NCBI GenBank assembly: GCA_029549985.1
Contig: JAKPIB010000046.1
Coordinates: 1-64,000 of the forward strand
DNA length: 64,000 nt
Reading direction: 5' to 3'
Source of the DNA: Bacillota bacterium
GTDB lineage: Bacteria; Bacillota; Clostridia; Caldicoprobacterales; DTU083
A program made the position numbers and the translations under genes. Within the stretch, counting starts at the first letter, position 1. The number at the start of each line of letters is the position of its first letter. The notes under the pieces are model-generated. The model was not told the DNA's origin. It saw nothing but the letters and a program-made list of their open reading frames with translations, and did not search any database. Below, in pieces: positions 1-64,000 of this stretch.

Positions 1-162
1 ATTGGAGTGACTATGGCGGCATCGGTAGTGATCGGAGTCCTGCTTGGCAAATTCCTGGATGACAAGCTGGGCACAACGCCCTGGCTGTTGCTTGTATTTT
101 CCTTATGCGGTGCCGGGGCTGCGATCAAGGTGATGTTCGACGCCTCGCAGGGCAAAAAATAG
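1..162 (+). CDS. AtpZ/AtpI-family membrane protein, 3' end only
   Basis: The reading frame is open from the first base and stops at 160-162, leaving the last 53 residues. It has the features of the small AtpZ-type protein that precedes many clostridial ATP synthase operons: a hydrophobic helix (MAASVVIGVLLGKFLDD), a short acidic/basic turn, and a second hydrophobic helix starting at the PWLLL sequence. Proteins of this family are thought to help assemble the F1Fo complex or move Mg2+/Ca2+, but the role is not settled. It sits directly upstream of atpI and atpB, which supports the call. The start codon lies outside the window. Confidence 0.65.
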   Translation: MGVTMAASVVIGVLLGKFLDDKLGTTPWLLLVFSLCGAGAAIKVMFDASQGKK

Positions 163-195
163 CCGGCCTTAATATTCATGGAGATAAGAGGTATT

Positions 196-558
196 ATGAA
201 GCTATCGGGATTAGCAAGGCGAATGATTATCACAATACTCATCATATCATTGATATGTGTCCTGGGTTCTGTTGTCTATTACCGCTCTATGGCGTCCATT
301 CCCTTTGTCCTGGGCGTGCTGGTAGGTTCAGCCGTCAGCATTGTAAAGGTTTTTCTACTGGAACGTACTGTTGATAAAGCGATAACAATGGATATAGGCA
401 AGGCCGGGGGCTATGTTAGCTTGCAGCACGTGTTGAGGCTCCTGTTTTCCGGTGCCGCGCTTTATCTGGGTGCAGTTGTCCCCCAGATCAGCCTGTGGGG
501 TGTAGTGGCGGGGATTCTGGCTTTCCAGCTTGCTGTTTACAACATTAGATTTTTCTAG
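196..558 (+). CDS. atpI: ATP synthase subunit I-like membrane protein
   Basis: A protein of about 120 residues with four predicted hydrophobic segments, located between the AtpZ-like gene and atpB. This is the usual place for subunit I, which in other bacteria acts as a chaperone for c-ring assembly. Sequence conservation is low in this family, so the call rests mainly on size, membrane topology and position. The frame is open from an ATG at 178, but that codon has no ribosome binding site. AAGAGG at 186-191 fits the ATG at 196 better, so the protein probably begins MKLSGLARRM. Confidence 0.6.
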   Translation: MKLSGLARRMIITILIISLICVLGSVVYYRSMASIPFVLGVLVGSAVSIVKVFLLERTVDKAITMDIGKAGGYVSLQHVLRLLFSGAALYLGAVVPQISLWGVVAGILAFQLAVYNIRFF

Positions 559-605
559 GCAATCAGTTGAAAAGCCAGGCAATAAAAAGAGGTGGTGGTT
601 ATATA

Positions 606-1283
606 GTGGGATTGAACATAGATAATCTGTGGGTCATCAATGTAGCAGGGATCGAAATCTGGATAACGGAAACGATTTTCTATACATGGATTATCATGTT
701 GTTTCTTATTGTGATTGCGATAATAGTACGTATAATGCTTCGCAATTTTAAAGAGGTGCCCACAGGTATACAGAACCTGATAGAAGCTGCCGTCGAATCA
801 TTTGACAATTTTGCCATCAATTCATTGGGTGAAAAACTCACGTACATATCACCCTGGTTTTTCATGGTTTTTGCCTTCATACTTTCGTCCAGTTTATTCA
901 GCGTATTTGGGATCAGAGCACCTACAGCTGATTTCGCAACTACATTTGCCTTAGCCCTGGCTACATTTGTTATCATGATTTTTATTGGTTTCAAACATCG
1001 CAAAGGTGATTATCTCAAGAGCTTTTTCAGCCCACATCCCATATTCTTCCCCCTTAATTTGATCGGAGAGCTGGCCAAGCCGATTTCATTAAGCTTCAGG
1101 CTTTTTGGTAACATGCTTTACGGTACGATCATTCTAACCCTTTACTATGCACTGACGCCTTTGTTTGTCCAAATTGGCATCCCGGCTCTGCTGCATGCAT
1201 TCTTTGATGTTGTATTCGGTGTCTTGCAGACATATATATTTGTTATCTTAAGTCTGATGTATGTCAGAAGTGCGGCGGAGTAA
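606..1283 (+). CDS. atpB: F1Fo ATP synthase subunit a
   Basis: Subunit a forms the two half-channels that carry the coupling ion past the c ring in the membrane. The conserved stretch GELAKPISLSFRLFGNM is present, with the essential arginine at about residue 165. The protein is about 225 residues with five or six hydrophobic segments, normal for the family. The frame is open from a TTG at 567, but AGAGGTGG at 588-597 points to the GTG at 606 as the start. It is the first catalytic-complex gene of the atpBEFHAGDC operon. Confidence 0.93.
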   Translation: MGLNIDNLWVINVAGIEIWITETIFYTWIIMLFLIVIAIIVRIMLRNFKEVPTGIQNLIEAAVESFDNFAINSLGEKLTYISPWFFMVFAFILSSSLFSVFGIRAPTADFATTFALALATFVIMIFIGFKHRKGDYLKSFFSPHPIFFPLNLIGELAKPISLSFRLFGNMLYGTIILTLYYALTPLFVQIGIPALLHAFFDVVFGVLQTYIFVILSLMYVRSAAE

Positions 1284-1340
1284 CATCTTGCCGTTGCTGA
1301 AAGAATAGAATCAAAACAAGAAACGAATGGAGGAAATCAA

Positions 1341-1616
1341 ATGAAAGAACTAGCAATCGCCATTGGAATGGTGCATATCGCAGCTGCAATTGCACTGCTT
1401 AATGGATTACTGACCACCTTCGGCCAGGCAAAGGTTGCTGCCCAGGCCATTGAATCCATAGCCAGACAGCCTGAAGCTGCTGACTCCATAAGGAGTATTA
1501 TGTTCATTGGCTTGGCTTTGGGAGAGACATCCGGTATCTATGGCCTCCTGATCGCCATCATTATGCTGTTTGCCAATCCGCTGATAAATACCTTGATAAG
1601 CTTAATCAGCAATTAA
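1341..1616 (+). CDS. atpE: F1Fo ATP synthase subunit c (probable Na+-binding type)
   Basis: Subunit c is the two-helix proteolipid whose ring is the rotor of the enzyme. The polar loop ARQPEA (residues 41-46) and the ion-binding carboxylate Glu62 are clear. Gln29 in helix 1 and the run Glu62-Thr63-Ser64-Gly65-Ile66-Tyr67 in helix 2 match the residues that coordinate sodium in Ilyobacter-type c rings, with the same 33-residue spacing between Gln and Glu. The glycine-rich stripe of helix 1 is mostly lost: Leu, Thr and Ala stand where Gly is usual, and only Gly22 and Gly28 remain. GGAGG at 1329-1333 supports the ATG. At 91 residues it is slightly long. Confidence 0.95.
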   Translation: MKELAIAIGMVHIAAAIALLNGLLTTFGQAKVAAQAIESIARQPEAADSIRSIMFIGLALGETSGIYGLLIAIIMLFANPLINTLISLISN

Positions 1617-1666
1617 GCCTGATAAAAGTATCGGACTCAAGCTTAGTCGAAGGGAGGTCTTCTCAA

Positions 1667-2221
1667 TTGCTGAGCAGAATAGTGCTATTAGCTCAGGAGG
1701 TACCGGACGGGCGCGTTTTTGCTCTTGACACCCAAACCCTGATCAGCATAGGGATCCAATTGCTCAACGGGATCATATTGGCAGTCGCGTTGACTTTTAT
1801 CTTATATAGACCCGTAAAGGAGTTCATGAACAAGCGCACGGAAAGGTTTCAAAGCAAGGTGAAGGAAGCAGAAGCAGCCATGGCCAGGGCCAATGAGCTG
1901 ATGGCAGAGTACAATAGCAAGCTTGAAGCCATTGAAAGGGACCGCGATAAGATCCTTGAAGAGGCCCGACTCAAGGCTGCAGACGAAAGCAGGATAATCC
2001 TGGAGGAAGCCAGGCGGGAGGCTTACGAAATCAAAAAGCGTTCACTGGAAAGCGTTGAAGAAGACAAGAGACGCCTTAAGGAGGAAACTCGCTCGTATGT
2101 TGTCGATCTTGCTTCCCGCATAGCCCAGAAATACATAGCCGAGAGAATGGACGCCGAGACCCAGGACCGGCTCTTTGAAGAAGTAGTCGCCAGGCTGGAG
2201 GATGCAAAATGGCAAAACTAA
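1667..2221 (+). CDS. atpF: F1Fo ATP synthase subunit b
   Basis: Subunit b is the peripheral stalk that ties F1 to subunit a. A single N-terminal membrane helix (about residues 25-45) is followed by a long charged coiled coil rich in Glu, Lys, Arg and Ala. The length of 184 residues is slightly above average. The start is a TTG at 1667, placed by the strong AGGGAGGT at 1651-1658; no suitable ATG lies nearby. The 3' end overlaps the start of atpH by 13 bases, which suggests translational coupling. Confidence 0.92.
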   Translation: MLSRIVLLAQEVPDGRVFALDTQTLISIGIQLLNGIILAVALTFILYRPVKEFMNKRTERFQSKVKEAEAAMARANELMAEYNSKLEAIERDRDKILEEARLKAADESRIILEEARREAYEIKKRSLESVEEDKRRLKEETRSYVVDLASRIAQKYIAERMDAETQDRLFEEVVARLEDAKWQN

Positions 2222-2757
2222 CGGACCGCTATGCTGAAGCACTACTGGAGATATCAGAAGAAAACGGCTGCATAGAAAGGGATCTGGAGCAGGCGGTATT
2301 CATAAGAGATACACTTAAGGGCGCTGAAGTGCAGGCTTTTCTTCTGCAGCAGGATATTCCTGATTCAGCCAAGCGCAAGCTTTTCAGCAAAGCTTTTTCA
2401 GACAGGATTCCCTGGCACCTGATGGGTTTTCTTTATCTTATGGTGAAGGATAACCGTGAGGCACTGATCGTGCCTGTTTTGAATGAATATATCGATCGCA
2501 TCAACAGACGCTTCGGTAAGACTGTAGCCAAGGTCGTATCGGCCAAGGCACTTACGGAAAGCCAAATCGACATCATTCGCAGGGTGTTGTCCAAGAAGAC
2601 AAATATGCAGGTAGAAGTTGAAGTCACGGTGGATCCGGATGTGATAGGCGGATTTTATGTGCTGTTAGACGGGCAGAGCTTTGACGGTACGGTGAGATCT
2701 GAACTGAACACTATGAGACAAAGCTTAGAGAGAGGAATCATGAATGAGTGTATTTGA
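2209..2757 (+). CDS. atpH: F1Fo ATP synthase subunit delta
   Basis: Subunit delta joins the peripheral stalk to the top of the F1 head. The N-terminal helical domain ([15 protein letters not shown]) and the C-terminal signature around [14 protein letters not shown] with a late Glu/Arg pattern are typical of the OSCP/delta family. At 182 residues it has the usual length. It overlaps atpF at its start and atpA at its end, so it is translated from a packed operon transcript. Confidence 0.93.
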
Positions 2758-4255
2758 TGAAGGGGTAAGCAAGGTTATAGAAGAGTTGATTGAGTCTTAC
2801 TCATCTAAGCCGGATTTTACGGAGGCTGGTACTGTTATACAAGTAGGAGATGGCATAGCCCGCATCAGCGGTTTGTACAGTGCCATGAGCGGTGAGCTTG
2901 TGGAGTTTTCAAACGGGGTCTACGGTATAGCATTGAATCTGGATGAAGACAGTATTGGCGCTGTTATCATGGGCTCCGATGCAGGCATCAAGGAAGGAGA
3001 TCCCGTCAGGCTGACAGGCAGGATGGCCGAAGTACCTGTGGGCGATGCCATGCTCGGCCGTGTCGTCAATGCCCTGGGGGAGCCGATCGACGGGAAAGGC
3101 GCAATAGCAGCCAGTGCCCGCCGCAACGTAGAAAGCCCTGCTCCCAGCGTTATAATGCGTCAGGAAGTAAATAAGCCACTTCAAACGGGGATCAAGGCCA
3201 TTGATGCCCTGGTGCCCATAGGGAAAGGACAGAGGGAGCTGATAATAGGTGACCGTCAGACCGGCAAGACTGCCATTGCCATTGATACTATAATAAATCA
3301 GAAAGACAAGGATGTATATTGCGTATATGTTGCCATCGGTCAAAAGGCATCGACCATAGCGCGCATACTGAAGGTGCTGAACGAGACCGGGGCCATGGAA
3401 TATACGACGGTAGTCCTTGCTACCGCCAGCGATCCTGCACCGCTGCAGTATATCGCCCCTTATGCCGGGTGTGCGATAGCCGAGCATTGGATGTATAAAG
3501 GTAAGGACGTTCTGATCATATATGATGACCTGTCCAAGCATGCTGTAGCATACAGGGCTATCAGCCTGCTCTTAAGGCGTCCGCCCGGGCGCGAGGCCTA
3601 TCCTGGCGATATCTTCTACCTCCATTCAAGGCTTTTGGAGCGTGCCGCCTGCCTGAGCGAGGAATATGGCGGAGGCTCCTTGACAGCCCTTCCGATTATA
3701 GAGACCCAGGAAGGGGATATATCAGCTTATATCCCTACCAACGTCATATCCATCACTGACGGGCAGATCTACCTGGAAGCCGAGCTGTTCAACGATGGTG
3801 TCCGGCCGGCGATCAACCCGGGTTTCTCCGTATCGCGCGTAGGAGGCTCAGCTCAGATCCCTGCCATGAAGACCTTGGCCGGGCCCCTGCGGATAGAGTT
3901 TGCCCAGTACAAGGAGTTGGCAGTGTTCTCACAGTTTGGCTCTGACCTCAGTGCCGACACCCTGGAACGACTCAAGCATGGAGAACGGATCATGGAAGTC
4001 CTGAAGCAACCACAGTACCGTCCTATGCCGGTCGAGGACCAGGTCCTGATCCTCTACGCGTTGAACAACAAGCATCTGGCCAATATAGAGATCGAACGGA
4101 TCCAGAAGTTCCAAAAGGATCTGATCAGGTATGTGGACCAGCATGCCGATCATATCAAAGCAGAGATAAGAGAAAGCGGGAGGATCACCAGCAAGCTTGT
4201 TGAAAGCATAGAAGCAGTGATAAAGCAGGTAAAGGAACAGTACAACTATAGCTAG
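2744..4255 (+). CDS. atpA: F1Fo ATP synthase subunit alpha
   Basis: Alpha is the non-catalytic nucleotide-binding subunit of the F1 hexamer. The Walker A motif GDRQTGKT is at residues 169-176, the Walker B region VLIIYDDLS follows, and [17 protein letters not shown] carries the arginine finger. The order of domains (beta barrel, nucleotide-binding, helical C terminus) and the 503-residue length are standard. The ATG at 2744 lies inside the last codons of atpH. Confidence 0.97.
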
Positions 4256-4264
4256 GAGGAAAAG

Positions 4265-6524
<2,260 letters not shown>

Positions 6525-6529
6525 TGTAA

Positions 6530-6988
6530 ATGGATATGCAACAACCTGGCATTATGAATGACAAAAAAATCGATCTGACCATAACCACGCCCCGTGGAGT
6601 CAAATTTGTGGAAAAAGCCGACAGGGTGATCATGCGGTGCATCGACGGGGACATGGGCGTGCTGCCTGGCCATGCGCGGGTATCAACAGTGCTGGGCGAT
6701 GGGATCCTGCGTATTTTGAACAACGGCATTGAAAAGAAGCTAGCTGTATTTGGCGGCATAGCCGAGATAGATGACAAATCAGTGAAGATATTCAGCACCA
6801 TAGCCCAGCGGCCGGAAGAAATCGACCGTGAGCGCGCTGAGAGGGATCGTCAGGAAGCAGAGACTGCGATCCGGGAAGAGTCTGAAGAGGTCAGGATCCA
6901 TAGCCTGCAAGCCAAGCTGCGCCGGTCCCTGGTTCGAATCGAGGTCAGCCTTCATATCGATGAGGATGAGTACACAGAGGAGTTATAA
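6530..6988 (+). CDS. atpC: F1Fo ATP synthase subunit epsilon
   Basis: Epsilon binds the foot of gamma and regulates ATP hydrolysis. The N-terminal beta sandwich is recognisable (LTITTPRGVKF, then GDMGVLPGHARVSTVLGDGILRI), followed by a C-terminal helical hairpin rich in Glu and Arg. The C-terminal tail is somewhat longer than usual (152 residues in all). An ATG at 6554 is an alternative start (MNDKKIDL) and would match the normal N terminus better. It is the last gene of the operon and runs towards the convergent AraC gene, with only about 30 bases between them. Confidence 0.92.
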   Translation: MDMQQPGIMNDKKIDLTITTPRGVKFVEKADRVIMRCIDGDMGVLPGHARVSTVLGDGILRILNNGIEKKLAVFGGIAEIDDKSVKIFSTIAQRPEEIDRERAERDRQEAETAIREESEEVRIHSLQAKLRRSLVRIEVSLHIDEDEYTEEL

Positions 6989-7018
6989 TCGTCCTCCTGT
7001 AGGATATGTGTCGATTCT

Positions 7019-7882
7019 TTATTCTGTAGATACAAACTGCTGAGAGTATTTTTTAGGAGATATATTAAAGGTTTTACTGAATGCCCGGATGAAGTTCGAA
7101 TAGTCATTAAACCCACAAGCGTGGCATACGTCGGTTATACTCATGCCTTCCTTCAGAAGTGCCTTTGCTGCGATGAGCCGCTTCTGACGGATATAGCCGT
7201 AAAGGGTATAGCCCGTATGCCTTTTGAATTCTCTTATAAGGTGATATTTGCTGATGTACAACCTGGCGGAGAGGGCCTCGAGGGAGAGGTCCTTGTCCAG
7301 ATTGGCATTGATATAGTGAATGATCTCATCGATCCTCGAGTTATATATGATATCCTCCTTCATTGCAGCAACATCGCTTTCCAGATATACCCTGTTCAGG
7401 AGGATTAGCAGCTCAAGTACATAGATCCTGGCCAGAATATCACTTCCGTATCCTTCCCTAGTACAGGCATTATTGAGCTTGCTTAATGTATTTTTTATGA
7501 TATTGAGCGTTTTGGCGTCTGGCCTGAGAAGGTTGTATCTCTTTCTGGTAGTCGACTCGAAGCACTTGAAAAGGTCTGTCTCATCAGTACAGGCACTTCG
7601 GATAAAGTCAGGATTTATCCAGATGATGAACCTTTCATAGATCCCATCACCGATAATTGGTTTATGGAGCTCCTTGTTGTTTATAAGTAGAATATCTCCG
7701 GATTTCAGTGAATAGGACTTGCCTTCCACTATATAAGTTACCTTGCCTGATATAAAAAAGTAGATTTCGTAGAAGTCATGATAATGATATTCCACGTCAA
7801 GGTTTTTCTCGTCCTTGTAATGAAAGAACTCAAAATCGGGGCTCACCATATATTGCCGGGTGGTGAACTGCTGAGCGCTCAA
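7019..7882 (-). CDS. AraC-family transcriptional regulator of the uronate operon
   Basis: A regulator of about 287 residues with an N-terminal cupin sensor domain (HYHDFYEIYFFISGKV, then SGDILLINNKELHKP) and a C-terminal double helix-turn-helix of the AraC/XylS type (LSARLYISKYHLIREFKRHTG and ITDVCHACGFNDYSNFIRAFSKTFNISPKKY). GGAGG on the minus strand just before the GTG at 7891 fits the TTG at 7882 better. It is divergent from gnd-SDR-larA-uxaC-kinase. Two palindromes in the 142-base space between them are likely operators. By analogy with family members it should sense a sugar acid and activate the operon; the inducer is not known. Confidence 0.85.
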   Translation of the reverse strand: MSAQQFTTRQYMVSPDFEFFHYKDEKNLDVEYHYHDFYEIYFFISGKVTYIVEGKSYSLKSGDILLINNKELHKPIIGDGIYERFIIWINPDFIRSACTDETDLFKCFESTTRKRYNLLRPDAKTLNIIKNTLSKLNNACTREGYGSDILARIYVLELLILLNRVYLESDVAAMKEDIIYNSRIDEIIHYINANLDKDLSLEALSARLYISKYHLIREFKRHTGYTLYGYIRQKRLIAAKALLKEGMSITDVCHACGFNDYSNFIRAFSKTFNISPKKYSQQFVSTE

Positions 7883-7909
7883 GTAAACCACCTCCAGTCA
7901 TCAATGTAG

Positions 7910-7971
7910 GCAATATTTGCAATAAAACACACAATATAAGCAATGTATATTGCAATTATTAATAATATAAT
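7910..7971 (+). promoter_or_regulatory. Promoter and paired operators of the uronate operon
   Basis: GCAATATTTGC (7910-7920, imperfect dyad) and GCAATGTATATTGC (7940-7953, perfect 5-bp arms) are spaced 30 bp start to start, close to three helical turns. A consensus -10 TATAAT lies at 7966-7971. The -35 position falls inside the second palindrome and does not resemble TTGACA. A poor -35 with an operator on it is what an AraC-type activator promoter usually looks like. Assignment to the adjacent AraC protein is inferred from position. Confidence 0.6.
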
Positions 7972-8024
7972 ATTAGTGCAGGACATGTCAAACAATAGTA
8001 CGACTGCCAAAGGAGGAAAATGAA

Positions 8025-9476
8025 ATGGAAAAAGCCGATATAGGACTTATAGGACTTGCGGTGATGGGTGAAAACCTTGCCCTGAATATGGAAAGCAAGG
8101 GCTATACAGTCGCTGTTTTCAACCGCAGCCTTGACAAGGTAACCAGGTTTGTTGAGGGCAGGGCCAAAGGCAGGAACATAATCGGTACATATTCCATCGA
8201 AGAGCTGGCCGCAGCACTTAAGTCGCCAAGAAAGATCATGCTGATGGTGAAGGCCGGCAAGCCTGTGGATGACTTCATAGATTTACTGCTGCCCTATCTT
8301 GACAAGGGCGATGTCATAATCGACGGTGGAAATTCCCATTACCAGGATACGATACGCCGTACCAGGTATGTTGAAGAATGGGGCTTATTGTATATCGGCA
8401 CCGGCGTGTCAGGCGGCGAAGAGGGTGCGCTGAAGGGGCCGAGCATCATGCCAGGGGGCTCTCCTGCTGCATGGCCTCATGTAAAACCGATATTCCAGGC
8501 TATAGCCGCCAAGGTCAGTGACGGTACGCCTTGCTGTGACTGGGTCGGGGACAACGGTGCCGGCCACTTCGTCAAGATGGTGCACAATGGCATCGAGTAT
8601 GGCGATATGCAGCTTATTTGCGAGGCTTATCACCTTATGAAGGACTACCTTGGCATGTCCGCAGATGAAATGCATGAGGTCTTCAAGGAATGGAATGAGG
8701 GTGAGCTGAACAGCTACCTCATAGAGATCACTAGGGACATACTGGCATACAAGGATACGGACGGTACTCCGCTGGTGGAAAAAATACTGGATACCGCAGG
8801 CCAGAAGGGCACAGGCAAATGGACTTCGATCGCGTCCCTGGAGGAGGGTATCCCCCTGACTCTGATCGGGGAAGCGGTTTATGCCCGCTTTTTGTCGGCT
8901 ATGAAGGATGAGCGGGTAGCCGCATCAAGGGCCATCAGTGGACCTAAGCCTGATTTTACAGGAGACAGGCGGCAGTTCATCAATCATATAAAGGATGCGC
9001 TCTATGCTTCGAAAATAGTCTCCTATGCGCAGGGCTTCACACTTCTGCGGGCAGCGGCAAAGACCTACGGGTGGGACCTTAAGTACGGCGATATAGCACT
9101 TATGTGGCGTGGCGGCTGCATCATACGGTCAGTGTTCCTTGAGGAGATCAAGAAAGCCTTTGACAGGAACAATGATCTGGCTAATCTGCTTTTGGATCCG
9201 TTCTTCAAAGAAAAGATGGAAAAAGCCCAGGCGGGCTGGAGGAGGGTCGTTTCTGCGGCTGTCCTCAATGGCATCCCTGTACCAGCCTTTACATCGGCCT
9301 TGACCTACTTTGACGGATACAGGACAGAAAGGTTGCCTGCCAATCTCCTGCAAGCCCAGCGTGACTATTTCGGAGCCCATACCTATGAAAGGGTCGACAA
9401 GCCCAGAGGAGAGTTCTTCCATACCAACTGGACCGGCGAAGGCGGCACGACTGCATCCACTGTCTACACAGGATGA
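8025..9476 (+). CDS. gnd: 6-phosphogluconate dehydrogenase (decarboxylating)
   Basis: Converts 6-phosphogluconate to ribulose 5-phosphate and CO2. The Rossmann motif GLAVMGENLALNMESKGY is followed by FNRS, the same residues as in NADP-dependent enzymes. The signature DGGNSHYQDT and the active-site stretch GAGHFVKMVHNGIEYGDMQ are complete, including the catalytic lysine. The length of 483 residues is that of the long, E. coli-type enzyme. AAAGGAGG at 8009-8016 marks the ATG. It is the first gene of an operon with uronate genes, which is unusual and suggests that its substrate is formed from uronate-derived gluconate. Confidence 0.95.
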   Translation: MEKADIGLIGLAVMGENLALNMESKGYTVAVFNRSLDKVTRFVEGRAKGRNIIGTYSIEELAAALKSPRKIMLMVKAGKPVDDFIDLLLPYLDKGDVIIDGGNSHYQDTIRRTRYVEEWGLLYIGTGVSGGEEGALKGPSIMPGGSPAAWPHVKPIFQAIAAKVSDGTPCCDWVGDNGAGHFVKMVHNGIEYGDMQLICEAYHLMKDYLGMSADEMHEVFKEWNEGELNSYLIEITRDILAYKDTDGTPLVEKILDTAGQKGTGKWTSIASLEEGIPLTLIGEAVYARFLSAMKDERVAASRAISGPKPDFTGDRRQFINHIKDALYASKIVSYAQGFTLLRAAAKTYGWDLKYGDIALMWRGGCIIRSVFLEEIKKAFDRNNDLANLLLDPFFKEKMEKAQAGWRRVVSAAVLNGIPVPAFTSALTYFDGYRTERLPANLLQAQRDYFGAHTYERVDKPRGEFFHTNWTGEGGTTASTVYTG

Positions 9477-9511
9477 TCTGGACTTTAAGCCGGCAATTGG
9501 AGGGTTAAGAC

Positions 9512-10360
9512 ATGGATCCTGGCTTTTCAGTTGATTTGAAGGACAAGGTGGCTGTCGTAACAGGAGGTGGCGGAGTCCTTTGCAGTACCATGGCCAAGGC
9601 CTTGGCAAGATACGGTGCCAAGGTTGCCGTATTGTCCCGAAGGCAGGAAAATGCAGAAAAGGTGGCAGGGGAGATAATCAGGCAGGGCGGCAGAGCGATA
9701 GGCATCGGATGTAATGTGCTGGAGAAGGACAGCATGAATGCGGCAAGGGAGGTCATATACAAGGAGCTTGGTCTCTGTAATATCCTTGTGAATGGAGCGG
9801 GCGGCAATCACCCCAAAGGGACGACCTCCATGGAATTTCTTACAAAGGCTGATCTGGAAGGAGGTAAGGATTCGGTCACCTTCTTCGATCTTCAGCCTGA
9901 AGATATCGAGTATGTTTTCAACCTGAATTTCCTGGGTACTCTTATCACGACTCAGACCTTTGCCAGGGACATGATCGACAGGGATGGTGTCATAATCAAT
10001 ATCACCTCTATGAACTCCTTCAGTCCATTGACCAGGATCCCTGCATACAGCGGGGCCAAGGCTGCAGTTTCAAACTTTACCCAGTGGCTTGCAGTCCACT
10101 TCTCCAAGGTCGGTATCCGGGTCAATGCCATAGCGCCCGGCTTTTTTCTAACAAACCAAAACAGGTCTCTTCTTTTCAATGCTGACGGTACCCCAACAGA
10201 AAGAACAAAAAAGATCCTTGGGATGACACCCATGGGCAGACTTGGAGAGCCTGATGATCTGGTAGGGACACTTTTGTGGCTATGCTCTGACGCATCAAAA
10301 TTTGTGACCGGCGTAGTGGTCCCGGTTGACGGAGGATTCTCAGCCTATTCCGGAGTATAA
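9512..10360 (+). CDS. SDR-family oxidoreductase, probable D-fructuronate reductase (mannonate dehydrogenase)
   Basis: A short-chain dehydrogenase of 282 residues. The cofactor motif TGGGGVLCSTMAKAL, the NNAG-equivalent VNGAGG and the catalytic Ser/Tyr/Lys set (SMNSFSPLTRIPAYSGAKAA) are all present. An insert around residues 108-122 (TSMEFLTKADLEGGK) is typical of the SDR-type D-mannonate oxidoreductases of Firmicutes (B. subtilis YjmF/UxuB type). In that role it reduces fructuronate to D-mannonate in the cytoplasm. The position between gnd and a LarA-type epimerase with uxaC downstream agrees. A gluconate 5-dehydrogenase role is the main alternative. Confidence 0.82.
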   Translation: MDPGFSVDLKDKVAVVTGGGGVLCSTMAKALARYGAKVAVLSRRQENAEKVAGEIIRQGGRAIGIGCNVLEKDSMNAAREVIYKELGLCNILVNGAGGNHPKGTTSMEFLTKADLEGGKDSVTFFDLQPEDIEYVFNLNFLGTLITTQTFARDMIDRDGVIINITSMNSFSPLTRIPAYSGAKAAVSNFTQWLAVHFSKVGIRVNAIAPGFFLTNQNRSLLFNADGTPTERTKKILGMTPMGRLGEPDDLVGTLLWLCSDASKFVTGVVVPVDGGFSAYSGV

Positions 10361-10397
10361 GCCGGCTGTGCGCTGTTTTTAAGAAGAGGTGAAAGGG

Positions 10398-11651
10398 ATG
10401 TATGCCGATGCCGAGATATATGCTGCCCTGAAAGAGTCAGTCAAGGGGCAAAAGCTTAGAAAAGTCCTCCTGCTGCCACCCGATCTGACCCGGTTGCATT
10501 CCTACGCGGGCAGGATAACTGGCATGTACTATAACCTGCTCAAGGGCACATGCCAGGTCGATATAATGCCTGCACTCGGCACCCATGACCCGATGAGCCG
10601 AGAGGAGTGCCTGGAGATGTTCGGACCTGAAGTCCCTTACGAGGCCATTGTTGCGCACAATTGGAGGACTGATGTGATAAGAGTCGGAGAGGTGCCTGAA
10701 GATTTTGTCAGAGAAGTCTCTGATGGTGTGCTGGATTATTCCATTGATGTCCTGATCAATAAAAGGCTGCTGGACCCTTCCTATGATCTCATCATTTCTA
10801 TCGGCCAGGTCGTTCCCCATGAGGTAGCGGGCATGGCCAATTACACCAAGAATATACTGATTGGGTGCGGCGGCAAGGATATGATCGATAAGTCCCATTT
10901 TCTCGGCGCTGTATATGGTATGGAAAGGATCATGGGCCGTGACCATTCTCCTGTCAGGAAAGTATTCGACTATGCAGAAGAGCATTTCCTGAAAAGCATT
11001 CCGCTTACATATGTCATGACCGTGACCACCCTGTCGGGTGATACGGTAAATGTCGAAGGGCTCTTCATCGGCCGCGACCGCAGGTTATTTGAAGAGGCCG
11101 TGGCTTTGTGCCGGAAGAAGAGCCTTAACTTGCTTGACGAGCCGCTTAAAAAGGTCATCGTCTACCTGGACGAAAGAGAATTCAGGAGCACCTGGCTCGG
11201 CAATAAGGCCATTTACCGGACCCGTATGGCTATTGCCGATGGGGGCGAGCTAGTCATCATAGGGCCTGGCATCAGGAAATTCGGAGAGGATGAGGGGATC
11301 GACAGCCTGGTTCGCAGATACGGATATAAAGGCAGGGCAGAAATACTCAGCTTGTACAGATCGAATGCCGATCTGCAGGCCAATCTCTCGGTAGCAGCCC
11401 ACCTGATCCATGGGTCCTCGGATGGCAGATTCAGTATCACATATGCTGCAGGGCAGCTCTCAAAAAACGAAGTCGAGGGCGTAGGCTATAAATATATGGA
11501 GTTTTACGACGCTCTGGCGCTGTACAGGCCTGATAGGCTGAAAGCCGGTTTCAATACCCTTCCTAATGGTGAGGAGGTATACTACATCAGCAACCCTGCT
11601 GTAGGACTCTGGGCGGCGAAAAGTAGTTTTCAGGGGAGAGGACATGAGTGA
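10398..11651 (+). CDS. LarA-family nickel-pincer racemase/epimerase, possibly D-mannonate/D-gluconate 2-epimerase
   Basis: A 417-residue member of the LarA (DUF2088) family of 2-hydroxyacid racemases and epimerases that use the nickel-pincer nucleotide cofactor. PPDLTRLHSYAG holds the Asp29-Thr31-Arg32 motif and LGTHDPM holds His63. Then His141, Lys151 and His167 follow with the same +10 and +26 spacing as His174, Lys184 and His200 of Lactobacillus plantarum LarA, where Lys binds the pincer and the histidines bind nickel or act in catalysis. The substrate cannot be read from sequence. Neighbouring mannonate- and gluconate-related genes suggest epimerisation at C2 of D-mannonate. The start is an ATG after AGAGGTG (10386-10391); a GTG at 10389 overlaps that site. 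No larB, larC or larE is in the window. Confidence 0.8.
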   Translation: MYADAEIYAALKESVKGQKLRKVLLLPPDLTRLHSYAGRITGMYYNLLKGTCQVDIMPALGTHDPMSREECLEMFGPEVPYEAIVAHNWRTDVIRVGEVPEDFVREVSDGVLDYSIDVLINKRLLDPSYDLIISIGQVVPHEVAGMANYTKNILIGCGGKDMIDKSHFLGAVYGMERIMGRDHSPVRKVFDYAEEHFLKSIPLTYVMTVTTLSGDTVNVEGLFIGRDRRLFEEAVALCRKKSLNLLDEPLKKVIVYLDEREFRSTWLGNKAIYRTRMAIADGGELVIIGPGIRKFGEDEGIDSLVRRYGYKGRAEILSLYRSNADLQANLSVAAHLIHGSSDGRFSITYAAGQLSKNEVEGVGYKYMEFYDALALYRPDRLKAGFNTLPNGEEVYYISNPAVGLWAAKSSFQGRGHE

Positions 11652-13078
11652 AGGCTTTTATACATGACGATTTCATGCTGAGTACTGACACGGCGAAACG
11701 GCTTTATCAAATGCATGCAGTGAATATGCCGATATTCGACTATCATTGTCACTTAAGCCCCAGGGATATTCTCGAGGACAAAAGCTTCAGCGATATGACC
11801 GAGATCTGGCTTGGGAGCGATCACTACAAATGGCGGCTAATGAGGGCCAATGGGGTAGAGGAGCGATATATCACAGGAGATGCGGATCCCTATGATAAAT
11901 TTTTAAAATGGGCTGAGACCTTGCCCAAGGCGCTGGGCAACCCCCTTTACCATTGGACTCACCTGGAGCTCAAGCGCTATTTCGGGGTGGATGAGCTACT
12001 ATCACCCAGGACAGCACCGGAGATTTGGAAGGCATGTAATGAAATGCTTGCCCGAGAGGATTTTTCGGCCCGTTCTCTGATCAAGAGGTCCAATGTCAGG
12101 GTCCTTTGCACCACTGATGACCCTGTTGATGATCTGAGCTGCCACATCGAGCTTGATAAAGCAGGAGATTTCCAGGTTAAGGTGCTGCCAACATTCCGAC
12201 CCGATGCCGCTTTCAACCTTGCAAGCAAAGGCTTTACCGCTTATATTTCACGCCTGTCTGAAGCATCCGGCATCAGCATCTCATCATTCGATGAGCTGGT
12301 TGAAGCATTGCGGGTACGGGCGCTGTTCTTTAAGTCGGCAGGATGCAGGATCTCGGACATCTCCTTCGGAAGCTTCAACTTTTCAGAGGGCTCTGTATCA
12401 GATGCGGATAATGCTTTTAGAAAGGCACTGGCGGGCGATAGCATCTCCCAGGCCGATATCGACGCATACAGGACCTGGCTCATGGTAGCTTTAGGCAGTA
12501 TATACAGCAGCCTTGAATTTGTGATGCAGGTCCACATGGGAGTGATCCGCAACACCAATGAAAGGATGTTTGATCTGGTAGGACCTGATACAGGCTTTGA
12601 CGCCATCGGAAACGGCATATCAGCAAATGACCTTGCCAGGCTTCTGAATGCCATGTGCAAAAACGGAGGGCTGCCAAAAATGATCCTGTACTGCCTGAAT
12701 GACCAGGATAATGCCAAAATAGCATCCATCATAGGATGCTTTCAAGGCGGGGGCATACCGGGCAAGCTCCAGCTGGGAGCAGCCTGGTGGTTCAATGACC
12801 ACAAGGACGGCATGCTCAATCAGCTCAGGACTCTGGGGAATCTGGGGCTTTTGGGTAACTTTGTGGGGATGCTCACGGATTCACGCAGCTTCCTCTCTTA
12901 TCCCAGACATGAATATTTCAGAAGAGTATTATGCGACCTGATCGGCGAATGGGCAGAGCGAGGCGAGGTACCCCAGGACGGAGACCTGCTCGGTCAGATG
13001 GTAGAGGATATATGCTACAATAATGCTGTACGGTATTTTAGCATGAACGATAAGGAGGTTTCCTTGAATGAAGCTTAA
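11648..13078 (+). CDS. uxaC: Uronate isomerase (glucuronate/galacturonate isomerase)
   Basis: Interconverts D-glucuronate and D-fructuronate (or galacturonate and tagaturonate) in the cytoplasm. It belongs to the amidohydrolase superfamily. The N-terminal metal motif FDYHCHLSP is near residue 32, the segment RVLCTTDDPVDDL follows, and HKDGMLNQL near the C terminus is the conserved Asp region. The length of 476 residues is normal. The GTG start overlaps the stop codon of the LarA-type gene (GTGA), a sign of translational coupling and of a shared pathway. Confidence 0.95.
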   Translation: MKAFIHDDFMLSTDTAKRLYQMHAVNMPIFDYHCHLSPRDILEDKSFSDMTEIWLGSDHYKWRLMRANGVEERYITGDADPYDKFLKWAETLPKALGNPLYHWTHLELKRYFGVDELLSPRTAPEIWKACNEMLAREDFSARSLIKRSNVRVLCTTDDPVDDLSCHIELDKAGDFQVKVLPTFRPDAAFNLASKGFTAYISRLSEASGISISSFDELVEALRVRALFFKSAGCRISDISFGSFNFSEGSVSDADNAFRKALAGDSISQADIDAYRTWLMVALGSIYSSLEFVMQVHMGVIRNTNERMFDLVGPDTGFDAIGNGISANDLARLLNAMCKNGGLPKMILYCLNDQDNAKIASIIGCFQGGGIPGKLQLGAAWWFNDHKDGMLNQLRTLGNLGLLGNFVGMLTDSRSFLSYPRHEYFRRVLCDLIGEWAERGEVPQDGDLLGQMVEDICYNNAVRYFSMNDKEVSLNEA

Positions 13079-14141
13079 AAAGGATTACACCTATGCGCTG
13101 TTGGCACCCACCAGCATGGGGGTGCGCATCACTCCTTGCCAGAGGCAGCCTGTGCATACAAGCGATACCTTTTATATGCACGCCACAAGCGCGGAAACGA
13201 ATGTCTTGAGTATATCCGCTTCTCTTGGATTTCCATGCAAGGTATTGACGACATTTGTCAAGGACAGCCCCATAGCGGCTTTTATCAAAAGCGATCTTAG
13301 GAGCAGAAACATAGCCTATGAGGGTAGGGATGTACCCCAGGGAGGTCCATGGGGTTACAGGCATCAGTTCAATATTGCCGACAGTGGCTTTGGCGCCCGT
13401 GGGCCAATAGTACATAATGACCGGGCGGGAGAAGTGGGGCGCACCTTGAATGCCGGGGATTTCGACCTTGACAGGATCTTTGGCAAGGAAGGTGTCGGTG
13501 TCGTGCACATATCAGGCCTGATTGCAGCCTTGTCACCGGAGACGAGCAGGTCCTGCCTTGAGATCGCAAGGACGGCGAAAAAATACGGCAGCAAAATATC
13601 CTTTGACCTGAATTACCGGGCATCCTTCTGGAAAGGCCGGGAGCATGAGCTGAAGGCTGCATTTACCGAAATTGCCGGCCTGGCTGATATCCTGGTCGGC
13701 AACGAAGAGGATTTCCAGCTTTGCCTTGGCATCCCGGGGCCTGAGGTGGGCGGCCGCGGCCTGTTGATGAAAATAGACGGCTTTAAAGAAATGATCGAGC
13801 GGACTAGAAAACTCTTCCCAAATGCTTCTGTTTTCGCTACGACCCTCAGGGAGGTTATAGATGCTAATCGCCACCTATGGGGTGCCATCATGAGGGAAGG
13901 GGACAATTGGTATATTGTTGAGCCCAGGGAAATTTCGGTCCTGGACCGAATCGGAGGCGGCGATGCCTTTGTGGGCGGCTTGTTATACGGTATACTGAAG
14001 GACTGGGAACCGGAGAAATGGATACAGTTTGGTTGGGCTTCCAGTGCATTGGTTACCACATTGCTGACCGATTATGCGCTTCCTGTCGACGAAGACCAGG
14101 TATGGAGCATTTGGGAGGGCAATGCCCGGGTCAAACGATGA
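13068..14141 (+). CDS. PfkB-family sugar kinase, possible gluconate kinase
   Basis: A ribokinase-fold kinase of 357 residues. The C-terminal signature DRIGGGDAFVGGLLYG contains the catalytic aspartate, and ISFDLNYRASFW resembles the KdgK (2-keto-3-deoxygluconate kinase) group. The N-terminal signature is divergent: ATSAETNVLSISASLG replaces the usual glycine pair. An annotation pipeline would probably call it KDG kinase. However, no enzyme that makes or uses KDG is present here, and gnd is in the same operon, so phosphorylation of gluconate at O6 is at least as plausible. The start overlaps uxaC by 11 bases, after GGAGG at 13054-13058. Confidence 0.8.
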   Translation: MKLKKDYTYALLAPTSMGVRITPCQRQPVHTSDTFYMHATSAETNVLSISASLGFPCKVLTTFVKDSPIAAFIKSDLRSRNIAYEGRDVPQGGPWGYRHQFNIADSGFGARGPIVHNDRAGEVGRTLNAGDFDLDRIFGKEGVGVVHISGLIAALSPETSRSCLEIARTAKKYGSKISFDLNYRASFWKGREHELKAAFTEIAGLADILVGNEEDFQLCLGIPGPEVGGRGLLMKIDGFKEMIERTRKLFPNASVFATTLREVIDANRHLWGAIMREGDNWYIVEPREISVLDRIGGGDAFVGGLLYGILKDWEPEKWIQFGWASSALVTTLLTDYALPVDEDQVWSIWEGNARVKR

Positions 14142-14148
14142 TCGCATC

Positions 14149-14186
14149 AAAAAGACGGGATGCCGGCTATATGCTCAGGCATCCCG
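14149..14186 (-). terminator. Terminator of lplA, possibly bidirectional
   Basis: A perfect 9-bp stem, CGGGATGCC (14156-14164) with GGCATCCCG (14178-14186). Read on the minus strand it is followed by TCTTTTT (14155-14149), so it ends lplA transcription. It may also slow transcription from the uronate operon, although the plus-strand side has no T run. Confidence 0.75.
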
Positions 14187-14201
14187 ATCAACTAAAGATC
14201 A

Positions 14202-15203
14202 TCAATAGAACATGCATTGGATGAAATCGTCTATGGTGAAACCTGCCAGGTAGCTCTCAAAGTCAATAGACTCAAGCAGGCTTCTCACAGCCTCTTCCTT
14301 GTATAAAGTCCCGATAAGCCTGGACTCCAGCTCGGAGATCTCCTTTTTGCCGAAAAAGTCGCCCAGGATCCTGATCTGGCTTATGGTGCTCACCTTGTCA
14401 CGCTTTACGTTGAACCTTAAGTCCAGCTTACCTCCTGTGAAACGTCTTTTTTTCTCCACGTTGAATGCTGGTGATTCGCCGTAGTTCCACTCCCATGTGG
14501 CGTATTTCCTTTCAACGAGCTCGTTTATTGCCGTTATATCCTTCTCTGACAGGATATATTCCTTTTTCTTGTAATCCTCGTCATTCAAAATGAACTTCAG
14601 CAAAGCGTCCTTGAAATCCTCCAACGATATGCTATCCTTAAGATACGGCAGAATATTGGTGACCCTGCTTCTGACCGATTTGACTCCCTTGGATTCTATT
14701 TTGTCATGGCTCACATTGAGAGCTTCCTGCACTCTGGCCAAATCGGAATTGAAGAGTATGGTGCCATGGTGGAGCAGCCTGTCCTTGAAATAATACTGGG
14801 CGTTGCCTGAAAATTTCCTGCCGTCTATGGTGATATCGTTCCGTCCTGTAAACTGTGCATCCACGCCTAAGGACCTTAGCAGGCTGACTACAGGTTCGGT
14901 GAACTTCCTGAAATTTTCAGCCACATCACCCTTGTTCCTGACGATGAAGGTGAAGTTCAGATTTCCCAGGTCATGATATACTGCCCCTCCGCCTGATAGA
15001 CGCCTGACTACATGTATATTGTTGTCTTTTATGAAATTTATGTTTATCTCCTCGATGGTGTTCTGGTTTCTTCCGATGATGACAGAAGGCTCGTTTTGCC
15101 ATAGGATTACATAGTCAAAATCCGGGTCCATTTGCTTTATGACATACTCTTCCAAAGCGAGATTGAAACGGGGATCCTTGCAGTTGTTCCTGATGCTGAT
15201 CAT
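14202..15203 (-). CDS. lplA: Lipoate-protein ligase A
   Basis: Attaches lipoate (via lipoyl-AMP) to lipoyl domains such as GcvH or E2 subunits. The motif VVRRLSGGGAVYHDLGNLNFTF and the lysine in GRKFSGNAQY are those of LplA. A C-terminal accessory domain with GKLDLRFNVK is present, so this is the long form. The frame is open to 15239, but that codon lies in the -10 box of the promoter at 15238-15266. AGGAGG at 15211-15216 (minus strand) selects the ATG at 15203, giving MISIRNN. Confidence 0.92.
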   Translation of the reverse strand: MISIRNNCKDPRFNLALEEYVIKQMDPDFDYVILWQNEPSVIIGRNQNTIEEININFIKDNNIHVVRRLSGGGAVYHDLGNLNFTFIVRNKGDVAENFRKFTEPVVSLLRSLGVDAQFTGRNDITIDGRKFSGNAQYYFKDRLLHHGTILFNSDLARVQEALNVSHDKIESKGVKSVRSRVTNILPYLKDSISLEDFKDALLKFILNDEDYKKKEYILSEKDITAINELVERKYATWEWNYGESPAFNVEKKRRFTGGKLDLRFNVKRDKVSTISQIRILGDFFGKKEISELESRLIGTLYKEEAVRSLLESIDFESYLAGFTIDDFIQCMFY

Positions 15204-15237
15204 ATAGTGCCTCCTGTATGATGGCTCTTTAGATTTC

Positions 15238-15266
15238 AATTTATATATTAAACCTGGTCATGTCAA
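15238..15266 (-). promoter_or_regulatory. Promoter of lplA
   Basis: On the minus strand, TTGACA (15266-15261), a 17-bp spacer and TAAATT (15243-15238). The -35 is a perfect consensus and the -10 matches four of six bases. The expected start of transcription near 15231 leaves about 28 bases of leader before the ATG at 15203. Confidence 0.7.
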
Positions 15267-15346
15267 GCCAAACAATATGATTCTTGGCATCCTTGTATCC
15301 ATGCTTACCGGATATCATATCAAAACAAAGCTTATATTCTCATTTG

Positions 15347-16585
15347 TCAGCTATGTTTTTTTATGAGGACGATGGCCAGATCGTTCACATTTGTGCCCGT
15401 AGGCCCGGTGATGATCAGTCCGTTGCATGCTCTCAGCGCGTTGTAGGAATCATTGTTATCAAGCACCCTGGATATATCGATGCCCATTTGGTCCAGTAAA
15501 GGCTTTGTATTGCCGTCAACAAAACCACCTGCCGCATCGGTGGGCCCGTCTGTTCCATCAGAGCCGAATGAAAAAACCGCAGTGTTGTCGAGTCCTGATA
15601 TACCTATTGCTGCGGCCAGGGCCAGCTCCTGGTTCCGGCCTCCCAAGCCGTTACCTTTTAAATGTACTACTGTTTCACCGCCTGCAATAAAGGCGAGGGA
15701 CCTGCGGCTGCCGGCATGAAAACGGGCTATCGAGGCTAAAAAGCTCCCTGCTTCCCGTGCTTCACAGCTAAGGCTGGTGGTCAGTACTATCGGTTCATAG
15801 CCCAGGACTCTGCAAGTTTCCTCGGCAGCTGAGCATAGCTGGGTGACACTTCCTGTTACCATGGTGGTAACATTGTCTATGGCAGCGGGTGTTTCGGTTT
15901 TAAGCGCCTTTTCTGCCTCAGGAGATATTTTTATACTGTATTTGTCTATCATCGCGAGCGCCTCTTCACAGGTAGACTTATCCGGATAGGCAGGGCCGGA
16001 AGCGATCATGTCCAGGGGATCGCCGATAATATCAGACAAAACCACGGAATATATATGGGCGGGCAGGCACAGGTTTGCAAACCTGCCGCCTTTGACAGCT
16101 GACAAGCGCTTGCGTATCGTGTTTATCTCAACGATATTGGCACCGCTGCCCAAAAGCTGTCCGGTGATATCTTCCAGCTCTGCTTTTGTGATCAGGGGCT
16201 TCTCAAAAAGGGCTGAACCCCCTCCTGAGATGAGAAACAAGACCCTGTCTGAAGGAGAAAGCCCTGATACGAGCCTGAGCGCCTGCTCTGTTGCATGGAA
16301 TGAGTTTTCGTCCGGCACCGGGTGCCCTGCTTCATAGATCTCGATATTAGGCAGACCGCCTTTTGAATGACCGTACTTAGTGATGACTACGCCGCTCTCT
16401 ATCCTGTCGCCCAGAAGATCAGAGGCGGCTTTGGCCATGGACCAGGCAGCCTTGCCTATGGCTACGAGCCGCACCCTTCCGCCTGACAAGTCCAGGGATT
16501 GCAGCGCGTTTTGGACTGCGGTCCCGGGCAGAGCAGCCTTTACAGCAGCATCGACTATTTTATCAGCATCGTCTCTTAGACCCAA
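15347..16585 (-). CDS. Glycerate 2-kinase (GckA/TtuD type, MOFRL domain)
   Basis: Phosphorylates glycerate at C2. The N-terminal DUF4147 domain contains VRLVAIGKAAWSMA and the phosphate-binding LFLISGGGSALFEKP. The C-terminal MOFRL domain contains LGGRNQELALAAA and FGSDGTDGPTDAAGG. Older annotation calls such proteins hydroxypyruvate reductase, which is usually wrong. A TTG at 16585 is the likely start, after GGAAGGAG; the in-frame TTG at 16615 would lie at the transcription start of a promoter with TATAAT at 16622-16617. About 410 residues. It stands alone between lplA and a divergent SGNH gene. Confidence 0.9.
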   Translation of the reverse strand: MGLRDDADKIVDAAVKAALPGTAVQNALQSLDLSGGRVRLVAIGKAAWSMAKAASDLLGDRIESGVVITKYGHSKGGLPNIEIYEAGHPVPDENSFHATEQALRLVSGLSPSDRVLFLISGGGSALFEKPLITKAELEDITGQLLGSGANIVEINTIRKRLSAVKGGRFANLCLPAHIYSVVLSDIIGDPLDMIASGPAYPDKSTCEEALAMIDKYSIKISPEAEKALKTETPAAIDNVTTMVTGSVTQLCSAAEETCRVLGYEPIVLTTSLSCEAREAGSFLASIARFHAGSRRSLAFIAGGETVVHLKGNGLGGRNQELALAAAIGISGLDNTAVFSFGSDGTDGPTDAAGGFVDGNTKPLLDQMGIDISRVLDNNDSYNALRACNGLIITGPTGTNVNDLAIVLIKKHS

Positions 16586-16616
16586 GTCATATGGCTCCTT
16601 CCTGAATACTGGCAAT

Positions 16617-16645
16617 ATTATACCATATGTTTTTGCTTATGTTAC
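16617..16645 (-). promoter_or_regulatory. Promoter of the glycerate kinase gene
   Basis: On the minus strand, GTAACA (16645-16640), a 17-bp spacer and a perfect TATAAT (16622-16617). The -35 matches four of six bases. It lies just upstream of the TTG start at 16585. Confidence 0.55.
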
Positions 16646-16707
16646 ATGCAGGAATCCCTGAACCGGGATAGAACATTTCTATAAGTACAGGCTGGTGATC
16701 AGCCGGA

Positions 16708-18429
16708 ATGGAACATAGGGGGCTGAAGTATATGAAAAACAGAGAGATGCTGCGAAAAGAGCGGAGCTTTTTTTATGTCATGCATCAGGATGTCATCGAA
16801 GCAACGCCGAGAACGTTGGGAAGGCCATCGCAGGAAATATACCTTGCTGGGGACAGGCTCAAGTACAAAGCGATGCTGACCGGTGGGGTTGCTGATGGGG
16901 AAATATTGAAGCTGCTGGAGACATGTGAAGGGATGCTAAAGCTGGTTCACAGCATAGGGGTGGCTGTGGAGTCGGATACGGACAGGGAAGGCATAGTGCA
17001 TTTCGTATATCAGAACTGGGGCAAACAAGACATATATAATTCCGGGACCTGTATCAGGATACCATGCCCCAAGGACGGGACAGAAGTAAATATCACTTTT
17101 GAAGATCAGCTCTGGTCACCTGACGATGATGTACCCGGTAAAATCGCTTTTGAGTTTGACCGCCCGGGCGAAATAGCGAAAGCAACCGTCAAGTTTTACC
17201 TTAATGATGGTTATGAGGTACCAGAACCGGTGAACGAACCGCCTGTTGACTTTGCGTCAGACGAGTACAAGCACCTGATAGCCAGGTCGCTGATGAGCAT
17301 GGGAAACAATAAAAGGCTGAAGGCGGCTATAGATAAGGCGAAAAGGGGTGAAGATGTCACTATAGCATATATAGGCGGATCCATAACCCAGGGTGCTTGT
17401 GCCAAGCCGATCAACACCGGATGCTATGCTTACAGGTCTTATCTGCTGTTTAAAAGGATGTTTGGACCCGACGGGGGTAGAAACATACACTTCATCAAAG
17501 CCGGTGTGGGCGGGACCCCTTCTGAGCTTGGCGTGGTACGTTATGACCGGGATATTTTGCGAGACGGAGCAGTGAAGCCTGACATCGTCATTATTGAGTT
17601 TGGCGTAAATGACAACGATGATGAGACTAAAGGCGCCTGTTATGAAAGCCTGTGCCTGAAAGCCCTGTCAGCTGACAACAAGCCGGCAGTCATACTGCTG
17701 TTCAGCGTATTCTATAACGACTGGAACCTGCAGGACAGGCTGGCCCCAGTCGGGTGGCACTATTGTCTGCCTATGGTCAGCATAAAGGATGCGGTAGTCG
17801 ACCAATTCCGCCTGACTAAATCAGAGGGCAACATAATCTCCAAGCGCCAGTATTTCTATGATATATATCACCCGACCAATGACGGTCATACCCTGATGGC
17901 AGACTGTCTGGCCTATCTCTTTGCGATGGCTGACAAAGCCGAAATGGCCGAAAAGGATATAAGCCTGGATGTGCCACCCGTTATAGGCAATGACTTTAAG
18001 GATATCAGGCTGCTCGACAGGATAACCAACACCGATGCCGCCATAGTAGATATGGGCGGGTTTTCGGAAAAGGATACCGAGCTTCAGTTGGTTGAAATGG
18101 ATGCAGACCTCCATGGCACTCCACAGTTTCCAAACAACTGGATGCATACATCAAATACCGGAAACGAAAGTTTCAGGATGTCGATAGAAAGCAGGAGCCT
18201 GATCCTGGTCTTCAAGGATTCGGGCAGCCCTGAGTTCGGCAAGGCAGATATTTTTGTGGATGGCTGCCATGTGAGAACGGCAGACCCCCACATAATCAAC
18301 TGGACCCACTGCAACGCCATATTATTGTACAGGGAACAGGCCTTAAGGGAGCACACGGTCGAGATCCGGATGGCACAGGGGGATGAAGGCAAATGCTTTA
18401 CTATCCTGGGGTTTGGCTATTCGGTTTGA
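16708..18429 (+). CDS. Two-domain SGNH/GDSL hydrolase, probable carbohydrate esterase
   Basis: A 573-residue protein without a signal peptide. An N-terminal beta-rich domain of about 200 residues precedes an SGNH hydrolase domain with block I GGSITQGA (nucleophilic Ser), the glycine block AGVGGTPSELG, block III FGVNDNDDE, and block V YHPTNDGH (catalytic Asp/His). A further beta-rich C-terminal domain follows. This layout is found among cytoplasmic acetyl-sugar esterases of plant-polysaccharide degraders, so deacetylation of imported xylan fragments is a reasonable guess given the GH67 and uronate genes, but the substrate is not proven. An ATG at 16732 is an alternative start. The 3' end overlaps the convergent phospholipase-like gene by 29 bases. 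Confidence 0.78.
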   Translation: MEHRGLKYMKNREMLRKERSFFYVMHQDVIEATPRTLGRPSQEIYLAGDRLKYKAMLTGGVADGEILKLLETCEGMLKLVHSIGVAVESDTDREGIVHFVYQNWGKQDIYNSGTCIRIPCPKDGTEVNITFEDQLWSPDDDVPGKIAFEFDRPGEIAKATVKFYLNDGYEVPEPVNEPPVDFASDEYKHLIARSLMSMGNNKRLKAAIDKAKRGEDVTIAYIGGSITQGACAKPINTGCYAYRSYLLFKRMFGPDGGRNIHFIKAGVGGTPSELGVVRYDRDILRDGAVKPDIVIIEFGVNDNDDETKGACYESLCLKALSADNKPAVILLFSVFYNDWNLQDRLAPVGWHYCLPMVSIKDAVVDQFRLTKSEGNIISKRQYFYDIYHPTNDGHTLMADCLAYLFAMADKAEMAEKDISLDVPPVIGNDFKDIRLLDRITNTDAAIVDMGGFSEKDTELQLVEMDADLHGTPQFPNNWMHTSNTGNESFRMSIESRSLILVFKDSGSPEFGKADIFVDGCHVRTADPHIINWTHCNAILLYREQALREHTVEIRMAQGDEGKCFTILGFGYSV

Positions 18430-19084
18430 ATATGGTATTGTAGAACATCACCATAGCTCCTGCCGTTGTTTTTTTGGCCAGTGGCAGGGAGCATTTCGTT
18501 ATCTGATAGAAGCGCTTGTCTTCATCGGCTATACCCTTGAATCGTTTATGCACCTTCAGCGCAATCCTTGCGTTGAACCTGATAAACTCCCTGACTGTAT
18601 CCAACAGGTAGGCTCCTTCCCGGACCTGAAAGTCACTTATATGCTGGTAGGTACGCTTTACATAGTTTTCGTACTGGCGGTGGTTGTCCATCAGGCGGAT
18701 GTTGGCATGCTGGGGGATGGTCATGTCATGGATTATATGCAATACCGCCCCGAAATAAAAGAGGGCTTTGTCAAAGCTGCCCATGCCCAGCTCCAAAGCG
18801 CTTTTCCTCCCAAAGAGTCCCTTCCTTTTGTATGGGTTGTAGAAATGGTTGGTGCTTTTAAAATCCAGGTCCGCCCATACCGCCCCTTTATTGATCTGGG
18901 AAATATAGCTGCTGAAGAAATTATACTCCTTTATATATCCATCGTTTCTCAGTATTTTCAAGGCCTGTATGTTGATATACTTGTGGACCTGGCACTGGGT
19001 CTTGATGATCTGCTTTTTCAAAGGGCTTGCTATACCAAAGATTGCTTTCAGCATATAATCATAAGTGGTTTCTACCAGAGCCAT
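18401..19084 (-). CDS. Zinc-dependent phospholipase C-like protein without signal peptide
   Basis: A 227-residue protein with the zinc-ligand pattern of the bacterial phospholipase C/S1-P1 nuclease fold. CQVHKYI holds the first His, WADLD an Asp, and STNHFYNP a His. GAVLHIIHDMTIPQHANI holds two His and an Asp, and NHRQYENY a His and a Glu. Secreted members need a processed N-terminal Trp as zinc ligand. Here the N terminus (MALVETTYDY) has neither signal peptide nor that Trp, so a cytoplasmic hydrolase or a spore/mother-cell role is possible. It overlaps the convergent SGNH gene at its 3' end. Confidence 0.75.
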   Translation of the reverse strand: MALVETTYDYMLKAIFGIASPLKKQIIKTQCQVHKYINIQALKILRNDGYIKEYNFFSSYISQINKGAVWADLDFKSTNHFYNPYKRKGLFGRKSALELGMGSFDKALFYFGAVLHIIHDMTIPQHANIRLMDNHRQYENYVKRTYQHISDFQVREGAYLLDTVREFIRFNARIALKVHKRFKGIADEDKRFYQITKCSLPLAKKTTAGAMVMFYNTIFKPNSQTPG

Positions 19085-19305
19085 CTAAAGTTCACCTTCT
19101 ATGTCCTCAGTTCTTCATGAGATCATATGACCGGTATGCAGCCCGACTGCTGCCAGTCATAGAGTATATTGTACGCTAAAAAGTCAGGATTATCAGCGGT
19201 CGTACAGAATTGCCGGCAAGACATATGTACAGTACATGCAACCTAAGTGACCGTATTTGCGTCAAAGGTAATGGCAGTAGAAATTCAATGTAAGGAGTGG
19301 TTTAC
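19085..19305. other. Intergenic region with a short palindrome
   Basis: About 220 bases between the divergent phospholipase-like gene and the first envelope acylation gene. It holds a 13-bp palindrome, ATGTAC-A-GTACAT (19225-19237), which could be a regulator site. No clear sigma-A promoter, RNA gene or small reading frame was seen. Confidence 0.35.
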
Positions 19306-19824
19306 ATGAAGAAAATAATCTTAATAGTGCTGGCTTTCTTACTGGCAGCCGGTATTGTAGCATGCAAGACCGGAGATACCAATGCCGACCCGTCCGAGAA
19401 TCCTGGCGACAGCGTTCTGGAGGGAGATCTGGAGGACATCCTGGCTGAAATATACGATAAGGCAGAGCTGAAGGATACTTCCAAGGAGTTCATCGAAACA
19501 GGGCTTCAGACTGTGGAGATAACAACAGAAAACTGTGACTACCACCTTGGACTGAAGAGTATGGAAAATATCGAAAAGGCTATCGCATCCCAACCGATGC
19601 TGTCAACTTCGGCATACGTGTTGTGCCTGGTGCGCACAAAAGAAGGGGCAGACATCGAAAAGCTGAAAACAGATATCAAGGAAAATGTCAACCCATATAA
19701 ATGGGTATGTGTCGGTGTCCAGGAGGAAAACATCATCGTCGACAATATTGGCAATGTCGTGATCCTTATAATGTCCGACTACGACGCACAGGCGCTGCAT
19801 GAAGCATTCCTGTCACTGAAGTGA
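19306..19824 (+). CDS. DUF4358-type lipoprotein of the MBOAT cluster
   Basis: A small exported lipoprotein of 172 residues: MKKIILIVLAFLLAAGIVAC with the lipobox Cys at about residue 20, an acidic low-complexity linker, then a compact alpha/beta domain with repeated Val/Ile strands. Proteins of the DUF4358 type occur beside MBOAT acyltransferases in Clostridia; their role is not established. AAGGAG at 19292-19297 marks the ATG at 19306. Four bases separate it from the MBOAT gene, so they are co-transcribed. Confidence 0.75.
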   Translation: MKKIILIVLAFLLAAGIVACKTGDTNADPSENPGDSVLEGDLEDILAEIYDKAELKDTSKEFIETGLQTVEITTENCDYHLGLKSMENIEKAIASQPMLSTSAYVLCLVRTKEGADIEKLKTDIKENVNPYKWVCVGVQEENIIVDNIGNVVILIMSDYDAQALHEAFLSLK

Positions 19825-19828
19825 TACC

Positions 19829-21232
19829 ATGCTGTTTTCCAGCATTACTTTCCTGTATTATTTTCTGCCGGCAGTACTTGTTCTTTATTACCTGGTCCCG
19901 TCCAGCATGAAGAACACAGTTCTGCTGGCAGCCAGCCTGTTTTTTTACTTTTACGGAGAGCCGGCTTACTCGATTTTGATGATCATGGCATCCTTATCCG
20001 GATATCTGCATGGTTTATGGATCGAAAAGGCGAGAAACGGGCGATTCGCCAAAGTCCCTCTTGTATCCTCGATAATCCTGGGTCTGGGACCTCTTGTTTA
20101 CTTCAAATATACTGATTTCCTTATTTCCAACGTCAATACTGTATTTGGGTCAAACCTGACACCTCTGCGGCTGGCCTTGCCTATAGGCATCAGCTTCTAC
20201 ACATTCCAGATAATGTCTTATACCATAGACGTATATCGCGGTAAGGCAGGAGTACAAAGGAACTTTTTCGATTTTGCCACATATGTGTCCCTGTTCCCGC
20301 AGCTGATCGCAGGGCCGATAGTAAGGTATACCACGATAGAAGCCGAGCTTGAGAACCGCACCCATTCCCTGGATGATTTTGCCTATGGGGTCAACAGGTT
20401 CATAATAGGCTTGTCTAAAAAGGTACTGCTGGCAAATACCCTTGGAGAGCTTGGTAAGGTATTTGGTTCGATCGATGATAAGACGCTTTTATTATACTGG
20501 ACGTATGCCGTTGCCTTTACGCTGCAGATATACTTTGATTTTTCGGGCTACAGCGATATGGCTATCGGTATGGGGCGGATGCTGGGCTTCAGGTTTCTTG
20601 AAAACTTCAACTATCCCCTGATTTCCGGCTCCATTACGGAGTTTTGGCGCAGGTGGCATATGTCTCTGGGTACCTGGTTCAGAGACTATGTTTATATCCC
20701 GATGGGCGGCAACCGTGTATCCAGGCTGAAATGGCTTCGCAACATAACGGTGGTATGGTTGCTGACCGGGCTGTGGCATGGAGCGGAATGGAACTTTGTG
20801 ATCTGGGGACTGTATTTTGCCCTGTTTCTGGCCTTGGAAAAGCTTTTCCTCAAAAAACTCCTGGATAGAATTCCGTCTGTTTTCAGGCACCTTTATACGC
20901 TGTTCTTTATATTAATCAGCTTTGTGATATTCAATGCCGATGGGATGGCGGAATGTATCATGAACCTGAAAGGCATGTTTGGCATGCTGGGGGTGCCCCT
21001 TACAAGCAGCGCTACGACCTATTATCTGAGAAGCTATGCCCTTACCCTGGTAGTCGCTGCTATAGCTGCCACACCTGTTGTGACTGACCTTTTGAACAAG
21101 CTGTCTCAAAAGAGCAGGGGCGCTGCAATCATCAATGCTTTGGAACCGGTCGTGCTTGGCTTATTACTGCTTGTGGTCACAGGCTACCTTGTCGACGGTT
21201 CGTTCAACCCGTTCTTGTATTTCCGTTTCTGA
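19829..21232 (+). CDS. MBOAT-family membrane O-acyltransferase (AlgI/DltB-like) with C-terminal FxYxxF
   Basis: A polytopic membrane protein of 467 residues. MBOAT hallmarks are FYTFQIMSYTIDVYRG, LFPQLIAGPIVRY, FDFSGYSDMAIGMGRMLG, FWRRWHMSLGTWFRDYVYIP and the active-site His in LTGLWHGAEWNFVIWG. It moves an acyl group (acetyl from acetyl-CoA in the AlgI type) across the membrane to an extracellular sugar or polymer. The protein ends in NPFLYFRF, which matches FxYxxF, the acyl-accepting tail proposed for DltX and some MBOATs. With the DHHW protein that follows it forms a two-component O-acylation module. Confidence 0.92.
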   Translation: MLFSSITFLYYFLPAVLVLYYLVPSSMKNTVLLAASLFFYFYGEPAYSILMIMASLSGYLHGLWIEKARNGRFAKVPLVSSIILGLGPLVYFKYTDFLISNVNTVFGSNLTPLRLALPIGISFYTFQIMSYTIDVYRGKAGVQRNFFDFATYVSLFPQLIAGPIVRYTTIEAELENRTHSLDDFAYGVNRFIIGLSKKVLLANTLGELGKVFGSIDDKTLLLYWTYAVAFTLQIYFDFSGYSDMAIGMGRMLGFRFLENFNYPLISGSITEFWRRWHMSLGTWFRDYVYIPMGGNRVSRLKWLRNITVVWLLTGLWHGAEWNFVIWGLYFALFLALEKLFLKKLLDRIPSVFRHLYTLFFILISFVIFNADGMAECIMNLKGMFGMLGVPLTSSATTYYLRSYALTLVVAAIAATPVVTDLLNKLSQKSRGAAIINALEPVVLGLLLLVVTGYLVDGSFNPFLYFRF

Positions 21233-21251
21233 TGTCTGGAGGGGCCCGATT

Positions 21252-22355
21252 ATGAGCAGGACCATTAAGAATATAGTAGTTACGACATGTTTCATAGCAT
21301 TTATCCTGGGATTTTTCGTGATAAATGCAGTAGTGCCGGATGCAGAGCTTTCCCGCAGCGAACGGCGGAGGCTGGTAGCCTTGCCTGCATTTACCTGGGC
21401 GAAACTGTTTAGCGGTGACCTGTTTGAGGAGTTTGACAAGTATACCGTTGACCAGTTTGTTCTACGTGATTTCTTCAGAGGAGTGAAGGCCTACGCCAGC
21501 TACAACCTGTTCGGAAGGCTGGACAATAACGACATATACATGACAGATGGGAGCATCATTAAAATAGAGTATCCGCTCAATGAGCAGGCAGTGCTGAATG
21601 CAGCAAAGAAGTTCAACTATATTTATGAGCAGTATTTGAACGGCCTGGATGTGTATTATTCAGTCATACCGGACAAAAACTATTTTTCGGCACAGAAAAA
21701 CGGGCACCTGGCAATGGATTACAAGCGAATGCTTGAGCTGCTTCAAAGCGGAATTAAGGAGTATAAGTATATAGACATATTCGACTGCCTGGACCTGGAG
21801 GATTATTACAGTACCGATATACACTGGCGCCAGGACAGGATCATGGATGTGGCCGCCAGACTGCTGGAGGGAATGGGCAATCCCTATAGGCCTTCTGACA
21901 CACGATACGAAGCACGAAAGCTGACTCCTTTTTTTGGCTCCTATTACGGGCAGGCTGCCTTAAGGGTGCAGCCTGATGACCTGGTCTACATGACCAATGA
22001 TCTGCTGGAGACGGCAATCGTATATGATTTTGAAACCAGATCTGAGTCAAATGTGTATATGCCGGATAAGTTCAACGGCGTGGATCCCTATGATGTTTTT
22101 TTGTCAGGGGCAAAGGCCTTGCTTACCGTCACCAATCCCATGCCGGTTTCAGACAGGGAACTCATCATCTTCCGGGATTCCTTCGGCAGCAGCATAGCTC
22201 CCTTGCTGCTTGAAGGGTACTCCAGGATAACATTGGTAGACCTGCGCTATGTGGCAACTGGCCTGCTGGATGAATATATCGATTTCTCTGAAAATACAGA
22301 TATCCTTTTCCTATACAACACAATCATCATAAACAACAGCTATATGCTGAAGTAA
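21252..22355 (+). CDS. DHHW-family (AlgJ/AlgX-like) SGNH acyl-transfer protein
   Basis: A 367-residue extracytoplasmic protein with one N-terminal membrane anchor (IVVTTCFIAFILGFFVINAVV). The SGNH-like catalytic elements are STDIHWRQ (Asp/His) and IIFRDSFGSS (Ser). Such proteins accept the acyl group from the MBOAT partner and pass it to a polysaccharide outside the cell. The frame is open from 21135, inside the MBOAT gene, but GGAGGGG at 21237-21243 selects the ATG at 21252. It is in the same operon as the MBOAT gene upstream. Confidence 0.85.
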   Translation: MSRTIKNIVVTTCFIAFILGFFVINAVVPDAELSRSERRRLVALPAFTWAKLFSGDLFEEFDKYTVDQFVLRDFFRGVKAYASYNLFGRLDNNDIYMTDGSIIKIEYPLNEQAVLNAAKKFNYIYEQYLNGLDVYYSVIPDKNYFSAQKNGHLAMDYKRMLELLQSGIKEYKYIDIFDCLDLEDYYSTDIHWRQDRIMDVAARLLEGMGNPYRPSDTRYEARKLTPFFGSYYGQAALRVQPDDLVYMTNDLLETAIVYDFETRSESNVYMPDKFNGVDPYDVFLSGAKALLTVTNPMPVSDRELIIFRDSFGSSIAPLLLEGYSRITLVDLRYVATGLLDEYIDFSENTDILFLYNTIIINNSYMLK

Positions 22356-22375
22356 ATAAAGACAATTCCCAAGCT

Positions 22376-22416
22376 GCTGCCTTATATACTGAGGATCCGA
22401 CGCTCTATAAGGCAGC
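22376..22416 (+). terminator. Perfect 11-bp hairpin after the first MBOAT cluster
   Basis: GCTGCCTTATA (22376-22386) pairs exactly with TATAAGGCAGC (22406-22416) around a 19-base loop. There is no T run after the stem, so it is not a standard intrinsic terminator; it may protect the transcript end or bind a protein. Confidence 0.4.
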
Positions 22417-22437
22417 AATTCGTACCATTAACAATTA

Positions 22438-22467
22438 TTGCTATTCATTAAATAGATCATTTATATT
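22438..22467 (+). promoter_or_regulatory. Probable promoter of uppP
   Basis: TTGCTA (22438-22443), an 18-bp spacer and TATATT (22462-22467) lie in an AT-rich stretch about 60 bases before the uppP start. Four of six bases match at -35 and five of six at -10. Confidence 0.45.
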
Positions 22468-22528
22468 ATAATAGATTAACAGTGTATTTATCTGGCTATA
22501 CTTATATACTGTCAAGTGGGGTGAAAAG

Positions 22529-23365
22529 ATGGAGATATTGGATCTGATAAAAGCTATATTATTGGGGATCATAGAAGGGATCACGGAATGGCTGCCGATA
22601 AGCAGTACCGGCCATTTGCTGTTGGCAGAGGAACTGCTGGGCATAGGCGAAGGAACGACTGCAATGACAGACAAGTTTATGGAGATGTTCCGGGTGGTCA
22701 TCCAACTGGGCGCTATATTAGCGGTCGTAGTGCTGTATTTCAACAAGCTCAACCCCTTTTCACCCAGAAAGACGAAACAGCAAAAGGCTAATACATGGAA
22801 TCTGTGGTATAAGGTCATAGTAGCCGTATTGCCCGCTGCAGTTATAGGCGTTTTGCTGGATGATTGGTTCGATATGCATTTTTACAACTATGTAACGGTA
22901 TCGATCACCCTGATCATATATGGTATTCTGTTTATAGCTATAGAGCTGAGTAATAAAAACCGAAGGTATCAAATACGGGACTTGTCACAGATGACATATA
23001 AGACAGCAATAATGATCGGCTTATTCCAGGTACTGGCCCTTGTTCCGGGCACATCGAGGTCCGGAGCTACCATAATCGGGGCCATGCTCATAGGGACATC
23101 AAGGTATGTCGCTACTGAGTTCACATTTTTCCTTGCCATACCTGTTATGCTGGGAGCGAGCCTGCTCAAGCTGGCCAAGTTCACCTTTGATTCCGGTGCG
23201 CAGGTAATATTGCTGGCCGCAGGAATGCTGGTTTCATTTGTGGTATCAATACTGGCGATAAAATTTCTGCTCGGGTATATAAAACGGAATGATTTCAAGG
23301 CCTTTGGCTATTACCGCATAGCGATCGGCATAGTTGTGCTGGCTTATTTTCTACTGTTTAACTAA
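22529..23365 (+). CDS. uppP: Undecaprenyl-diphosphatase
   Basis: Regenerates undecaprenyl phosphate, the lipid carrier for peptidoglycan and other wall polymers, and gives resistance to bacitracin when abundant. The family motifs [20 protein letters not shown] (catalytic Glu and Ser) and [20 protein letters not shown] (P-loop-like with the essential Arg) are complete. At 278 residues with about eight membrane helices it is typical. It sits between two envelope acylation clusters, all on the plus strand. Confidence 0.96.
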
Positions 23366-23464
23366 GATTTTCACTAAATTTAGATTAATGTTAGAAATCC
23401 AATATAAATTGTAAAGAATATCTGCTATATTTATTTACAGACATAACGGGCAGAGGTGTTGCTT

Positions 23465-24721
23465 ATGAGTCCAAGCCACAAAAACAAGAAAGTGATATTA
23501 ATATTGCTGACAGCTTCTTTAGTTATCCTGGCAGCAGCTGCTATAAAGATAATCGCTCTCGATCAGGTAAAAAGCGTAGTGACGGTGGAGGCAGGCGATC
23601 GTTTTCCTGATATATCCAGCTTTCTTAGACATGAAAATGCAAAAGGCAGCTTTATGACCGATATCACCAAAATAGATATGAATGTTACCGGTGTATATGA
23701 TATTGAGATCCGATCCGGCAACAGGACTTATATATCAAAGCTTGAAGTGGTAGATACCACCGCACCAAAGGCCAGCGTGAGAGAGCTGGAGACCTGGGTC
23801 GGTGAAAGGAAATCTGCCATTGATTTTGTTGACAAGGTTATCGATATTTCAACGGTCGACGTGTATTACAGGCAAGAACCTGATTTTGAGCAGGTAGGCG
23901 TTCAGAATGTATATATAGTACTGGAGGATCAAAGCGGCAACAAATCGGAATTCAAAACCAGGCTTACGGTCAAGGCAGATGAAGAGCCCCCGGTCATAGA
24001 AGGAGTAACGGACCATACAGTGTACATTGGCGAGACAATTGCATACAGAAAGGGTATAACAGTCACAGACAACAGGGATGAAAATGTGGATTTCACAGTA
24101 GACAGCAGTTCTGTCAACCTAAGAAAAGAAGGCCAATATGTGGTCATATACACTGCGGTCGACAGCTCGGGCAATAAGGCTGAGGTGAAAGCCACTGTGA
24201 ATGTGATACCCAAACCGGAGAGCCTTATTGCCGAAGAAAAGCTGTATGAGCTGGCGGATCAGGTGCTGGCGGAAATAATCACCGACGATATGACCGATAT
24301 AGATAAGCTTTGGGCTATATACAAGTGGACAAGATTGCACATTAAATATACCGGTGACTCTGACAAGACCAATTGGGTGAAAGAGGCTACCCGGGGCATA
24401 CAAAAAGCTACCGGTGACTGCTTCACCTATTATGCGACCTCCCAGGCGCTCCTGACAAGGGCCGGATTCGAAAATATGCCCGTATTCAGGGACAGGGAGG
24501 ATGACTATCACGTTTGGAACCTGGTCAAATATAACGGCAACTGGTATCATTTTGATACGACTCCTTCCCGTACCGGATATTTCTATGTTTGCTTCTTGCG
24601 GACGGATGCAGAGGAAGAGGAATATTCAAAATGGTGCGTGGATTATCATTCGTTTGACAAGAGCAAGTATCCCCGCACAGGTACGGAACCTATCAAGCAT
24701 CATCGGAACCTGTGGGGATGA
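23465..24721 (+). CDS. Membrane-anchored protein with Ig-like repeats and a transglutaminase-like domain
   Basis: A 418-residue extracellular protein. One N-terminal membrane helix is followed by beta-sandwich Ig-like modules, recognisable from repeated DTTAPKAS, DQSGNK, EEPPVIEG and DSSGNKA sequences, and by a C-terminal transglutaminase-like domain. The catalytic triad appears as ATGDCFTYY (Cys), DDYHVWN (His) and WYHFDTTP (Asp). Such domains act as cysteine peptidases or cross-linking enzymes at the cell wall. AGAGGTG at 23453-23458 places the start at the ATG 23465. It lies directly before the Dlt-like cluster. Confidence 0.85.
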   Translation: MSPSHKNKKVILILLTASLVILAAAAIKIIALDQVKSVVTVEAGDRFPDISSFLRHENAKGSFMTDITKIDMNVTGVYDIEIRSGNRTYISKLEVVDTTAPKASVRELETWVGERKSAIDFVDKVIDISTVDVYYRQEPDFEQVGVQNVYIVLEDQSGNKSEFKTRLTVKADEEPPVIEGVTDHTVYIGETIAYRKGITVTDNRDENVDFTVDSSSVNLRKEGQYVVIYTAVDSSGNKAEVKATVNVIPKPESLIAEEKLYELADQVLAEIITDDMTDIDKLWAIYKWTRLHIKYTGDSDKTNWVKEATRGIQKATGDCFTYYATSQALLTRAGFENMPVFRDREDDYHVWNLVKYNGNWYHFDTTPSRTGYFYVCFLRTDAEEEEYSKWCVDYHSFDKSKYPRTGTEPIKHHRNLWG

Positions 24722-24744
24722 CCGGCTAGAGAAGGAGAGATAAG

Positions 24745-26268
24745 ATGTATCGCAATATATTGGAGTATCTGGAGCAAACGGTCAGGAGGGTGCCTGATAA
24801 GGCGGCCTATGCTGACGAACGAACGAGTATCACTTTCAGAGAAGTATACGATCAGAGCAGGGCTATAGGCACCTATCTATACAAGCAGGGAATATACAAG
24901 CAGCCTGTTGTAGTGTTCATGAAAAGGCAGCCCAAAACGATAGCAGCCTTTTTCGGCGTGGTATACGGAGGCAGCTTTTATGTACCGATAGATGAGGAAA
25001 TGCCGCACTTTCGAGTTGAGCTGATATTCAACAACCTGGATCCGCGGGCTGTCATTTGTGACCAGGATTCCCTGGATTCCCTTGCCCAATATGGATACAG
25101 AGGGATAGTATATCTGTATGATGATATAATAAAGACCGAAGCTGACGACGCATTGCTTAGCGACATCCGTGATCGGGCTATAGATACCGACCCTGTTTAT
25201 ATAGTCTACACATCCGGCTCTACCGGCATACCCAAAGGTATAGTCGGAAGCCACAGGGCGGTCATCGATTATATCGAAAGCCTGTCCGAGGTGCTTGAAT
25301 TCAGTGAAGACACGATATTTGGCAGCCAAAGCCCCCTGTACTTCGATGCCTGCCTCAGGGAGATCTTCGGGACTGCCAAATTTGGAGCTCAGACCTACCT
25401 TATACCAAGAAGCCTGTTCATGTTTCCCCTGAAGCTGGTAGAGTTTCTGAACGAATACAAGATAAACACGATTTGCTGGGTCGTACCTGCCTTGACCATG
25501 ATATCATCATTCAAAGTCCTGGATAAGGTAGTGCCCCAATACCTGCATACCATCGCCTTTGTGAGCGAAGTGTTCCCGATAAAGCAGTTCAATATCTGGA
25601 GAAAGGCCCTGCCAAATGCCAGGTTCGTCAACCTGTACGGGCCTACTGAGGCAACGGGTATATGCTGCTATTACAAGGTCGACAGAGATTTTGCCGAAAA
25701 CGAGGTCCTGCCTATCGGAAGGCCACTGCGTAACACTGAGATCATCCTGCTGGATGAAAACAACAGAATCCCGCCCAGAGGCGAGCTGGGAGAGATCTGC
25801 ATCAGGGGTACCTGTCTGACCCATGGCTATTATAACGATATGGAAAGGACCAGGGAGGTCTTTGTTCAAAACCCTTTGAACGATAAGTATCCGGAGCTCA
25901 TATACAGGACCGGAGATCTGGGCCGTATCAATGAACGGGGCGAGCTGATATTCGTATCCCGCAAGGACTTTCAGATCAAGCATATGGGCCATCGCATAGA
26001 GTTGGGTGAGATCGAAGCAAATGTGAATCTTATCGAGGGGGTACACAGTGCCTGCTGTGTATATGACAGAGAAAGCGCCATGATAGCGCTGTATTATGTA
26101 GGAGAATTAAGCCCGGGAGATGTAGCGGCGATCCTCAAGCAAAAGCTGCCAAGGTATATGATGCCCAACATTATAGAAGCGCTTGACCGCATGCCGCTGA
26201 CGACCAATGGGAAAATCGACAGGGCTTATCTTAAAGAATATACAGAGAATAAAAGGAAGAGGAGATAA
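24745..26268 (+). CDS. Amino-acid adenylating enzyme of a Dlt-like pathway
   Basis: A 507-residue ANL-superfamily enzyme that activates a carboxylate with ATP and loads it on a carrier protein. Core motifs are VYTSGSTGIPKGI (A3), YFDACLREIF (A4), NLYGPTEAT (A5), GELGEICIRG, YRTGDLGR (A7), GHRIELGEIEA (A8) and the catalytic lysine in TTNGKIDR (A10). The Asp of the A4 motif is the residue that binds the alpha-amino group in NRPS and DltA enzymes, so the substrate should be an amino acid, possibly D-Ala. Identity with true DltA is not certain. The carrier protein gene begins two bases downstream. Confidence 0.88.
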   Translation: MYRNILEYLEQTVRRVPDKAAYADERTSITFREVYDQSRAIGTYLYKQGIYKQPVVVFMKRQPKTIAAFFGVVYGGSFYVPIDEEMPHFRVELIFNNLDPRAVICDQDSLDSLAQYGYRGIVYLYDDIIKTEADDALLSDIRDRAIDTDPVYIVYTSGSTGIPKGIVGSHRAVIDYIESLSEVLEFSEDTIFGSQSPLYFDACLREIFGTAKFGAQTYLIPRSLFMFPLKLVEFLNEYKINTICWVVPALTMISSFKVLDKVVPQYLHTIAFVSEVFPIKQFNIWRKALPNARFVNLYGPTEATGICCYYKVDRDFAENEVLPIGRPLRNTEIILLDENNRIPPRGELGEICIRGTCLTHGYYNDMERTREVFVQNPLNDKYPELIYRTGDLGRINERGELIFVSRKDFQIKHMGHRIELGEIEANVNLIEGVHSACCVYDRESAMIALYYVGELSPGDVAAILKQKLPRYMMPNIIEALDRMPLTTNGKIDRAYLKEYTENKRKRR

Positions 26269-26270
26269 TC

Positions 26271-26501
26271 ATGAATACATTACTGAGAATGCTTAAAGGG
26301 CTGCACCCCGATGTAGACTTTGAAACCTGTGAAACTTTGATAGATGACAAGATACTGGATTCTTTTGATATCATAACTTTAGTAGCAGACATCAACTCCG
26401 AGTTTGACGTAACCATACCTGCCGAAGAGATAATACCTGAAAACTTCAACTCAGCAAGGGCTTTGTATGCATTGATAGAACGTCTATCCAATGAGGACTG
26501 A
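26271..26501 (+). CDS. Acyl carrier protein of the Dlt-like cluster
   Basis: A 76-residue four-helix carrier protein. The phosphopantetheine attachment serine lies in DKILDSFDIITLV at about residue 30. The region after helix 2 (FDVTIPAEEIIPENFNSARAL) looks more like a general carrier protein than like DltC, which has a Trp-containing motif there. It follows the adenylating enzyme by two bases and precedes an MBOAT gene, so its loaded amino-acyl thioester is presumably the MBOAT substrate. Confidence 0.88.
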   Translation: MNTLLRMLKGLHPDVDFETCETLIDDKILDSFDIITLVADINSEFDVTIPAEEIIPENFNSARALYALIERLSNED

Positions 26502-26515
26502 CAGAGGAGGAGCCT

Positions 26516-28105
26516 ATGCTGTTTACATCTTACAGCTTCATTGCTTTCCTGGCTTTGCTCTTTACAGTATACTATCTGGTCCCCAGGCGTTTTCAATGGA
26601 TGCTGCTGCTCTTTGCCAGCTACCTGTTCTATTTTATCGCAGGGCCTACCTATGTGATATATATATTTGTCACCACGCTTTCCACCTATCTGGTCAGCGT
26701 GAAGCTGGAATCGCTGAACAAGGCCCAGTCTGCCTACCTGGCAGAACACAAGGACATGTCCAGGGAGGAGAAGAAGGAGTACAAGGCGTCTGTCAAATCA
26801 AAGCAGCGGAAATGGCTGGCCGCCTGCCTGCTGTTCAATTTTGGCATACTGGCGGTCGTTAAATACACCAATTTCGCGATTGCCAACATAAACGCCGTTA
26901 TAGGCGCATTTGGCGGCGGCACTCAGCTATCGTTCCTAAAGCTGGCCCTGCCCTTGGGAATATCCTTTTATACCTTCCAGACAATGGGATACATCATTGA
27001 TGTATATAGAGGAAAGCACCCTGCAGAAAGGAACTTTTTCAAGCTGGCATTATTCGTATCATTCTTTCCTCAGCTCATACAAGGCCCTATAAGCAGGTTC
27101 AGTGATCTGGCACAGACCTTGTACAAGGAGCATTCCTTCGACAGCAGGAACATAAGCTTTGGTATCCAGAGGATCCTATGGGGCTACTTCAAGAAGGTGG
27201 TCCTGGCAGACCGGATACTCGTTGCTGTAAACACCCTGATCAAGAATCCGGATACCTATCAGGGCGCATATGTACTGATCGGCATGTTGTTTTATGCATA
27301 CCAGCTCTATGCTGATTTCACCGGCGGCATAGATATTACGATAGGTATTGCCCAGGTACTTGGTATAGAAGTGAAAGAGAACTTCCACAGGCCGTACTTT
27401 TCCAAGAACATTGTAGAGTACTGGAGAAGATGGCATATTACCATGGGGACATGGTTCAGGGATTATCTTTTCTACCCCCTTTCGGTAAGTAAGCCTATGC
27501 TGAACATATCCAAGCATTCGAGGCGTTTGTTCGGCGAAGCCTTGGGCAAGCGAATACCGGTGTACCTGTCTACGTTCATTGTATGGTTTGCAACGGGCAT
27601 ATGGCATGGAGCAAGCTGGAATTTCATAGTATGGGGGCTCATGAACTGCGTCGTTATCCTGATCTCCCAGGAGCTCAAGCCCTTTTATGACTGGTTCCAT
27701 TCCAGGTTCAACGTAGCCGGCAAGTTATATTTCAAAGTTTTTCAGATCGTACGCACGGTTTTGCTCATGAGCTCGATCAGGATGTTCGATTGCTACAGGG
27801 ATGTACCAATGACCTTCAGGATGTTTGGTACGATATTTACAAGGTTCAGTTTCAAACCGTTTTTTGATGGTTCACTCCTAAAGCTAGGACTGGATTTGTC
27901 TGACTATATTGTGCTTTTGGCCGGCCTGATCGTTCTGACGATAGTCAGTGTAAGCCAGGCCAGAGGCAGTGTTAGACGCCAGCTGGAGAAAAAGCCTGTG
28001 TTGGTAAGGTATGCTGCCTATTACGCGCTCATACTATCCATATTGGTTCTGGGTGCATACGGAGTAGGGTATGATTCATCCCAGTTCATATACAATCAGT
28101 TTTAG
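26516..28105 (+). CDS. MBOAT-family acyltransferase (DltB-like) with C-terminal FxYxxF
   Basis: A 529-residue polytopic protein of the MBOAT family. Key stretches are FYTFQTMGYIIDVYRGK, FFPQLIQGPISRF, YADFTGGIDITIGIAQVLG, EYWRRWHITMGTWFRDYLFYPLS and the active-site His in TGIWHGASWNFIVWG. A charged cytoplasmic loop near residue 80 (EHKDMSREEKKEYKASVKS) is an insertion relative to the first MBOAT in this window. The protein ends in SSQFIYNQF, again FxYxxF at the very C terminus. With the adenylating enzyme and carrier protein it should transfer an aminoacyl group to the outside of the cell. Confidence 0.92.
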   Translation: MLFTSYSFIAFLALLFTVYYLVPRRFQWMLLLFASYLFYFIAGPTYVIYIFVTTLSTYLVSVKLESLNKAQSAYLAEHKDMSREEKKEYKASVKSKQRKWLAACLLFNFGILAVVKYTNFAIANINAVIGAFGGGTQLSFLKLALPLGISFYTFQTMGYIIDVYRGKHPAERNFFKLALFVSFFPQLIQGPISRFSDLAQTLYKEHSFDSRNISFGIQRILWGYFKKVVLADRILVAVNTLIKNPDTYQGAYVLIGMLFYAYQLYADFTGGIDITIGIAQVLGIEVKENFHRPYFSKNIVEYWRRWHITMGTWFRDYLFYPLSVSKPMLNISKHSRRLFGEALGKRIPVYLSTFIVWFATGIWHGASWNFIVWGLMNCVVILISQELKPFYDWFHSRFNVAGKLYFKVFQIVRTVLLMSSIRMFDCYRDVPMTFRMFGTIFTRFSFKPFFDGSLLKLGLDLSDYIVLLAGLIVLTIVSVSQARGSVRRQLEKKPVLVRYAAYYALILSILVLGAYGVGYDSSQFIYNQF

Positions 28106-28111
28106 GAGGAC

Positions 28112-29191
28112 ATGATGAAAAAAAGGAAACTGATTATAAACATCACGGCTGTATGCTTGCTGATCATAAGCCTGCTTTTGCTTCAGAGGCTGCTTATGCC
28201 CAAATATGTCTCTGCAATAGTTGAAGGCTCGCTTATAGAAGAGTATTACCAGGAGACCACCGGACATGATGTCATATTTGTTGGAGACTGTGAAGTATAT
28301 GAAAGCTTCTCACCGATCACTTTGTGGGAGAATTATGGCATAACCAGCTATATCAGGGGGAGTGCCCAGCAGCTCATATGGCAGTCCTATTACCTGCTTG
28401 AAGAAACTCTGCAATATGAAAAACCTGAAGTCGTGGTCTTCAATGTGCTGGCAATGAAATATGACAAGCCGCAGAAAGAGGAGTACAACAGGCTCACACT
28501 GGATGGCATGAGACTGTCTCCCATAAAAATAAAGGCCATCCAGGCATCTATGACCGAGAAGGAAAACCTGATCGACTATATTTTCCCTATATTAAGGTAC
28601 CATTCAAGGTGGGATGAGCTGACAGCCGAAGACTTTCAATATATGTTCAAGAAGAAAAAGCTCTTCCATAACGGGTATTACATGAGAGTGGATGTAAGGC
28701 CCGTCACTACCGTACCAGAGGGAAGAAAGCTGGCAAATTATCGATTCGGGGACAACGCCTATTATTATCTTGATAAGATGGTGGACCTATGCAGGGACAA
28801 TGATATTGACCTTGTCCTGGTAAAGGCACCCAGCCTGTATCCGTACTGGTATGATGAGTGGGAGGCTCAGATTGAGGAATATGCAGCAAAGCACGATTTA
28901 CTGTACATTAATTTCCTGGAGCTTATAGATGAGATCGGGATCGATTTCAATACAGACACCTATGACGGCGGCCTTCACATGAACCTGTCGGGAGCGGAAA
29001 AGCTCTCGGTGTACCTCGGCAAGGTCCTTGCAGAGAACTATGGCCTGAAGGACCACAGAAATGACGATGTCTACAAGGAAGTCTGGGAGGAGAAGGTGGA
29101 TTTCTACTATGACATGAAAGCTCAGCAGTACTATGAGCTGGAGAAGTACGGGTACCTGAAAAGCTTTGGAGCAAAACCTCCAACCAGCTGA
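28112..29191 (+). CDS. DltD-like extracytoplasmic SGNH-fold protein with Cys at the nucleophile position
   Basis: A 359-residue protein with one N-terminal membrane helix and a globular extracellular domain. The block I motif reads VIFVGDCEVYESFSP; SGNH enzymes normally have Gly-Asp-Ser or Gly-Ser-Ser, so Cys replaces the catalytic Ser. The C-terminal Asp/His block is intact (DGGLHMNLSGAEKL). In Dlt systems, DltD occupies this position and passes D-Ala to teichoic acid. A Cys nucleophile would form a thioester intermediate instead of an ester. The gene follows the MBOAT gene by six bases. Confidence 0.75.
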   Translation: MMKKRKLIINITAVCLLIISLLLLQRLLMPKYVSAIVEGSLIEEYYQETTGHDVIFVGDCEVYESFSPITLWENYGITSYIRGSAQQLIWQSYYLLEETLQYEKPEVVVFNVLAMKYDKPQKEEYNRLTLDGMRLSPIKIKAIQASMTEKENLIDYIFPILRYHSRWDELTAEDFQYMFKKKKLFHNGYYMRVDVRPVTTVPEGRKLANYRFGDNAYYYLDKMVDLCRDNDIDLVLVKAPSLYPYWYDEWEAQIEEYAAKHDLLYINFLELIDEIGIDFNTDTYDGGLHMNLSGAEKLSVYLGKVLAENYGLKDHRNDDVYKEVWEEKVDFYYDMKAQQYYELEKYGYLKSFGAKPPTS

Positions 29192-29233
29192 TTTGACATA
29201 AACCGTTCAAATTTAAGAAAGAGGGTAGAAGGA

Positions 29234-29761
29234 ATGAAGAAGATCATATCTATCATGTTATTGCTGGCCTTGCTTGTGGCAGGATGCGCAGGCGGCGCCG
29301 CGGGGAACAACAATGATAACAATAATGGCGACAAGAATTACAACGGCAACGGGAAGGTAGACGGATATGTATTTGAAACAGGCGGTGCCGTCATAGCTAT
29401 GAATGCAGAGGTAGCTCCAATAGTTGAAAAGCTGGGTGAGCCTCTGGAGTATTTTGAAGCCGAAAGCTGTGCTTTCCAGGGTATGGAGAAGATATACACT
29501 TACAGCGGCTTCGAGATAAAAACCTATGAGATCGACGGTGTCGACTGTGTGCTGTCAGTCACGCTGCTTGATGATTCGGTCAAGACTAAAGAAGGGATAT
29601 ACTTGTCCTCATCCCTCACTGACGTGCTCGAAGCTTATGGCGATGACTATACGGAAGGCTTTGGCTTGTATACCTATACGAAAGGCAACTCTGAGCTCTC
29701 TTTCCTGGTTGAGAACGATGAAGTGGTATCTATAGAATATAAGGCACGGACAGAAGAGTAA
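29234..29761 (+). CDS. Lipoprotein closing the Dlt-like cluster
   Basis: A 175-residue exported lipoprotein: MKKIISIMLLLALLVAGC with the lipobox Cys at residue 18, an Asn/Asp/Gly-rich linker of about 25 residues, and a small beta-rich domain with a Cys pair (Cys-Ala-Phe and Asp-Cys-Val). I do not recognise a named family. It ends the cluster, just before a strong terminator, and is probably an accessory factor or acceptor-binding protein for the acylation system. Confidence 0.7.
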   Translation: MKKIISIMLLLALLVAGCAGGAAGNNNDNNNGDKNYNGNGKVDGYVFETGGAVIAMNAEVAPIVEKLGEPLEYFEAESCAFQGMEKIYTYSGFEIKTYEIDGVDCVLSVTLLDDSVKTKEGIYLSSSLTDVLEAYGDDYTEGFGLYTYTKGNSELSFLVENDEVVSIEYKARTEE

Positions 29762-29797
29762 ATCAAAGTGACAGAGCAAATCAGCCAAATAAAGCAT

Positions 29798-29826
29798 AGC
29801 CCCCTGTTGTACAGGGGGCTATTTTT
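29798..29826 (+). terminator. Intrinsic terminator after the Dlt-like cluster
   Basis: A perfect 10-bp stem AGCCCCCTGT (29798-29807) / ACAGGGGGCT (29811-29820) with a three-base loop, followed by ATTTTT. It ends the envelope operon before the convergent pckG. Confidence 0.92.
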
Positions 29827-29850
29827 AGCTTGCTTTCAATGTTTTTGCAT

Positions 29851-31689
29851 TTACTTCACAAGGCTCAACGGGGATATCTCGTCACCATAGACTTCGCGTG
29901 CTTTCTCCAGCCTTTCGATCTGCTGGGCCAGCTCATTGTTGAATGCCTCGGGCATTTCGAGCCTGCTGAAGATCTTGGTCATCCTGTCCATCTTCTCAAG
30001 ATATTTATCTACCCTGATGGTGAACTGCTCTACATACTCTTCCAGGGTGTAATCCTTGTTGAGGTGTTCCTTGAACAGGACCTTCAGGTCTTCATACTTG
30101 GGGATCCTGCCGATAGGTGTCTCTATAGCATCAAAGTCACCGTGGATTCGGCCTTCAGCCCATAGGATCCAGACCTTCTTGTCAAGCTTGCCGTTGAGGT
30201 ATTTGCCGTTTTTGCCTTTCAGGAAGTAGTTGGTGGCAAATACTGCCGGCGGCTTTTCAAGGCCGGCACCGAACTTCAAGTGGTTTTCAACATAGGTGCC
30301 AAGCGGAACAGTCACGAAGTCCAGATTGGCCATAGGATCATGATGGCGTACGCCTTCAGCTCCCAGTGTAGCAGCTGTGGTTTCTGATTCTACGGTCGCT
30401 CCGACAAAGACACCGTGAGCCCAGTTGAGTGATTCGGCTATCGGTACGGTAGTATCCGAGTCTCTGCCGCCGTATACTATAGCCTGGACATTGACACCCG
30501 AAGGATCATTTACCTTTTCATCGGCATTCTTAAGCTCATTGATTGCTATTGTGTATCTTGCATTCTTGTGGGCGTAGTTTATTTCCTTGCCTTTGTCGTC
30601 TTTCTTGCCCTTATACCAATAGCCGGAGTAGTTTATTCCCTCATCCGGCACTTCCATACCCATACCCAGCCAGTAGGGCTTGCCGTCGTTGACCAATACG
30701 TTCGAGAATATGACTTCTCTTGGTGTTGTCAGTGCTTCATAAATGAGCGGGTCGTCTTCCGGATTCACATCCTGGATGATTCCAAAAATACCCTTTTCAA
30801 CGTTTACACCCATCATCTTGCCGTCGATGTTCTTAAGGTATGCTATATCATCACCTACGATAGTCTGGCCGGGCAGCATGGCAGTGCTAGTTTTACCGCA
30901 TGCGCTGGGGAAGGCACCGGCAAAATAGGTGACCCGGCCGGGTTTGCCATGTACTCCCATGAGGAACATATGCTCTGCCAGCCAGCCTTCTCTGTTGGCT
31001 TTCTGTATAGCCAGCCTGAAGGCAAGCTTCTTAAGACCTACGCTATTGCCGGCATACTGGTTGTTGACAGTGTAGACTCTGTTGTCTACAAGGTCGATAA
31101 ATATGCGGCGCTTGTCGATATTGGCTGTCTTACCGTTTTCAAGCTTTCCTGCAGAGTGCAGGAAGAAGAAAAAGTCATCGGAGCCCTTGAGCCTCTTGAA
31201 TTCTTCGTATCCAGTCCTGTAAAGGATCTCTTCACTGTGGACGACATAAGCAGAGTCGGTTATCTGCATAGCCCTCAGAGAGAAGGGGGAGTTGGTCGGG
31301 CCCAGGCAGAAAAAGGCTACGAGCATCTCCTTGCCTTCCATGATCCCGTCCATTATTTCAGTGATCTCAGCAATCCCATCAGGCTGGAGCATTGTGTTGA
31401 CATCGATGCCCCAGTCCACCTTTTCTTTGACAAGGTACCGGGTGTTGGCCTTGTCTCTGCCTTGGTCATTGATACCGTCGAAGTGGACAGTATGGCCTTC
31501 CATTTTGAGCTTCATTTCTTCTTTATTATCGAGTGCCAGTCGCTTAACATATCGGATGTCCTCTTCTGAGTCGGTTATGACCGTGACCTTTGCAGGTTTG
31601 CAGAGTTCGATGGCTTCGTATAAGTAGTCCATGACTTTCTTGTTGCCGAGCTGTTCGAGTTTTTTCAGATTTTTCTCGTCAATTAACAT
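29851..31689 (-). CDS. pckG: Phosphoenolpyruvate carboxykinase (GTP)
   Basis: Interconverts oxaloacetate and phosphoenolpyruvate with GTP/GDP in the cytoplasm. The GTP-class features are present: the P-loop FPSACGKTSTAMLPG with the active-site Cys, the metal-binding VGDDIAYLKN, and NWAHGVFVGATVESETT. The length of 612 residues is that of the GTP enzyme, not the shorter ATP enzyme. In anaerobic Firmicutes it can run in the anaplerotic direction. The ATG at 31689 follows GGAGG on the minus strand. It is a single-gene unit, convergent with the envelope cluster. Confidence 0.97.
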   Translation of the reverse strand: MLIDEKNLKKLEQLGNKKVMDYLYEAIELCKPAKVTVITDSEEDIRYVKRLALDNKEEMKLKMEGHTVHFDGINDQGRDKANTRYLVKEKVDWGIDVNTMLQPDGIAEITEIMDGIMEGKEMLVAFFCLGPTNSPFSLRAMQITDSAYVVHSEEILYRTGYEEFKRLKGSDDFFFFLHSAGKLENGKTANIDKRRIFIDLVDNRVYTVNNQYAGNSVGLKKLAFRLAIQKANREGWLAEHMFLMGVHGKPGRVTYFAGAFPSACGKTSTAMLPGQTIVGDDIAYLKNIDGKMMGVNVEKGIFGIIQDVNPEDDPLIYEALTTPREVIFSNVLVNDGKPYWLGMGMEVPDEGINYSGYWYKGKKDDKGKEINYAHKNARYTIAINELKNADEKVNDPSGVNVQAIVYGGRDSDTTVPIAESLNWAHGVFVGATVESETTAATLGAEGVRHHDPMANLDFVTVPLGTYVENHLKFGAGLEKPPAVFATNYFLKGKNGKYLNGKLDKKVWILWAEGRIHGDFDAIETPIGRIPKYEDLKVLFKEHLNKDYTLEEYVEQFTIRVDKYLEKMDRMTKIFSRLEMPEAFNNELAQQIERLEKAREVYGDEISPLSLVK

Positions 31690-31999
31690 GTACGAACCTC
31701 CTCTAGTTATTGTTACGTTTGCCAGGCATTATATGTTATATTTTGCATACTTGAGCTCATACAACCAACATATGCAAAATTATAGAATAGTGCCCGTTAA
31801 TCAATTTGTCATCTATTATACTATAAATAATTTCCTCTGCAAAGACAAAATATAAGAATTTCGTTAAAAATTTAACCAACTTGATACTTTGTTATTGGCC
31901 TTGTTTACTTTACACCCTGCTTATAATATACTTTTTGTATAAGCAAGGACTTAAAGGTACATTGCTTTGGATGGTACGTATAAACAGGGGGGACTTTGA
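31690..31999. promoter_or_regulatory. Divergent control region between pckG and the ABC transporter
   Basis: This 310-base gap holds two sets of signals. For pckG, a minus-strand TATAAT lies at 31784-31779, and a perfect 10-bp inverted repeat, ATTTTGCATA (31740-31749) / TATGCAAAAT (31771-31780), overlaps it and the expected transcription start. For the transporter, TATAAT at 31922-31927 lies in a second dyad, GCTTATA (31919-31925) / TATAAGC (31938-31944). The -35 elements are weak on both sides. The dyads are candidate operators; their regulators are unknown. No riboswitch was recognised. Confidence 0.55.
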
Positions 32000-32911
32000 A
32001 TGAAAACATTGAGAATGGTGACAGCGGGCATGATTGCTGCTGCATGCCTTATCGTAGCGGGATGTGCTCCTCAGGGCAGGCAGGCTGATATGTCGCTGAA
32101 GATAGGACTGATGCCGGCAGTAGACGCAGCAACTTTTTTACTGGCAGAAAAGAAGGGATATTTTGAAGAACAAGGCCTCGATGTTGAGCTTATCTTATTC
32201 AACAGCGGCCAGGACAGGCAAAGCGCCCTGCAGACAAACGCAGTGGATGGCGTGATGACTGATTTGATAGCCATAGCGACCAATGTGGACGGCGGGTTCG
32301 ATATAAAGGCCACTACAATGACCAACGGTGTTTTCCCGGTGCTTATCAAGCCCGGCAGCGAAGCAAAGCAGGCGGTCAAAGTCGGCATGATGGAGGTAAG
32401 CGTGACGAATTTTCTCATTGACCAGTGGCTGGGAGACAAGTACAAAATCGAAAAGGTGTACATAAACGACATACCTACCAGGCTTGCTGCGATAGTGAGC
32501 GGCGAACTGGACATGGGCTCTTTCCCTGAGCCCGTAGCGTCCATGGGAGTGTTGCAGGGCCTGGAGAAAAAGAATTATGAATATGAGGACGGAAACTGCC
32601 CTGACGTAATGGCCTTTACCGGGACTGCCCTGAAGAACAAGGACAAGGCTATCGAGCTGTTCCATAAGGCATACAACAAAGCTATTGAAGATATCAATAG
32701 CAATGACAGCGAAGCCAGAGACATCCTTTTGGAGAAGATACCGAACCTGAATCCTGCTATAAAGGATGATATCATAATGCCTGAGTTTACCCCATGCAAG
32801 CTGCAGGATGATGACTATATCAGGCAGATCATAGAATGGACCGAAAAGGTGATGAACAAGGATATGAACGTTGAGCCAGAGGATCTGGTAGAAAGAAAGT
32901 ATGTTGACTGA
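32000..32911 (+). CDS. ABC transporter substrate-binding lipoprotein (NMT1/SsuA type)
   Basis: A 303-residue lipoprotein with lipobox CLIVAGC (Cys at about residue 22). The mature part has the NMT1/ThiY/SsuA-like fold pattern: LKIGLMPAVDAATFLLAEKKGYFEEQGLDVEL, then VDGVMTDLIAIA and AAIVSGELDMGSFPEP. Related proteins bind taurine, nitrate, sulfonates or thiamine pyrimidine precursors; the ligand cannot be told here. AGGGGGGAC before the ATG is a strong ribosome binding site. The next gene, an ATPase, starts at the last base of its stop codon. Confidence 0.9.
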   Translation: MKTLRMVTAGMIAAACLIVAGCAPQGRQADMSLKIGLMPAVDAATFLLAEKKGYFEEQGLDVELILFNSGQDRQSALQTNAVDGVMTDLIAIATNVDGGFDIKATTMTNGVFPVLIKPGSEAKQAVKVGMMEVSVTNFLIDQWLGDKYKIEKVYINDIPTRLAAIVSGELDMGSFPEPVASMGVLQGLEKKNYEYEDGNCPDVMAFTGTALKNKDKAIELFHKAYNKAIEDINSNDSEARDILLEKIPNLNPAIKDDIIMPEFTPCKLQDDDYIRQIIEWTEKVMNKDMNVEPEDLVERKYVD

Positions 32912-33644
32912 TGATAGACATAGAGGCTCTGTATTACAGCTATGACAATGAGTCGGTCCTCAAAGGGTTGGACCTGCACATTGACGCGAGGTCGACCTGC
33001 GCTGTCATCGGCCCGTCAGGCTGCGGGAAGACCACCCTGCTCTATTGCCTGGCAGGACTGCTGAAGCCCAGCAGCGGCAGAGTGATGATAAATGGGGAAG
33101 AGGTAAAGGATATCCGCATGAAGACAGGGGTCATCCTCCAAACCAACGGCCTGCTCCCGTGGAAGAGGGTATGGGCCAATACAGCTCTGGGAATGAGGGC
33201 CAGGGGCTTCGACAAGGCCGAGATCCAGAAACGGGTGACCGACGTTCTAAAGGAGTTGGATATGCTCTCCCACAAGGACAAGTTCCCGGCCCAGCTCAGC
33301 GGCGGGCAAAGGCAGGGGTAGCCATTGCAAGGACCCTGGTGACCGAGCCCGATTTAATGCTCCTCGATGAAGCCACTGCTGCTCTGGATGCGATCACAAA
33401 GGAGCACCTTCAGAACCTCCTGCTTCGTATATATTATCAGTATCCGATAACGATGGTGCTCGTCACTCACAGCATAGAGGAAGCGGTGTTCCTGGGGCAG
33501 AGCATTGTCATCATGGGAGAGGGTCGTATTAAACACAGGATAGAAAATCCCTACTTCGGCGACAAGGATATAAGGTCGAAGCTGGAGTTCTATTCGATAT
33601 GCACGGAGGTCAGAAAGCGATTGGCGGAAGGCGGTGTATTGTGA
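32911..33644 (+). pseudogene. ABC transporter ATP-binding protein, split by a one-base frameshift
   Basis: The first 136 codons give a normal N-terminal half: Walker A GPSGCGKTT, the Q loop VILQTNGLLPW, and the signature LSGGQRQ. A TAG at 33319-33321 then ends the frame. The frame one base earlier continues directly with VAIARTL, Walker B LMLLDEATAALD and the H loop LVTHSIEEAV, to a stop at 33644. One missing base, most simply a fifth G in the GGGG run at 33315-33318, would restore LSGGQRQGVAIART. Either the gene is newly inactivated or the assembly has a homopolymer error. The flanking binding protein and permease genes are intact. Confidence 0.88.
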
Positions 33645-34405
33645 AGGCGCTTCTGAGTTTAGGCTCGAACAGAATAGTGAGGGGCATTTTGCTGGTGCTG
33701 GCCGCATGGTACGGGCTGCATTTCGCTGTTGGTTCCAACATCATCCCTTCACCACATGCCACCTTGGCCGCATTATACAGACTGGTGAAAAACGGGCTCC
33801 TGCTTCACATGCTCTACAGCCTGTACAGGATCGCGGCTGCAGTAAGCCTGGCTATCCTGGCAGGTGCCCCCTTAGGCCTGTGGACAGGGCTGAGTCAAAG
33901 AGCAGATACTATATTGTCACCGGTTATATATATTTTGTATCCCGTTCCCAAGGCAGCCATGTTGCCTGTATTGATGCTGCTGCTCGGTCTGGGTGATCTG
34001 TCTAAGATAGTGCTCATCATCACCATCATAGTTTTTCAGATCCTTATCGCCGTGAGAGATGGGGTCAGGGAGATCCCCGGAGACCAGCGGATGTCAGTCA
34101 GATCTCTAGGGCTCAATCGCAAACAAACCTATTTACATCTGGTCTTGCCGGCTGTCCTTCCCAAGCTTGTATCAGCCCTGCGCATCTGTGTGGGGATCAG
34201 CTTTTCGATACTGTTTTTTGCGGAAAACTTTGCTACCAACTATGGTGTCGGCTATTTCATCATGAACAGCTGGACCATGGTGAACTATACTGATATGTTT
34301 GCGGGCATAACTGCCCTAAGCCTGATGGGGATAGTGCTTTTCCTGCTTATAGACAAGGCAGAGCGCAAGCTCTGCCCATGGGTGTTTCTTAATGATAGCA
34401 AGTAG
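33641..34405 (+). CDS. ABC transporter permease (SsuC/TauC type)
   Basis: A 254-residue inner-membrane permease with about six hydrophobic segments and the cytoplasmic EAA loop, here REIPGDQRMSVRSLGLNRKQTYLHLVLPAVLP. It forms the channel with the binding protein and ATPase just upstream. A GTG at 33641 overlaps the stop codon of the ATPase gene. The frame is open from an ATG at 33599, but that would overlap the ATPase by 46 bases and lacks a ribosome binding site. Confidence 0.88.
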   Translation: MKALLSLGSNRIVRGILLVLAAWYGLHFAVGSNIIPSPHATLAALYRLVKNGLLLHMLYSLYRIAAAVSLAILAGAPLGLWTGLSQRADTILSPVIYILYPVPKAAMLPVLMLLLGLGDLSKIVLIITIIVFQILIAVRDGVREIPGDQRMSVRSLGLNRKQTYLHLVLPAVLPKLVSALRICVGISFSILFFAENFATNYGVGYFIMNSWTMVNYTDMFAGITALSLMGIVLFLLIDKAERKLCPWVFLNDSK

Positions 34406-34406
34406 A

Positions 34407-35717
34407 TCACGTGATGTTCACTTCAAACAGCCTTTTATTCTGCTTCCTCCAATAGTGCCTGTAGTACAGGCTGCCTTTTATTGAGCCGGGCTTTTCAGCC
34501 GCCCGGGCTGAATATCTGGCTATCAGATCATCCTCCTTTTCCAGGGCGTAAAGCATAAGCTCATTCTTATCCATATCAGAACGGCATTTCAGCGCTTTTT
34601 CTGAAAGCTCCTGCTCCAGCAGGTCTCTCTCAGCCGTATAGTCAATAAGATCCAGCCTGTTTTCCAACGCCATCCTGTAAAATTGCTCGCGTTTGAGCCA
34701 AAAATCCACTGCCTGGCGGGTTTGATCCTCTGAGAAAGCCAAAGGGCATCCATCAGTAAGCCAAAGGGGCTTGAAGACTGCAAGACAGGGTGTGGAAGCC
34801 CCGGTCACCCAGTAAGTACACCCATCCCTGCCTATGGAAGCTGCATAGCTGCCGGTCGTATGATCGCCGTATATGAAGCCGGCGTGGGCGCATACGCTCT
34901 TGATAGAGCTCTTTGAAAAGGGGGCACTCTGAAACTCCGGATGATGGCTGCGCAGGATCCGCTTCATCGTATCTATTGTTATCCTGCCCTTTTCAGCGAA
35001 CAAGGAACCGGAGCATGCTTCCCGCCGCTGGGCTGAACCGCTGAAGTGGGTATAAAGCTTATCTCTGTAGCATTTTGCAAAGCTGAAGCTGCTTTCATCC
35101 TTGCACCAGCCCTTGGCGACAGCGTGGCTGACAAGGTCCTTATGAGCCGTTTCATAATCATTTTCTATGGAAAGCCTATTGGAGATAGCATATATGTCTT
35201 CTACCTTTTTTGCTGCCCAGTAGCTACCTGCAGTTTCCAATACATAAGCATTGTCTTTGTCTGCTATCAGGAAGGAGTTGTGGTAAGTGAATTTTTTCTG
35301 ATAGCCACAATTGCCGCCCTGACCATACCTCTCAAGCAGGTCAACGATAAGGTGAAGGGCCTCCTTGCTTGTTTTGCATCGCTCCAGCGCGATCCTCAGC
35401 ATATCCATGCCTAAAAGGGCGCTTTTTCCATAGGGTTCTTTGGTAAAGACAGCCTCGTTGCCGATATTCAGGCCAAACTCGTTGCAGCCCATTTCAGCAC
35501 CCCATATCCAAAAGGGCTTCAGCAGCAGCACCTCATAGGTCTCCCTGGCTTGTTCTATTTCTATATAGGTGCATTTAAGCCTTGCGCCTTCCGGGTGTTT
35601 TCTGCGGGGCACTCTGACTATTATATGACATTCATTGGGCTGACGGTCCGAATTCTTGGCAAACAGCACCGATCCATCCAGTGTGGAGTTGCCTAGCGCA
35701 ACCATTGTGTCGCACAT
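34407..35717 (-). CDS. C69-family Ntn-hydrolase (secernin-like dipeptidase)
   Basis: A 436-residue N-terminal nucleophile hydrolase. The chain begins MCDTMVALGNSTLDGSVLFAKNSDR, where Cys2 becomes the N-terminal nucleophile after Met removal, and the conserved Asn-Ser-Asp-Arg follows. Homologues include bacterial C69 dipeptidases and animal secernins. A TTG at 35720 is in frame, but GGGAGGT is best spaced for the ATG at 35717, which also puts Cys in the required place. It diverges from a pair of ATP-grasp ligases; a peptidase next to peptide-bond-forming enzymes may be meaningful. Confidence 0.87.
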   Translation of the reverse strand: MCDTMVALGNSTLDGSVLFAKNSDRQPNECHIIVRVPRRKHPEGARLKCTYIEIEQARETYEVLLLKPFWIWGAEMGCNEFGLNIGNEAVFTKEPYGKSALLGMDMLRIALERCKTSKEALHLIVDLLERYGQGGNCGYQKKFTYHNSFLIADKDNAYVLETAGSYWAAKKVEDIYAISNRLSIENDYETAHKDLVSHAVAKGWCKDESSFSFAKCYRDKLYTHFSGSAQRREACSGSLFAEKGRITIDTMKRILRSHHPEFQSAPFSKSSIKSVCAHAGFIYGDHTTGSYAASIGRDGCTYWVTGASTPCLAVFKPLWLTDGCPLAFSEDQTRQAVDFWLKREQFYRMALENRLDLIDYTAERDLLEQELSEKALKCRSDMDKNELMLYALEKEDDLIARYSARAAEKPGSIKGSLYYRHYWRKQNKRLFEVNIT

Positions 35718-35800
35718 CAAAATTACCTCCCTTCAGATCTGTATTTAAATTCGTTCAAGGTTCGGCTTATCCTTTTTGCTGGATACAATAAATTAGGTGT

Positions 35801-35829
35801 TTGACACGTTTTTCCCGGCTAAGTATAAT
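35801..35829 (+). promoter_or_regulatory. Consensus sigma-A promoter of the ATP-grasp pair
   Basis: TTGACA (35801-35806), a 17-bp spacer and TATAAT (35824-35829). Both hexamers and the spacing are perfect, which is rare. The predicted transcript starts near 35836 and leads into the first ATP-grasp gene after about 60 bases. Confidence 0.88.
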
Positions 35830-35898
35830 GAAGCGGAAATATTGAGTAGATCAAAGATTACAAACGGATCACAGACAAGGGAAGGATAGTGGTATGGG

Positions 35899-36789
35899 AT
35901 GACGGGCTGGCTGGTTGTAAACCACTTTATCAAATCCACAAAGTTCGATCTGATATATGACTGGCTTGAAAAGGCTGCAGCAGACAGGGGAATAAGGCTC
36001 CAGAGGAAGACCAACGCCAGGTTGATAAGCATTATAGGAGGCAGCGGGGCCGACGGAGAACCGGGTGTCCTGACCGAACAGCCTGATTTTGTGATATTCT
36101 GGGATAAGGACGTTAGGCTGGCCAAATACCTTGAAACGATGGGCTTAAGGCTGTTCAACAATTCAAGGGCGATCGAGCTATGCGACGACAAGGCCCTGAC
36201 TCATATCAGCCTTGCCCGATCCGGTATCAGGATGCCCAAAACCATTATAGCCCCAATGACCTATGAAACCGTAGGTTATATCGGATATGAGTTTTTGGAA
36301 GCCGTTATGGACGAGCTTGGCTTTCCGATAGTGGTTAAGGAATGCTTCGGCTCTTTCGGCCAGCAGGTCTACCTGGTGGGGAACCGGGAAGAGCTTCTTG
36401 GCATTACTCAAAAGCTGGGAACGAAGCCCATGCTTTTTCAGGAGTTTATCAAAACCAGTATGGGCAGGGACATAAGGATCAATGTAGTTGGCTCAGAGCC
36501 TGTCACAGCTATGGAGAGGGTTTCTGACAAGGATTTCAGGGCCAATATAACGCTAGGTGGCCGGATGAAGGCATACAAGCCCAGTACAGACCAGGTGGAA
36601 ATGGCTTTGAAGGTATGCAGGTGTCTTGGCCTGGACTATGCCGGTGTTGACATCCTTTTTGGTGATAATGACGAACCGGTCCTGTGTGAAGTCAACTCCA
36701 GCGCTCATTTCAAAAGCGTATATGACTGCACGGGCATTAATGTGGCTGACTTTATCATGGATCACATATCAAGGGTACTGGGGAGATAA
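35899..36789 (+). CDS. ATP-grasp ligase, RimK-like (first of a pair)
   Basis: A 296-residue ATP-grasp protein. After a Rossmann-like N-terminal part come LRLFNNSRAIELCDDKALTHISLARSGIRMPKTI, the ATP-binding lysines in FPIVVKECFGSFGQQVYLV, VTAMERVS, and the metal-binding Asp/Glu/Asn set GVDILFGDNDEPVLCEVNSS. These are features of RimK/LysX/MptN-type carboxylate-amine ligases, which make amide bonds between amino acids or onto peptides. The substrate is unknown. Three bases separate it from a second, related ATP-grasp gene. Confidence 0.82.
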   Translation: MTGWLVVNHFIKSTKFDLIYDWLEKAAADRGIRLQRKTNARLISIIGGSGADGEPGVLTEQPDFVIFWDKDVRLAKYLETMGLRLFNNSRAIELCDDKALTHISLARSGIRMPKTIIAPMTYETVGYIGYEFLEAVMDELGFPIVVKECFGSFGQQVYLVGNREELLGITQKLGTKPMLFQEFIKTSMGRDIRINVVGSEPVTAMERVSDKDFRANITLGGRMKAYKPSTDQVEMALKVCRCLGLDYAGVDILFGDNDEPVLCEVNSSAHFKSVYDCTGINVADFIMDHISRVLGR

Positions 36790-36792
36790 CAT

Positions 36793-37632
36793 ATGCGTGC
36801 ATGGCTGATATACGACAAGTTCGAAGCGGTGAGAAACAGGCACTACATACAGATGTACTTCGATGAATGCAGCCGCCGCAGTATCGATCTAAGCCTGCTG
36901 TTGGTTGAGGACATGATCATCGGGGTAAAAAACGACAGATGCATAGTGCTTTATAAGGGTTCTGAGCTTCAAAGGCCGGACTTTGCAATATGCCGGGCTA
37001 TAAAACCTCTGCTGACGAAGCAGCTGGAGCTTATGGGAATACCGGTGTTCAACAATTATCAGGTTGCATCCATATGCAATGACAAGCGAAAAACATATCA
37101 ATATGTATCTCAGGCAAATGTACCTGTCATGGATACCATATTCGCACACAAGGGCTTCAGCGGCGAGATAAGGTATCCGGCAGTGGTGAAGCCCGCATTT
37201 GGCAAAGGAGGCAGAGATGTTTACCTGGTCCGTGATCCCCGGGAGCTCAAGGATGCATTGGACAGGATACCAGATCCGGAGATAGTGATCCAAAGGGCAG
37301 CGAGCGATCTGGGAAGGGATCTCAGGGTCTACGTGATCGGCAGGCGCATTATAGCCGCTATGCTGCGGGTATCTGAAACGGATTTCAGGAGCAACTTCTG
37401 TCTTGGGGGCAGGGCCTGCATTTATGACCTGGATGATGACGAGAGAAGAATGGTGGAAGATATCATCAGTCTATTTGACTTCGGCCTGGTGGGTATAGAT
37501 TTCATATTCCATAAGGGAAAGCCGGTTTTCAATGAGATCGAGGATGTTGTAGGCTCAAGGATGCTTTTTGCCCATACTGACATCAACATAGTATCCGAAT
37601 ACCTTGATTTTATCTTAGGGAAAATGCATTAG
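36793..37632 (+). CDS. ATP-grasp ligase, RimK-like (second of a pair)
   Basis: A 279-residue ATP-grasp protein similar in layout to its upstream neighbour: IPVFNNYQVASICNDKRKTYQYV aligns with the equivalent stretch of the first, followed by YPAVVKPAFGKGGRDVYLV, AAMLRVSETDFRSNFCLGG and GLVGIDFIFHKGKPVFNEIED. The final metal ligands read Asn-Glu-Ile-Glu-Asp, slightly different from the first protein. The two genes look like an old tandem duplication and may form a heterodimer or act in sequence. A hairpin terminator follows at 37660-37685. Confidence 0.82.
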   Translation: MRAWLIYDKFEAVRNRHYIQMYFDECSRRSIDLSLLLVEDMIIGVKNDRCIVLYKGSELQRPDFAICRAIKPLLTKQLELMGIPVFNNYQVASICNDKRKTYQYVSQANVPVMDTIFAHKGFSGEIRYPAVVKPAFGKGGRDVYLVRDPRELKDALDRIPDPEIVIQRAASDLGRDLRVYVIGRRIIAAMLRVSETDFRSNFCLGGRACIYDLDDDERRMVEDIISLFDFGLVGIDFIFHKGKPVFNEIEDVVGSRMLFAHTDINIVSEYLDFILGKMH

Positions 37633-37659
37633 CTGCATTTAACGGTCCTGTCAGCAAGA

Positions 37660-37685
37660 AAGCAGGCGTTATGGAACGCCTGCTT
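37660..37685. terminator. Bidirectional terminator between the ATP-grasp pair and the nucleoside hydrolase
   Basis: A perfect 11-bp stem AAGCAGGCGTT (37660-37670) / AACGCCTGCTT (37675-37685) with a four-base loop, placed between two convergent genes. Neither side has a long T run; TTTCTTGCT follows on the minus strand. Confidence 0.75.
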
Positions 37686-37711
37686 CCTTGCTTGTATTCT
37701 ACGACATTCTG

Positions 37712-38629
37712 TTAATCATTGCAGCATAGCTTGATGAACAGGTCCTTGAATATGGCGTTCCTGTTGAGCCAGTGGACCATTTTGACAAAATGCCTGCGGG
37801 GGTCAAAGCTCCAGGTCACCTGATCAGTCAGCACGGGGCTGTGTATGAGCACTGAAGGTGCCCAGTCCGGGTTAACCAGGTATGCTATGGCAGATATGTC
37901 CCATATTTCCTTTGCCCATGCGAAATGATCACTGCTGTAGCCCTTGAAGGAGTCGACCAGGTATTTGCCCACGGCATCCATTTTAGGGTAGTGCAGATCA
38001 AGCTCGGGGACATTGGTCAGCAAATGTGAAGCCACGCCCATGCAAGGGATCTGAACCAGGGGTACTCCGCAGTCAAATAGGAGCCTGGCCGCATGAACAT
38101 CCTGTGCCAGGTTGAATTCTTTAGTATCAGGCCAATACCAGGGATGGCCGCCGAGCCAGACTACGACTATCTTTTCGATTATCCTGGGCTCCATGAGGAT
38201 GGCGGATGCTACATTGGTTATGGCACCTATGGCTGTTACATATAAGGGGTCATCACTACCTGACATGGCTTTTCTGACCAGGTCTTCAGCAGCCTCGCTT
38301 GCTACCGGGGTGAAGGCAGCCGGAAGGTATTCTTCTGAGCCTTTGAACACAAATCCATTGCTGTCGATGTTCATCTTGTCAAGCAGCCTCAGGATTTCGC
38401 CATAGCTTTTCGCCATTCCGTCGGCAGGGCCTGAAGAGCGCTCATTGCTGAAGGGTGCTGCATAGACTGCTTCGACCTGCAACCTGTCAGGGTTGCGCAG
38501 GGCATATACAAGGGCAAACTGATCATCGATCTCATTATAGGTATCTGTATCAAGCACCATACGGATTTTACCCCTGGGTGGTTCCAGCCTGGCTAGCAGC
38601 ATATCAGTCGAAAGTTTTGGAAATTGCAT
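37712..38629 (-). CDS. Inosine/uridine-preferring nucleoside hydrolase family protein
   Basis: Hydrolyses the N-glycosidic bond of nucleosides. The calcium-binding N-terminal motif is present as VLDTDTYNEIDDQFALVYAL, later Asp/Asn residues are in VTAIGAITNVASAI and KEFNLAQDVHAA, and HFAWAKEIWDISAIAYLV holds the C-terminal Asp. The first motif has Thr-Tyr-Asn where many have Pro-Gly-x, so the substrate may differ from common nucleosides. It has 305 residues and no signal peptide. It stands alone, with GAGG before the ATG at 38629. Confidence 0.88.
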   Translation of the reverse strand: MQFPKLSTDMLLARLEPPRGKIRMVLDTDTYNEIDDQFALVYALRNPDRLQVEAVYAAPFSNERSSGPADGMAKSYGEILRLLDKMNIDSNGFVFKGSEEYLPAAFTPVASEAAEDLVRKAMSGSDDPLYVTAIGAITNVASAILMEPRIIEKIVVVWLGGHPWYWPDTKEFNLAQDVHAARLLFDCGVPLVQIPCMGVASHLLTNVPELDLHYPKMDAVGKYLVDSFKGYSSDHFAWAKEIWDISAIAYLVNPDWAPSVLIHSPVLTDQVTWSFDPRRHFVKMVHWLNRNAIFKDLFIKLCCND

Positions 38630-38798
38630 TTGATAACCTCATTTCTTTTGTGTATTATTAGTACAAGAATATGATATTATATCGATCTTAGAAATTATAT
38701 ATTAGTCGATCGGTCATGTCCAGTGCATTATGTCCGGATGTCAGACATATATTCAGCCTTCAGAAGACAAGTATGCCTTTGCCATAGGAGGTTTTTAC

Positions 38799-39656
38799 TT
38801 GAAGCTGTCAACTGCTTATAAAAAGAGCATAGGGACAAAAGAGGCAGGGAGAGTAACCATGCTCATAGTAACAATCTTGTTTTGTGCAGCTCTGCTGGCT
38901 TGCTTCTGTTACTACCAGAACAATGCGCTGCAAGTATCCAGGATCCGGTTAACCAGCGCAAAAATAAAGGATGAAGTAAGTATAGTCCACCTGTCTGATC
39001 TGCACGGGAAATCCTTTGGGCGCAGCAATGAGCTGCTTATCAGAATGGTTGCTGACCTTGATCCTAATTTCATTGTATATACGGGGGATTTGATAAGCAG
39101 CAGGCGGGATATGGACAAAAGCGTGCAAACCTTAAACCGGCTGGCCAATGAAGCCCCTGTATACTATATACCCGGCAATCATGAGTACAGGTTCGTGCTG
39201 CGGGATGTACTATATGAAAAGCTTGGACAGGCCGGCATAAAGCTCCTGCGGAATCAGACGGAGAGCATATGCATAAACGAAACCAGCCTGACAATCCTGG
39301 GGCTAGACTACCAGGCCCTTGAGCCGCTTGACAAAGAAAAACTGCTTGGTGATCTGGCAAAAGCAGATTCATATAATATCGTACTGGATCATTTTCCCGA
39401 AAACTTCCCGGATCTTGCTGCAGACGGCATCGACCTTGTACTGGCCGGCCATGCCCACGGAGGTCAGTTTATACTGCCCTTGATAGGCGGGGTCTTTGCT
39501 CCAGGCCAGGGATTCGATCCCAGGTATTACAGCGGCAGATATAGCCTGGAGAGCTCAGATATGATAGTAAGCAGAGGGCTTGGCAACAGTGCATTCCCCT
39601 TGAGGTTGTTCAACAGGCCGGAGATCGTGTTTATTTCCCTTGTTCCTGAGACTTGA
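38799..39656 (+). CDS. Membrane-anchored metallophosphoesterase (YkuE/YaeI-like)
   Basis: A calcineurin-like phosphoesterase with one N-terminal membrane helix (LIVTILFCAALLACFCYY). The five metal-binding blocks are clear: VHLSDLHGKSFG, YTGDLIS, GNHEYRF, VLDHFPE and LAGHAHGGQF. This set is typical of enzymes that act on UDP-diacylglucosamine-like or other phospholipid pyrophosphates, but the substrate is not certain. AGGAGG at 38786-38791 selects the TTG at 38799, not the ATG at 38730 that opens the frame. Confidence 0.87.
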   Translation: MKLSTAYKKSIGTKEAGRVTMLIVTILFCAALLACFCYYQNNALQVSRIRLTSAKIKDEVSIVHLSDLHGKSFGRSNELLIRMVADLDPNFIVYTGDLISSRRDMDKSVQTLNRLANEAPVYYIPGNHEYRFVLRDVLYEKLGQAGIKLLRNQTESICINETSLTILGLDYQALEPLDKEKLLGDLAKADSYNIVLDHFPENFPDLAADGIDLVLAGHAHGGQFILPLIGGVFAPGQGFDPRYYSGRYSLESSDMIVSRGLGNSAFPLRLFNRPEIVFISLVPET

Positions 39657-39671
39657 CGGAGGTGTCTGCGA

Positions 39672-39803
39672 ATGTGGCATGATTTCAGGGTTCAGCCTGA
39701 TACCAGCTCATTCGGCCGCGGTCAGATAATCTGGCGAGATGACCAGGGTATCCTCTGCGGAGGGACAGAGCCCAGGGCTGATGGCATAATGGCTGCATGG
39801 TGA
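39672..39803 (+). pseudogene. C-terminal remnant of a gamma-glutamyltransferase (43 codons)
   Basis: A 43-residue frame begins MWHDFRVQPD and contains SFGRGQIIWRDDQGILCGGTEPRADG, ending in AAW. This is the conserved C-terminal strand region of YwrD-type gamma-glutamyltransferases, which are normally over 500 residues. The rest of the gene is absent; the metallophosphoesterase gene ends 15 bases upstream. The frame is intact and has a good ribosome binding site (GGAGGTG at 39658-39664), so the fragment may still be translated, but it cannot be an enzyme. Confidence 0.7.
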
Positions 39804-39809
39804 TTATCC

Positions 39810-40160
39810 TCATGCGATAAAGGCGGTAATCACCAGCCAGATGATGTGGTTCAAGTTGATCAGGGCATAGAATGATATTATTACGTTAAGCAGGACATTG
39901 GCTGTCTTGAGCTTTTCAGGACAAGCCTTGCGGATCCTTGCATTGATATAAATAAGCAAAACTGCTGGCAGCACGATTTTCAGCATGATACACAAAACCG
40001 CGTCTTTCATGGCAAGCCGCATTATGAAGTTGATCTCTTGAAACAGGCCGGTGCCAAGCAGGAACAGTGTAAATACAAGATCAGTCAGATTCAGTACATA
40101 TAGGGCTGCCAATTTGCCCTTGATATTCCTTAAAGAGCAGTTGTTTATCATAGCTAGCAT
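39810..40160 (-). CDS. DUF5658-type small membrane protein
   Basis: A 116-residue protein with three hydrophobic segments. The stretch LYVLNLTDLVFTLFLLGTGLFQEINFIM matches the pattern of DUF5658 proteins (Leu-Asn-x2-Asp...Thr...Gly...Glu-x-Asn). No function is known for the family. GAGGTG before the ATG at 40160 supports the start. It is convergent with the gamma-glutamyltransferase remnant and divergent from the flavodiiron gene. Confidence 0.7.
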   Translation of the reverse strand: MLAMINNCSLRNIKGKLAALYVLNLTDLVFTLFLLGTGLFQEINFIMRLAMKDAVLCIMLKIVLPAVLLIYINARIRKACPEKLKTANVLLNVIISFYALINLNHIIWLVITAFIA

Positions 40161-40283
40161 ACCAACACCTCATTTACTATTATTGCCAAACTTCCGGATT
40201 TAGAATTGCTCTGCAGGATTTTTGAGTTATCTACTCACAAAACAGGGTAATATTAAATCATGAAAGAAAGATGGGGGATCATT

Positions 40284-41513
40284 ATGAATGCTACAAAAGT
40301 GACCGAGGATATCTTCAAGCTTACAGTGAACGCAGAGGACATATTGTTTGAGGGCATATGGGAAATACCTAACGGGGTTGCGATGAACTCCTATATCATA
40401 AAGGGGGATAAAACCGCAATCGTAGATGGCGTATGTGGCTGGAACGGAGTTCCGGAGAAGCTGTTTGCCCTTATGGACAGCCTGAACATAGACCCTGGAT
40501 CCATAGAGTACGTCATAATCAACCATGTGGAGCCGGACCATTCAGGTTGGCTGGAAAGCCTAATAAGGATATTCCCGGATTTTAAAGTGGTATGCAGCAG
40601 AGAGGCGGCAAACCTACTGGCCAGCTTTTACAGACATACAGACAACATCATAACCATCCACGACGGCTTTGAGCTGGACCTGGGTAAGGGTCATGTACTA
40701 AAATTCTACGAGATACCCAATGTCCATTGGCCTGACACAATGGTGACTTTCGATACTCTGACAGGTACCTTGTTTTCTTGCGATGCCTTTGGTTCCTATG
40801 GCAAGATCACTTCAGCAGGCTATGACGATCAGCTGAGTGAGGAGGAGATCTCCTTCTTTGAAAAAGAAGCGGTGAGATATTACTCAAACATAGTTGCTGT
40901 TTTTTCGTCGTCTGTGTTGAAAGCGATCGAGAAATGCTCGGCCCTGCCGGTGAAAATCATTGCCCCGGGCCATGGGATAGTATGGAGGAAGGACCCTGCG
41001 AAAATCATAGATGACTATAAAAGATATGCAGCATATCAGAAAGGGCCTGCTAAGGAAGAGATCACTGTCATATGGGGTTCAATGTATGGGATGACGGAAA
41101 AAGCGGTAATGCATGTGGAAAAGGTGCTTGAGCAGGAGAACATCAAGTACAACATCCACCGGGTACCGGAAACCTCCTGGGGGACCATACTGGCTTCTGT
41201 CTGGGATTCCACCGGGATCATACTGGCGATGCCGACCTATGAATACAAAATGTTTCCCCCGATGGCAGCCGTACTGGAGGAGCTGTGCAAAAAGAGGGTG
41301 AGCGGAAGATGTGCCTTCAGGCTTGGCTCATACGGCTGGTCAGGAGGAGCTCAGAAAGAACTGGATGAGATCATGGACAGGAATCGTGCAAAATGGGAGT
41401 TCATAGAGCCGGTGGAGTTCAAGGGCAGTCCATCGGATCAGGACCTTGAGCTGATAACCGAAAGGGTACACCAGCTGGTCAGGACAGTCAGGGAACGAGT
41501 AAGCAATAGGTAA
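40284..41513 (+). CDS. Flavodiiron protein (FprA-type, O2/NO reductase)
   Basis: A 409-residue A-type flavoprotein that reduces oxygen to water or NO to N2O with electrons from rubredoxin. The N-terminal metallo-beta-lactamase domain has the diiron ligands: HVEPDHSGW (His, Glu, Asp, His), the His in NVHWPDTMV, an Asp in LFSCDAFGSYG, and the His in APGHGIVWR. The C-terminal flavodoxin domain has the FMN phosphate loop GSMYGMTEKA. The frame opens at 40260, but GGGGG upstream of the ATG at 40284 gives MNATKVTEDIF, the usual N terminus. It fits an anaerobe exposed to some oxygen. Confidence 0.94.
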   Translation: MNATKVTEDIFKLTVNAEDILFEGIWEIPNGVAMNSYIIKGDKTAIVDGVCGWNGVPEKLFALMDSLNIDPGSIEYVIINHVEPDHSGWLESLIRIFPDFKVVCSREAANLLASFYRHTDNIITIHDGFELDLGKGHVLKFYEIPNVHWPDTMVTFDTLTGTLFSCDAFGSYGKITSAGYDDQLSEEEISFFEKEAVRYYSNIVAVFSSSVLKAIEKCSALPVKIIAPGHGIVWRKDPAKIIDDYKRYAAYQKGPAKEEITVIWGSMYGMTEKAVMHVEKVLEQENIKYNIHRVPETSWGTILASVWDSTGIILAMPTYEYKMFPPMAAVLEELCKKRVSGRCAFRLGSYGWSGGAQKELDEIMDRNRAKWEFIEPVEFKGSPSDQDLELITERVHQLVRTVRERVSNR

Positions 41514-41577
41514 GCTGAACCAAGATATCATGTATTCTATAGATAGTATGTACGATACTGATAAGGGGATGTGACCT

Positions 41578-42462
41578 GTGCAAAGGATCGGATTTATAGG
41601 TGTCGGAATAATGGGCAAGCCTATGGTGCGCAATCTTATGAAGCATGGTTTTGAAATGCAGATATACACCAGGACAAAGAGCAAGGCGCTTGATATTATC
41701 AGCGAAGGCGCATCCTGGCGGGACTCGGTGGCTGAATGTGTTAGAGATGCCGATATAGTGATGACGATGGTGGGATATCCTAAGGATGTCGAGGAGGTAT
41801 ACTTCGGGGAAAAAGGGATTTTGAACAATGCCAGAAAGGGAGCCTGCCTGATCGATTTCACTACAACTTCCCCGACGCTCAGCAGGAGGATCTATGAGGC
41901 AGGCAAGGAAAAGGGCCTTTCTGTGCTGGATGCGCCGGTATCCGGTGGAGACACGGGCGCTAGAAATGCCACCTTGTCCATCATGGTAGGCGGGGACAAG
42001 GATGTCTTTGACAGATGCTATCAAGTGTTCAAAGCCCTGGGTACCAATATAATATACGAAGGCCCTGCAGGCTCCGGGCAACATACGAAAATGGCCAACC
42101 AGATTGCCATAGCAGGCACGATTGCCGGTGTGTGCGAAGCTCTGGCCTATGGCAGGGCAGCGGGCCTTGACCTGCAGGCAATGCTAAATAGCATCAGCGC
42201 CGGTGCAGCTGGAAGCTGGCAGATGTCAAACCTGGCACCAAAAATGATAGCAGGCGACTATGAGCCCGGTTTTTTTATAAAGCACTTTATAAAGGACATG
42301 CAAATTGCCCGTGAGGAAGCTCTAAACAATGAGCTTAGCCTGGTTGTACTGGAGAAGGTCCTTTCGATGTACAGAGAGCTTGCTGGTGATATGGACAGCA
42401 GCGAGCTGGGCACCCAGGCCCTTATAAAATATTATGAAGATGATAACAAGGGAAGTGCATGA
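41578..42462 (+). CDS. Beta-hydroxyacid dehydrogenase (GarR/MmsB family)
   Basis: A 294-residue NAD(P)-dependent dehydrogenase. The Rossmann motif FIGVGIMGKPMVRNLMKHGF, the substrate-binding DAPVSGGDTGARNATLSIMVGG and the catalytic lysine in GSGQHTKMANQ are those of the 3-hydroxyisobutyrate/tartronate semialdehyde reductase family. Residues after the nucleotide strand (IYTRTKSKA) suggest NADP. Substrate specificity cannot be decided; a tartronate semialdehyde role would link to the glycerate kinase at 15.3-16.6 kb, but that gene is far away. The start is a GTG at 41578. Confidence 0.87.
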   Translation: MQRIGFIGVGIMGKPMVRNLMKHGFEMQIYTRTKSKALDIISEGASWRDSVAECVRDADIVMTMVGYPKDVEEVYFGEKGILNNARKGACLIDFTTTSPTLSRRIYEAGKEKGLSVLDAPVSGGDTGARNATLSIMVGGDKDVFDRCYQVFKALGTNIIYEGPAGSGQHTKMANQIAIAGTIAGVCEALAYGRAAGLDLQAMLNSISAGAAGSWQMSNLAPKMIAGDYEPGFFIKHFIKDMQIAREEALNNELSLVVLEKVLSMYRELAGDMDSSELGTQALIKYYEDDNKGSA

Positions 42463-42486
42463 TTGCCGGCTTAAGTATGCCTTGGA

Positions 42487-42909
42487 TCATGCATTTTTGC
42501 CCTGTACAACGACCTTGTACTCGATGGGTGCCGTTTTTTTGAGCATGGCTGCAACACCGCAGTATTTTTCCTGAGACAGGGACACAGCTTTCTCCAGCTT
42601 GTCGATGGGCAGGTTATCTCCGGTAAATTTGAATGTCAGCTTGATAGAGGTGTATACCTTCGGATGCTCGTTGGAGCTTTCAGCCTCTGCTTCGATGGCA
42701 AGTGACTCAGGCTCGACTTGCATCTTTTTCAGGATGGACACTACATCGATCCCGGTACAGCCGATCAATCCTGCGAGCAGGAGCTTTTTGGGGCTGGGGC
42801 CCAGGTCGGTCCCTCCGGTCTCTGAGGTAGTATCCGTGATTATCTTATGATTGTCTATTACGGATTCAAAAGCATAGCCATCCTTCCACTGGGCGGTCAC
42901 CTTTGTCAT
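42487..42909 (-). CDS. OsmC/Ohr-family protein
   Basis: A 140-residue member of the OsmC superfamily of thiol peroxidases. The two reactive cysteines are in LIGCTGIDVVSIL (resolving/peroxidatic helix) and KYCGVAAML. GTDLGPSPKKLLLAGL is the usual loop before the first Cys. Typical members reduce organic hydroperoxides, though the YhfA-like subgroup has unclear function. The gene is a single unit, with GGAGG before the ATG on the minus strand. Confidence 0.88.
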   Translation of the reverse strand: MTKVTAQWKDGYAFESVIDNHKIITDTTSETGGTDLGPSPKKLLLAGLIGCTGIDVVSILKKMQVEPESLAIEAEAESSNEHPKVYTSIKLTFKFTGDNLPIDKLEKAVSLSQEKYCGVAAMLKKTAPIEYKVVVQGKNA

Positions 42910-43042
42910 TAGAAATCCCTCCTGGTTCTAGCTTAATAAATAAGTACCCGATTATATTCGAAACAAAACCTGCGGATCAAAGCAGCTTACCTGATAATGC
43001 TATATCAGGGCCATAAAGAAGTCAAACCAAATTTGAACGGTG

Positions 43043-43765
43043 ATGATAGCAAAGTTGGATAATGTCAACCCGGTAAAAGTAAAAATTGTCTACGAAGACA
43101 ATCATCTTCTGGCTGCAATAAAGCCTCCTAACATCCTATCACAAGCTGACCACACAGGCGATGCGGACATGCTGACCTTGCTGAAGGGCTACATTAAAGA
43201 AAAATATCAAAAACCCGGCAATGTTTTTCTCGGCCTGGTCCACAGGCTTGACAGGCCGGTAGGGGGTATAATGGTCTTTGCGCGGACTTCAAAAGCCGCT
43301 TCAAGATTGTCGGAACAGATCCGCGGCAGAAGCTTTGAGAAGCATTACCTGGCTGTGGTCATTGGCACCGGGCTGAAGCAGCGGGATAGACTCATCCACC
43401 ACCTGAAAAAAGACAGGACAGGCAATAAGGTTTATGTGGTCGACAGCAGGACCACAGGCTCCATGGAAGCTATTCTGGATTATGATCTACTGGCGGTCTC
43501 GGGCCGGCTGTCACTCATCAAGGTCAGACTTCTCACCGGCAGGCCTCACCAAATCCGTGTCCAGCTCCAGGCGATAGGCCATCCCCTATATGGTGACAGG
43601 CTGTATGGGCCTGATGAAAGAGGCCTTCACGCCTGCCCCATAGCCTTGTGGGCATACAGGCTGAAGTTCGAACACCCAACAAAAAAGGATATACTGGATT
43701 TGACGGCAGGACCGCCTGATGCATATCCCTGGAGCTTGTTCGACAGGAGTCTTTACAGCCTATGA
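43043..43765 (+). CDS. RluA-family 23S rRNA/tRNA pseudouridine synthase
   Basis: Isomerises uridine to pseudouridine in RNA. The catalytic Asp lies in LVHRLDRPVGGIMVFARTSKAASRL, and the second family motif is LLTGRPHQIRVQLQAIGHPLYGDRLYG. There is no N-terminal S4 domain, so it is a short form of 240 residues. A GTG at 43040 directly before the ATG could also start translation. Its last six bases overlap the convergent aminotransferase gene. Confidence 0.92.
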   Translation: MIAKLDNVNPVKVKIVYEDNHLLAAIKPPNILSQADHTGDADMLTLLKGYIKEKYQKPGNVFLGLVHRLDRPVGGIMVFARTSKAASRLSEQIRGRSFEKHYLAVVIGTGLKQRDRLIHHLKKDRTGNKVYVVDSRTTGSMEAILDYDLLAVSGRLSLIKVRLLTGRPHQIRVQLQAIGHPLYGDRLYGPDERGLHACPIALWAYRLKFEHPTKKDILDLTAGPPDAYPWSLFDRSLYSL

Positions 43766-44947
43766 CCGTCTGCAGTCCTCAATCAAGGCTTTGAAGGCGT
43801 CCAGGGACTTTTCGATCGTTTCCAGAGAAACACAGTAAGCGATCCTGAAATGACCGGGGCAGCCAAAGGCTGTGCCCGGCACGACCAGTATATTGTATTC
43901 AGCAGCTTGATTTACGAACTGTATATCATCCTCCATTGGTGATCTGGGGAAGAGGTAAAAGGCTCCCTGGGGTTTTACACATTCATAGCCCGCTTTGATA
44001 AGCTGATCATAAAGAATGTCCCTTCGTTCCTTATAGACATCGGGATCTACAGTCTCCTCCAGGGATCCTGCTACAACCCTTTGAAACAAAGCAGGAGCAT
44101 TGACGAAACCCAGGGCCCTGGTGGAGTAGACAAGCCCGCTCACCAGGAGGGTGGCTTCTCCCATGGCTGGGTTGACTGCGATCCAGCCTATCCGTTCGCC
44201 AGGCAGGGCAAGGGATTTGCTGCATGAAGTGACAGTTACCGAGTTCTCAAAGATTTTCATAATATTTGGAGCTTCAATGTTGTCAAACACTATGCTCGCA
44301 TAAGGCTCATCGGAGATAACCAGGATCCGGGTGCCATACTGGCGCTCCTTGGAATTGAGCAGATCGGCAATGCTTTTGAGTATACTTTCATTGTATACGA
44401 CCCCGGTTGGATTGTTAGGGGTATTCAGGATTATTGCCTTTGTTCTCGGGCTCAGCTTTTTTTCCAGTTCATCAAGATCAGGCATAAATGTAGCCGTGTT
44501 GCAGGTGGATATAACCGGTACCCCGCTGTGATTATCGATATAGGTTTTATACTCAGGAAAGTAGGGGGCAAATATAATGACCTCGTCACCGGGATCAAGT
44601 ATGGTTTTCAGTACTACGTTCAACCCACCTGCTGCGCCACAGGCCATGACGATATGTTCAGCCTTCAGGTCGATTCCGGTGTTTGCTTTGATATGAGCTG
44701 CTATCTTCTCCCGCACGCTTGCCAGGCCTGCATTGCTCATATATTTGTGCATACCGGGCAGCTTGCTGTCTGCAAGGCTTCTTAAAGCTATTTTTACACT
44801 TTCAGGAGGTTCAATGTCGGGGTTGCCCAATGAGAAGTCATAGACATTATCGATACCGTATTTTTGCCTGAGCCTTTCTCCCTTTTCGAACATATCCCTG
44901 ATCCAAGAGGATCCCTTAAGCCTGTCCGCTATGTTTTTTGCAAGCAT
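43760..44947 (-). CDS. Class I/II pyridoxal-phosphate aminotransferase
   Basis: A 395-residue fold-type I aminotransferase. NTPNNPTGVVYN, the Asp/Tyr in VISDEPYASIVF, and the PLP lysine in SCSKSLALPGERIGW are all present, as is the C-terminal arginine in HFRIAYCV. It is close to aspartate or branched-chain/aromatic aminotransferases of anaerobes; the amino acid used is not clear. The frame remains open to 45250, but GGGAGGA on the minus strand near 44955 selects the ATG at 44947, giving MLAKNIADRLKGSSWIR. Confidence 0.92.
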   Translation of the reverse strand: MLAKNIADRLKGSSWIRDMFEKGERLRQKYGIDNVYDFSLGNPDIEPPESVKIALRSLADSKLPGMHKYMSNAGLASVREKIAAHIKANTGIDLKAEHIVMACGAAGGLNVVLKTILDPGDEVIIFAPYFPEYKTYIDNHSGVPVISTCNTATFMPDLDELEKKLSPRTKAIILNTPNNPTGVVYNESILKSIADLLNSKERQYGTRILVISDEPYASIVFDNIEAPNIMKIFENSVTVTSCSKSLALPGERIGWIAVNPAMGEATLLVSGLVYSTRALGFVNAPALFQRVVAGSLEETVDPDVYKERRDILYDQLIKAGYECVKPQGAFYLFPRSPMEDDIQFVNQAAEYNILVVPGTAFGCPGHFRIAYCVSLETIEKSLDAFKALIEDCRRS

Positions 44948-45036
44948 GTTAGTTCCTCCCGTCGATTTTGATATATTATAGCATTTTATACCCCGGAATG
45001 ATACTAATGCTTGAATCGCATTACGTTGGCTTGTCC

Positions 45037-45065
45037 TTGTATGCGTCATGATGTTGTGGTAAAAT
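45037..45065 (+). promoter_or_regulatory. Promoter of the GDT1-family gene
   Basis: TTGTAT (45037-45042), a 17-bp spacer and TAAAAT (45060-45065). Transcription would start near 45072, so the first ATG there is probably not used, and one of the next in-frame starts is more likely. Confidence 0.6.
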
Positions 45066-45098
45066 GAAATAATGCTTTTTATCCATGTAAGAAAGCAA

Positions 45099-46232
45099 AT
45101 GAGAATGGAAATGAAGGGAAGCTTTGTGGAAGAATTTATCAAAGCCTTTATGCTGATATTCGTTGCTGAGATGGGGGACAAGACCCAGATCCTGGCTATG
45201 GCATTTGCAACCAGATACGCCGTAAAAAAGGTGCTCCTTGGCATTTTCATAGGGGCTTTACTAAATCACGGCCTCGCCGTACTGCTGGGAAGCTATTTAT
45301 CCAGGCTTATACCTGTTGACACCCTACAGATAATAGCCGGTTTTGCCTTAATAGGATTTTCATTATGGACGCTTCAAGCTGAAGATGAAAATGATGAAAA
45401 ACATGATGACATGAGCAAGCTGGGCCCGGTCGTGACGGTAGCCCTGGCTTTTTTTATCGGAGAGCTGGGCGACAAGACCCAACTTACAGCTATTACCATG
45501 GCTGCGGATGCCAAAGCCCCGATCGCGATACTGGCCGGGACAGCGCTAGGCATGGTCGTTACAGGAGGCCTGGGTATTTTTGTGGGAAGAAAGCTGGGCG
45601 ACAGACTGCCGGACCTTGCCATAAAGCTCATTGCATCAGTTGTCTTCCTGTTTTTCGGCATTACGAAGCTGTATAACAGCCTGCCGGGAAGATTCCTCAA
45701 ACCCCAGTATATGGTCCTGTTCGCAGCTTTCCTTATAACAATGCTTGTGATTTTGTCAAAGCCGGTCATTGCAAAACTTAGATCTGGTCATGAAACCGCT
45801 TTCAGGAGAGCATCCAGGGAGCTTTATGATTACTACAACCGCGTAAGCCATGACATGGATTGCATTTGTCTTGGTGAAGAAAACTGTGGCAGGTGTGAAG
45901 GGAGCAATTGCTTAGTTGGCTATACAAAATTCCTTGTAAGATCCTGCATCGATGGCGACATCTCCCGGTTGCAGATCCCTTTGAAGTCTGAGCCGGCACA
46001 AAAGCCCTTTAGCAGGGGCCAGGCCCTTCACAGCCTCATCCTTACCCTTGACCTGATCAAGGATGATCCCAACAACAGTAAATACAGGTATGCCAATGAA
46101 ATCAGAAAGAGCATGGAAAAGATCCTGTTTGGAAAGTGCATAGACCGTATCGACGACTGGGAGGAGTATAAGAAGACCATGATGGAAGCAGATGAGACGA
46201 TCGCTGCAGCCTTATCGGCTGAGGACCATTGA
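45099..46232 (+). CDS. GDT1/TMEM165-family cation transporter with a cytoplasmic Cys-rich extension
   Basis: The N-terminal 210 residues form a UPF0016 (GDT1) transporter with two repeats, each with the signature Glu-x-Gly-Asp-Lys-Thr-Gln (VAEMGDKTQ and IGELGDKTQ). Members move Mn2+ or Ca2+ out of the cytoplasm. Here a soluble tail of about 150 residues follows, starting with a cysteine cluster (CICLGEENCGRCEGSNC, Cys-x-Cys-x6-Cys-x2-Cys-x4-Cys) and continuing as a helical domain. Ordinary GDT1 proteins lack this tail; it may bind metal and regulate transport. ATG codons at 45072, 45099, 45105 and 45111 and a GTG at 45126 are in frame, and the true start is uncertain. Confidence 0.85.
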   Translation: MRMEMKGSFVEEFIKAFMLIFVAEMGDKTQILAMAFATRYAVKKVLLGIFIGALLNHGLAVLLGSYLSRLIPVDTLQIIAGFALIGFSLWTLQAEDENDEKHDDMSKLGPVVTVALAFFIGELGDKTQLTAITMAADAKAPIAILAGTALGMVVTGGLGIFVGRKLGDRLPDLAIKLIASVVFLFFGITKLYNSLPGRFLKPQYMVLFAAFLITMLVILSKPVIAKLRSGHETAFRRASRELYDYYNRVSHDMDCICLGEENCGRCEGSNCLVGYTKFLVRSCIDGDISRLQIPLKSEPAQKPFSRGQALHSLILTLDLIKDDPNNSKYRYANEIRKSMEKILFGKCIDRIDDWEEYKKTMMEADETIAAALSAEDH

Positions 46233-46252
46233 AAGTTTTTCGAAATCTCCTA

Positions 46253-46283
46253 TTGACATTGACGCAACGTAAAGGTTTATCAT
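46253..46283 (+). promoter_or_regulatory. MerR-type promoter with 19-bp spacer and central dyad
   Basis: TTGACA (46253-46258) and TATCAT (46278-46283) are separated by 19 bp. Within the spacer lies the dyad TTGACG-CAA-CGTAAA (46259-46273; five of six arm bases match). A long spacer holding the operator is the classic design for MerR-family activators, which untwist the DNA. The next gene encodes such a regulator, so it probably controls itself. Confidence 0.82.
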
Positions 46284-46303
46284 ATTGACATGGGGTGATT
46301 CTG

Positions 46304-47074
46304 GTGGAATACACGGTGCAGAAGCTGAGCAGGCTTGCTGGTGTCAGCGCAAGGACCTTAAGGTATTACGATGAGATCGGCCTTTTGAAGCCGGCCAGGA
46401 TCAGTTCATCAGGATACCGCATATACGGAAGCAAAGAGGTCAACACCCTTCAACAGATCTTGTTTTACCGGGAGTTTGGTATACCCCTTGATGAGATCAA
46501 AAGAATACTCGATGCACCAGACTACAATAAGGCCAAGGCATTGAAGGAGCATCGCGAAAAGCTTATAAGCAAGAGGCGGCAATTGGACCTGCTGATCAGA
46601 AATGTAGAAAAAACCATAGCGGAAACGGAGGGCAGATTGATGATGACTGATAAAGAGAAGTTTGAAGGCTTTAAGAAGCAGTGCATACAGGAAAATGAGG
46701 AGAAATACGGCAGAGAGATCCGGGATAAGTATGGTGAGGAAGCAGTAGAAAGTTCAAACAGGAAATTCATGAACATGACCCAGGAGCAATACGAGGACTT
46801 TTGCAGGCTGGGAGAAGAGCTCCTGGAAACCCTGAAAAAAGCTTTTGCAACTGGCGATCCGGCGGGGGAAGAAGCCCAGAAGGCAGCAGACATGCATCGC
46901 CGCTGGCTTTTGTATACCTGGCCTTCCTATACAAAGGAAGCCCATGCCGGGCTTGCCCAAATGTATGTAGATGACGAAAGGTTCACCCAATACTATGATA
47001 AAATGCAGCCCGGACTGGCCGGATTCCTGAGGGATGCGGTATTTATATATACCGGCATGGACAAGCAACAGTGA
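46304..47074 (+). CDS. MerR-family regulator with TipAS-type ligand domain
   Basis: A protein of about 256 residues. The N-terminal winged helix (VQKLSRLAGVSARTLRYYDEIGLLKPARISSSGYRIYG) is a textbook MerR domain, followed by a long coiled-coil helix and a C-terminal TipAS-like antibiotic-recognition domain (EQYEDFCRLGEELLETL, then MHRRWLLYTWP and YVDDERFTQYYDKMQPGLAGFLRDAV). Relatives (TipA, Mta, SkgA) sense thiopeptides or other drugs and induce efflux. GTG codons at 46295 and 46304 could both start translation; GGGGTGA at 46292-46298 favours the second. No efflux gene follows, only a terminator. Confidence 0.9.
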   Translation: MEYTVQKLSRLAGVSARTLRYYDEIGLLKPARISSSGYRIYGSKEVNTLQQILFYREFGIPLDEIKRILDAPDYNKAKALKEHREKLISKRRQLDLLIRNVEKTIAETEGRLMMTDKEKFEGFKKQCIQENEEKYGREIRDKYGEEAVESSNRKFMNMTQEQYEDFCRLGEELLETLKKAFATGDPAGEEAQKAADMHRRWLLYTWPSYTKEAHAGLAQMYVDDERFTQYYDKMQPGLAGFLRDAVFIYTGMDKQQ

Positions 47075-47134
47075 AAACTCCTCACAAGCTGCCTGATACA
47101 CGCAACGAAGCTGCTTGATGCATGTGTGTAACTG

Positions 47135-47164
47135 CCTGCCGCATAATAGGCGGCAGGTTTTGTT
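47135..47164 (+). terminator. Intrinsic terminator after the MerR gene
   Basis: An 8-bp stem CCTGCCGC (47135-47142) / GCGGCAGG (47150-47157) with a seven-base loop, followed by TTTTGTT. Confidence 0.88.
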
Positions 47165-47255
47165 ATGTGACTTGTTGCATATGGGTGCATATGGGTATAT
47201 ACTTTTGTAGGTCAGTTATTAGCTGAGATAGATATCAGAAGAGGTGAAACAAGTA

Positions 47256-47972
47256 GTGGAACCGGGGAAAACAGTGAATGCAGCAGGATACCTGTATGAT
47301 ACCCATGTGCATACCAGCCAGGGTAGCGCCTGCGGCAGGAATACAGGAGCAGAAATGGTGAGAGCGTATGCAGAAGCAGGCTACGCCGGCATTATAATCA
47401 CAGACCATTTTTTCAATGGCAACACCGCTGTTCCGTTGGACCTGCCCTGGGAGCAAAGAGTGGAGCTTTTCGTGAAGGGCTATGAGGATGCATTGGAGGA
47501 AGGTAACCGGATCGGCTTTCAGGTCTTTCTGGGATGGGAATATGCATATAAGGGGACTGAATTTCTGACCTATGGCCTTGACAAGGAGTTTCTCCTGAGC
47601 CATCCTGATATGCTGTCCTGGAGCCTTGAGAAATACCTGACCATATCCAGGGCTTCAGGCGGCTTCATATCTCATGCGCACCCGTTCAGAGAGGCCCCGT
47701 ATATAGGTGAAATACGTTTATACCCGGAGTATGTCGATTCTGTAGAGGTCATCAATACAAGCCATGCTGTCCCCGAGTACGACATGAAGGCATTCGATTA
47801 TGCAAAACGAAATTCATTGCTTATGACCTCAGGCTCCGACGCCCACCGAATCGATCATATCAAGGGCGGAGGGCTTGTATTTCCGCACCGCTTAAGTTCG
47901 ATCCAGGATTTCATAGATAGTATAAGGGCCGGGGACTACAGCTTGTCTGACCGACATATGTTAAACTCTTAA
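47256..47972 (+). CDS. PHP-domain phosphoesterase
   Basis: A 238-residue PHP-family protein. The metal-binding motifs are YDTHVHTSQGSACG, IITDHFFNGN, FLGWEYAY, ISHAHPF and SGSDAHRIDHI. Such proteins include histidinol phosphatases and nucleotide phosphodiesterases; no substrate can be assigned. GTG codons at 47244 and 47256 are in frame; the ribosome binding site AGAAGAGG (47236-47243) touches the first, so the second is preferred. It is a single gene after the MerR terminator. Confidence 0.83.
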   Translation: MEPGKTVNAAGYLYDTHVHTSQGSACGRNTGAEMVRAYAEAGYAGIIITDHFFNGNTAVPLDLPWEQRVELFVKGYEDALEEGNRIGFQVFLGWEYAYKGTEFLTYGLDKEFLLSHPDMLSWSLEKYLTISRASGGFISHAHPFREAPYIGEIRLYPEYVDSVEVINTSHAVPEYDMKAFDYAKRNSLLMTSGSDAHRIDHIKGGGLVFPHRLSSIQDFIDSIRAGDYSLSDRHMLNS

Positions 47973-48193
47973 CGTTATACCGTTTCTGATTGATACAAAT
48001 ATGACAAAATCAGATAAAGATTCGGCTTCTGAGAAGCTAGGTCATTTAGTTTGCACCGATAAATAAACACAAGAAATACAACGATAAGCCATTTATTTTT
48101 TATCAAGTAATTGTCTAATTCTAAGCAATATGGTACAATTATTAGCGTTATAAATCAATCAACAATCTATATATACATTATGGAGGGTTTGTT
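47973..48193 (+). promoter_or_regulatory. Intergenic region with the promoter of the duplicated lipoprotein
   Basis: About 220 AT-rich bases. A good sigma-A promoter is present: TTGTCT (48111-48116), a 17-bp spacer and TACAAT (48134-48139), about 55 bases before the lipoprotein start. A small hairpin GCTTC-TGA-GAAGC lies near 48030. No RNA gene or reading frame was seen in the rest. Confidence 0.75.
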
Positions 48194-49237
48194 ATGAAAA
48201 AACTTCTGTCAGTTGCATTAGTGATAATGCTGGTTGCCTCAGTATTTGCCGGCTGCTCCAAGCCTCAGGTTGCAACCGAAGGCATCGTAAAGATCGGTCT
48301 TGGACATGTTACTTCTATAGCCAGCTCCAAGAGCCTTGACGGTGAGCAGCTGCCTGTTGGTCAGGTAGATACCACCATGGTCGTTGTTGCTCTAGACAAG
48401 GACAACAAAGTAGTCAAGGTAAAGATCGATACTGCCCAGACCAAGGTCAACTTTGACGCTGATCTGAAATTGACATCCAATCCTGCTGATGAGTACAAAA
48501 CCAAGGTTGAGCTTGGAGATACATACGGCATGAAGGGCCGTTCAGGCATTGGCAAGGAATGGTATGAGCAGATCGCTGAGCTTGAAAAATGGATGGTCGG
48601 CAAGACTATCGATGAGATCAAGAACATGAAGACAAAGGAAAGAGATGCTAGCCACCCTGCAGTTCCTGATGTAGCCGAGCTTACATCCAAGGTTACAATA
48701 ACCGTACAGGATTACATCAATGCAGTTGTAGAGGCCGCTGAAAATGCTGTTGCAGTCCAGCCCGGTGCAGAGAAGGTCGGCCTTGGGCAGAACATCTCCA
48801 TAGCCAGCTCAAAAGGCAAAGACGGTGACCAGCTCCCTGTAGCCCAGGTAGATACCGTTATGGCCGGTGTTGCTTTTGACAAGGACGGCAAGATAGTAGG
48901 CGTTGTAATCGATACAGCCCAGACAAAGGTCAACTTTGATGCAGACGGCAAAGTCACATCCAACTTCAATGAGCCGATCCTGACCAAGAAAGAGCGTGGC
49001 AACGATTACGGTATGAAGAGCCGTTCAGGCATTGGCAAGGAATGGTTCGAGCAGATAGCCGAGCTTGAAAAATGGATGGTCGGCAAGACTGCTCAAGAAG
49101 TCCAGAACATGAAGACAAAAGAAAAGGATGCTTCCCATCCTGCAGTTCCGGATGTAGCAGAGCTGACATCCAAGGTGACCATCACCGTACAGGACTATAT
49201 CGAAGCAGTTGTTGAGGCTAACCAAAACGCAAAATAA
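48194..49237 (+). CDS. Lipoprotein with two FMN_bind-like repeats
   Basis: A 347-residue exported lipoprotein (lipobox Ala-Gly-Cys21). The mature chain is an almost exact tandem duplication with a 161-residue period: residues 33-193 and 194-347. Each unit has an FMN_bind-like strand pattern (QVDTVMAGVAFDKDGKIVGVVID) and ends with ELTSKVTIT (residues 162-170 and 323-331). That stretch sits where FMN_bind domains carry the flavin-attachment motif Asp-x-x-Ser-Gly-Ala-Thr-x-Thr, but it is degenerate, with the Thr kept (168 and 329). The next gene is ApbE, the enzyme that attaches FMN to that Thr. The function, probably extracellular electron transfer or a signal protein, is not proven. Confidence 0.78.
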   Translation: MKKLLSVALVIMLVASVFAGCSKPQVATEGIVKIGLGHVTSIASSKSLDGEQLPVGQVDTTMVVVALDKDNKVVKVKIDTAQTKVNFDADLKLTSNPADEYKTKVELGDTYGMKGRSGIGKEWYEQIAELEKWMVGKTIDEIKNMKTKERDASHPAVPDVAELTSKVTITVQDYINAVVEAAENAVAVQPGAEKVGLGQNISIASSKGKDGDQLPVAQVDTVMAGVAFDKDGKIVGVVIDTAQTKVNFDADGKVTSNFNEPILTKKERGNDYGMKSRSGIGKEWFEQIAELEKWMVGKTAQEVQNMKTKEKDASHPAVPDVAELTSKVTITVQDYIEAVVEANQNAK

Positions 49238-49250
49238 CACTTAAGGCAGA

Positions 49251-49282
49251 AAACTCCTCCGCATGTCCGGGGGAGTTTTTTT
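49251..49282 (+). terminator. Intrinsic terminator after the duplicated lipoprotein
   Basis: An 11-bp stem (49251-49261 with 49268-49278, one G-T pair) with a six-base loop, ending in seven T residues (49276-49282). It separates the lipoprotein gene from apbE. Confidence 0.9.
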
Positions 49283-49294
49283 ATTTTGCAATTG

Positions 49295-49323
49295 TTGCCC
49301 GGCATGATATTTGCTATTATATT
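49295..49323 (+). promoter_or_regulatory. Promoter of apbE
   Basis: TTGCCC (49295-49300), a 17-bp spacer and TATATT (49318-49323), placed after the terminator and 14 bases before the ATG. The 5' leader would be very short. Confidence 0.6.
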
Positions 49324-49336
49324 AGCGGGTGATTAT

Positions 49337-50416
49337 ATGAGAAAAATACTTTATGGCGCATTAGCCCTGGCGCTGATCGGTTTTATTGTGTCCGGCTGCA
49401 ACAGCGGTTACCAGAAATACAGCGCCGTTTTTTTTGACACATTTGATACGGCTGTTCAGCTTGTTGCGTACACCAGGAACGAAGCTGAGTTTGATATGTA
49501 CTTTGAAAAAGCAAAGGAAAGATTCATGGAGCTGCACAAGCTCTTTGATAAATATCATGAGTACGAGGGCATAAACAATATAAAGACAATCAATGACAAT
49601 GCCGGGATCAAGCCGGTTAAGGTCAGCCAGGAAATCATTGACCTTATACTTTTCTGCAAGGAATGGTACGAGAAAACCGGGGGAAGAACAAATATCGCCA
49701 TGGGGCCGGTACTTGAGATCTGGCACCAGTACAGGGAGGATGCTGAATATGACCCTGCCAATGCTCAGGTTCCGCCTATGGACAAGCTTGTTGAGGCATC
49801 AAAGCATACCGATATCAACAAGGTCATTGTAAATAAGGAGGAGAGCACGGTCTATCTGGCGGATAAGGGCATGTCTCTGGACGTCGGTGCAGTAGCCAAG
49901 GGTTATGCTACTAAGCTTGTGATCAGTGAACTGGCAGCGCAGGGATTGGAATCTGCCATTTTAAGCCCCGGCGGCAATATCCACGCCCTAGGCAAGCCTT
50001 TGGACGGCATAAGGGAAAAATGGGGAATCGGCATCCAGGACCCGGATAAGGCAGTGGTGGAGGATGAGGAGAATATACTCGATGTCGTTTTCATCAACGA
50101 TGCTTCCGTTGTGACCAGTGGCGATTATCAAAGGTACTATATCGTTGATGGGAAAACGTATCATCACCTGATAGACCCTGAGACCCTGATGCCGGCAGAA
50201 TATTTTCGGTCTGTAACTATCATAACAAAGGATTCTGGCGTGGCAGACTTCCTGTCTACGACAGTTTTTCTAATGCCCCTTGAGGAGGGTATGGCCCTGA
50301 TAGACAGTCTGGAAGACACAGAAGCCTACTGGGTATTGAGGGATAGATCCACAGTAATATCCGACGGCCTTAAATACATGCTCAGGAGCCATGGGGCAAC
50401 AGGCGGGAAGAAATGA
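49337..50416 (+). CDS. apbE: FAD:protein FMN transferase
   Basis: Attaches FMN from FAD through a phosphoester bond to a Thr or Ser of extracytoplasmic flavoproteins. It is a lipoprotein here (MRKILYGALALALIGFIVSGC, lipobox Cys). ApbE features are FFDTFDTAVQLVAY, VGAVAKGYATKLV, ILSPGGNIHALG, VTSGDYQRYY with HHLIDPETL, and VADFLSTTVFLM, where the Asp binds Mg2+. The mature enzyme has about 340 residues. Upstream lies a duplicated lipoprotein with FMN_bind-like domains, the natural candidate substrate. The start is the ATG at 49337, not the upstream ATG at 49286, which lies in front of the promoter. Confidence 0.94.
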   Translation: MRKILYGALALALIGFIVSGCNSGYQKYSAVFFDTFDTAVQLVAYTRNEAEFDMYFEKAKERFMELHKLFDKYHEYEGINNIKTINDNAGIKPVKVSQEIIDLILFCKEWYEKTGGRTNIAMGPVLEIWHQYREDAEYDPANAQVPPMDKLVEASKHTDINKVIVNKEESTVYLADKGMSLDVGAVAKGYATKLVISELAAQGLESAILSPGGNIHALGKPLDGIREKWGIGIQDPDKAVVEDEENILDVVFINDASVVTSGDYQRYYIVDGKTYHHLIDPETLMPAEYFRSVTIITKDSGVADFLSTTVFLMPLEEGMALIDSLEDTEAYWVLRDRSTVISDGLKYMLRSHGATGGKK

Positions 50417-50482
50417 TTTTTGTTGATATGTCCATGCATATAGGTTTATAAATATAAGAGCAAGAAACGGAGGGAACAGATC

Positions 50483-51655
50483 ATGAACAATTTTACGTTT
50501 TATAATCCTACAAGGATCATTTTCGGCAAAGGTACGGAGACAAGGGTCGGAATAGAGACTGCAAAGTACAGCAAAAGAGTATTGCTGGTCTATGGCGGTG
50601 GAAGCATCAGGAAAAGCGGATTATATGACAAGGTGACAGCTTCCTTGAAGGAACATGGCATTTTATTTATGGAGCTCTCCGGTGTTGTGCCCAACCCGCG
50701 GGTAAGCCTTGTCAGGGAAGGGATCAGGCTCTGCAGGGAAAACAAGCTGGATTTTATTCTGGCAGTCGGCGGCGGAAGCGTCATAGATACTGCCAAGGGC
50801 ATTGCCATAGGTGTACCCTATCAGGGAGATGTATGGGATTTCTATGATGGCAAAGCGCAAATAAAAGAATCCCTGCCTGTAGGTGTAATACTGACGATAC
50901 CGGCCGCCGGAAGCGAATCAAGTACAAGCTCGGTGTTGACCAATGAAGACGGCTGGTATAAAAAGGGCACGGGAAGCGACCTTATGAGGCCGAAGTTTGC
51001 CATACTCAATCCTGAGCTTACATATACCCTGCCCCCATATCAGACGGCATGCGGGGCTGCTGATATAATGGCCCATGTAATGGAACGCTATTTCACCAAT
51101 ACACAGGATGTAGATTTTACCGACCGCTTGTGCGAGGCAACCCTTAAAACCATTATAGCCAATGTACCGCTGGCCATAGCTGAACCGGACAACTATGCAG
51201 CGCGGGCAGAAGTCATGTGGGCAGGGACGATCGCTCACAATGACCTCCTGGGGACAGGCAGAGACCAGGATTGGGCTTCCCATAAAATAGAGCATGAGCT
51301 GAGCGCTATATATGATGTTGCCCATGGCGCAGGTCTGGCTGTGGTGTTTCCGGCATGGATGAAATATGTGTACAAGCATAATATTCAAAGATTTGTGCAG
51401 TTTGCGGTAAGGGTATGGGATGTAGATCAGGGTTTTGCCAATCCTGAACGCACAGCCCTTGCGGGGATCGAACGCCTGAAGGAATTTTTCCGCCGTATAG
51501 GACTGCCTGTAACCCTGGAAGAGCTCGGTGTCAGGGATGACCGGTATGAGGAAATGGCAGACAAGTGCACAATGGGTGATACTTTTGAGATAGGCGGCCT
51601 GGTGAAGCTTAAGAAGAAGGATGTAATTGAGATCTACAAGCTGGCAAGGGCATAA
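50483..51655 (+). CDS. Iron-containing alcohol dehydrogenase (BdhA/YqhD type)
   Basis: A 390-residue group III alcohol dehydrogenase. The NAD(P) loop is AVGGGSVIDTAKGIAIG, and the metal ligands lie in CGAADIMAHVMERYF (Asp, His), DWASHKIEHELSAIYDVAHGAGLAVVFPAW (two His). The N terminus MNNFTFYNPTRIIFGKGTE is typical of butanol dehydrogenases. It reduces aldehydes to alcohols during fermentation, usually with NADPH. It is next to, but not in an operon with, the AraC/GH67 pair. Confidence 0.92.
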   Translation: MNNFTFYNPTRIIFGKGTETRVGIETAKYSKRVLLVYGGGSIRKSGLYDKVTASLKEHGILFMELSGVVPNPRVSLVREGIRLCRENKLDFILAVGGGSVIDTAKGIAIGVPYQGDVWDFYDGKAQIKESLPVGVILTIPAAGSESSTSSVLTNEDGWYKKGTGSDLMRPKFAILNPELTYTLPPYQTACGAADIMAHVMERYFTNTQDVDFTDRLCEATLKTIIANVPLAIAEPDNYAARAEVMWAGTIAHNDLLGTGRDQDWASHKIEHELSAIYDVAHGAGLAVVFPAWMKYVYKHNIQRFVQFAVRVWDVDQGFANPERTALAGIERLKEFFRRIGLPVTLEELGVRDDRYEEMADKCTMGDTFEIGGLVKLKKKDVIEIYKLARA

Positions 51656-51661
51656 TAGAAT

Positions 51662-51699
51662 AAAGCAGCATTTTTTCCATATGGTGAAGATGCTGCTTT
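51662..51699. terminator. Bidirectional hairpin between the alcohol dehydrogenase and AraC genes
   Basis: Perfect 10-bp arms AAAGCAGCAT (51662-51671) / ATGCTGCTTT (51690-51699) with an 18-base loop that includes a T6 run. It lies between two convergent genes. The T tract is in the loop, not after the stem, so termination efficiency is uncertain. Confidence 0.55.
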
Positions 51700-51721
51700 C
51701 ATATTATGCGATTATTCAAGT

Positions 51722-52528
51722 TCATGCCTGTTTCAGGGATTTACACCATTCTGACGGGGACAGGCCGATTATTTTCTTAAATACCTTGCTGAAATAAAAA
51801 ATATCTTCAAAGCCGCACTTCAATGCTGTCTCGCTCACTGAGTATTCTCCGGTGGCCAGCATATCGCAGGCCTTGTTTATACGTATCCTCTGGGTGTACT
51901 CGTTTATGGTATAGCCTGTTTTTTTGCGGAACAAGGAACCCATATAGACTGTATTCAGTTGTACAAGACTGGCCAATGTCTCTTTATCGATTTTCTCGTG
52001 GTAATGATTGACTATGTATTTTTTCAGCTTTTCTATTCTCAGGTCAGCTGCCTGCTTATCAGCCTGTGAAGGCAGCCTCGAATATATGTAGTGCAGGATC
52101 ATCATAAACAGCCCTGAAGCCTTCAGCGAGAAACCGTCCTTGCGCTCAAGCCAGACTATGTTGTACTCTCTCAACAGCTTGATGAAATACGGGTCCTCGG
52201 GGATATTGAACACTGTATCAAGGGGAAGGGGATCATCGTCAACTGAGGGATATGCTATGTTGAAGTTGAAGGCAAAGGAATGTACAGGATCATCAGGATC
52301 TGTAACTGCTTCACGTATGCTTCCTTTCGGAACATATATTATATCGCCGGGATTAAGCTCGAAGCTCTGTTCATTCACAAAGTAAGTGGCTTTACCCTTA
52401 TATATGTAGGTCAAATCATGGAAGCAGATCTTGTCTTTCTTGATCTGCCAGGAGGCTGTCCCTTTGCGCTCTATAAAATACTGGATCACCGGCAGAAATA
52501 CGTCATCGTTGGTCAACAAGGCAAACAC
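51722..52528 (-). CDS. AraC-family regulator next to the GH67 gene
   Basis: A 268-residue AraC/XylS-type activator with an N-terminal cupin domain (DLTYIYKGKATYFVNEQSFELNPGDIIYVPKGS) and two C-terminal helix-turn-helix motifs (LASLVQLNTVYMGSLFRKKTG; VSETALKCGFEDIFYFSKVFKKIIGLSPSEW). It is divergent from the alpha-glucuronidase gene, about 100 bases apart, so that gene is the most likely target. The inducer is probably an aldouronic acid or related sugar, by context only. Confidence 0.85.
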   Translation of the reverse strand: MFALLTNDDVFLPVIQYFIERKGTASWQIKKDKICFHDLTYIYKGKATYFVNEQSFELNPGDIIYVPKGSIREAVTDPDDPVHSFAFNFNIAYPSVDDDPLPLDTVFNIPEDPYFIKLLREYNIVWLERKDGFSLKASGLFMMILHYIYSRLPSQADKQAADLRIEKLKKYIVNHYHEKIDKETLASLVQLNTVYMGSLFRKKTGYTINEYTQRIRINKACDMLATGEYSVSETALKCGFEDIFYFSKVFKKIIGLSPSEWCKSLKQA

Positions 52529-52632
52529 TCCCGATTCTTTAATAATTACAAGACTCTTAACTCCTTATATGGATTATAGCACAGAATTACCTTATCATGA
52601 AGCTGGAAGATCACAGGGTTTACGGAGGTTAT

Positions 52633-54741
52633 ATGACTAACGTAGGGAAGAGCAGTTCTGATATAGTATCTACAGGCATACGTGAAAATTGCAAAGAGTA
52701 CGACAGCTGCTGGCTCAGGTATCATCAGGCGTTACAGGAAAGCTGCCTGTCTGATTCGGGCGATGTCTTAAAATACATATACTATAATAGTTCGGGTGAG
52801 ATTTCAGATAATGCATACACCGAGCTCACAGAAGGCATTGCCCGGATGACGGGGTCAAGACCTGCTTGTGTTTCGTCGCTTGATGGTCCCTGCGTTGTGC
52901 TTATGGTTTCCGGTATGGACCCGAAGGCAGAATCGATGCTGAGCAAGGAAGAGCTGCGCAGCATGAAGGCTGAAGGCTTCCTGATCAAGCAGGTAGATAA
53001 GCCACCGACATCAAAGCTGTTGATTGCTTCAAAAAGTGAAAGAGGTTTGTTGTACGGTGTTTTTAAATTTATGCTGCTGCTGACACAGGGTAGGAGCCTG
53101 AAGAACATTCATCTGCTGGAAAATCCTAAGAATAAGCTGCGGTTGATCGATCAATGGGACAATGTTGACGGATCGGTAGAAAGGGGTTATGCCGGTAGGT
53201 CGATCCTGTTTTCGGACAATGACCTGGCAAAAGACAAGGGAAGGATATCATTTTACGCAAGGCTGCTGGCCTCTGTCGGCATCAATGGAATAGTACTTAA
53301 CAATGTGAATGTTCATAAAGAAGAAACCAGGCTAATTGATGACAGAATATACATAGTCAGGCAGCTGGCTGATATTTTTCGGGGGTATGGCATCAGGGTA
53401 TACCTGAGCATAAACTTTGCCAGCCCGATCGATTTGGGCAGCCTTTCTACCGCAGACCCCCTGGACAAGGATGTGGCTGACTGGTGGAAAAAGAGAGCTG
53501 ACTATATATACAGCCATATCCCGGATTTTGGCGGATTTTTAGTAAAAGCCGATTCGGAGCACAGGCCCGGACCTTATACATACGGCCGCAACCATGCCGA
53601 GGGTGCCAATATGCTGGCAGCAGCGCTCAAGCCGCATGGCGGCCTTGTCATATGGCGGTGCTTCGTATACAACTGTCAGCAGGACTGGCGCGACAAGGCC
53701 ACCGACAGGGCAAAGGCAGCCTATGATAATTATAGACATCTGGATGGTTGGTTTGATGATAACGTGATACTGCAGGTCAAAAACGGGCCTATGGATTTCC
53801 AGGTACGCGAGCCGGTCTCGCCGCTCTTTGGCGCTATGGAGCAGACCAACATGATGCTGGAGCTCCAGATCACCCAGGAGTACACAGGACAGCAGCGGCA
53901 TTTGTGCTACCTGGTGCCTCAGTGGAAGGAGATCCTTGAGTTTGACACTTATGCAGCAAGCGAGGGTACGCCTGTTAAAAGGGTAATAGACGGTTCTGCC
54001 TTTGAGAGGGCAAACTGTGGCATAGCAGGCGTGAGCAATATCGGCTCTGATTACAACTGGACCGGCCACTACCTTGCCCAGGCAAACCTTTACGGTTATG
54101 GCAGGCTGGCCTGGGACCCTGACTTGTCAGCCGAGGAGATCACCAGGGAGTGGATAAGCTGCACCTTTGGCAACGACCCTGCAGTCATGGCCACCATTTC
54201 AGAAATGCTACTAGCCTCCTGGCTTATTTATGAGTCATATACAGCTCCGCTGGGCATAGGCTGGATGGTCAATCCCAATCATCACTATGGGCCTAATGTT
54301 GATGGCTACGAGTATTCTAGATGGGGCACTTATCACAGGGCTGATTTCCAGGCGATAGGCGTTGACAGGACAAAGGCCGGGGGGACTGGCTTTACAGCCC
54401 AGTATAGAGAGCCAAATTTCAGGAGGTTTGAATCATTGGATACCTGTCCCGAAGAGCTGGTGCTGTTTTTCCACAGGCTGCCCTACACTTACAGGCTGAA
54501 AAGCGGCAAAACTGTCATCCAGCATATTTATGACTCGCATTTTTATGGTGTGGAGCAGGCAGAACAGCTACGCAGCAAGTGGGAGTCTCTCAAGGGCATG
54601 ATAGATGATGAAAGGCATGGGCATGTCCTGTCACGCTTGAATGAACAGGTCGAACATGCAAAGGAATGGCGGGATGTGATTAACTCATACTTTTACAGAA
54701 AAACAGGCATACCTGATGAAAAGGGGAGGATCATATATTGA
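52633..54741 (+). CDS. aguA: Alpha-glucuronidase, GH67
   Basis: Removes glucuronic or 4-O-methylglucuronic acid from the non-reducing end of xylo-oligosaccharides. The catalytic acid Glu309 lies in [11 protein letters not shown]. The catalytic base pair is Asp388 ([17 protein letters not shown]) and Glu416 (ELQITQEY). The spacings 79 and 28 are the same as E285/D364/E392 of the Geobacillus enzyme. There is no signal peptide, so it is intracellular and acts on imported aldouronic acids. GGAGG at 52624-52628 selects the ATG at 52633, giving 702 residues. The glucuronate released can feed the uxaC operon at 8-14 kb. Confidence 0.95.
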
Positions 54742-54743
54742 GC

Positions 54744-54769
54744 AATGTGCTGTAAGCACATTTTTTTTT
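54744..54769 (+). terminator. Intrinsic terminator of the GH67 gene
   Basis: Stem AATGTGCT (54744-54751) / AGCACATT (54755-54762), three-base loop and a run of nine T (54761-54769), starting three bases after the stop codon. Confidence 0.93.
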
Positions 54770-54789
54770 GCAAAATCAAGCACCTACTA

Positions 54790-54844
54790 TTGACAAAACC
54801 AGAGAAGCGGAATATCATATTAAACAAATAGGAATAGTAGGAAT
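54790..54844 (+). promoter_or_regulatory. Promoter and likely operator of the Rrf2-cysK operon
   Basis: TTGACA (54790-54795), a 17-bp spacer and TATCAT (54813-54818). Just after the expected start of transcription are two direct copies of TAGGAAT (54829-54835 and 54838-54844), nine bases apart. The position suits a repressor site, and the GGAAT core resembles known CymR/Rrf2 boxes. Binding by the next gene's product is an inference. Confidence 0.65.
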
Positions 54845-54859
54845 TAAGAGGTGATCAGG

Positions 54860-55300
54860 ATGAAGATATCTGCCAGGGGCAGATATGGTTTGATGGCCAT
54901 GCTGGATCTTGCAGTTAATTCAGCCAATGAGCATATTTCCCTGTACAGTATAGCAGACCGGCAGAACATCTCCCCAAGCTATCTGGAGCAGGTATTTTCT
55001 CTGCTCAGGAAAGCAGGCCTGGTAAACAGCATAAAAGGAGCATACGGTGGTTACAAGCTCGCCGGCGAGCCCCGCGATATCAGAGTAGGTGATATATTTA
55101 GAGTCCTTGAGGGAGATATAAATGTGGCTGAAGGGGATAGTGGACCAGGAATGAACAGTATCATGGACTGTATCGACAAAAATGTATGGCAGAGGCTCAA
55201 TTCCACTATCAATGACTTTTTGGATTCGATTACTCTAGAGGATCTGCAGAATGAGTATCATAAAATGCAGTCTGCCGACAACATCATGTATTATATCTGA
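54860..55300 (+). CDS. Rrf2-family transcriptional regulator (CymR-like)
   Basis: A 146-residue Rrf2 protein: ISARGRYGLMAMLDLAVN, the winged helix IADRQNISPSYLEQVFSLLRKAGLVNSIKGAYGGYKLA and the dimerisation helix. It has only one Cys (in IMDCIDKNVW), so it lacks the three-Cys cluster of IscR/NsrR and is closer to CymR, the repressor of cysteine metabolism that works with CysK in B. subtilis. cysK follows 35 bases downstream, which strengthens that reading. AGAGG at 54846-54850 fits the ATG at 54860 better than the GTG at 54851. Confidence 0.87.
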   Translation: MKISARGRYGLMAMLDLAVNSANEHISLYSIADRQNISPSYLEQVFSLLRKAGLVNSIKGAYGGYKLAGEPRDIRVGDIFRVLEGDINVAEGDSGPGMNSIMDCIDKNVWQRLNSTINDFLDSITLEDLQNEYHKMQSADNIMYYI

Positions 55301-55335
55301 TCATAAGTATGAACGATAATTAAGGAGGAATATAT

Positions 55336-56271
55336 ATGTCAAAAATAGCAAAGAATCTGACCGACCTTATAGGAAACACACCCCTGTTGGAACTGAACGG
55401 TTTTAGCAAAAAGCACGGGCTCAAGGCCAGGCTCATCGCCAAGCTTGAATATTTCAACCCCGCCGGAAGTGTCAAGGACAGGATCGGCTATGCGATGATA
55501 AAGGATGCGGAGGAAAAGGGGATCATAAACAAGGACACGGTGATCATAGAGCCGACCAGCGGTAATACCGGTATTGCCCTGGCTTTTGTTTCGGCAGCCA
55601 AGGGCTACAGGCTGATTTTGACCATGCCGGAGACGATGAGCGTTGAAAGGAGAAACCTATTAAAGGCTCTGGGAGCAGAGGTGGTCCTGACCCCCGGGGC
55701 AGAAGGGATGAAGGGCGCGATCAGAGTCGCAAATGAGCTGGCCGAAAAATATCCCAACTCCTTCATACCCCAGCAATTTCAGAATCCGGCCAATCCTGCC
55801 ATCCACAGAAAAACGACTGCAGTAGAAATATGGAATGACACTGACGGAGAAGTAGACATATTCGTTGGAGGTGTAGGAACAGGAGGGACTGTAACCGGCG
55901 TAGGCGAGGTGCTGAAGGAGAAAAAACCGGGTATAAAGGTAGTCGCCGTAGAACCGGCCGATTCGCCTGTATTGTCCGGCGGCAGTCCGGGGCCGCATAA
56001 GATCCAGGGCATAGGTGCCGGTTTTGTTCCGGATGTGCTGAATCTGAATATCATAGATGAAATAATCACTGTAAGGAACGAGGATGCTTTCACCACATCA
56101 AGGGAGCTGGCAAAGACAGAAGGGCTTTTAGTGGGCATATCCTCCGGTGCGGCGGTCTATGGCGCATTACAGCTGGCAAAACGGCCTGAGAATGAGAATA
56201 AGACCATAGTGGTCGTACTTCCTGATACCGGTGAACGGTATTTATCGACCACGTTGTTCCAGGAGGAATGA
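55336..56271 (+). CDS. cysK: Cysteine synthase A (O-acetylserine sulfhydrylase)
   Basis: Makes cysteine from O-acetylserine and sulfide. [13 protein letters not shown], the PLP lysine in [14 protein letters not shown], the substrate loop [28 protein letters not shown] (phosphate binding) and [12 protein letters not shown] are all present. It has 311 residues, the normal CysK length. It is co-transcribed with the Rrf2 regulator; in B. subtilis CysK also acts as a signal partner of CymR. GGAGG at 55323-55327 precedes the ATG. Confidence 0.96.
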
Positions 56272-56283
56272 TGCAGGGGTTTG

Positions 56284-56308
56284 ACCGGCATATAATGCCG
56301 GTTTTTTT
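56284..56308 (+). terminator. Intrinsic terminator after cysK
   Basis: Stem ACCGGCAT (56284-56291) / ATGCCGGT (56295-56302) with a three-base loop, followed by T7 (56302-56308). Confidence 0.93.
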
Positions 56309-56386
56309 ATTGCTTGCGATATAAGTATAGTTATCACCTACAGGCAAAACATAAGAGTATATTTTGCTTCGGAGGTGGTTTGTTCT

Positions 56387-57232
56387 ATGCATACGATGTG
56401 GAAGGGTTCAATTAGCTTCGGGCTCGTTAATATCCCTGTCAGGATGTTTGCCGCCACAGAAGACAAGGATGTCAAGTTCAGGCAGATCCATAAGGAATGT
56501 ATGAGCCCGATAAAATATGAAAAGAAGTGTCCTAACTGCAACAAGGAGCTGAAGCAGGAGGATATCGTAAGGGGCTATGAATATGAGCCGGGCAAGTTCG
56601 TAGTTATAACAGACGGAGAGCTGGAGGCGCTTCGGGAATCGACAGGCAAGGCCATTGAGATAATGGATTTCGTAAGCTTGTCGGAGATAGATCCCGTATA
56701 TTTTATAAAGACATACTACCTTTCGCCACAGGAAACAGGGGAGAAAGCCTACAACCTGCTGAGGGAGGCAATGAATCAGACAGGGAAAATAGCGATTGCC
56801 AGGATCACTATACGTGAAAAACAGTCCCTGGCAGCAATAAGGGTGTACAAGAACCTGCTTGTTATGGAAACCATATTCTACCCTGATGAGGTCCGCGACA
56901 TATCCCAGGTGCCAAGGATCCCTCAAGCTATAGCTGTCGATGAAAAAGAGCTCACAATGGCAAAGCAGATTATTGAAAACCTGACTACGGAATTCGAGCC
57001 ATACAAGTATACCGATGAATACCGAAAAGGGCTGCTGGAGCTGATCCAAAGCAAGATAGAAGGAGACGAAGTCGTCCTGCAGCCTGAGGCACAGCAGCAT
57101 AACGTAGTAGACCTCATGAAGGCATTACAGGAAAGCCTCAAGGTGACCGAAAAGCTAAGGCAGTCCGACTCTTCGCCTGTGCCAAAGAAAAAACCTGCTG
57201 CAAAAAGAAAGAAGGAAACTACGGCAGGCTGA
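56387..57232 (+). CDS. ku: Ku homodimer protein of non-homologous end joining
   Basis: Binds DNA ends and recruits LigD. The N terminus MHTMWKGSISFGLVNIPVRMF and the core (YEYEPGKFVVITDGELEAL; YFIKTYYLSPQ; FYPDEVRD) are those of bacterial Ku. There is a CPNC pair near residue 48. The C terminus is a basic Lys/Ala/Pro-rich tail (KKKPAAKRKKE), which in other species helps DNA binding and threading. GGAGGTGG at 56371-56378 selects the ATG at 56387. It starts an operon with the two LigD parts. Confidence 0.95.
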   Translation: MHTMWKGSISFGLVNIPVRMFAATEDKDVKFRQIHKECMSPIKYEKKCPNCNKELKQEDIVRGYEYEPGKFVVITDGELEALRESTGKAIEIMDFVSLSEIDPVYFIKTYYLSPQETGEKAYNLLREAMNQTGKIAIARITIREKQSLAAIRVYKNLLVMETIFYPDEVRDISQVPRIPQAIAVDEKELTMAKQIIENLTTEFEPYKYTDEYRKGLLELIQSKIEGDEVVLQPEAQQHNVVDLMKALQESLKVTEKLRQSDSSPVPKKKPAAKRKKETTAG

Positions 57233-57269
57233 TTAGGATAAGAAACCGGCAAAAGGAGAATGGAAGCCT

Positions 57270-58226
57270 ATGGACTGGATTACTCCTATGGAGCCAATCT
57301 CAACTAAAAAGCTGATCAGTGGCAGTGACTGGATACACCAGATAAAGTGGGACGGCATCCGGGGGCTCACATATATAGAAGGAGACAGCATAAGAGTATT
57401 CACAAAAAACAGAAATGAGCGGACCGCCTTTTATCCGGAGCTAACCGATGCCAGAAAACTGGTGAAAGCAAACCGGGCAGTACTTGACGGTGAGATAATA
57501 GTATTGGGCGATGATGGAAGGCCTTCATTCCATAGGTCGCTTATAAGGGAACGGGTGAAGAGTCCGGGCAGGGTAAGGCACTACATGGCAAAATTCCCTG
57601 CTGCCTATGCAATATTTGATATCCTGTATCTTGAAGACAAGCCTGTGACCACGCTTCCGCTCAAAGAGCGCAGAGAGATCCTTATTAGCACAGTAGAGCA
57701 AGGCCAAAGCTTCATGATAACCGATGACTTCACGGACGGACATGGCCTGTTTGAGCTTATGAAGCAGAAAAACTGGGAAGGGATCGTCACTAAAAACATA
57801 TACAGTCCCTACCTGCCGGCCAAGGGCCACCGCGCATGGTACAAGCTGAAAGCAATTAAGAAGCTCCTGGCAATAATCTGCGGAACAAGCCTGAAAGCTG
57901 GTATGCCAAATTCGCTCATGCTGGGAGTAAACAGGGAAGGCGCTCTTTCATTCATAGGCAAGGCATCCCAGGGACTTTCACAAACCGATTTGTATCTGAT
58001 CAAGGAGTATATGCCGCAACTTAAAAGCGATACAAGTCCGTTTCAGGATACGTCCGGATTGAACGAACCTGATGTTGTCTGGTTTGCCCCCGTTCTTACA
58101 TGCTGGGTAAGCTTTCTGGAATGGACTGATGACGGAGTACTAAGGCACCCGAGAATCCTCGGGTTTTCAAGCAACAGCCCTGAAGAAGCAGACGGAAGGG
58201 AATGGGCAATGGATGAACGAGCTTGA
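57270..58226 (+). CDS. ATP-dependent DNA ligase, LigD ligase domain as a separate protein
   Basis: Seals breaks in the end-joining pathway. The adenylated lysine is in motif I (HQIKWDGIRGL); motif III is AYAIFDILYL, motif IV WEGIVTKN and motif V WYKLKAIKK. A C-terminal OB fold follows. The 318 residues cover only the ligase domain of LigD; polymerase and phosphoesterase domains are absent from this chain. The gene ends 14 bases after the start of the polymerase-domain gene, so the two are translated together. Confidence 0.92.
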   Translation: MDWITPMEPISTKKLISGSDWIHQIKWDGIRGLTYIEGDSIRVFTKNRNERTAFYPELTDARKLVKANRAVLDGEIIVLGDDGRPSFHRSLIRERVKSPGRVRHYMAKFPAAYAIFDILYLEDKPVTTLPLKERREILISTVEQGQSFMITDDFTDGHGLFELMKQKNWEGIVTKNIYSPYLPAKGHRAWYKLKAIKKLLAIICGTSLKAGMPNSLMLGVNREGALSFIGKASQGLSQTDLYLIKEYMPQLKSDTSPFQDTSGLNEPDVVWFAPVLTCWVSFLEWTDDGVLRHPRILGFSSNSPEEADGREWAMDERA

Positions 58227-59106
58227 TATTAACGAAAAAAAGGTCAGGATAACTAATCCTGAAAAGCTTTTATGGCCCGAGCTAGGCATCAGGAAAATAG
58301 ATTATATAGGAAAGCTGATCGAACTGGCTCCGTATATGCTCCCTCATGCAAAAGACAGGCTGCTGACTTCTATAAGATACCCTGATGGGATTGATGGAAA
58401 GGCATTTTTCCAAAAGAATGTGCCGGATCATGCACTTGAGTGGGTGGAGACAGCCTTTTGGCATGGCAACAACCATATATTGCTGAACAGCCTTCCTACC
58501 CTTGTATGGCTTGGCAATCAGGCCGTACTGGAGTTTCATACCGGTTTTAATCTGTATACTGAGGAAAACTATCCGACCTACCTGGTATTTGACCTGGATC
58601 CTTCTGAGGGACAGAGCTTTGATGATGCAGCAGAGGCAGCCCTTATTATCAATGAGGCTCTGGAAGGGTTGATGATTGAAAGCTGGGTGAAGACCTCCGG
58701 CGCTACAGGGCTTCAGGTGTATATCCCTGTCGGTCAGCGCTATGATTATGATGAGGCAAGAAAAATAAATGAGTTTTTCGGAAGGTACTTCAGCAAAAAG
58801 TATCCGAAGGTTTTTACTATAGAACGCATAGTCAGCAAAAGAGGAAAAAGGCTTTATTTTGATTATCTGCAGATGTGGCACGGAAAAACTATCACAATGG
58901 TTTACTCTCCAAGAGCAAACAGTAAGGCGACCGTTTCCATGCCTGTGGAATGGGAGGAGCTCAGAAGTGGTATCAGGCCTGAGGATTTTACGCTGCTTAA
59001 TGCAAAGGACAGGCTCAGGGAAAAGGGTGACCTGTTTGCACCGCTTTTGTCAGATGACCATATTCAGAACCTGGATTTTCTCCTGGAGCATTTAAACAAG
59101 GAATAA
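58213..59106 (+). CDS. LigD polymerase (primase-like) domain as a separate protein
   Basis: An archaeo-eukaryotic-primase-type polymerase that fills gaps at broken ends. ITNPEKLLWPELGIRKID is the usual N terminus, the catalytic pair is in LVFDLDPSEGQSF, SGATGLQVYIP binds the nucleotide, and the third Asp is in LYFDYLQM. Most LigD polymerases have Asn after DYLQ; here Met stands there. It has 297 residues. With Ku and the ligase it forms a complete end-joining set, lacking only the 3'-phosphoesterase domain. Confidence 0.92.
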   Translation: MNELDINEKKVRITNPEKLLWPELGIRKIDYIGKLIELAPYMLPHAKDRLLTSIRYPDGIDGKAFFQKNVPDHALEWVETAFWHGNNHILLNSLPTLVWLGNQAVLEFHTGFNLYTEENYPTYLVFDLDPSEGQSFDDAAEAALIINEALEGLMIESWVKTSGATGLQVYIPVGQRYDYDEARKINEFFGRYFSKKYPKVFTIERIVSKRGKRLYFDYLQMWHGKTITMVYSPRANSKATVSMPVEWEELRSGIRPEDFTLLNAKDRLREKGDLFAPLLSDDHIQNLDFLLEHLNKE

Positions 59107-59200
59107 TGCATCCATATACTGTCCCATCAGTGAGATATTCTGATATAATAGGTTATTGATAGCATGTACATATAAAGTACGTAAGAAAAGGGGTTTGAGT

Positions 59201-60031
59201 ATGAGCAAAGCAGACCATATATTCATAGATATGTGCAGGGATATACTGGAAAATGGTTACAGCTCGGAAGGTCAAAAAGTAAGGCCAAGGTGGGAGGATG
59301 GCACACCGGCCCATACAATTAAGCGGTTTGGGGTCGTAAACCGGTATGACCTGTCCGAAGAATTTCCGATTTTGACCCTGCGGCCTACTCCGCTCGCAAA
59401 AGCCATCGATGAGATCCTGTGGATATGGCAGAAAAAGTCCAATAACATCAAGGATCTGAACAGCCATATATGGGATGCCTGGGCTGACGAGGACGGCTCG
59501 ATAGGCAAGGCCTATGGCTATCAACTGTCGATCAAGCATAAATATCCTGAAGGCGAGTTCGACCAGGTGGACAGGGTGTTGTATGACCTGAAGCACAATC
59601 CTTACAGCCGTCGGATAATAACCAATATATACAATCACAGCGACCTGCATGAAATGAACCTTTACCCTTGTGCCTACAGCATGACCTTCAATGTGACAGG
59701 CAACAAGCTGAACGCCATACTTAATCAAAGGTCCCAGGATGTGCTCCCGGCAAACAACTGGAATGTATGTCAGTATGCAATACTGGTGCACATGTTCGCA
59801 ATAGCCAGCGGCCTTGAAGTGGGTGAACTGGTCCATGTTATAGCTGATGCGCATATCTATGACAGGCACATACCCATAATAAAGGAGCTTATCGAAAGGC
59901 CCCAGTATCCGGCCCCAAGGCTTGTGATAAATCCGGATGTCAAGGATTTCTATGAGTTCAAGCCCGAGGACTTCAAGCTGGAAGGCTATGTACACGGACC
60001 GCAGATAAAGAATATACCTATCGCAGTGTGA
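59201..60031 (+). CDS. thyA: Thymidylate synthase (ThyA, phi3T/B. subtilis ThyA-like type)
   Basis: Methylates dUMP to dTMP with methylene-tetrahydrofolate. The catalytic Cys lies in MNLYPCAYSMTFNV, where most ThyA proteins have Pro-Cys-His; Ala in place of His is typical of the B. subtilis ThyA/phi3T group. RSQDVLPANNWNVCQYAIL and DAHIYDRHIPIIKELIERP complete the dUMP site. AAAAGGGG upstream fits the ATG at 59201 (276 residues), not 59156. A dihydrofolate reductase gene is 335 bases downstream, which regenerates the folate used. Confidence 0.93.
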   Translation: MSKADHIFIDMCRDILENGYSSEGQKVRPRWEDGTPAHTIKRFGVVNRYDLSEEFPILTLRPTPLAKAIDEILWIWQKKSNNIKDLNSHIWDAWADEDGSIGKAYGYQLSIKHKYPEGEFDQVDRVLYDLKHNPYSRRIITNIYNHSDLHEMNLYPCAYSMTFNVTGNKLNAILNQRSQDVLPANNWNVCQYAILVHMFAIASGLEVGELVHVIADAHIYDRHIPIIKELIERPQYPAPRLVINPDVKDFYEFKPEDFKLEGYVHGPQIKNIPIAV

Positions 60032-60366
60032 GTAGTAAGCCTTTGTAAACACGATTAATAGGGGAGGCAGGTTTGGTGTTCAAGAAAGAGATAATTGACC
60101 TGTCTGTGCTTTTGGTTCTCTAGACGCAGACGGAGACAGGATACATGAGTTATCGGCCAAGCTGGAAGTAGACGGAACATACCGCTATTATTTTGGCGAT
60201 CTATATAGCAAAGTCAAATGGGACCCTGATACGGAAAACTGGGAAATAATAGATATAAGCTTCATGTTGAGTGAATCGTAACTGTTCCGGATGTTTACGA
60301 TGGATGATATGCATTCATATTGATCTTAAGTATTTAAGTTAGGCGAAAGCCTGAAAGGAGCTATTG
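60032..60366 (+). pseudogene. Disrupted small reading frame between thyA and the DHFR gene
   Basis: After GGGAGG at 60062-60067, a GTG at 60076 opens MFKKEIIDLSVL but stops at 60121-60123. The frame one base earlier then continues for about 50 codons (LDADGDRIHELSAKLEVDG, then YRYYFGDLYSKVKWDPDTENWEI) to a TAA at 60279-60281. The second part has a protein-like composition. A single lost base near 60100-60120 would join the two into a protein of about 68 residues. I do not recognise the family. The remaining bases up to 60366 hold only the DHFR ribosome binding site. Confidence 0.45.
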
Positions 60367-60921
60367 ATGAATTTTATCGTTGCGGTAGATGAAAACTGGA
60401 ATATTGGCTACAAGGGGGGGCTGTTGGAGCGAATCCCGGCCGATATGAAGCAGTTTAGAGAAAAGACCACAGGAAAGGTCATAGTTGTAGGAAGAAAGAC
60501 TCTTGAGTCCTTCCCTGACGGCAGGCCGCTGCCCAACCGCACAAATATAGTATTGACCAGACAGGAAGGCTTCACCTGTAAAGGGGCTACAGTATGTCAT
60601 TCATACGATGAGCTTTTTAAAGAACTGAAAAAATACAATGATGATGATATTTATATAGCCGGTGGCGGTGAAGTCTACAGAGTTATGATTCCATATTGCA
60701 GCACAGGATATATTACAAAGATACACAAGGTATATGAAGCAGATACAAAAATACCCGATCTGGACAAGAGTGGGAATTGGGAGATCATTTCGAAGGACGG
60801 GCCCTATCATTACAGGGATGATATATACTACAGCTATATGCAGTATAAAAATAACGCACCAAAGATAAACAGGCCATTGGAGCAGTCTGATCAGCTACCG
60901 GAAGCAGGATACAAGCTTTAG
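60367..60921 (+). CDS. Dihydrofolate reductase
   Basis: Reduces dihydrofolate to tetrahydrofolate with NADPH. MNFIVAVDENWNIGY, IPADMKQFREKTTGKVIVVGRKTLESFPDGRPLPNRTNIVLTR and DDIYIAGGGEVYRVMIPYC are the expected motifs, including the catalytic Asp in PADM. The Pro-Trp pair usual before that (Leu-Pro-Trp) is replaced by Leu-Glu, a variant seen in clostridial enzymes to my knowledge. The C terminus is extended by about 20 residues. AAGGAG at 60355-60360 marks the ATG at 60367 (TTG at 60364 is also possible). Confidence 0.92.
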   Translation: MNFIVAVDENWNIGYKGGLLERIPADMKQFREKTTGKVIVVGRKTLESFPDGRPLPNRTNIVLTRQEGFTCKGATVCHSYDELFKELKKYNDDDIYIAGGGEVYRVMIPYCSTGYITKIHKVYEADTKIPDLDKSGNWEIISKDGPYHYRDDIYYSYMQYKNNAPKINRPLEQSDQLPEAGYKL

Positions 60922-60970
60922 ATAACAGTTTACGTTACAATTCTATTATCAGGCCAGGGGTAGTGTATTA

Positions 60971-61294
60971 ATGTTTTTTAAACGCAAAGAGCAAAGGAAA
61001 ACAAGGAATAATCTATTGCTGCTGCAGAGCTTGAATGGCAGGGAAGTGAAATATGTAAGTGTAAGGGACCCGGACACCTATGGAGAAACCATTATTGGCA
61101 AGTACGGACACATAAATGTGTTTGGCGATGAACTGGTGATAATATGCGGGGGTGAAGAGGTGTTCAAGCATCCCTTGGAGGGGCTAGAGGCCGGAGAGTT
61201 TTTAAGCCTGGACGGTGTCAACCTTAGATATTATGATGCTGAAAAAGGCAAACAGTATACTGTCGTAGCTTACTATAAATATCACAGAAAATAG
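60971..61294 (+). CDS. Hypothetical protein, 107 residues
   Basis: Not recognised. The N terminus is basic (MFFKRKEQRKTRNN), the rest is beta-rich and ordered (GETIIGKYGHINVFGDELVIICGGEEVFKHPLEGLEAGEFLSLDG, residues about 38-81), with no signal peptide or membrane helix. The pattern of alternating strands and the good codon use suggest a real, soluble protein, possibly a conserved clostridial family. It follows the DHFR gene by 50 bases without a terminator between them. Confidence 0.6.
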   Translation: MFFKRKEQRKTRNNLLLLQSLNGREVKYVSVRDPDTYGETIIGKYGHINVFGDELVIICGGEEVFKHPLEGLEAGEFLSLDGVNLRYYDAEKGKQYTVVAYYKYHRK

Positions 61295-61373
61295 GTACCT
61301 GCTCGGAGAATAGAGAACACCGGATGTGTTTCTGCATATAATGTATCATATCCGAATGGAGGTGATATATTAT

Positions 61374-62093
61374 ATGTATTATGATTATTATGCACTTCAG
61401 GTGACATGTCCTCCCGGTACGCAGCCGTATATTATAAGAGCCGGTGATACCTTTTACAGTCTGGCACAGCGGTTCAATACTACCGTAATGGCAATCATGA
61501 GGGCCAACCCCGGTGTCGACCCCAACAGGCTCATGATCGGCCAGCAGATATGCATACCCGGAGCTCCCACGCCCGGACAGTGCCCGAGTGGCACCACACC
61601 CTATATAATAAGGGCTGGAGACACCTATTACAGCCTGGCACAACGGTTTAACACCACCGTTGCAGCTATAATCGCCGCCAACCCCGGTGTCGACCCCAAC
61701 AGGCTCATGATCGGCCAGCAGATTTGCATCCCTGGTGCCCCCAGTCCAGGTCAGTGTCCGGAAGGTACTGTTCCATACGTGGTAAGGGCTGGAGACACAT
61801 ACTACAATCTTGCACAGCGGTTCAATACAACAGTTGATGCGATACGGGCTGCCAATCCCGGTGTGGATCCGAACAGGCTGATGATAGGCCAGACCCTTTG
61901 CATTCCGCATACCGGCCTGCCGCCATGCCCGGGTGGGACCTATTACACTATCAGAAGCGGAGATACGCTCTTTTCTATAGCAAGAAGGTACAATGTGACT
62001 GTTGACGCCATTTTAGCAGCCAATCCTGGCCTTGATCCCCAGTCACTCCAGATAGGCCGGACGATCTGCATTCCGGGTGTACAACAGTCTTAA
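61374..62093 (+). CDS. Protein with four LysM repeats
   Basis: A 239-residue protein made of four LysM domains (each like PYIIRAGDTFYSLAQRFNTTV...NPGVDPNRLMIGQQICIP) joined by short Gly/Pro/Cys linkers (PGAPTPGQCPSGT). LysM binds N-acetylglucosamine polymers such as peptidoglycan. There is no signal peptide; instead the start is a Tyr-rich stretch (MYYDYYALQV), as in spore-coat or cortex LysM proteins of Clostridia. A pair of Cys residues flanks each linker. GGAGGTGAT at 61358-61366 selects the ATG at 61374. Confidence 0.87.
   Translation: MYYDYYALQVTCPPGTQPYIIRAGDTFYSLAQRFNTTVMAIMRANPGVDPNRLMIGQQICIPGAPTPGQCPSGTTPYIIRAGDTYYSLAQRFNTTVAAIIAANPGVDPNRLMIGQQICIPGAPSPGQCPEGTVPYVVRAGDTYYNLAQRFNTTVDAIRAANPGVDPNRLMIGQTLCIPHTGLPPCPGGTYYTIRSGDTLFSIARRYNVTVDAILAANPGLDPQSLQIGRTICIPGVQQS
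61426..62080 (+). repeat. Tandem LysM-coding repeats
   Basis: Four coding units of about 165-180 bases inside the LysM gene. The first three are nearly identical over long stretches (for example CCCCGGTGTCGACCCCAACA at 61508 and 61682), so the gene could gain or lose units by recombination. The fourth unit is more divergent. Confidence 0.8.
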
Positions 62094-62101
62094 GCGCAGT
62101 C

Positions 62102-62127
62102 AAGGCCGGGATTTCCCGGCCTTTTTT
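62102..62127 (+). terminator. Intrinsic terminator after the LysM gene
   Basis: Stem AAGGCCGGGA (62102-62111) / TCCCGGCCTT (62114-62123), two-base loop, then T6 (62122-62127). It separates the LysM gene from the convergent degV-type gene. Confidence 0.92.
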
Positions 62128-62139
62128 CGTAAACAAGGG

Positions 62140-63006
62140 TCAACGCGAGTTTGCTATAAAAAATAAAGCTATGGTCCCGGGGCCGGAATGGGCGCCAATG
62201 ACCGGGCCGATGCAGTTGATAATGATATCCTTTACAGGCTGCTTGCTGCGTATCATATCAGCGAGGAGGGCTGCATCATCAGGTGAATCACCATGACTTA
62301 TGAAGATGACCTGGTCCTCTGGTCTGACAATTGTTTCATTCAGCTTGTCCGCCAACGCTCTGATAGATTTTTTTCGACCCTTTACCTTGGTTACGGGGAC
62401 AAGCCGACCGTCATTGTCCACATGGAGTATCGGTTTTATATCCAGTATCGAGCCCAGCAAGGCTGCGGTGCCTGAAAGGCGACCGCCACGTTTCAAATGG
62501 TTGAGGTCTTCGACGGTGAACCAATGGGCAACATTCAGCTTGTTGGTTTCGACCCAATCTATGATCTGATCCTTTGATGCACCGCTTTCGAGGAGTTTAA
62601 TGGCATGCCAGGCTATCAGCCCTTCTCCCAATGATGCTGCCTTTGTATCTATGACTGTGATATCAGCATTTTTGTATTCCTCCATAAGCATGTCCCTGGC
62701 AAGCATAGCACCATTGTAGCTGCCGCTGAGGGCGGAAGAAAAGCACAGGTATATGATCGAATCGCCTGCTTCCACGTATGGCCTGAAATATTGCATGTAT
62801 ACATCAAAGTTCACTTGTGAAGTCGTTGCCATTTCACCTTTCCTGACCTCATCGTAAAAGGTCTTGTAGTCCATTGTTTGTCCAAAATCGTCCTTGTACT
62901 CATTGCCCTTGAAGTTGTAGTTGAAGTTTATGACTGGTACGTTGTGCTCCTTTATAAAGCTGTATGGCAGATCGGTGCAGGAATCCAATATGACTACTGT
63001 ACTCAT
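62140..63006 (-). CDS. DegV-family fatty-acid-binding protein
   Basis: A 288-residue DegV (FakB-like) protein. STVVILDSCTDLPYSFIKEHNVPVINF, TTSQVNFDVYMQYF, FSSALSGSYNGAMLA, VEDLNHLKRGGRLSGTAALLGSILDIKPIL and GPVIGAHSGPGTIALFF are the conserved stretches. In Staphylococcus such proteins present fatty acids to FakA kinase for lipid synthesis. A FakA gene is not in the window. GGGAGGT precedes the ATG at 63006 on the minus strand. Confidence 0.93.
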   Translation of the reverse strand: MSTVVILDSCTDLPYSFIKEHNVPVINFNYNFKGNEYKDDFGQTMDYKTFYDEVRKGEMATTSQVNFDVYMQYFRPYVEAGDSIIYLCFSSALSGSYNGAMLARDMLMEEYKNADITVIDTKAASLGEGLIAWHAIKLLESGASKDQIIDWVETNKLNVAHWFTVEDLNHLKRGGRLSGTAALLGSILDIKPILHVDNDGRLVPVTKVKGRKKSIRALADKLNETIVRPEDQVIFISHGDSPDDAALLADMIRSKQPVKDIIINCIGPVIGAHSGPGTIALFFIANSR

Positions 63007-63184
63007 TATGTACCTCCCTTAAGTTACAAGTTAGTGAGATTATATTACACAGCGGGGGCTCAATACAAGTAATTAATATAAATTTATCCAAATTTACTGG
63101 GTTTTATTAGCATCCTTCCGGCTGTAAATGCCACTGTTTTTGTGGTAAAATCTCAGGAGGCATTAAACAAAGTGGAGGTAATCT

Positions 63185-64000
63185 ATGGACAAAATAACGA
63201 ACCAACTCGCCAGGGAGTTCAACATCAGCGTAAAGCAGGTAGCCAACACGCTCAGCCTAGTCGATGAAGGCTGCACAATTCCTTTTATTGCAAGGTACCG
63301 TAAGGAGGCGACAGGCGGGCTTGATGATGCCCTTCTTAGGGACCTGAATGAACGGCTGGTATATTTACGCAACCTGGAAGCCCACAGGGAAGACATATAC
63401 CGTTTGATAGACGAACAGGGCAAGATGACCGAAGAGCTAAAAGCGGAGATAGAAAAAGCTCAGACGATCACCGAGCTTGATGATATTTACCGCCCATATC
63501 GGCCAAAACGCCGGACAAAGGCCACGATAGCCAAGGAAAAAGGCCTCTTGCCCCTGGCGGAAGTCATGTGGGCTCAGGAAACCACCGAAGAGGATGTATT
63601 GACGCTTGCTGCTGATTTCATCAATCCAGAGGCAGATGTAAATTCAGCTGAGGATGCTATAGCCTATGCCCTTGATATCATAGCAGAGATGATATCGGAC
63701 GACGCCCAGATCAGGAAATACATAAGGGAATATACATACAGGCATGGCTTTATTGAGACCAAGGCTGCGGTAGATGAACCGTCCGTATATGATATGTATT
63801 ATGATTTCAGTGAGGCGGTCAATAAAATAGTTCCCCATAGGATACTGGCGATCAACAGGGGTGAGAGGGACAAGTTCCTGAATGTCAAAATAAGTCTCGA
63901 TGTTGAAAAGCTCATGGGACTGCTTTCACGAAAAGTTATAGCAGCCCAAAGCAAATGCCCGGTGTTTATCCAAAAGGCTTTGGAGGACTCTTATAAAAGG
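63185..64000 (+). CDS. tex: Tex-family RNA-binding protein, 5' part
   Basis: The first 272 codons of a Tex/YhgF homologue; the gene runs past the window edge. MDKITNQLAREFNISVKQVANTLSLVDEGCTIPFIARYRKEATGGLDD and LDDIYRPYRPKRRTKATIAKEKGL are hallmark sequences of the Tex N-terminal region. The complete protein would have about 720 residues with a YqgF-like and an S1 domain. Tex is thought to act in transcription and RNA processing. GTGGAGGT at 63172-63179 precedes the ATG. Confidence 0.95.
   Translation, partial: MDKITNQLAREFNISVKQVANTLSLVDEGCTIPFIARYRKEATGGLDDALLRDLNERLVYLRNLEAHREDIYRLIDEQGKMTEELKAEIEKAQTITELDDIYRPYRPKRRTKATIAKEKGLLPLAEVMWAQETTEEDVLTLAADFINPEADVNSAEDAIAYALDIIAEMISDDAQIRKYIREYTYRHGFIETKAAVDEPSVYDMYYDFSEAVNKIVPHRILAINRGERDKFLNVKISLDVEKLMGLLSRKVIAAQSKCPVFIQKALEDSYKR

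Follow-up and report, generated by a model that had tools for sequence, protein, structure and literature searches.

The window analyzed, a stretch of 64,000 nucleotides, carries a five-gene operon that probably serves as a self-contained module for channeling D-glucuronate into the pentose phosphate pathway via mannonate and 6-phosphogluconate. Observed were the gene content, the recurrence of the kinase, Gnd and LarA genes as a set, the intact active-site residues of the LarA homologue, and the lack of any match to UxuA or KDPG aldolase in the source genome; the substrates, the order of the steps, the use of cofactors and the supply of NPN to the epimerase are inferred. In the proposed route, D-glucuronate, probably freed from glucuronoxylan, would be converted to D-fructuronate by UxaC and then to D-mannonate by an SDR. 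A group-18 LarA homologue would invert C2 of D-mannonate, a PfkB kinase would phosphorylate O6 to give 6-phosphogluconate, and Gnd would decarboxylate the latter to ribulose 5-phosphate. Provided that NADP(H) serves both dehydrogenases, the net reaction would be glucuronate + ATP to ribulose 5-phosphate + CO2 + ADP. A route of this kind is already in the literature (PMC6978723, PMC7583248, PMC3750489). A PfkB enzyme as its kinase is new here with respect to the known systems.

The operon and its surroundings

Five ORFs lie on the same (plus) strand between positions 8025 and 14141. The first, gnd (8025..9476), encodes a decarboxylating 6-phosphogluconate dehydrogenase with the NADP-type motif NRS (TIGR00873, 780 bits, cut-off 427; PF00393, 458 bits). 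It is followed, after a gap of 35 bp, by a gene for an SDR of the fructuronate reductase/D-mannonate oxidoreductase type (9512..10360; NF006132, D-mannonate oxidoreductase, 425 bits, cut-off 281) and, after another 28 bp, by the larA homologue (10389..11651; NF052594, 626 bits, cut-off 500), whose product is a putative 2-epimerase of hexonates (mannonate/gluconate, or their 6-phosphates). The start of uxaC (11648..13078), encoding glucuronate (uronate) isomerase (PF02614, 719 bits; NF002794, 630 bits, cut-off 387), overlaps larA by 4 bp. The last gene (13068..14141) overlaps uxaC by 11 bp and encodes a PfkB-family sugar-acid kinase (PF00294, 68 bits, cut-off 26), a putative gluconate (or mannonate) 6-kinase. 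Each ORF has a single stop, at its end. The original prediction had described five packed genes with overlaps, and the ORFs, their families and both overlaps were confirmed; the five-gene operon is real. All five genes are conserved in the same-genus genome G001 (82-93% identity).

A gene for an AraC-family regulator (7019..7891, minus strand; PF12833, PF02311) is divergent from the operon and its product is the likely regulator; homologues are adjacent to the corresponding genes in G001 (87% identity), G034 (59%) and G023 (41%). The 133-bp intergenic region between this gene and gnd (7892..8024), the presumed control region, includes an AGGAGG-type ribosome site upstream of gnd. It holds a minus-strand sigma-70-like match (7991-7962, 11 of 12 positions), which would serve the AraC gene, and no plus-strand match of this kind before gnd; over 6950-14400, 15 sigma-70-like matches were counted compared with 9.6 (sd 3.5) in shuffles. 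Neither Rfam matches at the gathering threshold nor tRNAs were found within the window. A gene about 38 kb from the operon, on the same contig (52597..54741, plus strand; PF07488, 523 bits; PF07477, 332 bits), encodes a GH67 alpha-glucuronidase, a plausible source of the (4-O-methyl)glucuronate that the operon would consume.

Neither enzyme of the canonical UxuA/KDPG uronate pathway was found in the source genome (96.7% complete): profile searches returned no matches for UxuA (PF03786) or KDPG aldolase (PF01081), both of which had been described as missing. In control searches over 14 genomes, the UxuA profile matched in five and that of KDPG aldolase in eight. A survey of the module against absence of uxuA, proposed with the original prediction, bore out a tendency, with UxuA in 14 of 58 group-18 larA carriers and in 128 of 333 other genomes (raw counts, kinship ignored). 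It did not bear out strict exclusion, since those 14 carriers have UxuA; the co-occurrence of group-18 LarA and UxuA absence is only a tendency. Other parts of the source genome encode transketolase-like halves (L164).

Alignment placed Ser-Arg-Arg at the end of strand 2 of the SDR and Asn-Arg-Ser in Gnd. The Ser-Arg-Arg is an NADP-type sign and suggests that the SDR uses NADPH. Since both enzymes have NADP-type motifs, the pair may be redox-neutral, which makes the predicted gain of NADPH doubtful.

The LarA homologue and related systems

The score over the curated cut-off of NF052594, a family that NCBIfam names nickel-dependent putative hexonate epimerase, places the LarA homologue in group 18. 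Its structure model (pLDDT 93.2) has the LarA fold: the closest solved structure was T. maritima GntE (4NAR; Z 45.2 over 390 residues, 2.1 Å) and the LarA structures 5huq and 6c1w aligned with Z of about 30 (Foldseek, VIA-align). In the protein, the second His is followed by Glu-Val and the alpha-11 region contains a Trp, matching the Glu/Trp signature given for LarA groups 18-20 in PMC7583248. Compared with the characterized GntEs of groups 19 and 20, it has the same fold and the Glu and Trp positions in common but a different anchoring loop, and it is 22-25% identical to 4NAR. Those GntEs are reported to interconvert D-mannonate and D-gluconate (PMC7583248, PMC11770544), groups 19 and 20 converting D-mannonate to D-gluconate in vitro (PMC7583248). 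Family, fold and these activities support the predicted assignment of the group-18 LarA as a putative hexonate 2-epimerase. Our literature search found no activity report for any group-18 LarA or for the PfkB subfamily of the window.

According to PMC6978723 and PMC7583248, the concept of the route was proposed for Thermotoga maritima by Rodionova et al. 2012. There, gnd, uxaE, uxaD, gntE and gntK are described as sharing one locus (gnd-uxaRED-gntEK; PMC3750489), and GntE converts mannonate to gluconate (PMC7583248). Like the window, that locus brings together Gnd, a fructuronate reductase, a LarA-family mannonate/gluconate 2-epimerase and a kinase, with the same logic of entry into the pentose phosphate pathway. 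As these reports present it, the T. maritima system differs on the substrate side (galacturonate/pectin with UxaE, compared with UxaC inside the window operon), in the kinase (GntK instead of PfkB) and in the epimerase (a GntE of group 20 instead of a group-18 LarA); its genome has a kdgAK-uxuBA operon, whereas no UxuA or KDPG aldolase was found in the source genome. LarC is present in T. maritima, which served as a search control, while LarB, LarC and LarE were not found in the source genome. The T. maritima fructuronate reductase, UxaD, is presumably of the SDR type.

The isomerase-phosphoketolase hybrid pathway of Lactobacillus suebicus resembles the window route in leading from mannonate to 6-phosphogluconate and then through Gnd, with a redox-neutral balance to ribulose 5-phosphate (PMC6978723). 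In that pathway the kinase precedes the epimerase, and the account of the two steps in PMC6978723 assigns no genes to them; UxuA, KdgK and KdgA genes are annotated, their proteins being reported as not detected in the proteome. The order assumed in the original prediction, epimerase then kinase, could therefore be reversed in the window: PfkB would be a mannonate 6-kinase and the group-18 LarA a 6-phosphomannonate 2-epimerase, with the same end product from the same operon. Extracts of L. suebicus phosphorylate mannonate, interconvert 6-phosphomannonate and 6-phosphogluconate and, in the experiment described, formed no gluconate when given mannonate for 0.5 h (PMC6978723). LarA-PfkB-Gnd clusters without uxaC or SDR (L100, L103, L131) are compatible with either order. 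However, the characterized GntEs use unphosphorylated mannonate and gluconate (PMC7583248), and the candidate kinases that PMC6978723 names for L. suebicus are gntK-like, with no PfkB among them. We regard phosphorylation before epimerization as possible but rather unlikely, and the epimerase-first order is favored.

Cofactor genes and the active site

A profile search of the source genome (96.7% complete) found no LarB, LarC or LarE over cut-off, the genes expected in a genome that can make the nickel-pincer (NPN) cofactor, and the window epimerase may therefore lack its cofactor. Because G001 carries all three genes (larE-larB-larC on C164), their absence from the source genome may be due to loss or to an assembly gap; the flanks of the G001 genes were sought beside the second LarA gene of the source genome and in the window, with no match. 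This second LarA scores over the malate-racemase cut-off (NF052593) and is likewise without LarBCE. As a general account, an assembly gap alone was ruled out, since LarC is missing in 21 of 31 group-18 carriers with a listed completeness of at least 95%, spread over 14 of 19 families and including the single-contig genomes G008 and G214. Neither is the absence unique to group 18: LarA homologues of other groups, which show a positive association with LarC (kinship ignored), occur without it in 47 of 110 genomes, and three of them are found in G050, whose listed completeness is 100%. Group-18 LarA is uncoupled from the NPN synthesis genes, an observation that is new here. With LarC missing in 41 of all 58 group-18 carriers, two single-contig genomes included (raw count, kinship ignored), the term nickel-dependent in the name of NF052594 is not supported by the genomes. 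A search of the genome of Peloplasma aerotolerans, a cultured carrier, likewise gave no match to LarC.

One explanation would be that the group-18 protein, without NPN, is inactive as an epimerase or catalyzes a different reaction. The many carriers without LarC (41/58) are in line with it, and so is the loop of the anchoring Lys, which is mostly ANYxK..VGxGG in group 18 compared with SGGxK..PG in 20 paralogues of other LarA groups. The active site argues against it. D32, R35, H66, H144, K154, H170 and K273, the equivalents of the catalytic and NPN-binding residues D72, R75, H108, H174, K184, H200 and K298 of LarA (as set by alignment to 4NAR and 5huq, plus spacing), were invariant in 54 of 54 group-18 sequences, namely the window and 53 loci whose larA ORFs span 405-450 amino acids, from the best 80 of 583 relatives. 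The same residues were present in a set of 31 group-18 sequences, among them that of G031, which falls slightly short of the NF052594 cut-off, and that of G006, whose larA has a run of N; decay of the active site where LarC is missing was sought in these 31 and none was seen. The operon also recurs, and the group-18 relatives among the best 80 of 583 are 52-67% identical, with record titles from several phyla. Loss or change of activity thus appears unlikely. We tentatively suggest, with a little less than even confidence, that in most of their hosts group-18 LarAs work although the known genes for NPN synthesis are absent, and that they either capture NPN or a precursor made by other community members or hold, in the remodeled loop, a cofactor supplied by an as yet unrecognized route.

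The PfkB kinase and its gene neighborhoods

The window kinase is a PfkB protein by PF00294 and by fold, not an FGGY gluconokinase of the GntK type. It reached no NCBIfam cut-off; the best match was NF041633, a KDPG aldolase/kinase fusion (164 vs 700), and scores for the KDG kinase equivalogs NF041332 (92/440), NF040938 (47/400) and NF052444 (28/400 bits) were all under cut-off. The closest folds to its model (pLDDT 88.2) were 4gm6 and the KDG kinase TM0067 (2afb); the best-ranking solved structures share 24-26% identity with it. KDG kinases are its nearest relatives by sequence and fold, and it has its fold and sugar-acid kinase kinship in common with the PfkB KDG kinases TM0067 and that of Thermus (1v19).

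Gene neighborhoods were sampled from the best 80 of 583 relatives, those closest to the query and not a random set; by their record titles, many of the group-18 relatives in it come from the rumen and other animal guts. Seventy loci were counted, ten being left out because the simple ORF caller called no plus-strand larA ORF. Within the larA gene runs of these 70, gnd was found in 43, PfkB in 25, SDR in 20, uxaC in nine and an FGGY kinase in four; gnd was missing from the other 27, some of which are ended by contig ends. All 25 runs with a window-type PfkB have gnd and none has an FGGY gluconokinase-like gene, which makes it most likely that Gnd receives its substrate from the PfkB enzyme. In this sample the usual neighbor of window-type PfkB is gnd, not KDPG aldolase. 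With a looser rule (at most six ORFs from larA), PfkB occurred in 28 loci, and nearby gnd was missing in L107, L124 and L152. L045, one of five window-type PfkB loci compared (with L046, L053, L054 and L056), has the kinase near larA, and the 19 kb covered there (about 9 kb each side) contain no gnd. A rule that PfkB always lies beside gnd is thus true for the strict larA runs (25/70) and fails in these four loci.

It is very improbable that PfkB acts as a common KDG kinase within a uronate route of the Entner-Doudoroff type, with a non-homologous or missed dehydratase and aldolase and with LarA and Gnd serving elsewhere: the KDG kinases among its closest solved relatives, the below-cut-off match to the aldolase/kinase fusion and the four loci without gnd would fit it, but the source genome has no UxuA or KDPG aldolase match and gnd accompanies kinase and larA in 25 of 25 gene runs (best 80 of 583).

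Implications

The operon provides candidate families for two activities, mannonate kinase and 6-phosphomannonate epimerase. If the proposed route is right, the PfkB subfamily would represent a new type of kinase that acts on gluconate or mannonate, and annotations as KDG kinase and lactate racemase would be repaired. The conserved nickel-pincer site, set against the missing cofactor genes, poses a direct and testable question on the origin of the cofactor; if it is captured from neighbors, the nickel-pincer cofactor would be a shared 'vitamin'. If the proposed route is correct, glucuronate from plants would be used by a large, mostly uncultured bacterial group in a redox-neutral way that leads to pentose phosphates.

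Operon and proposed route

As originally predicted, five genes occupy window positions 8025-14141 on a single strand; each is a clean ORF, and consecutive genes are first separated by 35 and 28 bp and then overlap by 4 and 11 bp. They encode 6-phosphogluconate dehydrogenase (Gnd; TIGR00873, 780 bits), an SDR (NF006132 D-mannonate oxidoreductase, 425 bits), a group 18 LarA homologue (NF052594, 626 bits), UxaC (PF02614, 719 bits) and a PfkB kinase (PF00294, 68 bits). The entire set is present in the same-genus genome G001 at 82-93% identity. The gene 133 bp upstream is divergent and of the AraC type; homologues of it adjoin the same genes in G001 (87%) and in two other compared genomes, G034 (59%) and G023 (41%). 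A lipoate-protein ligase (14202-15239) and a MOFRL-type glycerate kinase (15347-16615) are convergent with the operon and have no evident link to it.

By the standard chemistry of their families, UxaC and then the SDR would produce mannonate. LarA and PfkB are the sole operon candidates for converting mannonate into 6-phosphogluconate before Gnd acts, and the PfkB subfamily may be a replacement gluconate or mannonate kinase feeding Gnd. The two steps could run in either order: Thermotoga maritima GntE acts on free acids, while in Lactobacillus suebicus extracts mannonate is phosphorylated first and the phosphate is then epimerized (PMC6978723). Epimerase before kinase is the order favored here because the characterized relatives act in this way.

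The window Gnd carries the NADP-type motif NRS. The SDR has Ser-Arg-Arg at the end of strand 2, which in this superfamily usually indicates NADPH. Many of the 42 SDRs from the compared loci have Asp instead, usually a sign of NADH, and cofactor use therefore differs between hosts.

The absence of UxuA and KDPG aldolase held in the 2.11-Mb genome (52 contigs, 96.7% complete), which had no match to either enzyme; five and eight of 14 control genomes, respectively, were positive. The expected association of group 18 with missing uxuA stood as a tendency and failed as an exclusion. Among 391 genomes of the class, 58 had group 18 over cut-off, and UxuA was found in 14 of these carriers versus 128 of the 333 others (P 0.039, uncorrected). 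Thus, the operon tends to replace UxuA without excluding it.

A GH67 alpha-glucuronidase gene on the same contig (52597-54741) suggests growth on glucuronoxylan, and its product would feed the operon. Transketolase-like halves, each below the full-length cut-off, are found on another contig, so that a glucuronate source and a pentose phosphate sink are both encoded. An AraC-type regulator gene (51722-52528) is directly upstream of the GH67 gene on the opposite strand. The window also encodes a 318-aa ATP-dependent DNA ligase (57270-58226) of the kind met in end-joining systems.

Kinase and gene neighborhood

The structures nearest to the PfkB model are 4gm6 and TM0067, a KDG kinase; the genomic context sets the protein apart from KDG metabolism. 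Gene runs, defined as same-strand ORFs around larA with gaps of at most 300 bp, were counted in the 70 of 80 loci where the ORF caller found larA, requiring identities of at least 45% for the SDR and at least 50% for window-type PfkB. The runs included gnd (43), the SDR (20), uxaC (9), window-type PfkB (25) and an FGGY kinase (4). All 25 PfkB runs and three of the four FGGY runs contained gnd, and the two kinases never occurred together. Under a looser rule (six ORFs on each side of larA), PfkB was present in 28 loci, three of them (L107, L124, L152) with no gnd nearby. In an earlier locus set, window-type PfkB was found in L045, L046, L053, L054 and L056, and gnd accompanied it everywhere but in L045. 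The FGGY protein of L031 is gluconokinase-like, below the cut-off (245 of 649 bits). A PHP-domain phosphoesterase-like protein is encoded between larA and gnd in L092 (2151-3017), L093 (9228-10088) and L098 (9231-10079). A pfkB-gnd-SDR-larA cluster also occurs in Acholeplasma-like bacteria, Peloplasma aerotolerans (L123) and an Acholeplasmataceae MAG (L136), and neither genome had a LarC match.

Group 18 active site

Among solved structures, the AlphaFold model of LarA (pLDDT 93.2) is closest to 4NAR, the GntE of T. maritima, with Z 45.2, 25% identity and 390 residues aligned at 2.1 A; Z is about 30 against lactate racemase 5huq. PMC7583248 reports that groups 19 and 20 epimerize D-mannonate/D-gluconate in vitro, and offers a hexonate substrate for group 18 as a hypothesis. 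A eukaryotic GntE was added in JBC 2024 (PMC11770544), whose main text lacks the term LarAH18.

The equivalents of D72, R75, H108, H174, K184, H200 and K298 are invariant in 54/54 group 18 sequences, and among 31 sequences the active-site equivalents did not differ between genomes with and without LarC. The loop before the anchoring Lys is mostly A-N-[YH]-x-K (Asn in 54/54, Ala in 51, Tyr in 42, His in 10) followed by V-G-x-G-G, with G-x-G-G in all 54. In contrast, 4NAR retains SGGLK, and all 20 paralogues examined from other LarA groups have SGGxK..PG.

Cofactor biosynthesis genes

The window's genome has no LarC match, and neither LarB nor LarE reached the cut-off. Its second LarA (L164 9702-10943, G000:C5), over the malate-racemase cut-off NF052593, shares its gene run with type II GAPDH, a gene resembling phosphoglycerate kinase, and a transketolase-like pair that is split; here too, LarBCE were not found in the genome. 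The genes larE-larB-larC stand in a row in G001 (L061 5581-8410, G001:C164) and were not seen in the window's genome.

Group 18 was over cut-off in 29 of 61 genomes (own and relatives); 11 of these carriers have LarC and LarB, and 17 have none of LarB, LarC and LarE over cut-off. Another carrier, G028, has only a LarE fragment at a contig edge. LarE detection is imperfect, since G025 and G034 have LarB and LarC with no LarE over cut-off. At G016:C2:205388-206667, and at similar positions in f2 genomes, LarC is split into two neighboring pieces that cover model positions 1-235 and 239-375, resembling the frameshifted LarC of L. plantarum.

LarC (E 1e-5) was present in 173 of the 391 genomes, including 17/58 group 18 carriers versus 156/333 others (Fisher P 0.015, kinship ignored). 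As a control, LarA homologues of other groups (NF033504, E 1e-30) were found in 110 of the same genomes, with LarC in 63/110 versus 110/281 of the remainder (P 0.0015, kinship ignored). LarC accompanied group 18 alone in 4/29 genomes and other LarA homologues alone in 50/81. Carriers lacking LarC occur in 15 of 22 families with group 18 and make up 21 of the 31 carriers whose listed completeness is 95% or more; G008 and G214 each consist of one contig. Six genomes of unstated completeness were examined by way of named loci: Sporobacter termitidis and an Elusimicrobiota MAG had LarC, and Peloplasma aerotolerans and three MAGs did not. Since 47/110 genomes with other LarA homologues also lack LarC, the shortage extends beyond group 18, though it is stronger there. 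G050 (listed as 100% complete) has three LarA homologues outside group 18 with the SGGxK motif (L062-L064); it lacks LarC, and neither LarB nor LarE reached the cut-off.

The retention of NPN anchors while the NPN genes are missing suggests that the cofactor is either captured or synthesized by an unknown route, and with the loop remodeled, a different cofactor is also conceivable. Searches of open-licence literature, mostly at the level of titles and abstract openings, turned up no description of group 18 in such a context, no PfkB gluconate or mannonate kinase like that of the window, and no report of LarA without LarBCE. mBio 2024 (PMC11796402) describes the reverse case, LarBCE without LarA, and Protein Sci. 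2025 (PMC12611868) describes single-histidine LarA homologues. The pathway concept itself is already known (Rodionova 2012, as cited; PMC7583248; PMC6978723), and the most surprising part of the finding is the cofactor mismatch.

Follow-up and report, generated by a model that had tools for sequence, protein, structure and literature searches.

A conserved Dlt-like operon predicted to attach an acidic D-amino acid, with D-aspartate as first candidate, to a cell envelope polymer

A stretch of 64,000 nucleotides from a Bacillota bacterium (GCA_029549985.1 JAKPIB010000046.1:1-64000), referred to as the window, was found to carry an operon that on balance we read, from sequence alone, as a Dlt-like machine transferring an acidic D-amino acid, with D-aspartate the likeliest. 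Dlt is the well-studied route by which an amino acid is placed on surface polymers via an MBOAT-SGNH pair. The operon would constitute a second carrier-dependent route, for another amino acid, in Clostridia without canonical Dlt, including species from the gut and from digesters. An earlier note on the window had described an adenylating enzyme, a carrier protein, an MBOAT, an SGNH protein and a lipoprotein in that order, and all five were recovered at the coordinates it gave. Added here are the ranking of D-aspartate as first candidate, a proposed mechanism employing a fused shuttle and a Cys-type SGNH protein, two further operon members and the breadth of the system. Gene content, motifs and conservation are reported as observed.

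The five genes A, C, B, D and L run head to tail on the + strand from 24745 to 29761 (Table 1). They are separated by 2 (A-C), 14 (C-B), 6 (B-D) and 42 (D-L) bases, and each start is preceded by a purine-rich stretch resembling a ribosome binding site. The genes do occupy this interval, to which the cluster had been delimited, but the operon also takes in the upstream gene TG. This gene ends 23 bases ahead of A and in most relatives lies directly upstream of A or of a racemase gene, and it is on the basis of this conservation that TG is assigned to the same operon. The TG protein matches Pfam Transglut_core (2.1e-9) as well as Ig-like domains, and its Cys-His-Asp triad is intact. A predicted terminator closes the operon after L.

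Table 1. Features of the operon in the window.
Feature	Position	Strand	Description
TG	23456-24721	+	membrane-anchored/secreted Ig-like and transglutaminase-like protein, Cys322-His352-Asp367 triad
A	24745-26268	+	507 aa stand-alone amino acid adenylating enzyme
C	26271-26501	+	76 aa phosphopantetheine carrier protein, Ser31 in LDSFDI
B	26516-28105	+	529 aa MBOAT, His307 and His364, C-terminal FIYNQF
D	28112-29191	+	359 aa membrane-anchored SGNH-fold putative acyltransferase, Cys60/Asp285/His289
L	29234-29761	+	175 aa lipoprotein, lipobox VAGC
Terminator	29796-29822	both	strong bidirectional intrinsic terminator, 12-pair stem with 7 GC pairs, T tail

Conservation of the operon was evaluated by a scan in which each species was represented by a single genome and an alignment of D served as query; it returned at least 238 related loci, of which the best 80 were fetched. 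The operon was collinear in these best 80 of at least 238 loci, with the order TG-A-C-B-D-L kept and median gaps of 8 (A-C), 11 (C-B), 17 (B-D) and 28 (D-L) bases. The recurrence of the same order with short gaps in tens of species means that the arrangement is not due to chance. Hosts among the best 80 loci included Acetatifactor, Blautia, Herbinix, Mobilitalea and Anaerocolumna of the Lachnospiraceae, Alkalibaculum, Fusibacter, Thermoclostridium-like MAGs, Longibaculum and, from the Bacillales, Gottfriedia. Close relatives of D were rare among 398 genomes drawn evenly from the phylum, and the system is thus widely spread rather than universal; it was present in 9 of the 13 genomes of the window's GTDB family. 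In one relative from this family the operon is split into TG-A-L at one place and TG-racemase-C-B-D-L at another (loci L137 and L174), every part still being in the genome. The operon is apparently a widespread relative of Dlt that has so far gone undescribed; among the papers searched, none treats aspartate racemase and MBOAT together.

The substrate prediction rests in part on the adenylating enzyme. A scored 329.5 bits against the amino-acid-adenylation model (cut-off 317.4) and 260-261 bits against the DltA family model, below the cut-off of 559.85. Its pocket layout is shared with NRPS adenylation domains, the nearest solved one being that of linear gramicidin synthase LgrA, whereas A differs from these in that it is stand-alone, with a separate carrier and no condensation domain. 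Residues Asp201, Ala202, Arg205 and Val273 of the window enzyme correspond to GrsA 235, 236, 239 and 301. The Asp of motif A4 had been said to be kept and the substrate to be an amino acid; both claims are borne out, the first by Asp201, equivalent to GrsA Asp235, and the second by that residue together with the adenylation model score. In DltA the methyl group of D-Ala is held in a small cavity formed by Leu, Met and Cys (PMC8972799). Almost all of the 65 orthologues of A have Ala, Lys/Arg and Gly/Val instead of these residues, and the window has Ala, Arg and Val. The suggestion that the amino acid may not be D-Ala is strengthened accordingly, as all three DltA cavity residues are lost.

Pocket codes were read at GrsA positions 235, 236, 239, 278, 299, 301, 322, 330 and 331; at position 278 (Cys or Trp) the alignments may disagree by one residue. 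The code D-A-K-C-A-G-L-G-M was found in 54 of the 65 orthologues and D-A-R-C-A-V-L-G-I/V in 7, the window included, with Lys at position 239 in 57/65 and Arg in 7/65. As judged from these alignments, the pocket has retained the amino-group Asp, opened the cavity and placed a basic residue at position 239, which could readily pair with the carboxylate of a substrate side chain. With few exceptions, members combine either Arg239 and Val301 or Lys239 and Gly301. These two pairings possibly mark two substrate classes within the family, and since the window has Arg/Val and the majority Lys/Gly, the window substrate could differ.

The second line of evidence comes from a gene of about 238 codons that lies between TG and A in most relatives and encodes a member of the aspartate-type amino acid racemase family. 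Of 62 scorable loci, 52 have it immediately ahead of A and in the same orientation; in Gottfriedia it is downstream of L. Four operon racemases tested scored 196-217 bits against TIGR00035, a broad family with a cut-off of 93, and the nearest solved structure is the aspartate racemase of P. horikoshii (1jfl, 2.9e-54). As in this enzyme, and also in McyF, the operon racemases have the catalytic pair Cys82 and Cys194 and the equivalents of Arg48 and Lys164, all four identical in 45/45 sequences; Arg48 and Lys164 bind the substrate carboxylate in the P. horikoshii enzyme. Unlike these racemases, those of the operon form a clade of their own (support 0.994, with no unlinked racemase within), their substrate is predicted, and the window operon is without one. 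The basic pocket residue and the racemase, as two separate lines, lead to the prediction of an acidic D-amino acid, and the type of racemase ranks D-Asp first and D-Glu second.

The same machine working with D-Glu (or L-Glu), its racemase being of glutamate type or broad, is the next reading to be weighed and is considered unlikely, though less so than those that follow. D-Glu is always supplied by MurI, a MurI-like gene was seen, and the Glu code of surfactin synthetase likewise begins with Asp235-Ala236-Lys239. A second source of D-Glu would however be superfluous, and the racemase of the operon is distinct from MurI: its nearest match is aspartate racemase, and operon racemases reached 34-49 bits with the glutamate racemase model against a cut-off of 147.

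For D-aspartate, supply in the window organism was followed beyond the operon, which has no adjoining racemase gene. The window genome encodes one aspartate-type racemase, unlinked to the operon (contig C16) and of a clade other than that of the operon racemases. Among eight genomes with a racemase-free operon, an unlinked racemase over the cut-off was present in six and absent from two, compared to 45 of 149 genomes across the phylum (one-sided Fisher p 0.015, uncorrected for kinship), which lends weak support to a supply of D-amino acid. The window's own unlinked racemase was set aside as firm support on account of its different clade and the 45/149 baseline. On C16 (L143:3406-6931; also L142) an ATP-grasp ligase resembling D-Ala-D-Ala ligase, a Mur ligase and the racemase lie in a row, a set that suggests peptidoglycan precursors containing an unusual D-amino acid, perhaps D-Asp; given its clade and these neighbours, the C16 racemase may serve peptidoglycan.

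The remaining parts resemble those of two acylation systems, Dlt and PatA/PatB. C exceeded the PF00550 cut-off (23.1 against 20.8 bits) and is homologous to DltC, yet it scored far under the cut-offs of two DltC models (26.4 against 68 and 18.4 against 52.35 bits), in keeping with the description of this carrier as unlike DltC. B was over the PF03062 cut-off with a conserved catalytic-type His364 and had DltB as its nearest PDB match (1.4e-22), though it scored 140.9 bits with the DltB model against a cut-off of 375. Its residues 524-529, FIYNQF, are the last codons before the stop and belong to a DltX-like tail (E 0.028); all 70 B proteins examined end in FIY[N/S][Q/R]F. No ORF for a separate DltX microprotein was seen in the window operon, while an ORF of 47-48 aa precedes most of 13 canonical dltA controls. 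The Tyr of FxYxxF carries the acyl group in PatA, and in canonical Dlt the motif is located on the separate DltX (PMC12148441).

D gave a weak GDSL match. Its AF2 model has a low mean pLDDT (67), and the core alone was used; this core resembled TesA (Z about 13) and PatB (Z 11.1), and Foldseek gave DltD with a probability of 0.97, though with E 0.016. The nucleophile position is Cys (GDC) in 81/81 orthologues, with the Asp285/His289 pair kept, and Ser in more distant D-like proteins; a Cys nucleophile would imply a thioester intermediate in place of an ester. The L model (pLDDT 86.8) has a CAP-associated/YjgB/TagH-C-terminal-like fold, with Z scores of 11.1 to 4ifa, 10.1 to YjgB and 8.0 to the C-terminal domain of TagH, a teichoic acid exporter subunit. 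On the basis of this model, L may plausibly bind a wall polymer.

B and D thus have the PatA-type features of a C-terminal FxYxxF on the MBOAT and a separate partner of SGNH fold, as known from PatA/PatB in peptidoglycan O-acetylation. PatA however uses acetyl-CoA as donor, whereas here A and C are predicted to supply an aminoacyl thioester; their presence in the operon suggests a carrier-bound donor rather than an acyl-CoA. MBOAT-SGNH pathways other than Dlt are said to be without a carrier protein (PMC12148441, 2025), and the operon would join the donor branch of Dlt to a fused shuttle of PatA type, a combination said to be absent outside Dlt.

By analogy with DltA/DltC, DltB/DltX/DltD and PatA/PatB, a racemase, encoded in the operon of most relatives and elsewhere in the window genome, would generate the D-amino acid, which A would adenylate and load onto the phosphopantetheine of C. 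B would carry the aminoacyl group across the membrane and place it on Tyr526 in the FIYNQF shuttle at its own C-terminus. From there the group would move to Cys60 of D, which would transfer it to a hydroxyl on an extracellular polymer, of the wall or the membrane, that is not classical LTA. The probable role of L is to keep the polymer or the complex at the membrane, and TG would act on the same envelope layer.

The acceptor was approached through the window genome (2.1 Mb, 96.7% complete). No LtaS, that is no PF00884 match over the cut-off, was found in it, the two weak sulfatase-family matches below the cut-off being a phosphoglycerate mutase-like protein beside enolase and a phosphodiesterase-like protein. 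TagF-type glycerophosphotransferase (PF04464) was likewise absent from this genome. Canonical DltA was over its cut-off in 1 of 43 genomes holding the system, that of Gottfriedia, and below it or missing in the other 42. Taken together, these results indicate that the acceptor is probably other than classical LTA or WTA, and the proposal that the polymer may not be a teichoic acid fits the same two absences from the window genome. The combination named in the note as counter-evidence, clear D-Ala specificity along with classical lipoteichoic acid genes, was not encountered at the level of sequence. No gene for polymer biosynthesis recurs in the flanks of the relatives, nor any extra metabolic gene, so that the gene neighbourhood gives no lead to the acceptor.

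Transfer of the aminoacyl group to protein, lipid or peptidoglycan, with TG cross-linking via the new amine, is quite improbable in our estimate. The conserved extracellular TG with its intact triad in the operon is consistent with such a role, but the closest characterised MBOAT-SGNH pairs, PatAB and Dlt, have glycans or teichoic acids as their targets. More speculatively, and with an expectation somewhat below that given to D-Glu, transfer to a polymer could define a third branch of envelope acylation, in which carrier-loaded D-aspartate, a Tyr shuttle fused to the MBOAT and a Cys-thioester SGNH protein modify a polymer of Clostridia, the free amine being a handle by which TG links proteins to that polymer.

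Ordinary Dlt D-alanylation with rearranged genes and diverged sequence is given still less weight. The operon and the DltX-DltA-DltB-DltC-DltD system of teichoic acid D-alanylation are alike in having an adenylating enzyme, a carrier, an MBOAT, an SGNH protein and, as predicted here, a carrier-bound aminoacyl donor. The four core parts are homologous to DltA, DltC, DltB and DltD, and A is the single AMP-binding gene of the window genome, which therefore has no DltA. The operon differs from Dlt, however, in its order A-C-B-D-L, in the shuttle being fused to the MBOAT instead of residing on a DltX microprotein, in the Cys for Ser of the SGNH protein, and in the addition of a transglutaminase, a lipoprotein and, in relatives, a racemase. 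Against D-alanylation stand the replacement of the D-Ala cavity across the whole family, the recurrence of an Asp-type racemase, and the lack of LtaS and TagF in the window genome. Gottfriedia, moreover, has both a canonical DltA and the A-C-B-D-L system; the canonical DltA of its family has the code D-L-M-T-L-C-T-V-A in 13/13 cases, with a racemase within 1.5 kb on either side of dltA in 0/13. By the features tested, the operon would work like Dlt and falls outside the Dlt D-alanylation family. Least probable of all is another racemase product, such as D-cysteate, or a racemase that has shifted towards a neutral amino acid. The CuyB cysteate racemase cut-off was passed by three of the four operon racemases tested, but the aspartate-type model scored higher in all four, and the flanks offer no recurring metabolic gene.

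The changed gene order, while present, is not special to this cluster, since sister A-C-B loci with different pockets occur in the same genomes (for example D-N-L-F-L-C-L-D-A and D-V-K-I-L-S-L-C-N). Sister adenylating enzymes were seen in L108, L109 and L112, followed by a carrier and an MBOAT in the latter two. In L112 the amino-group Asp is replaced by Ser, so its substrate is likely an acid that is not an alpha-amino acid. Two further loci (L111:1495-4202 and L115) encode an adenylating enzyme with the Lys239 code D-V-K-I-[M/L]-S-L-C-N, adjoined in L111 by a PLP decarboxylase-like gene, and are possibly yet another amino acid system. Dlt-like systems of A-C-B order appear to be diverse as a class.

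Directly upstream of the operon in the window lies a gene for the undecaprenyl pyrophosphatase UppP (22529-23365), an adjacency shared by the two nearest relatives (L012 and L013) only. Further upstream, 19297-22355 encodes a lipoprotein, a second MBOAT (19829-21232) and a DHHW/AlgX-like protein (21135-22355). The second MBOAT also ends in a shuttle motif, FLYFRF, and together with the DHHW/AlgX-like protein it would form a separate, probably CoA-dependent acylation pair without a carrier.
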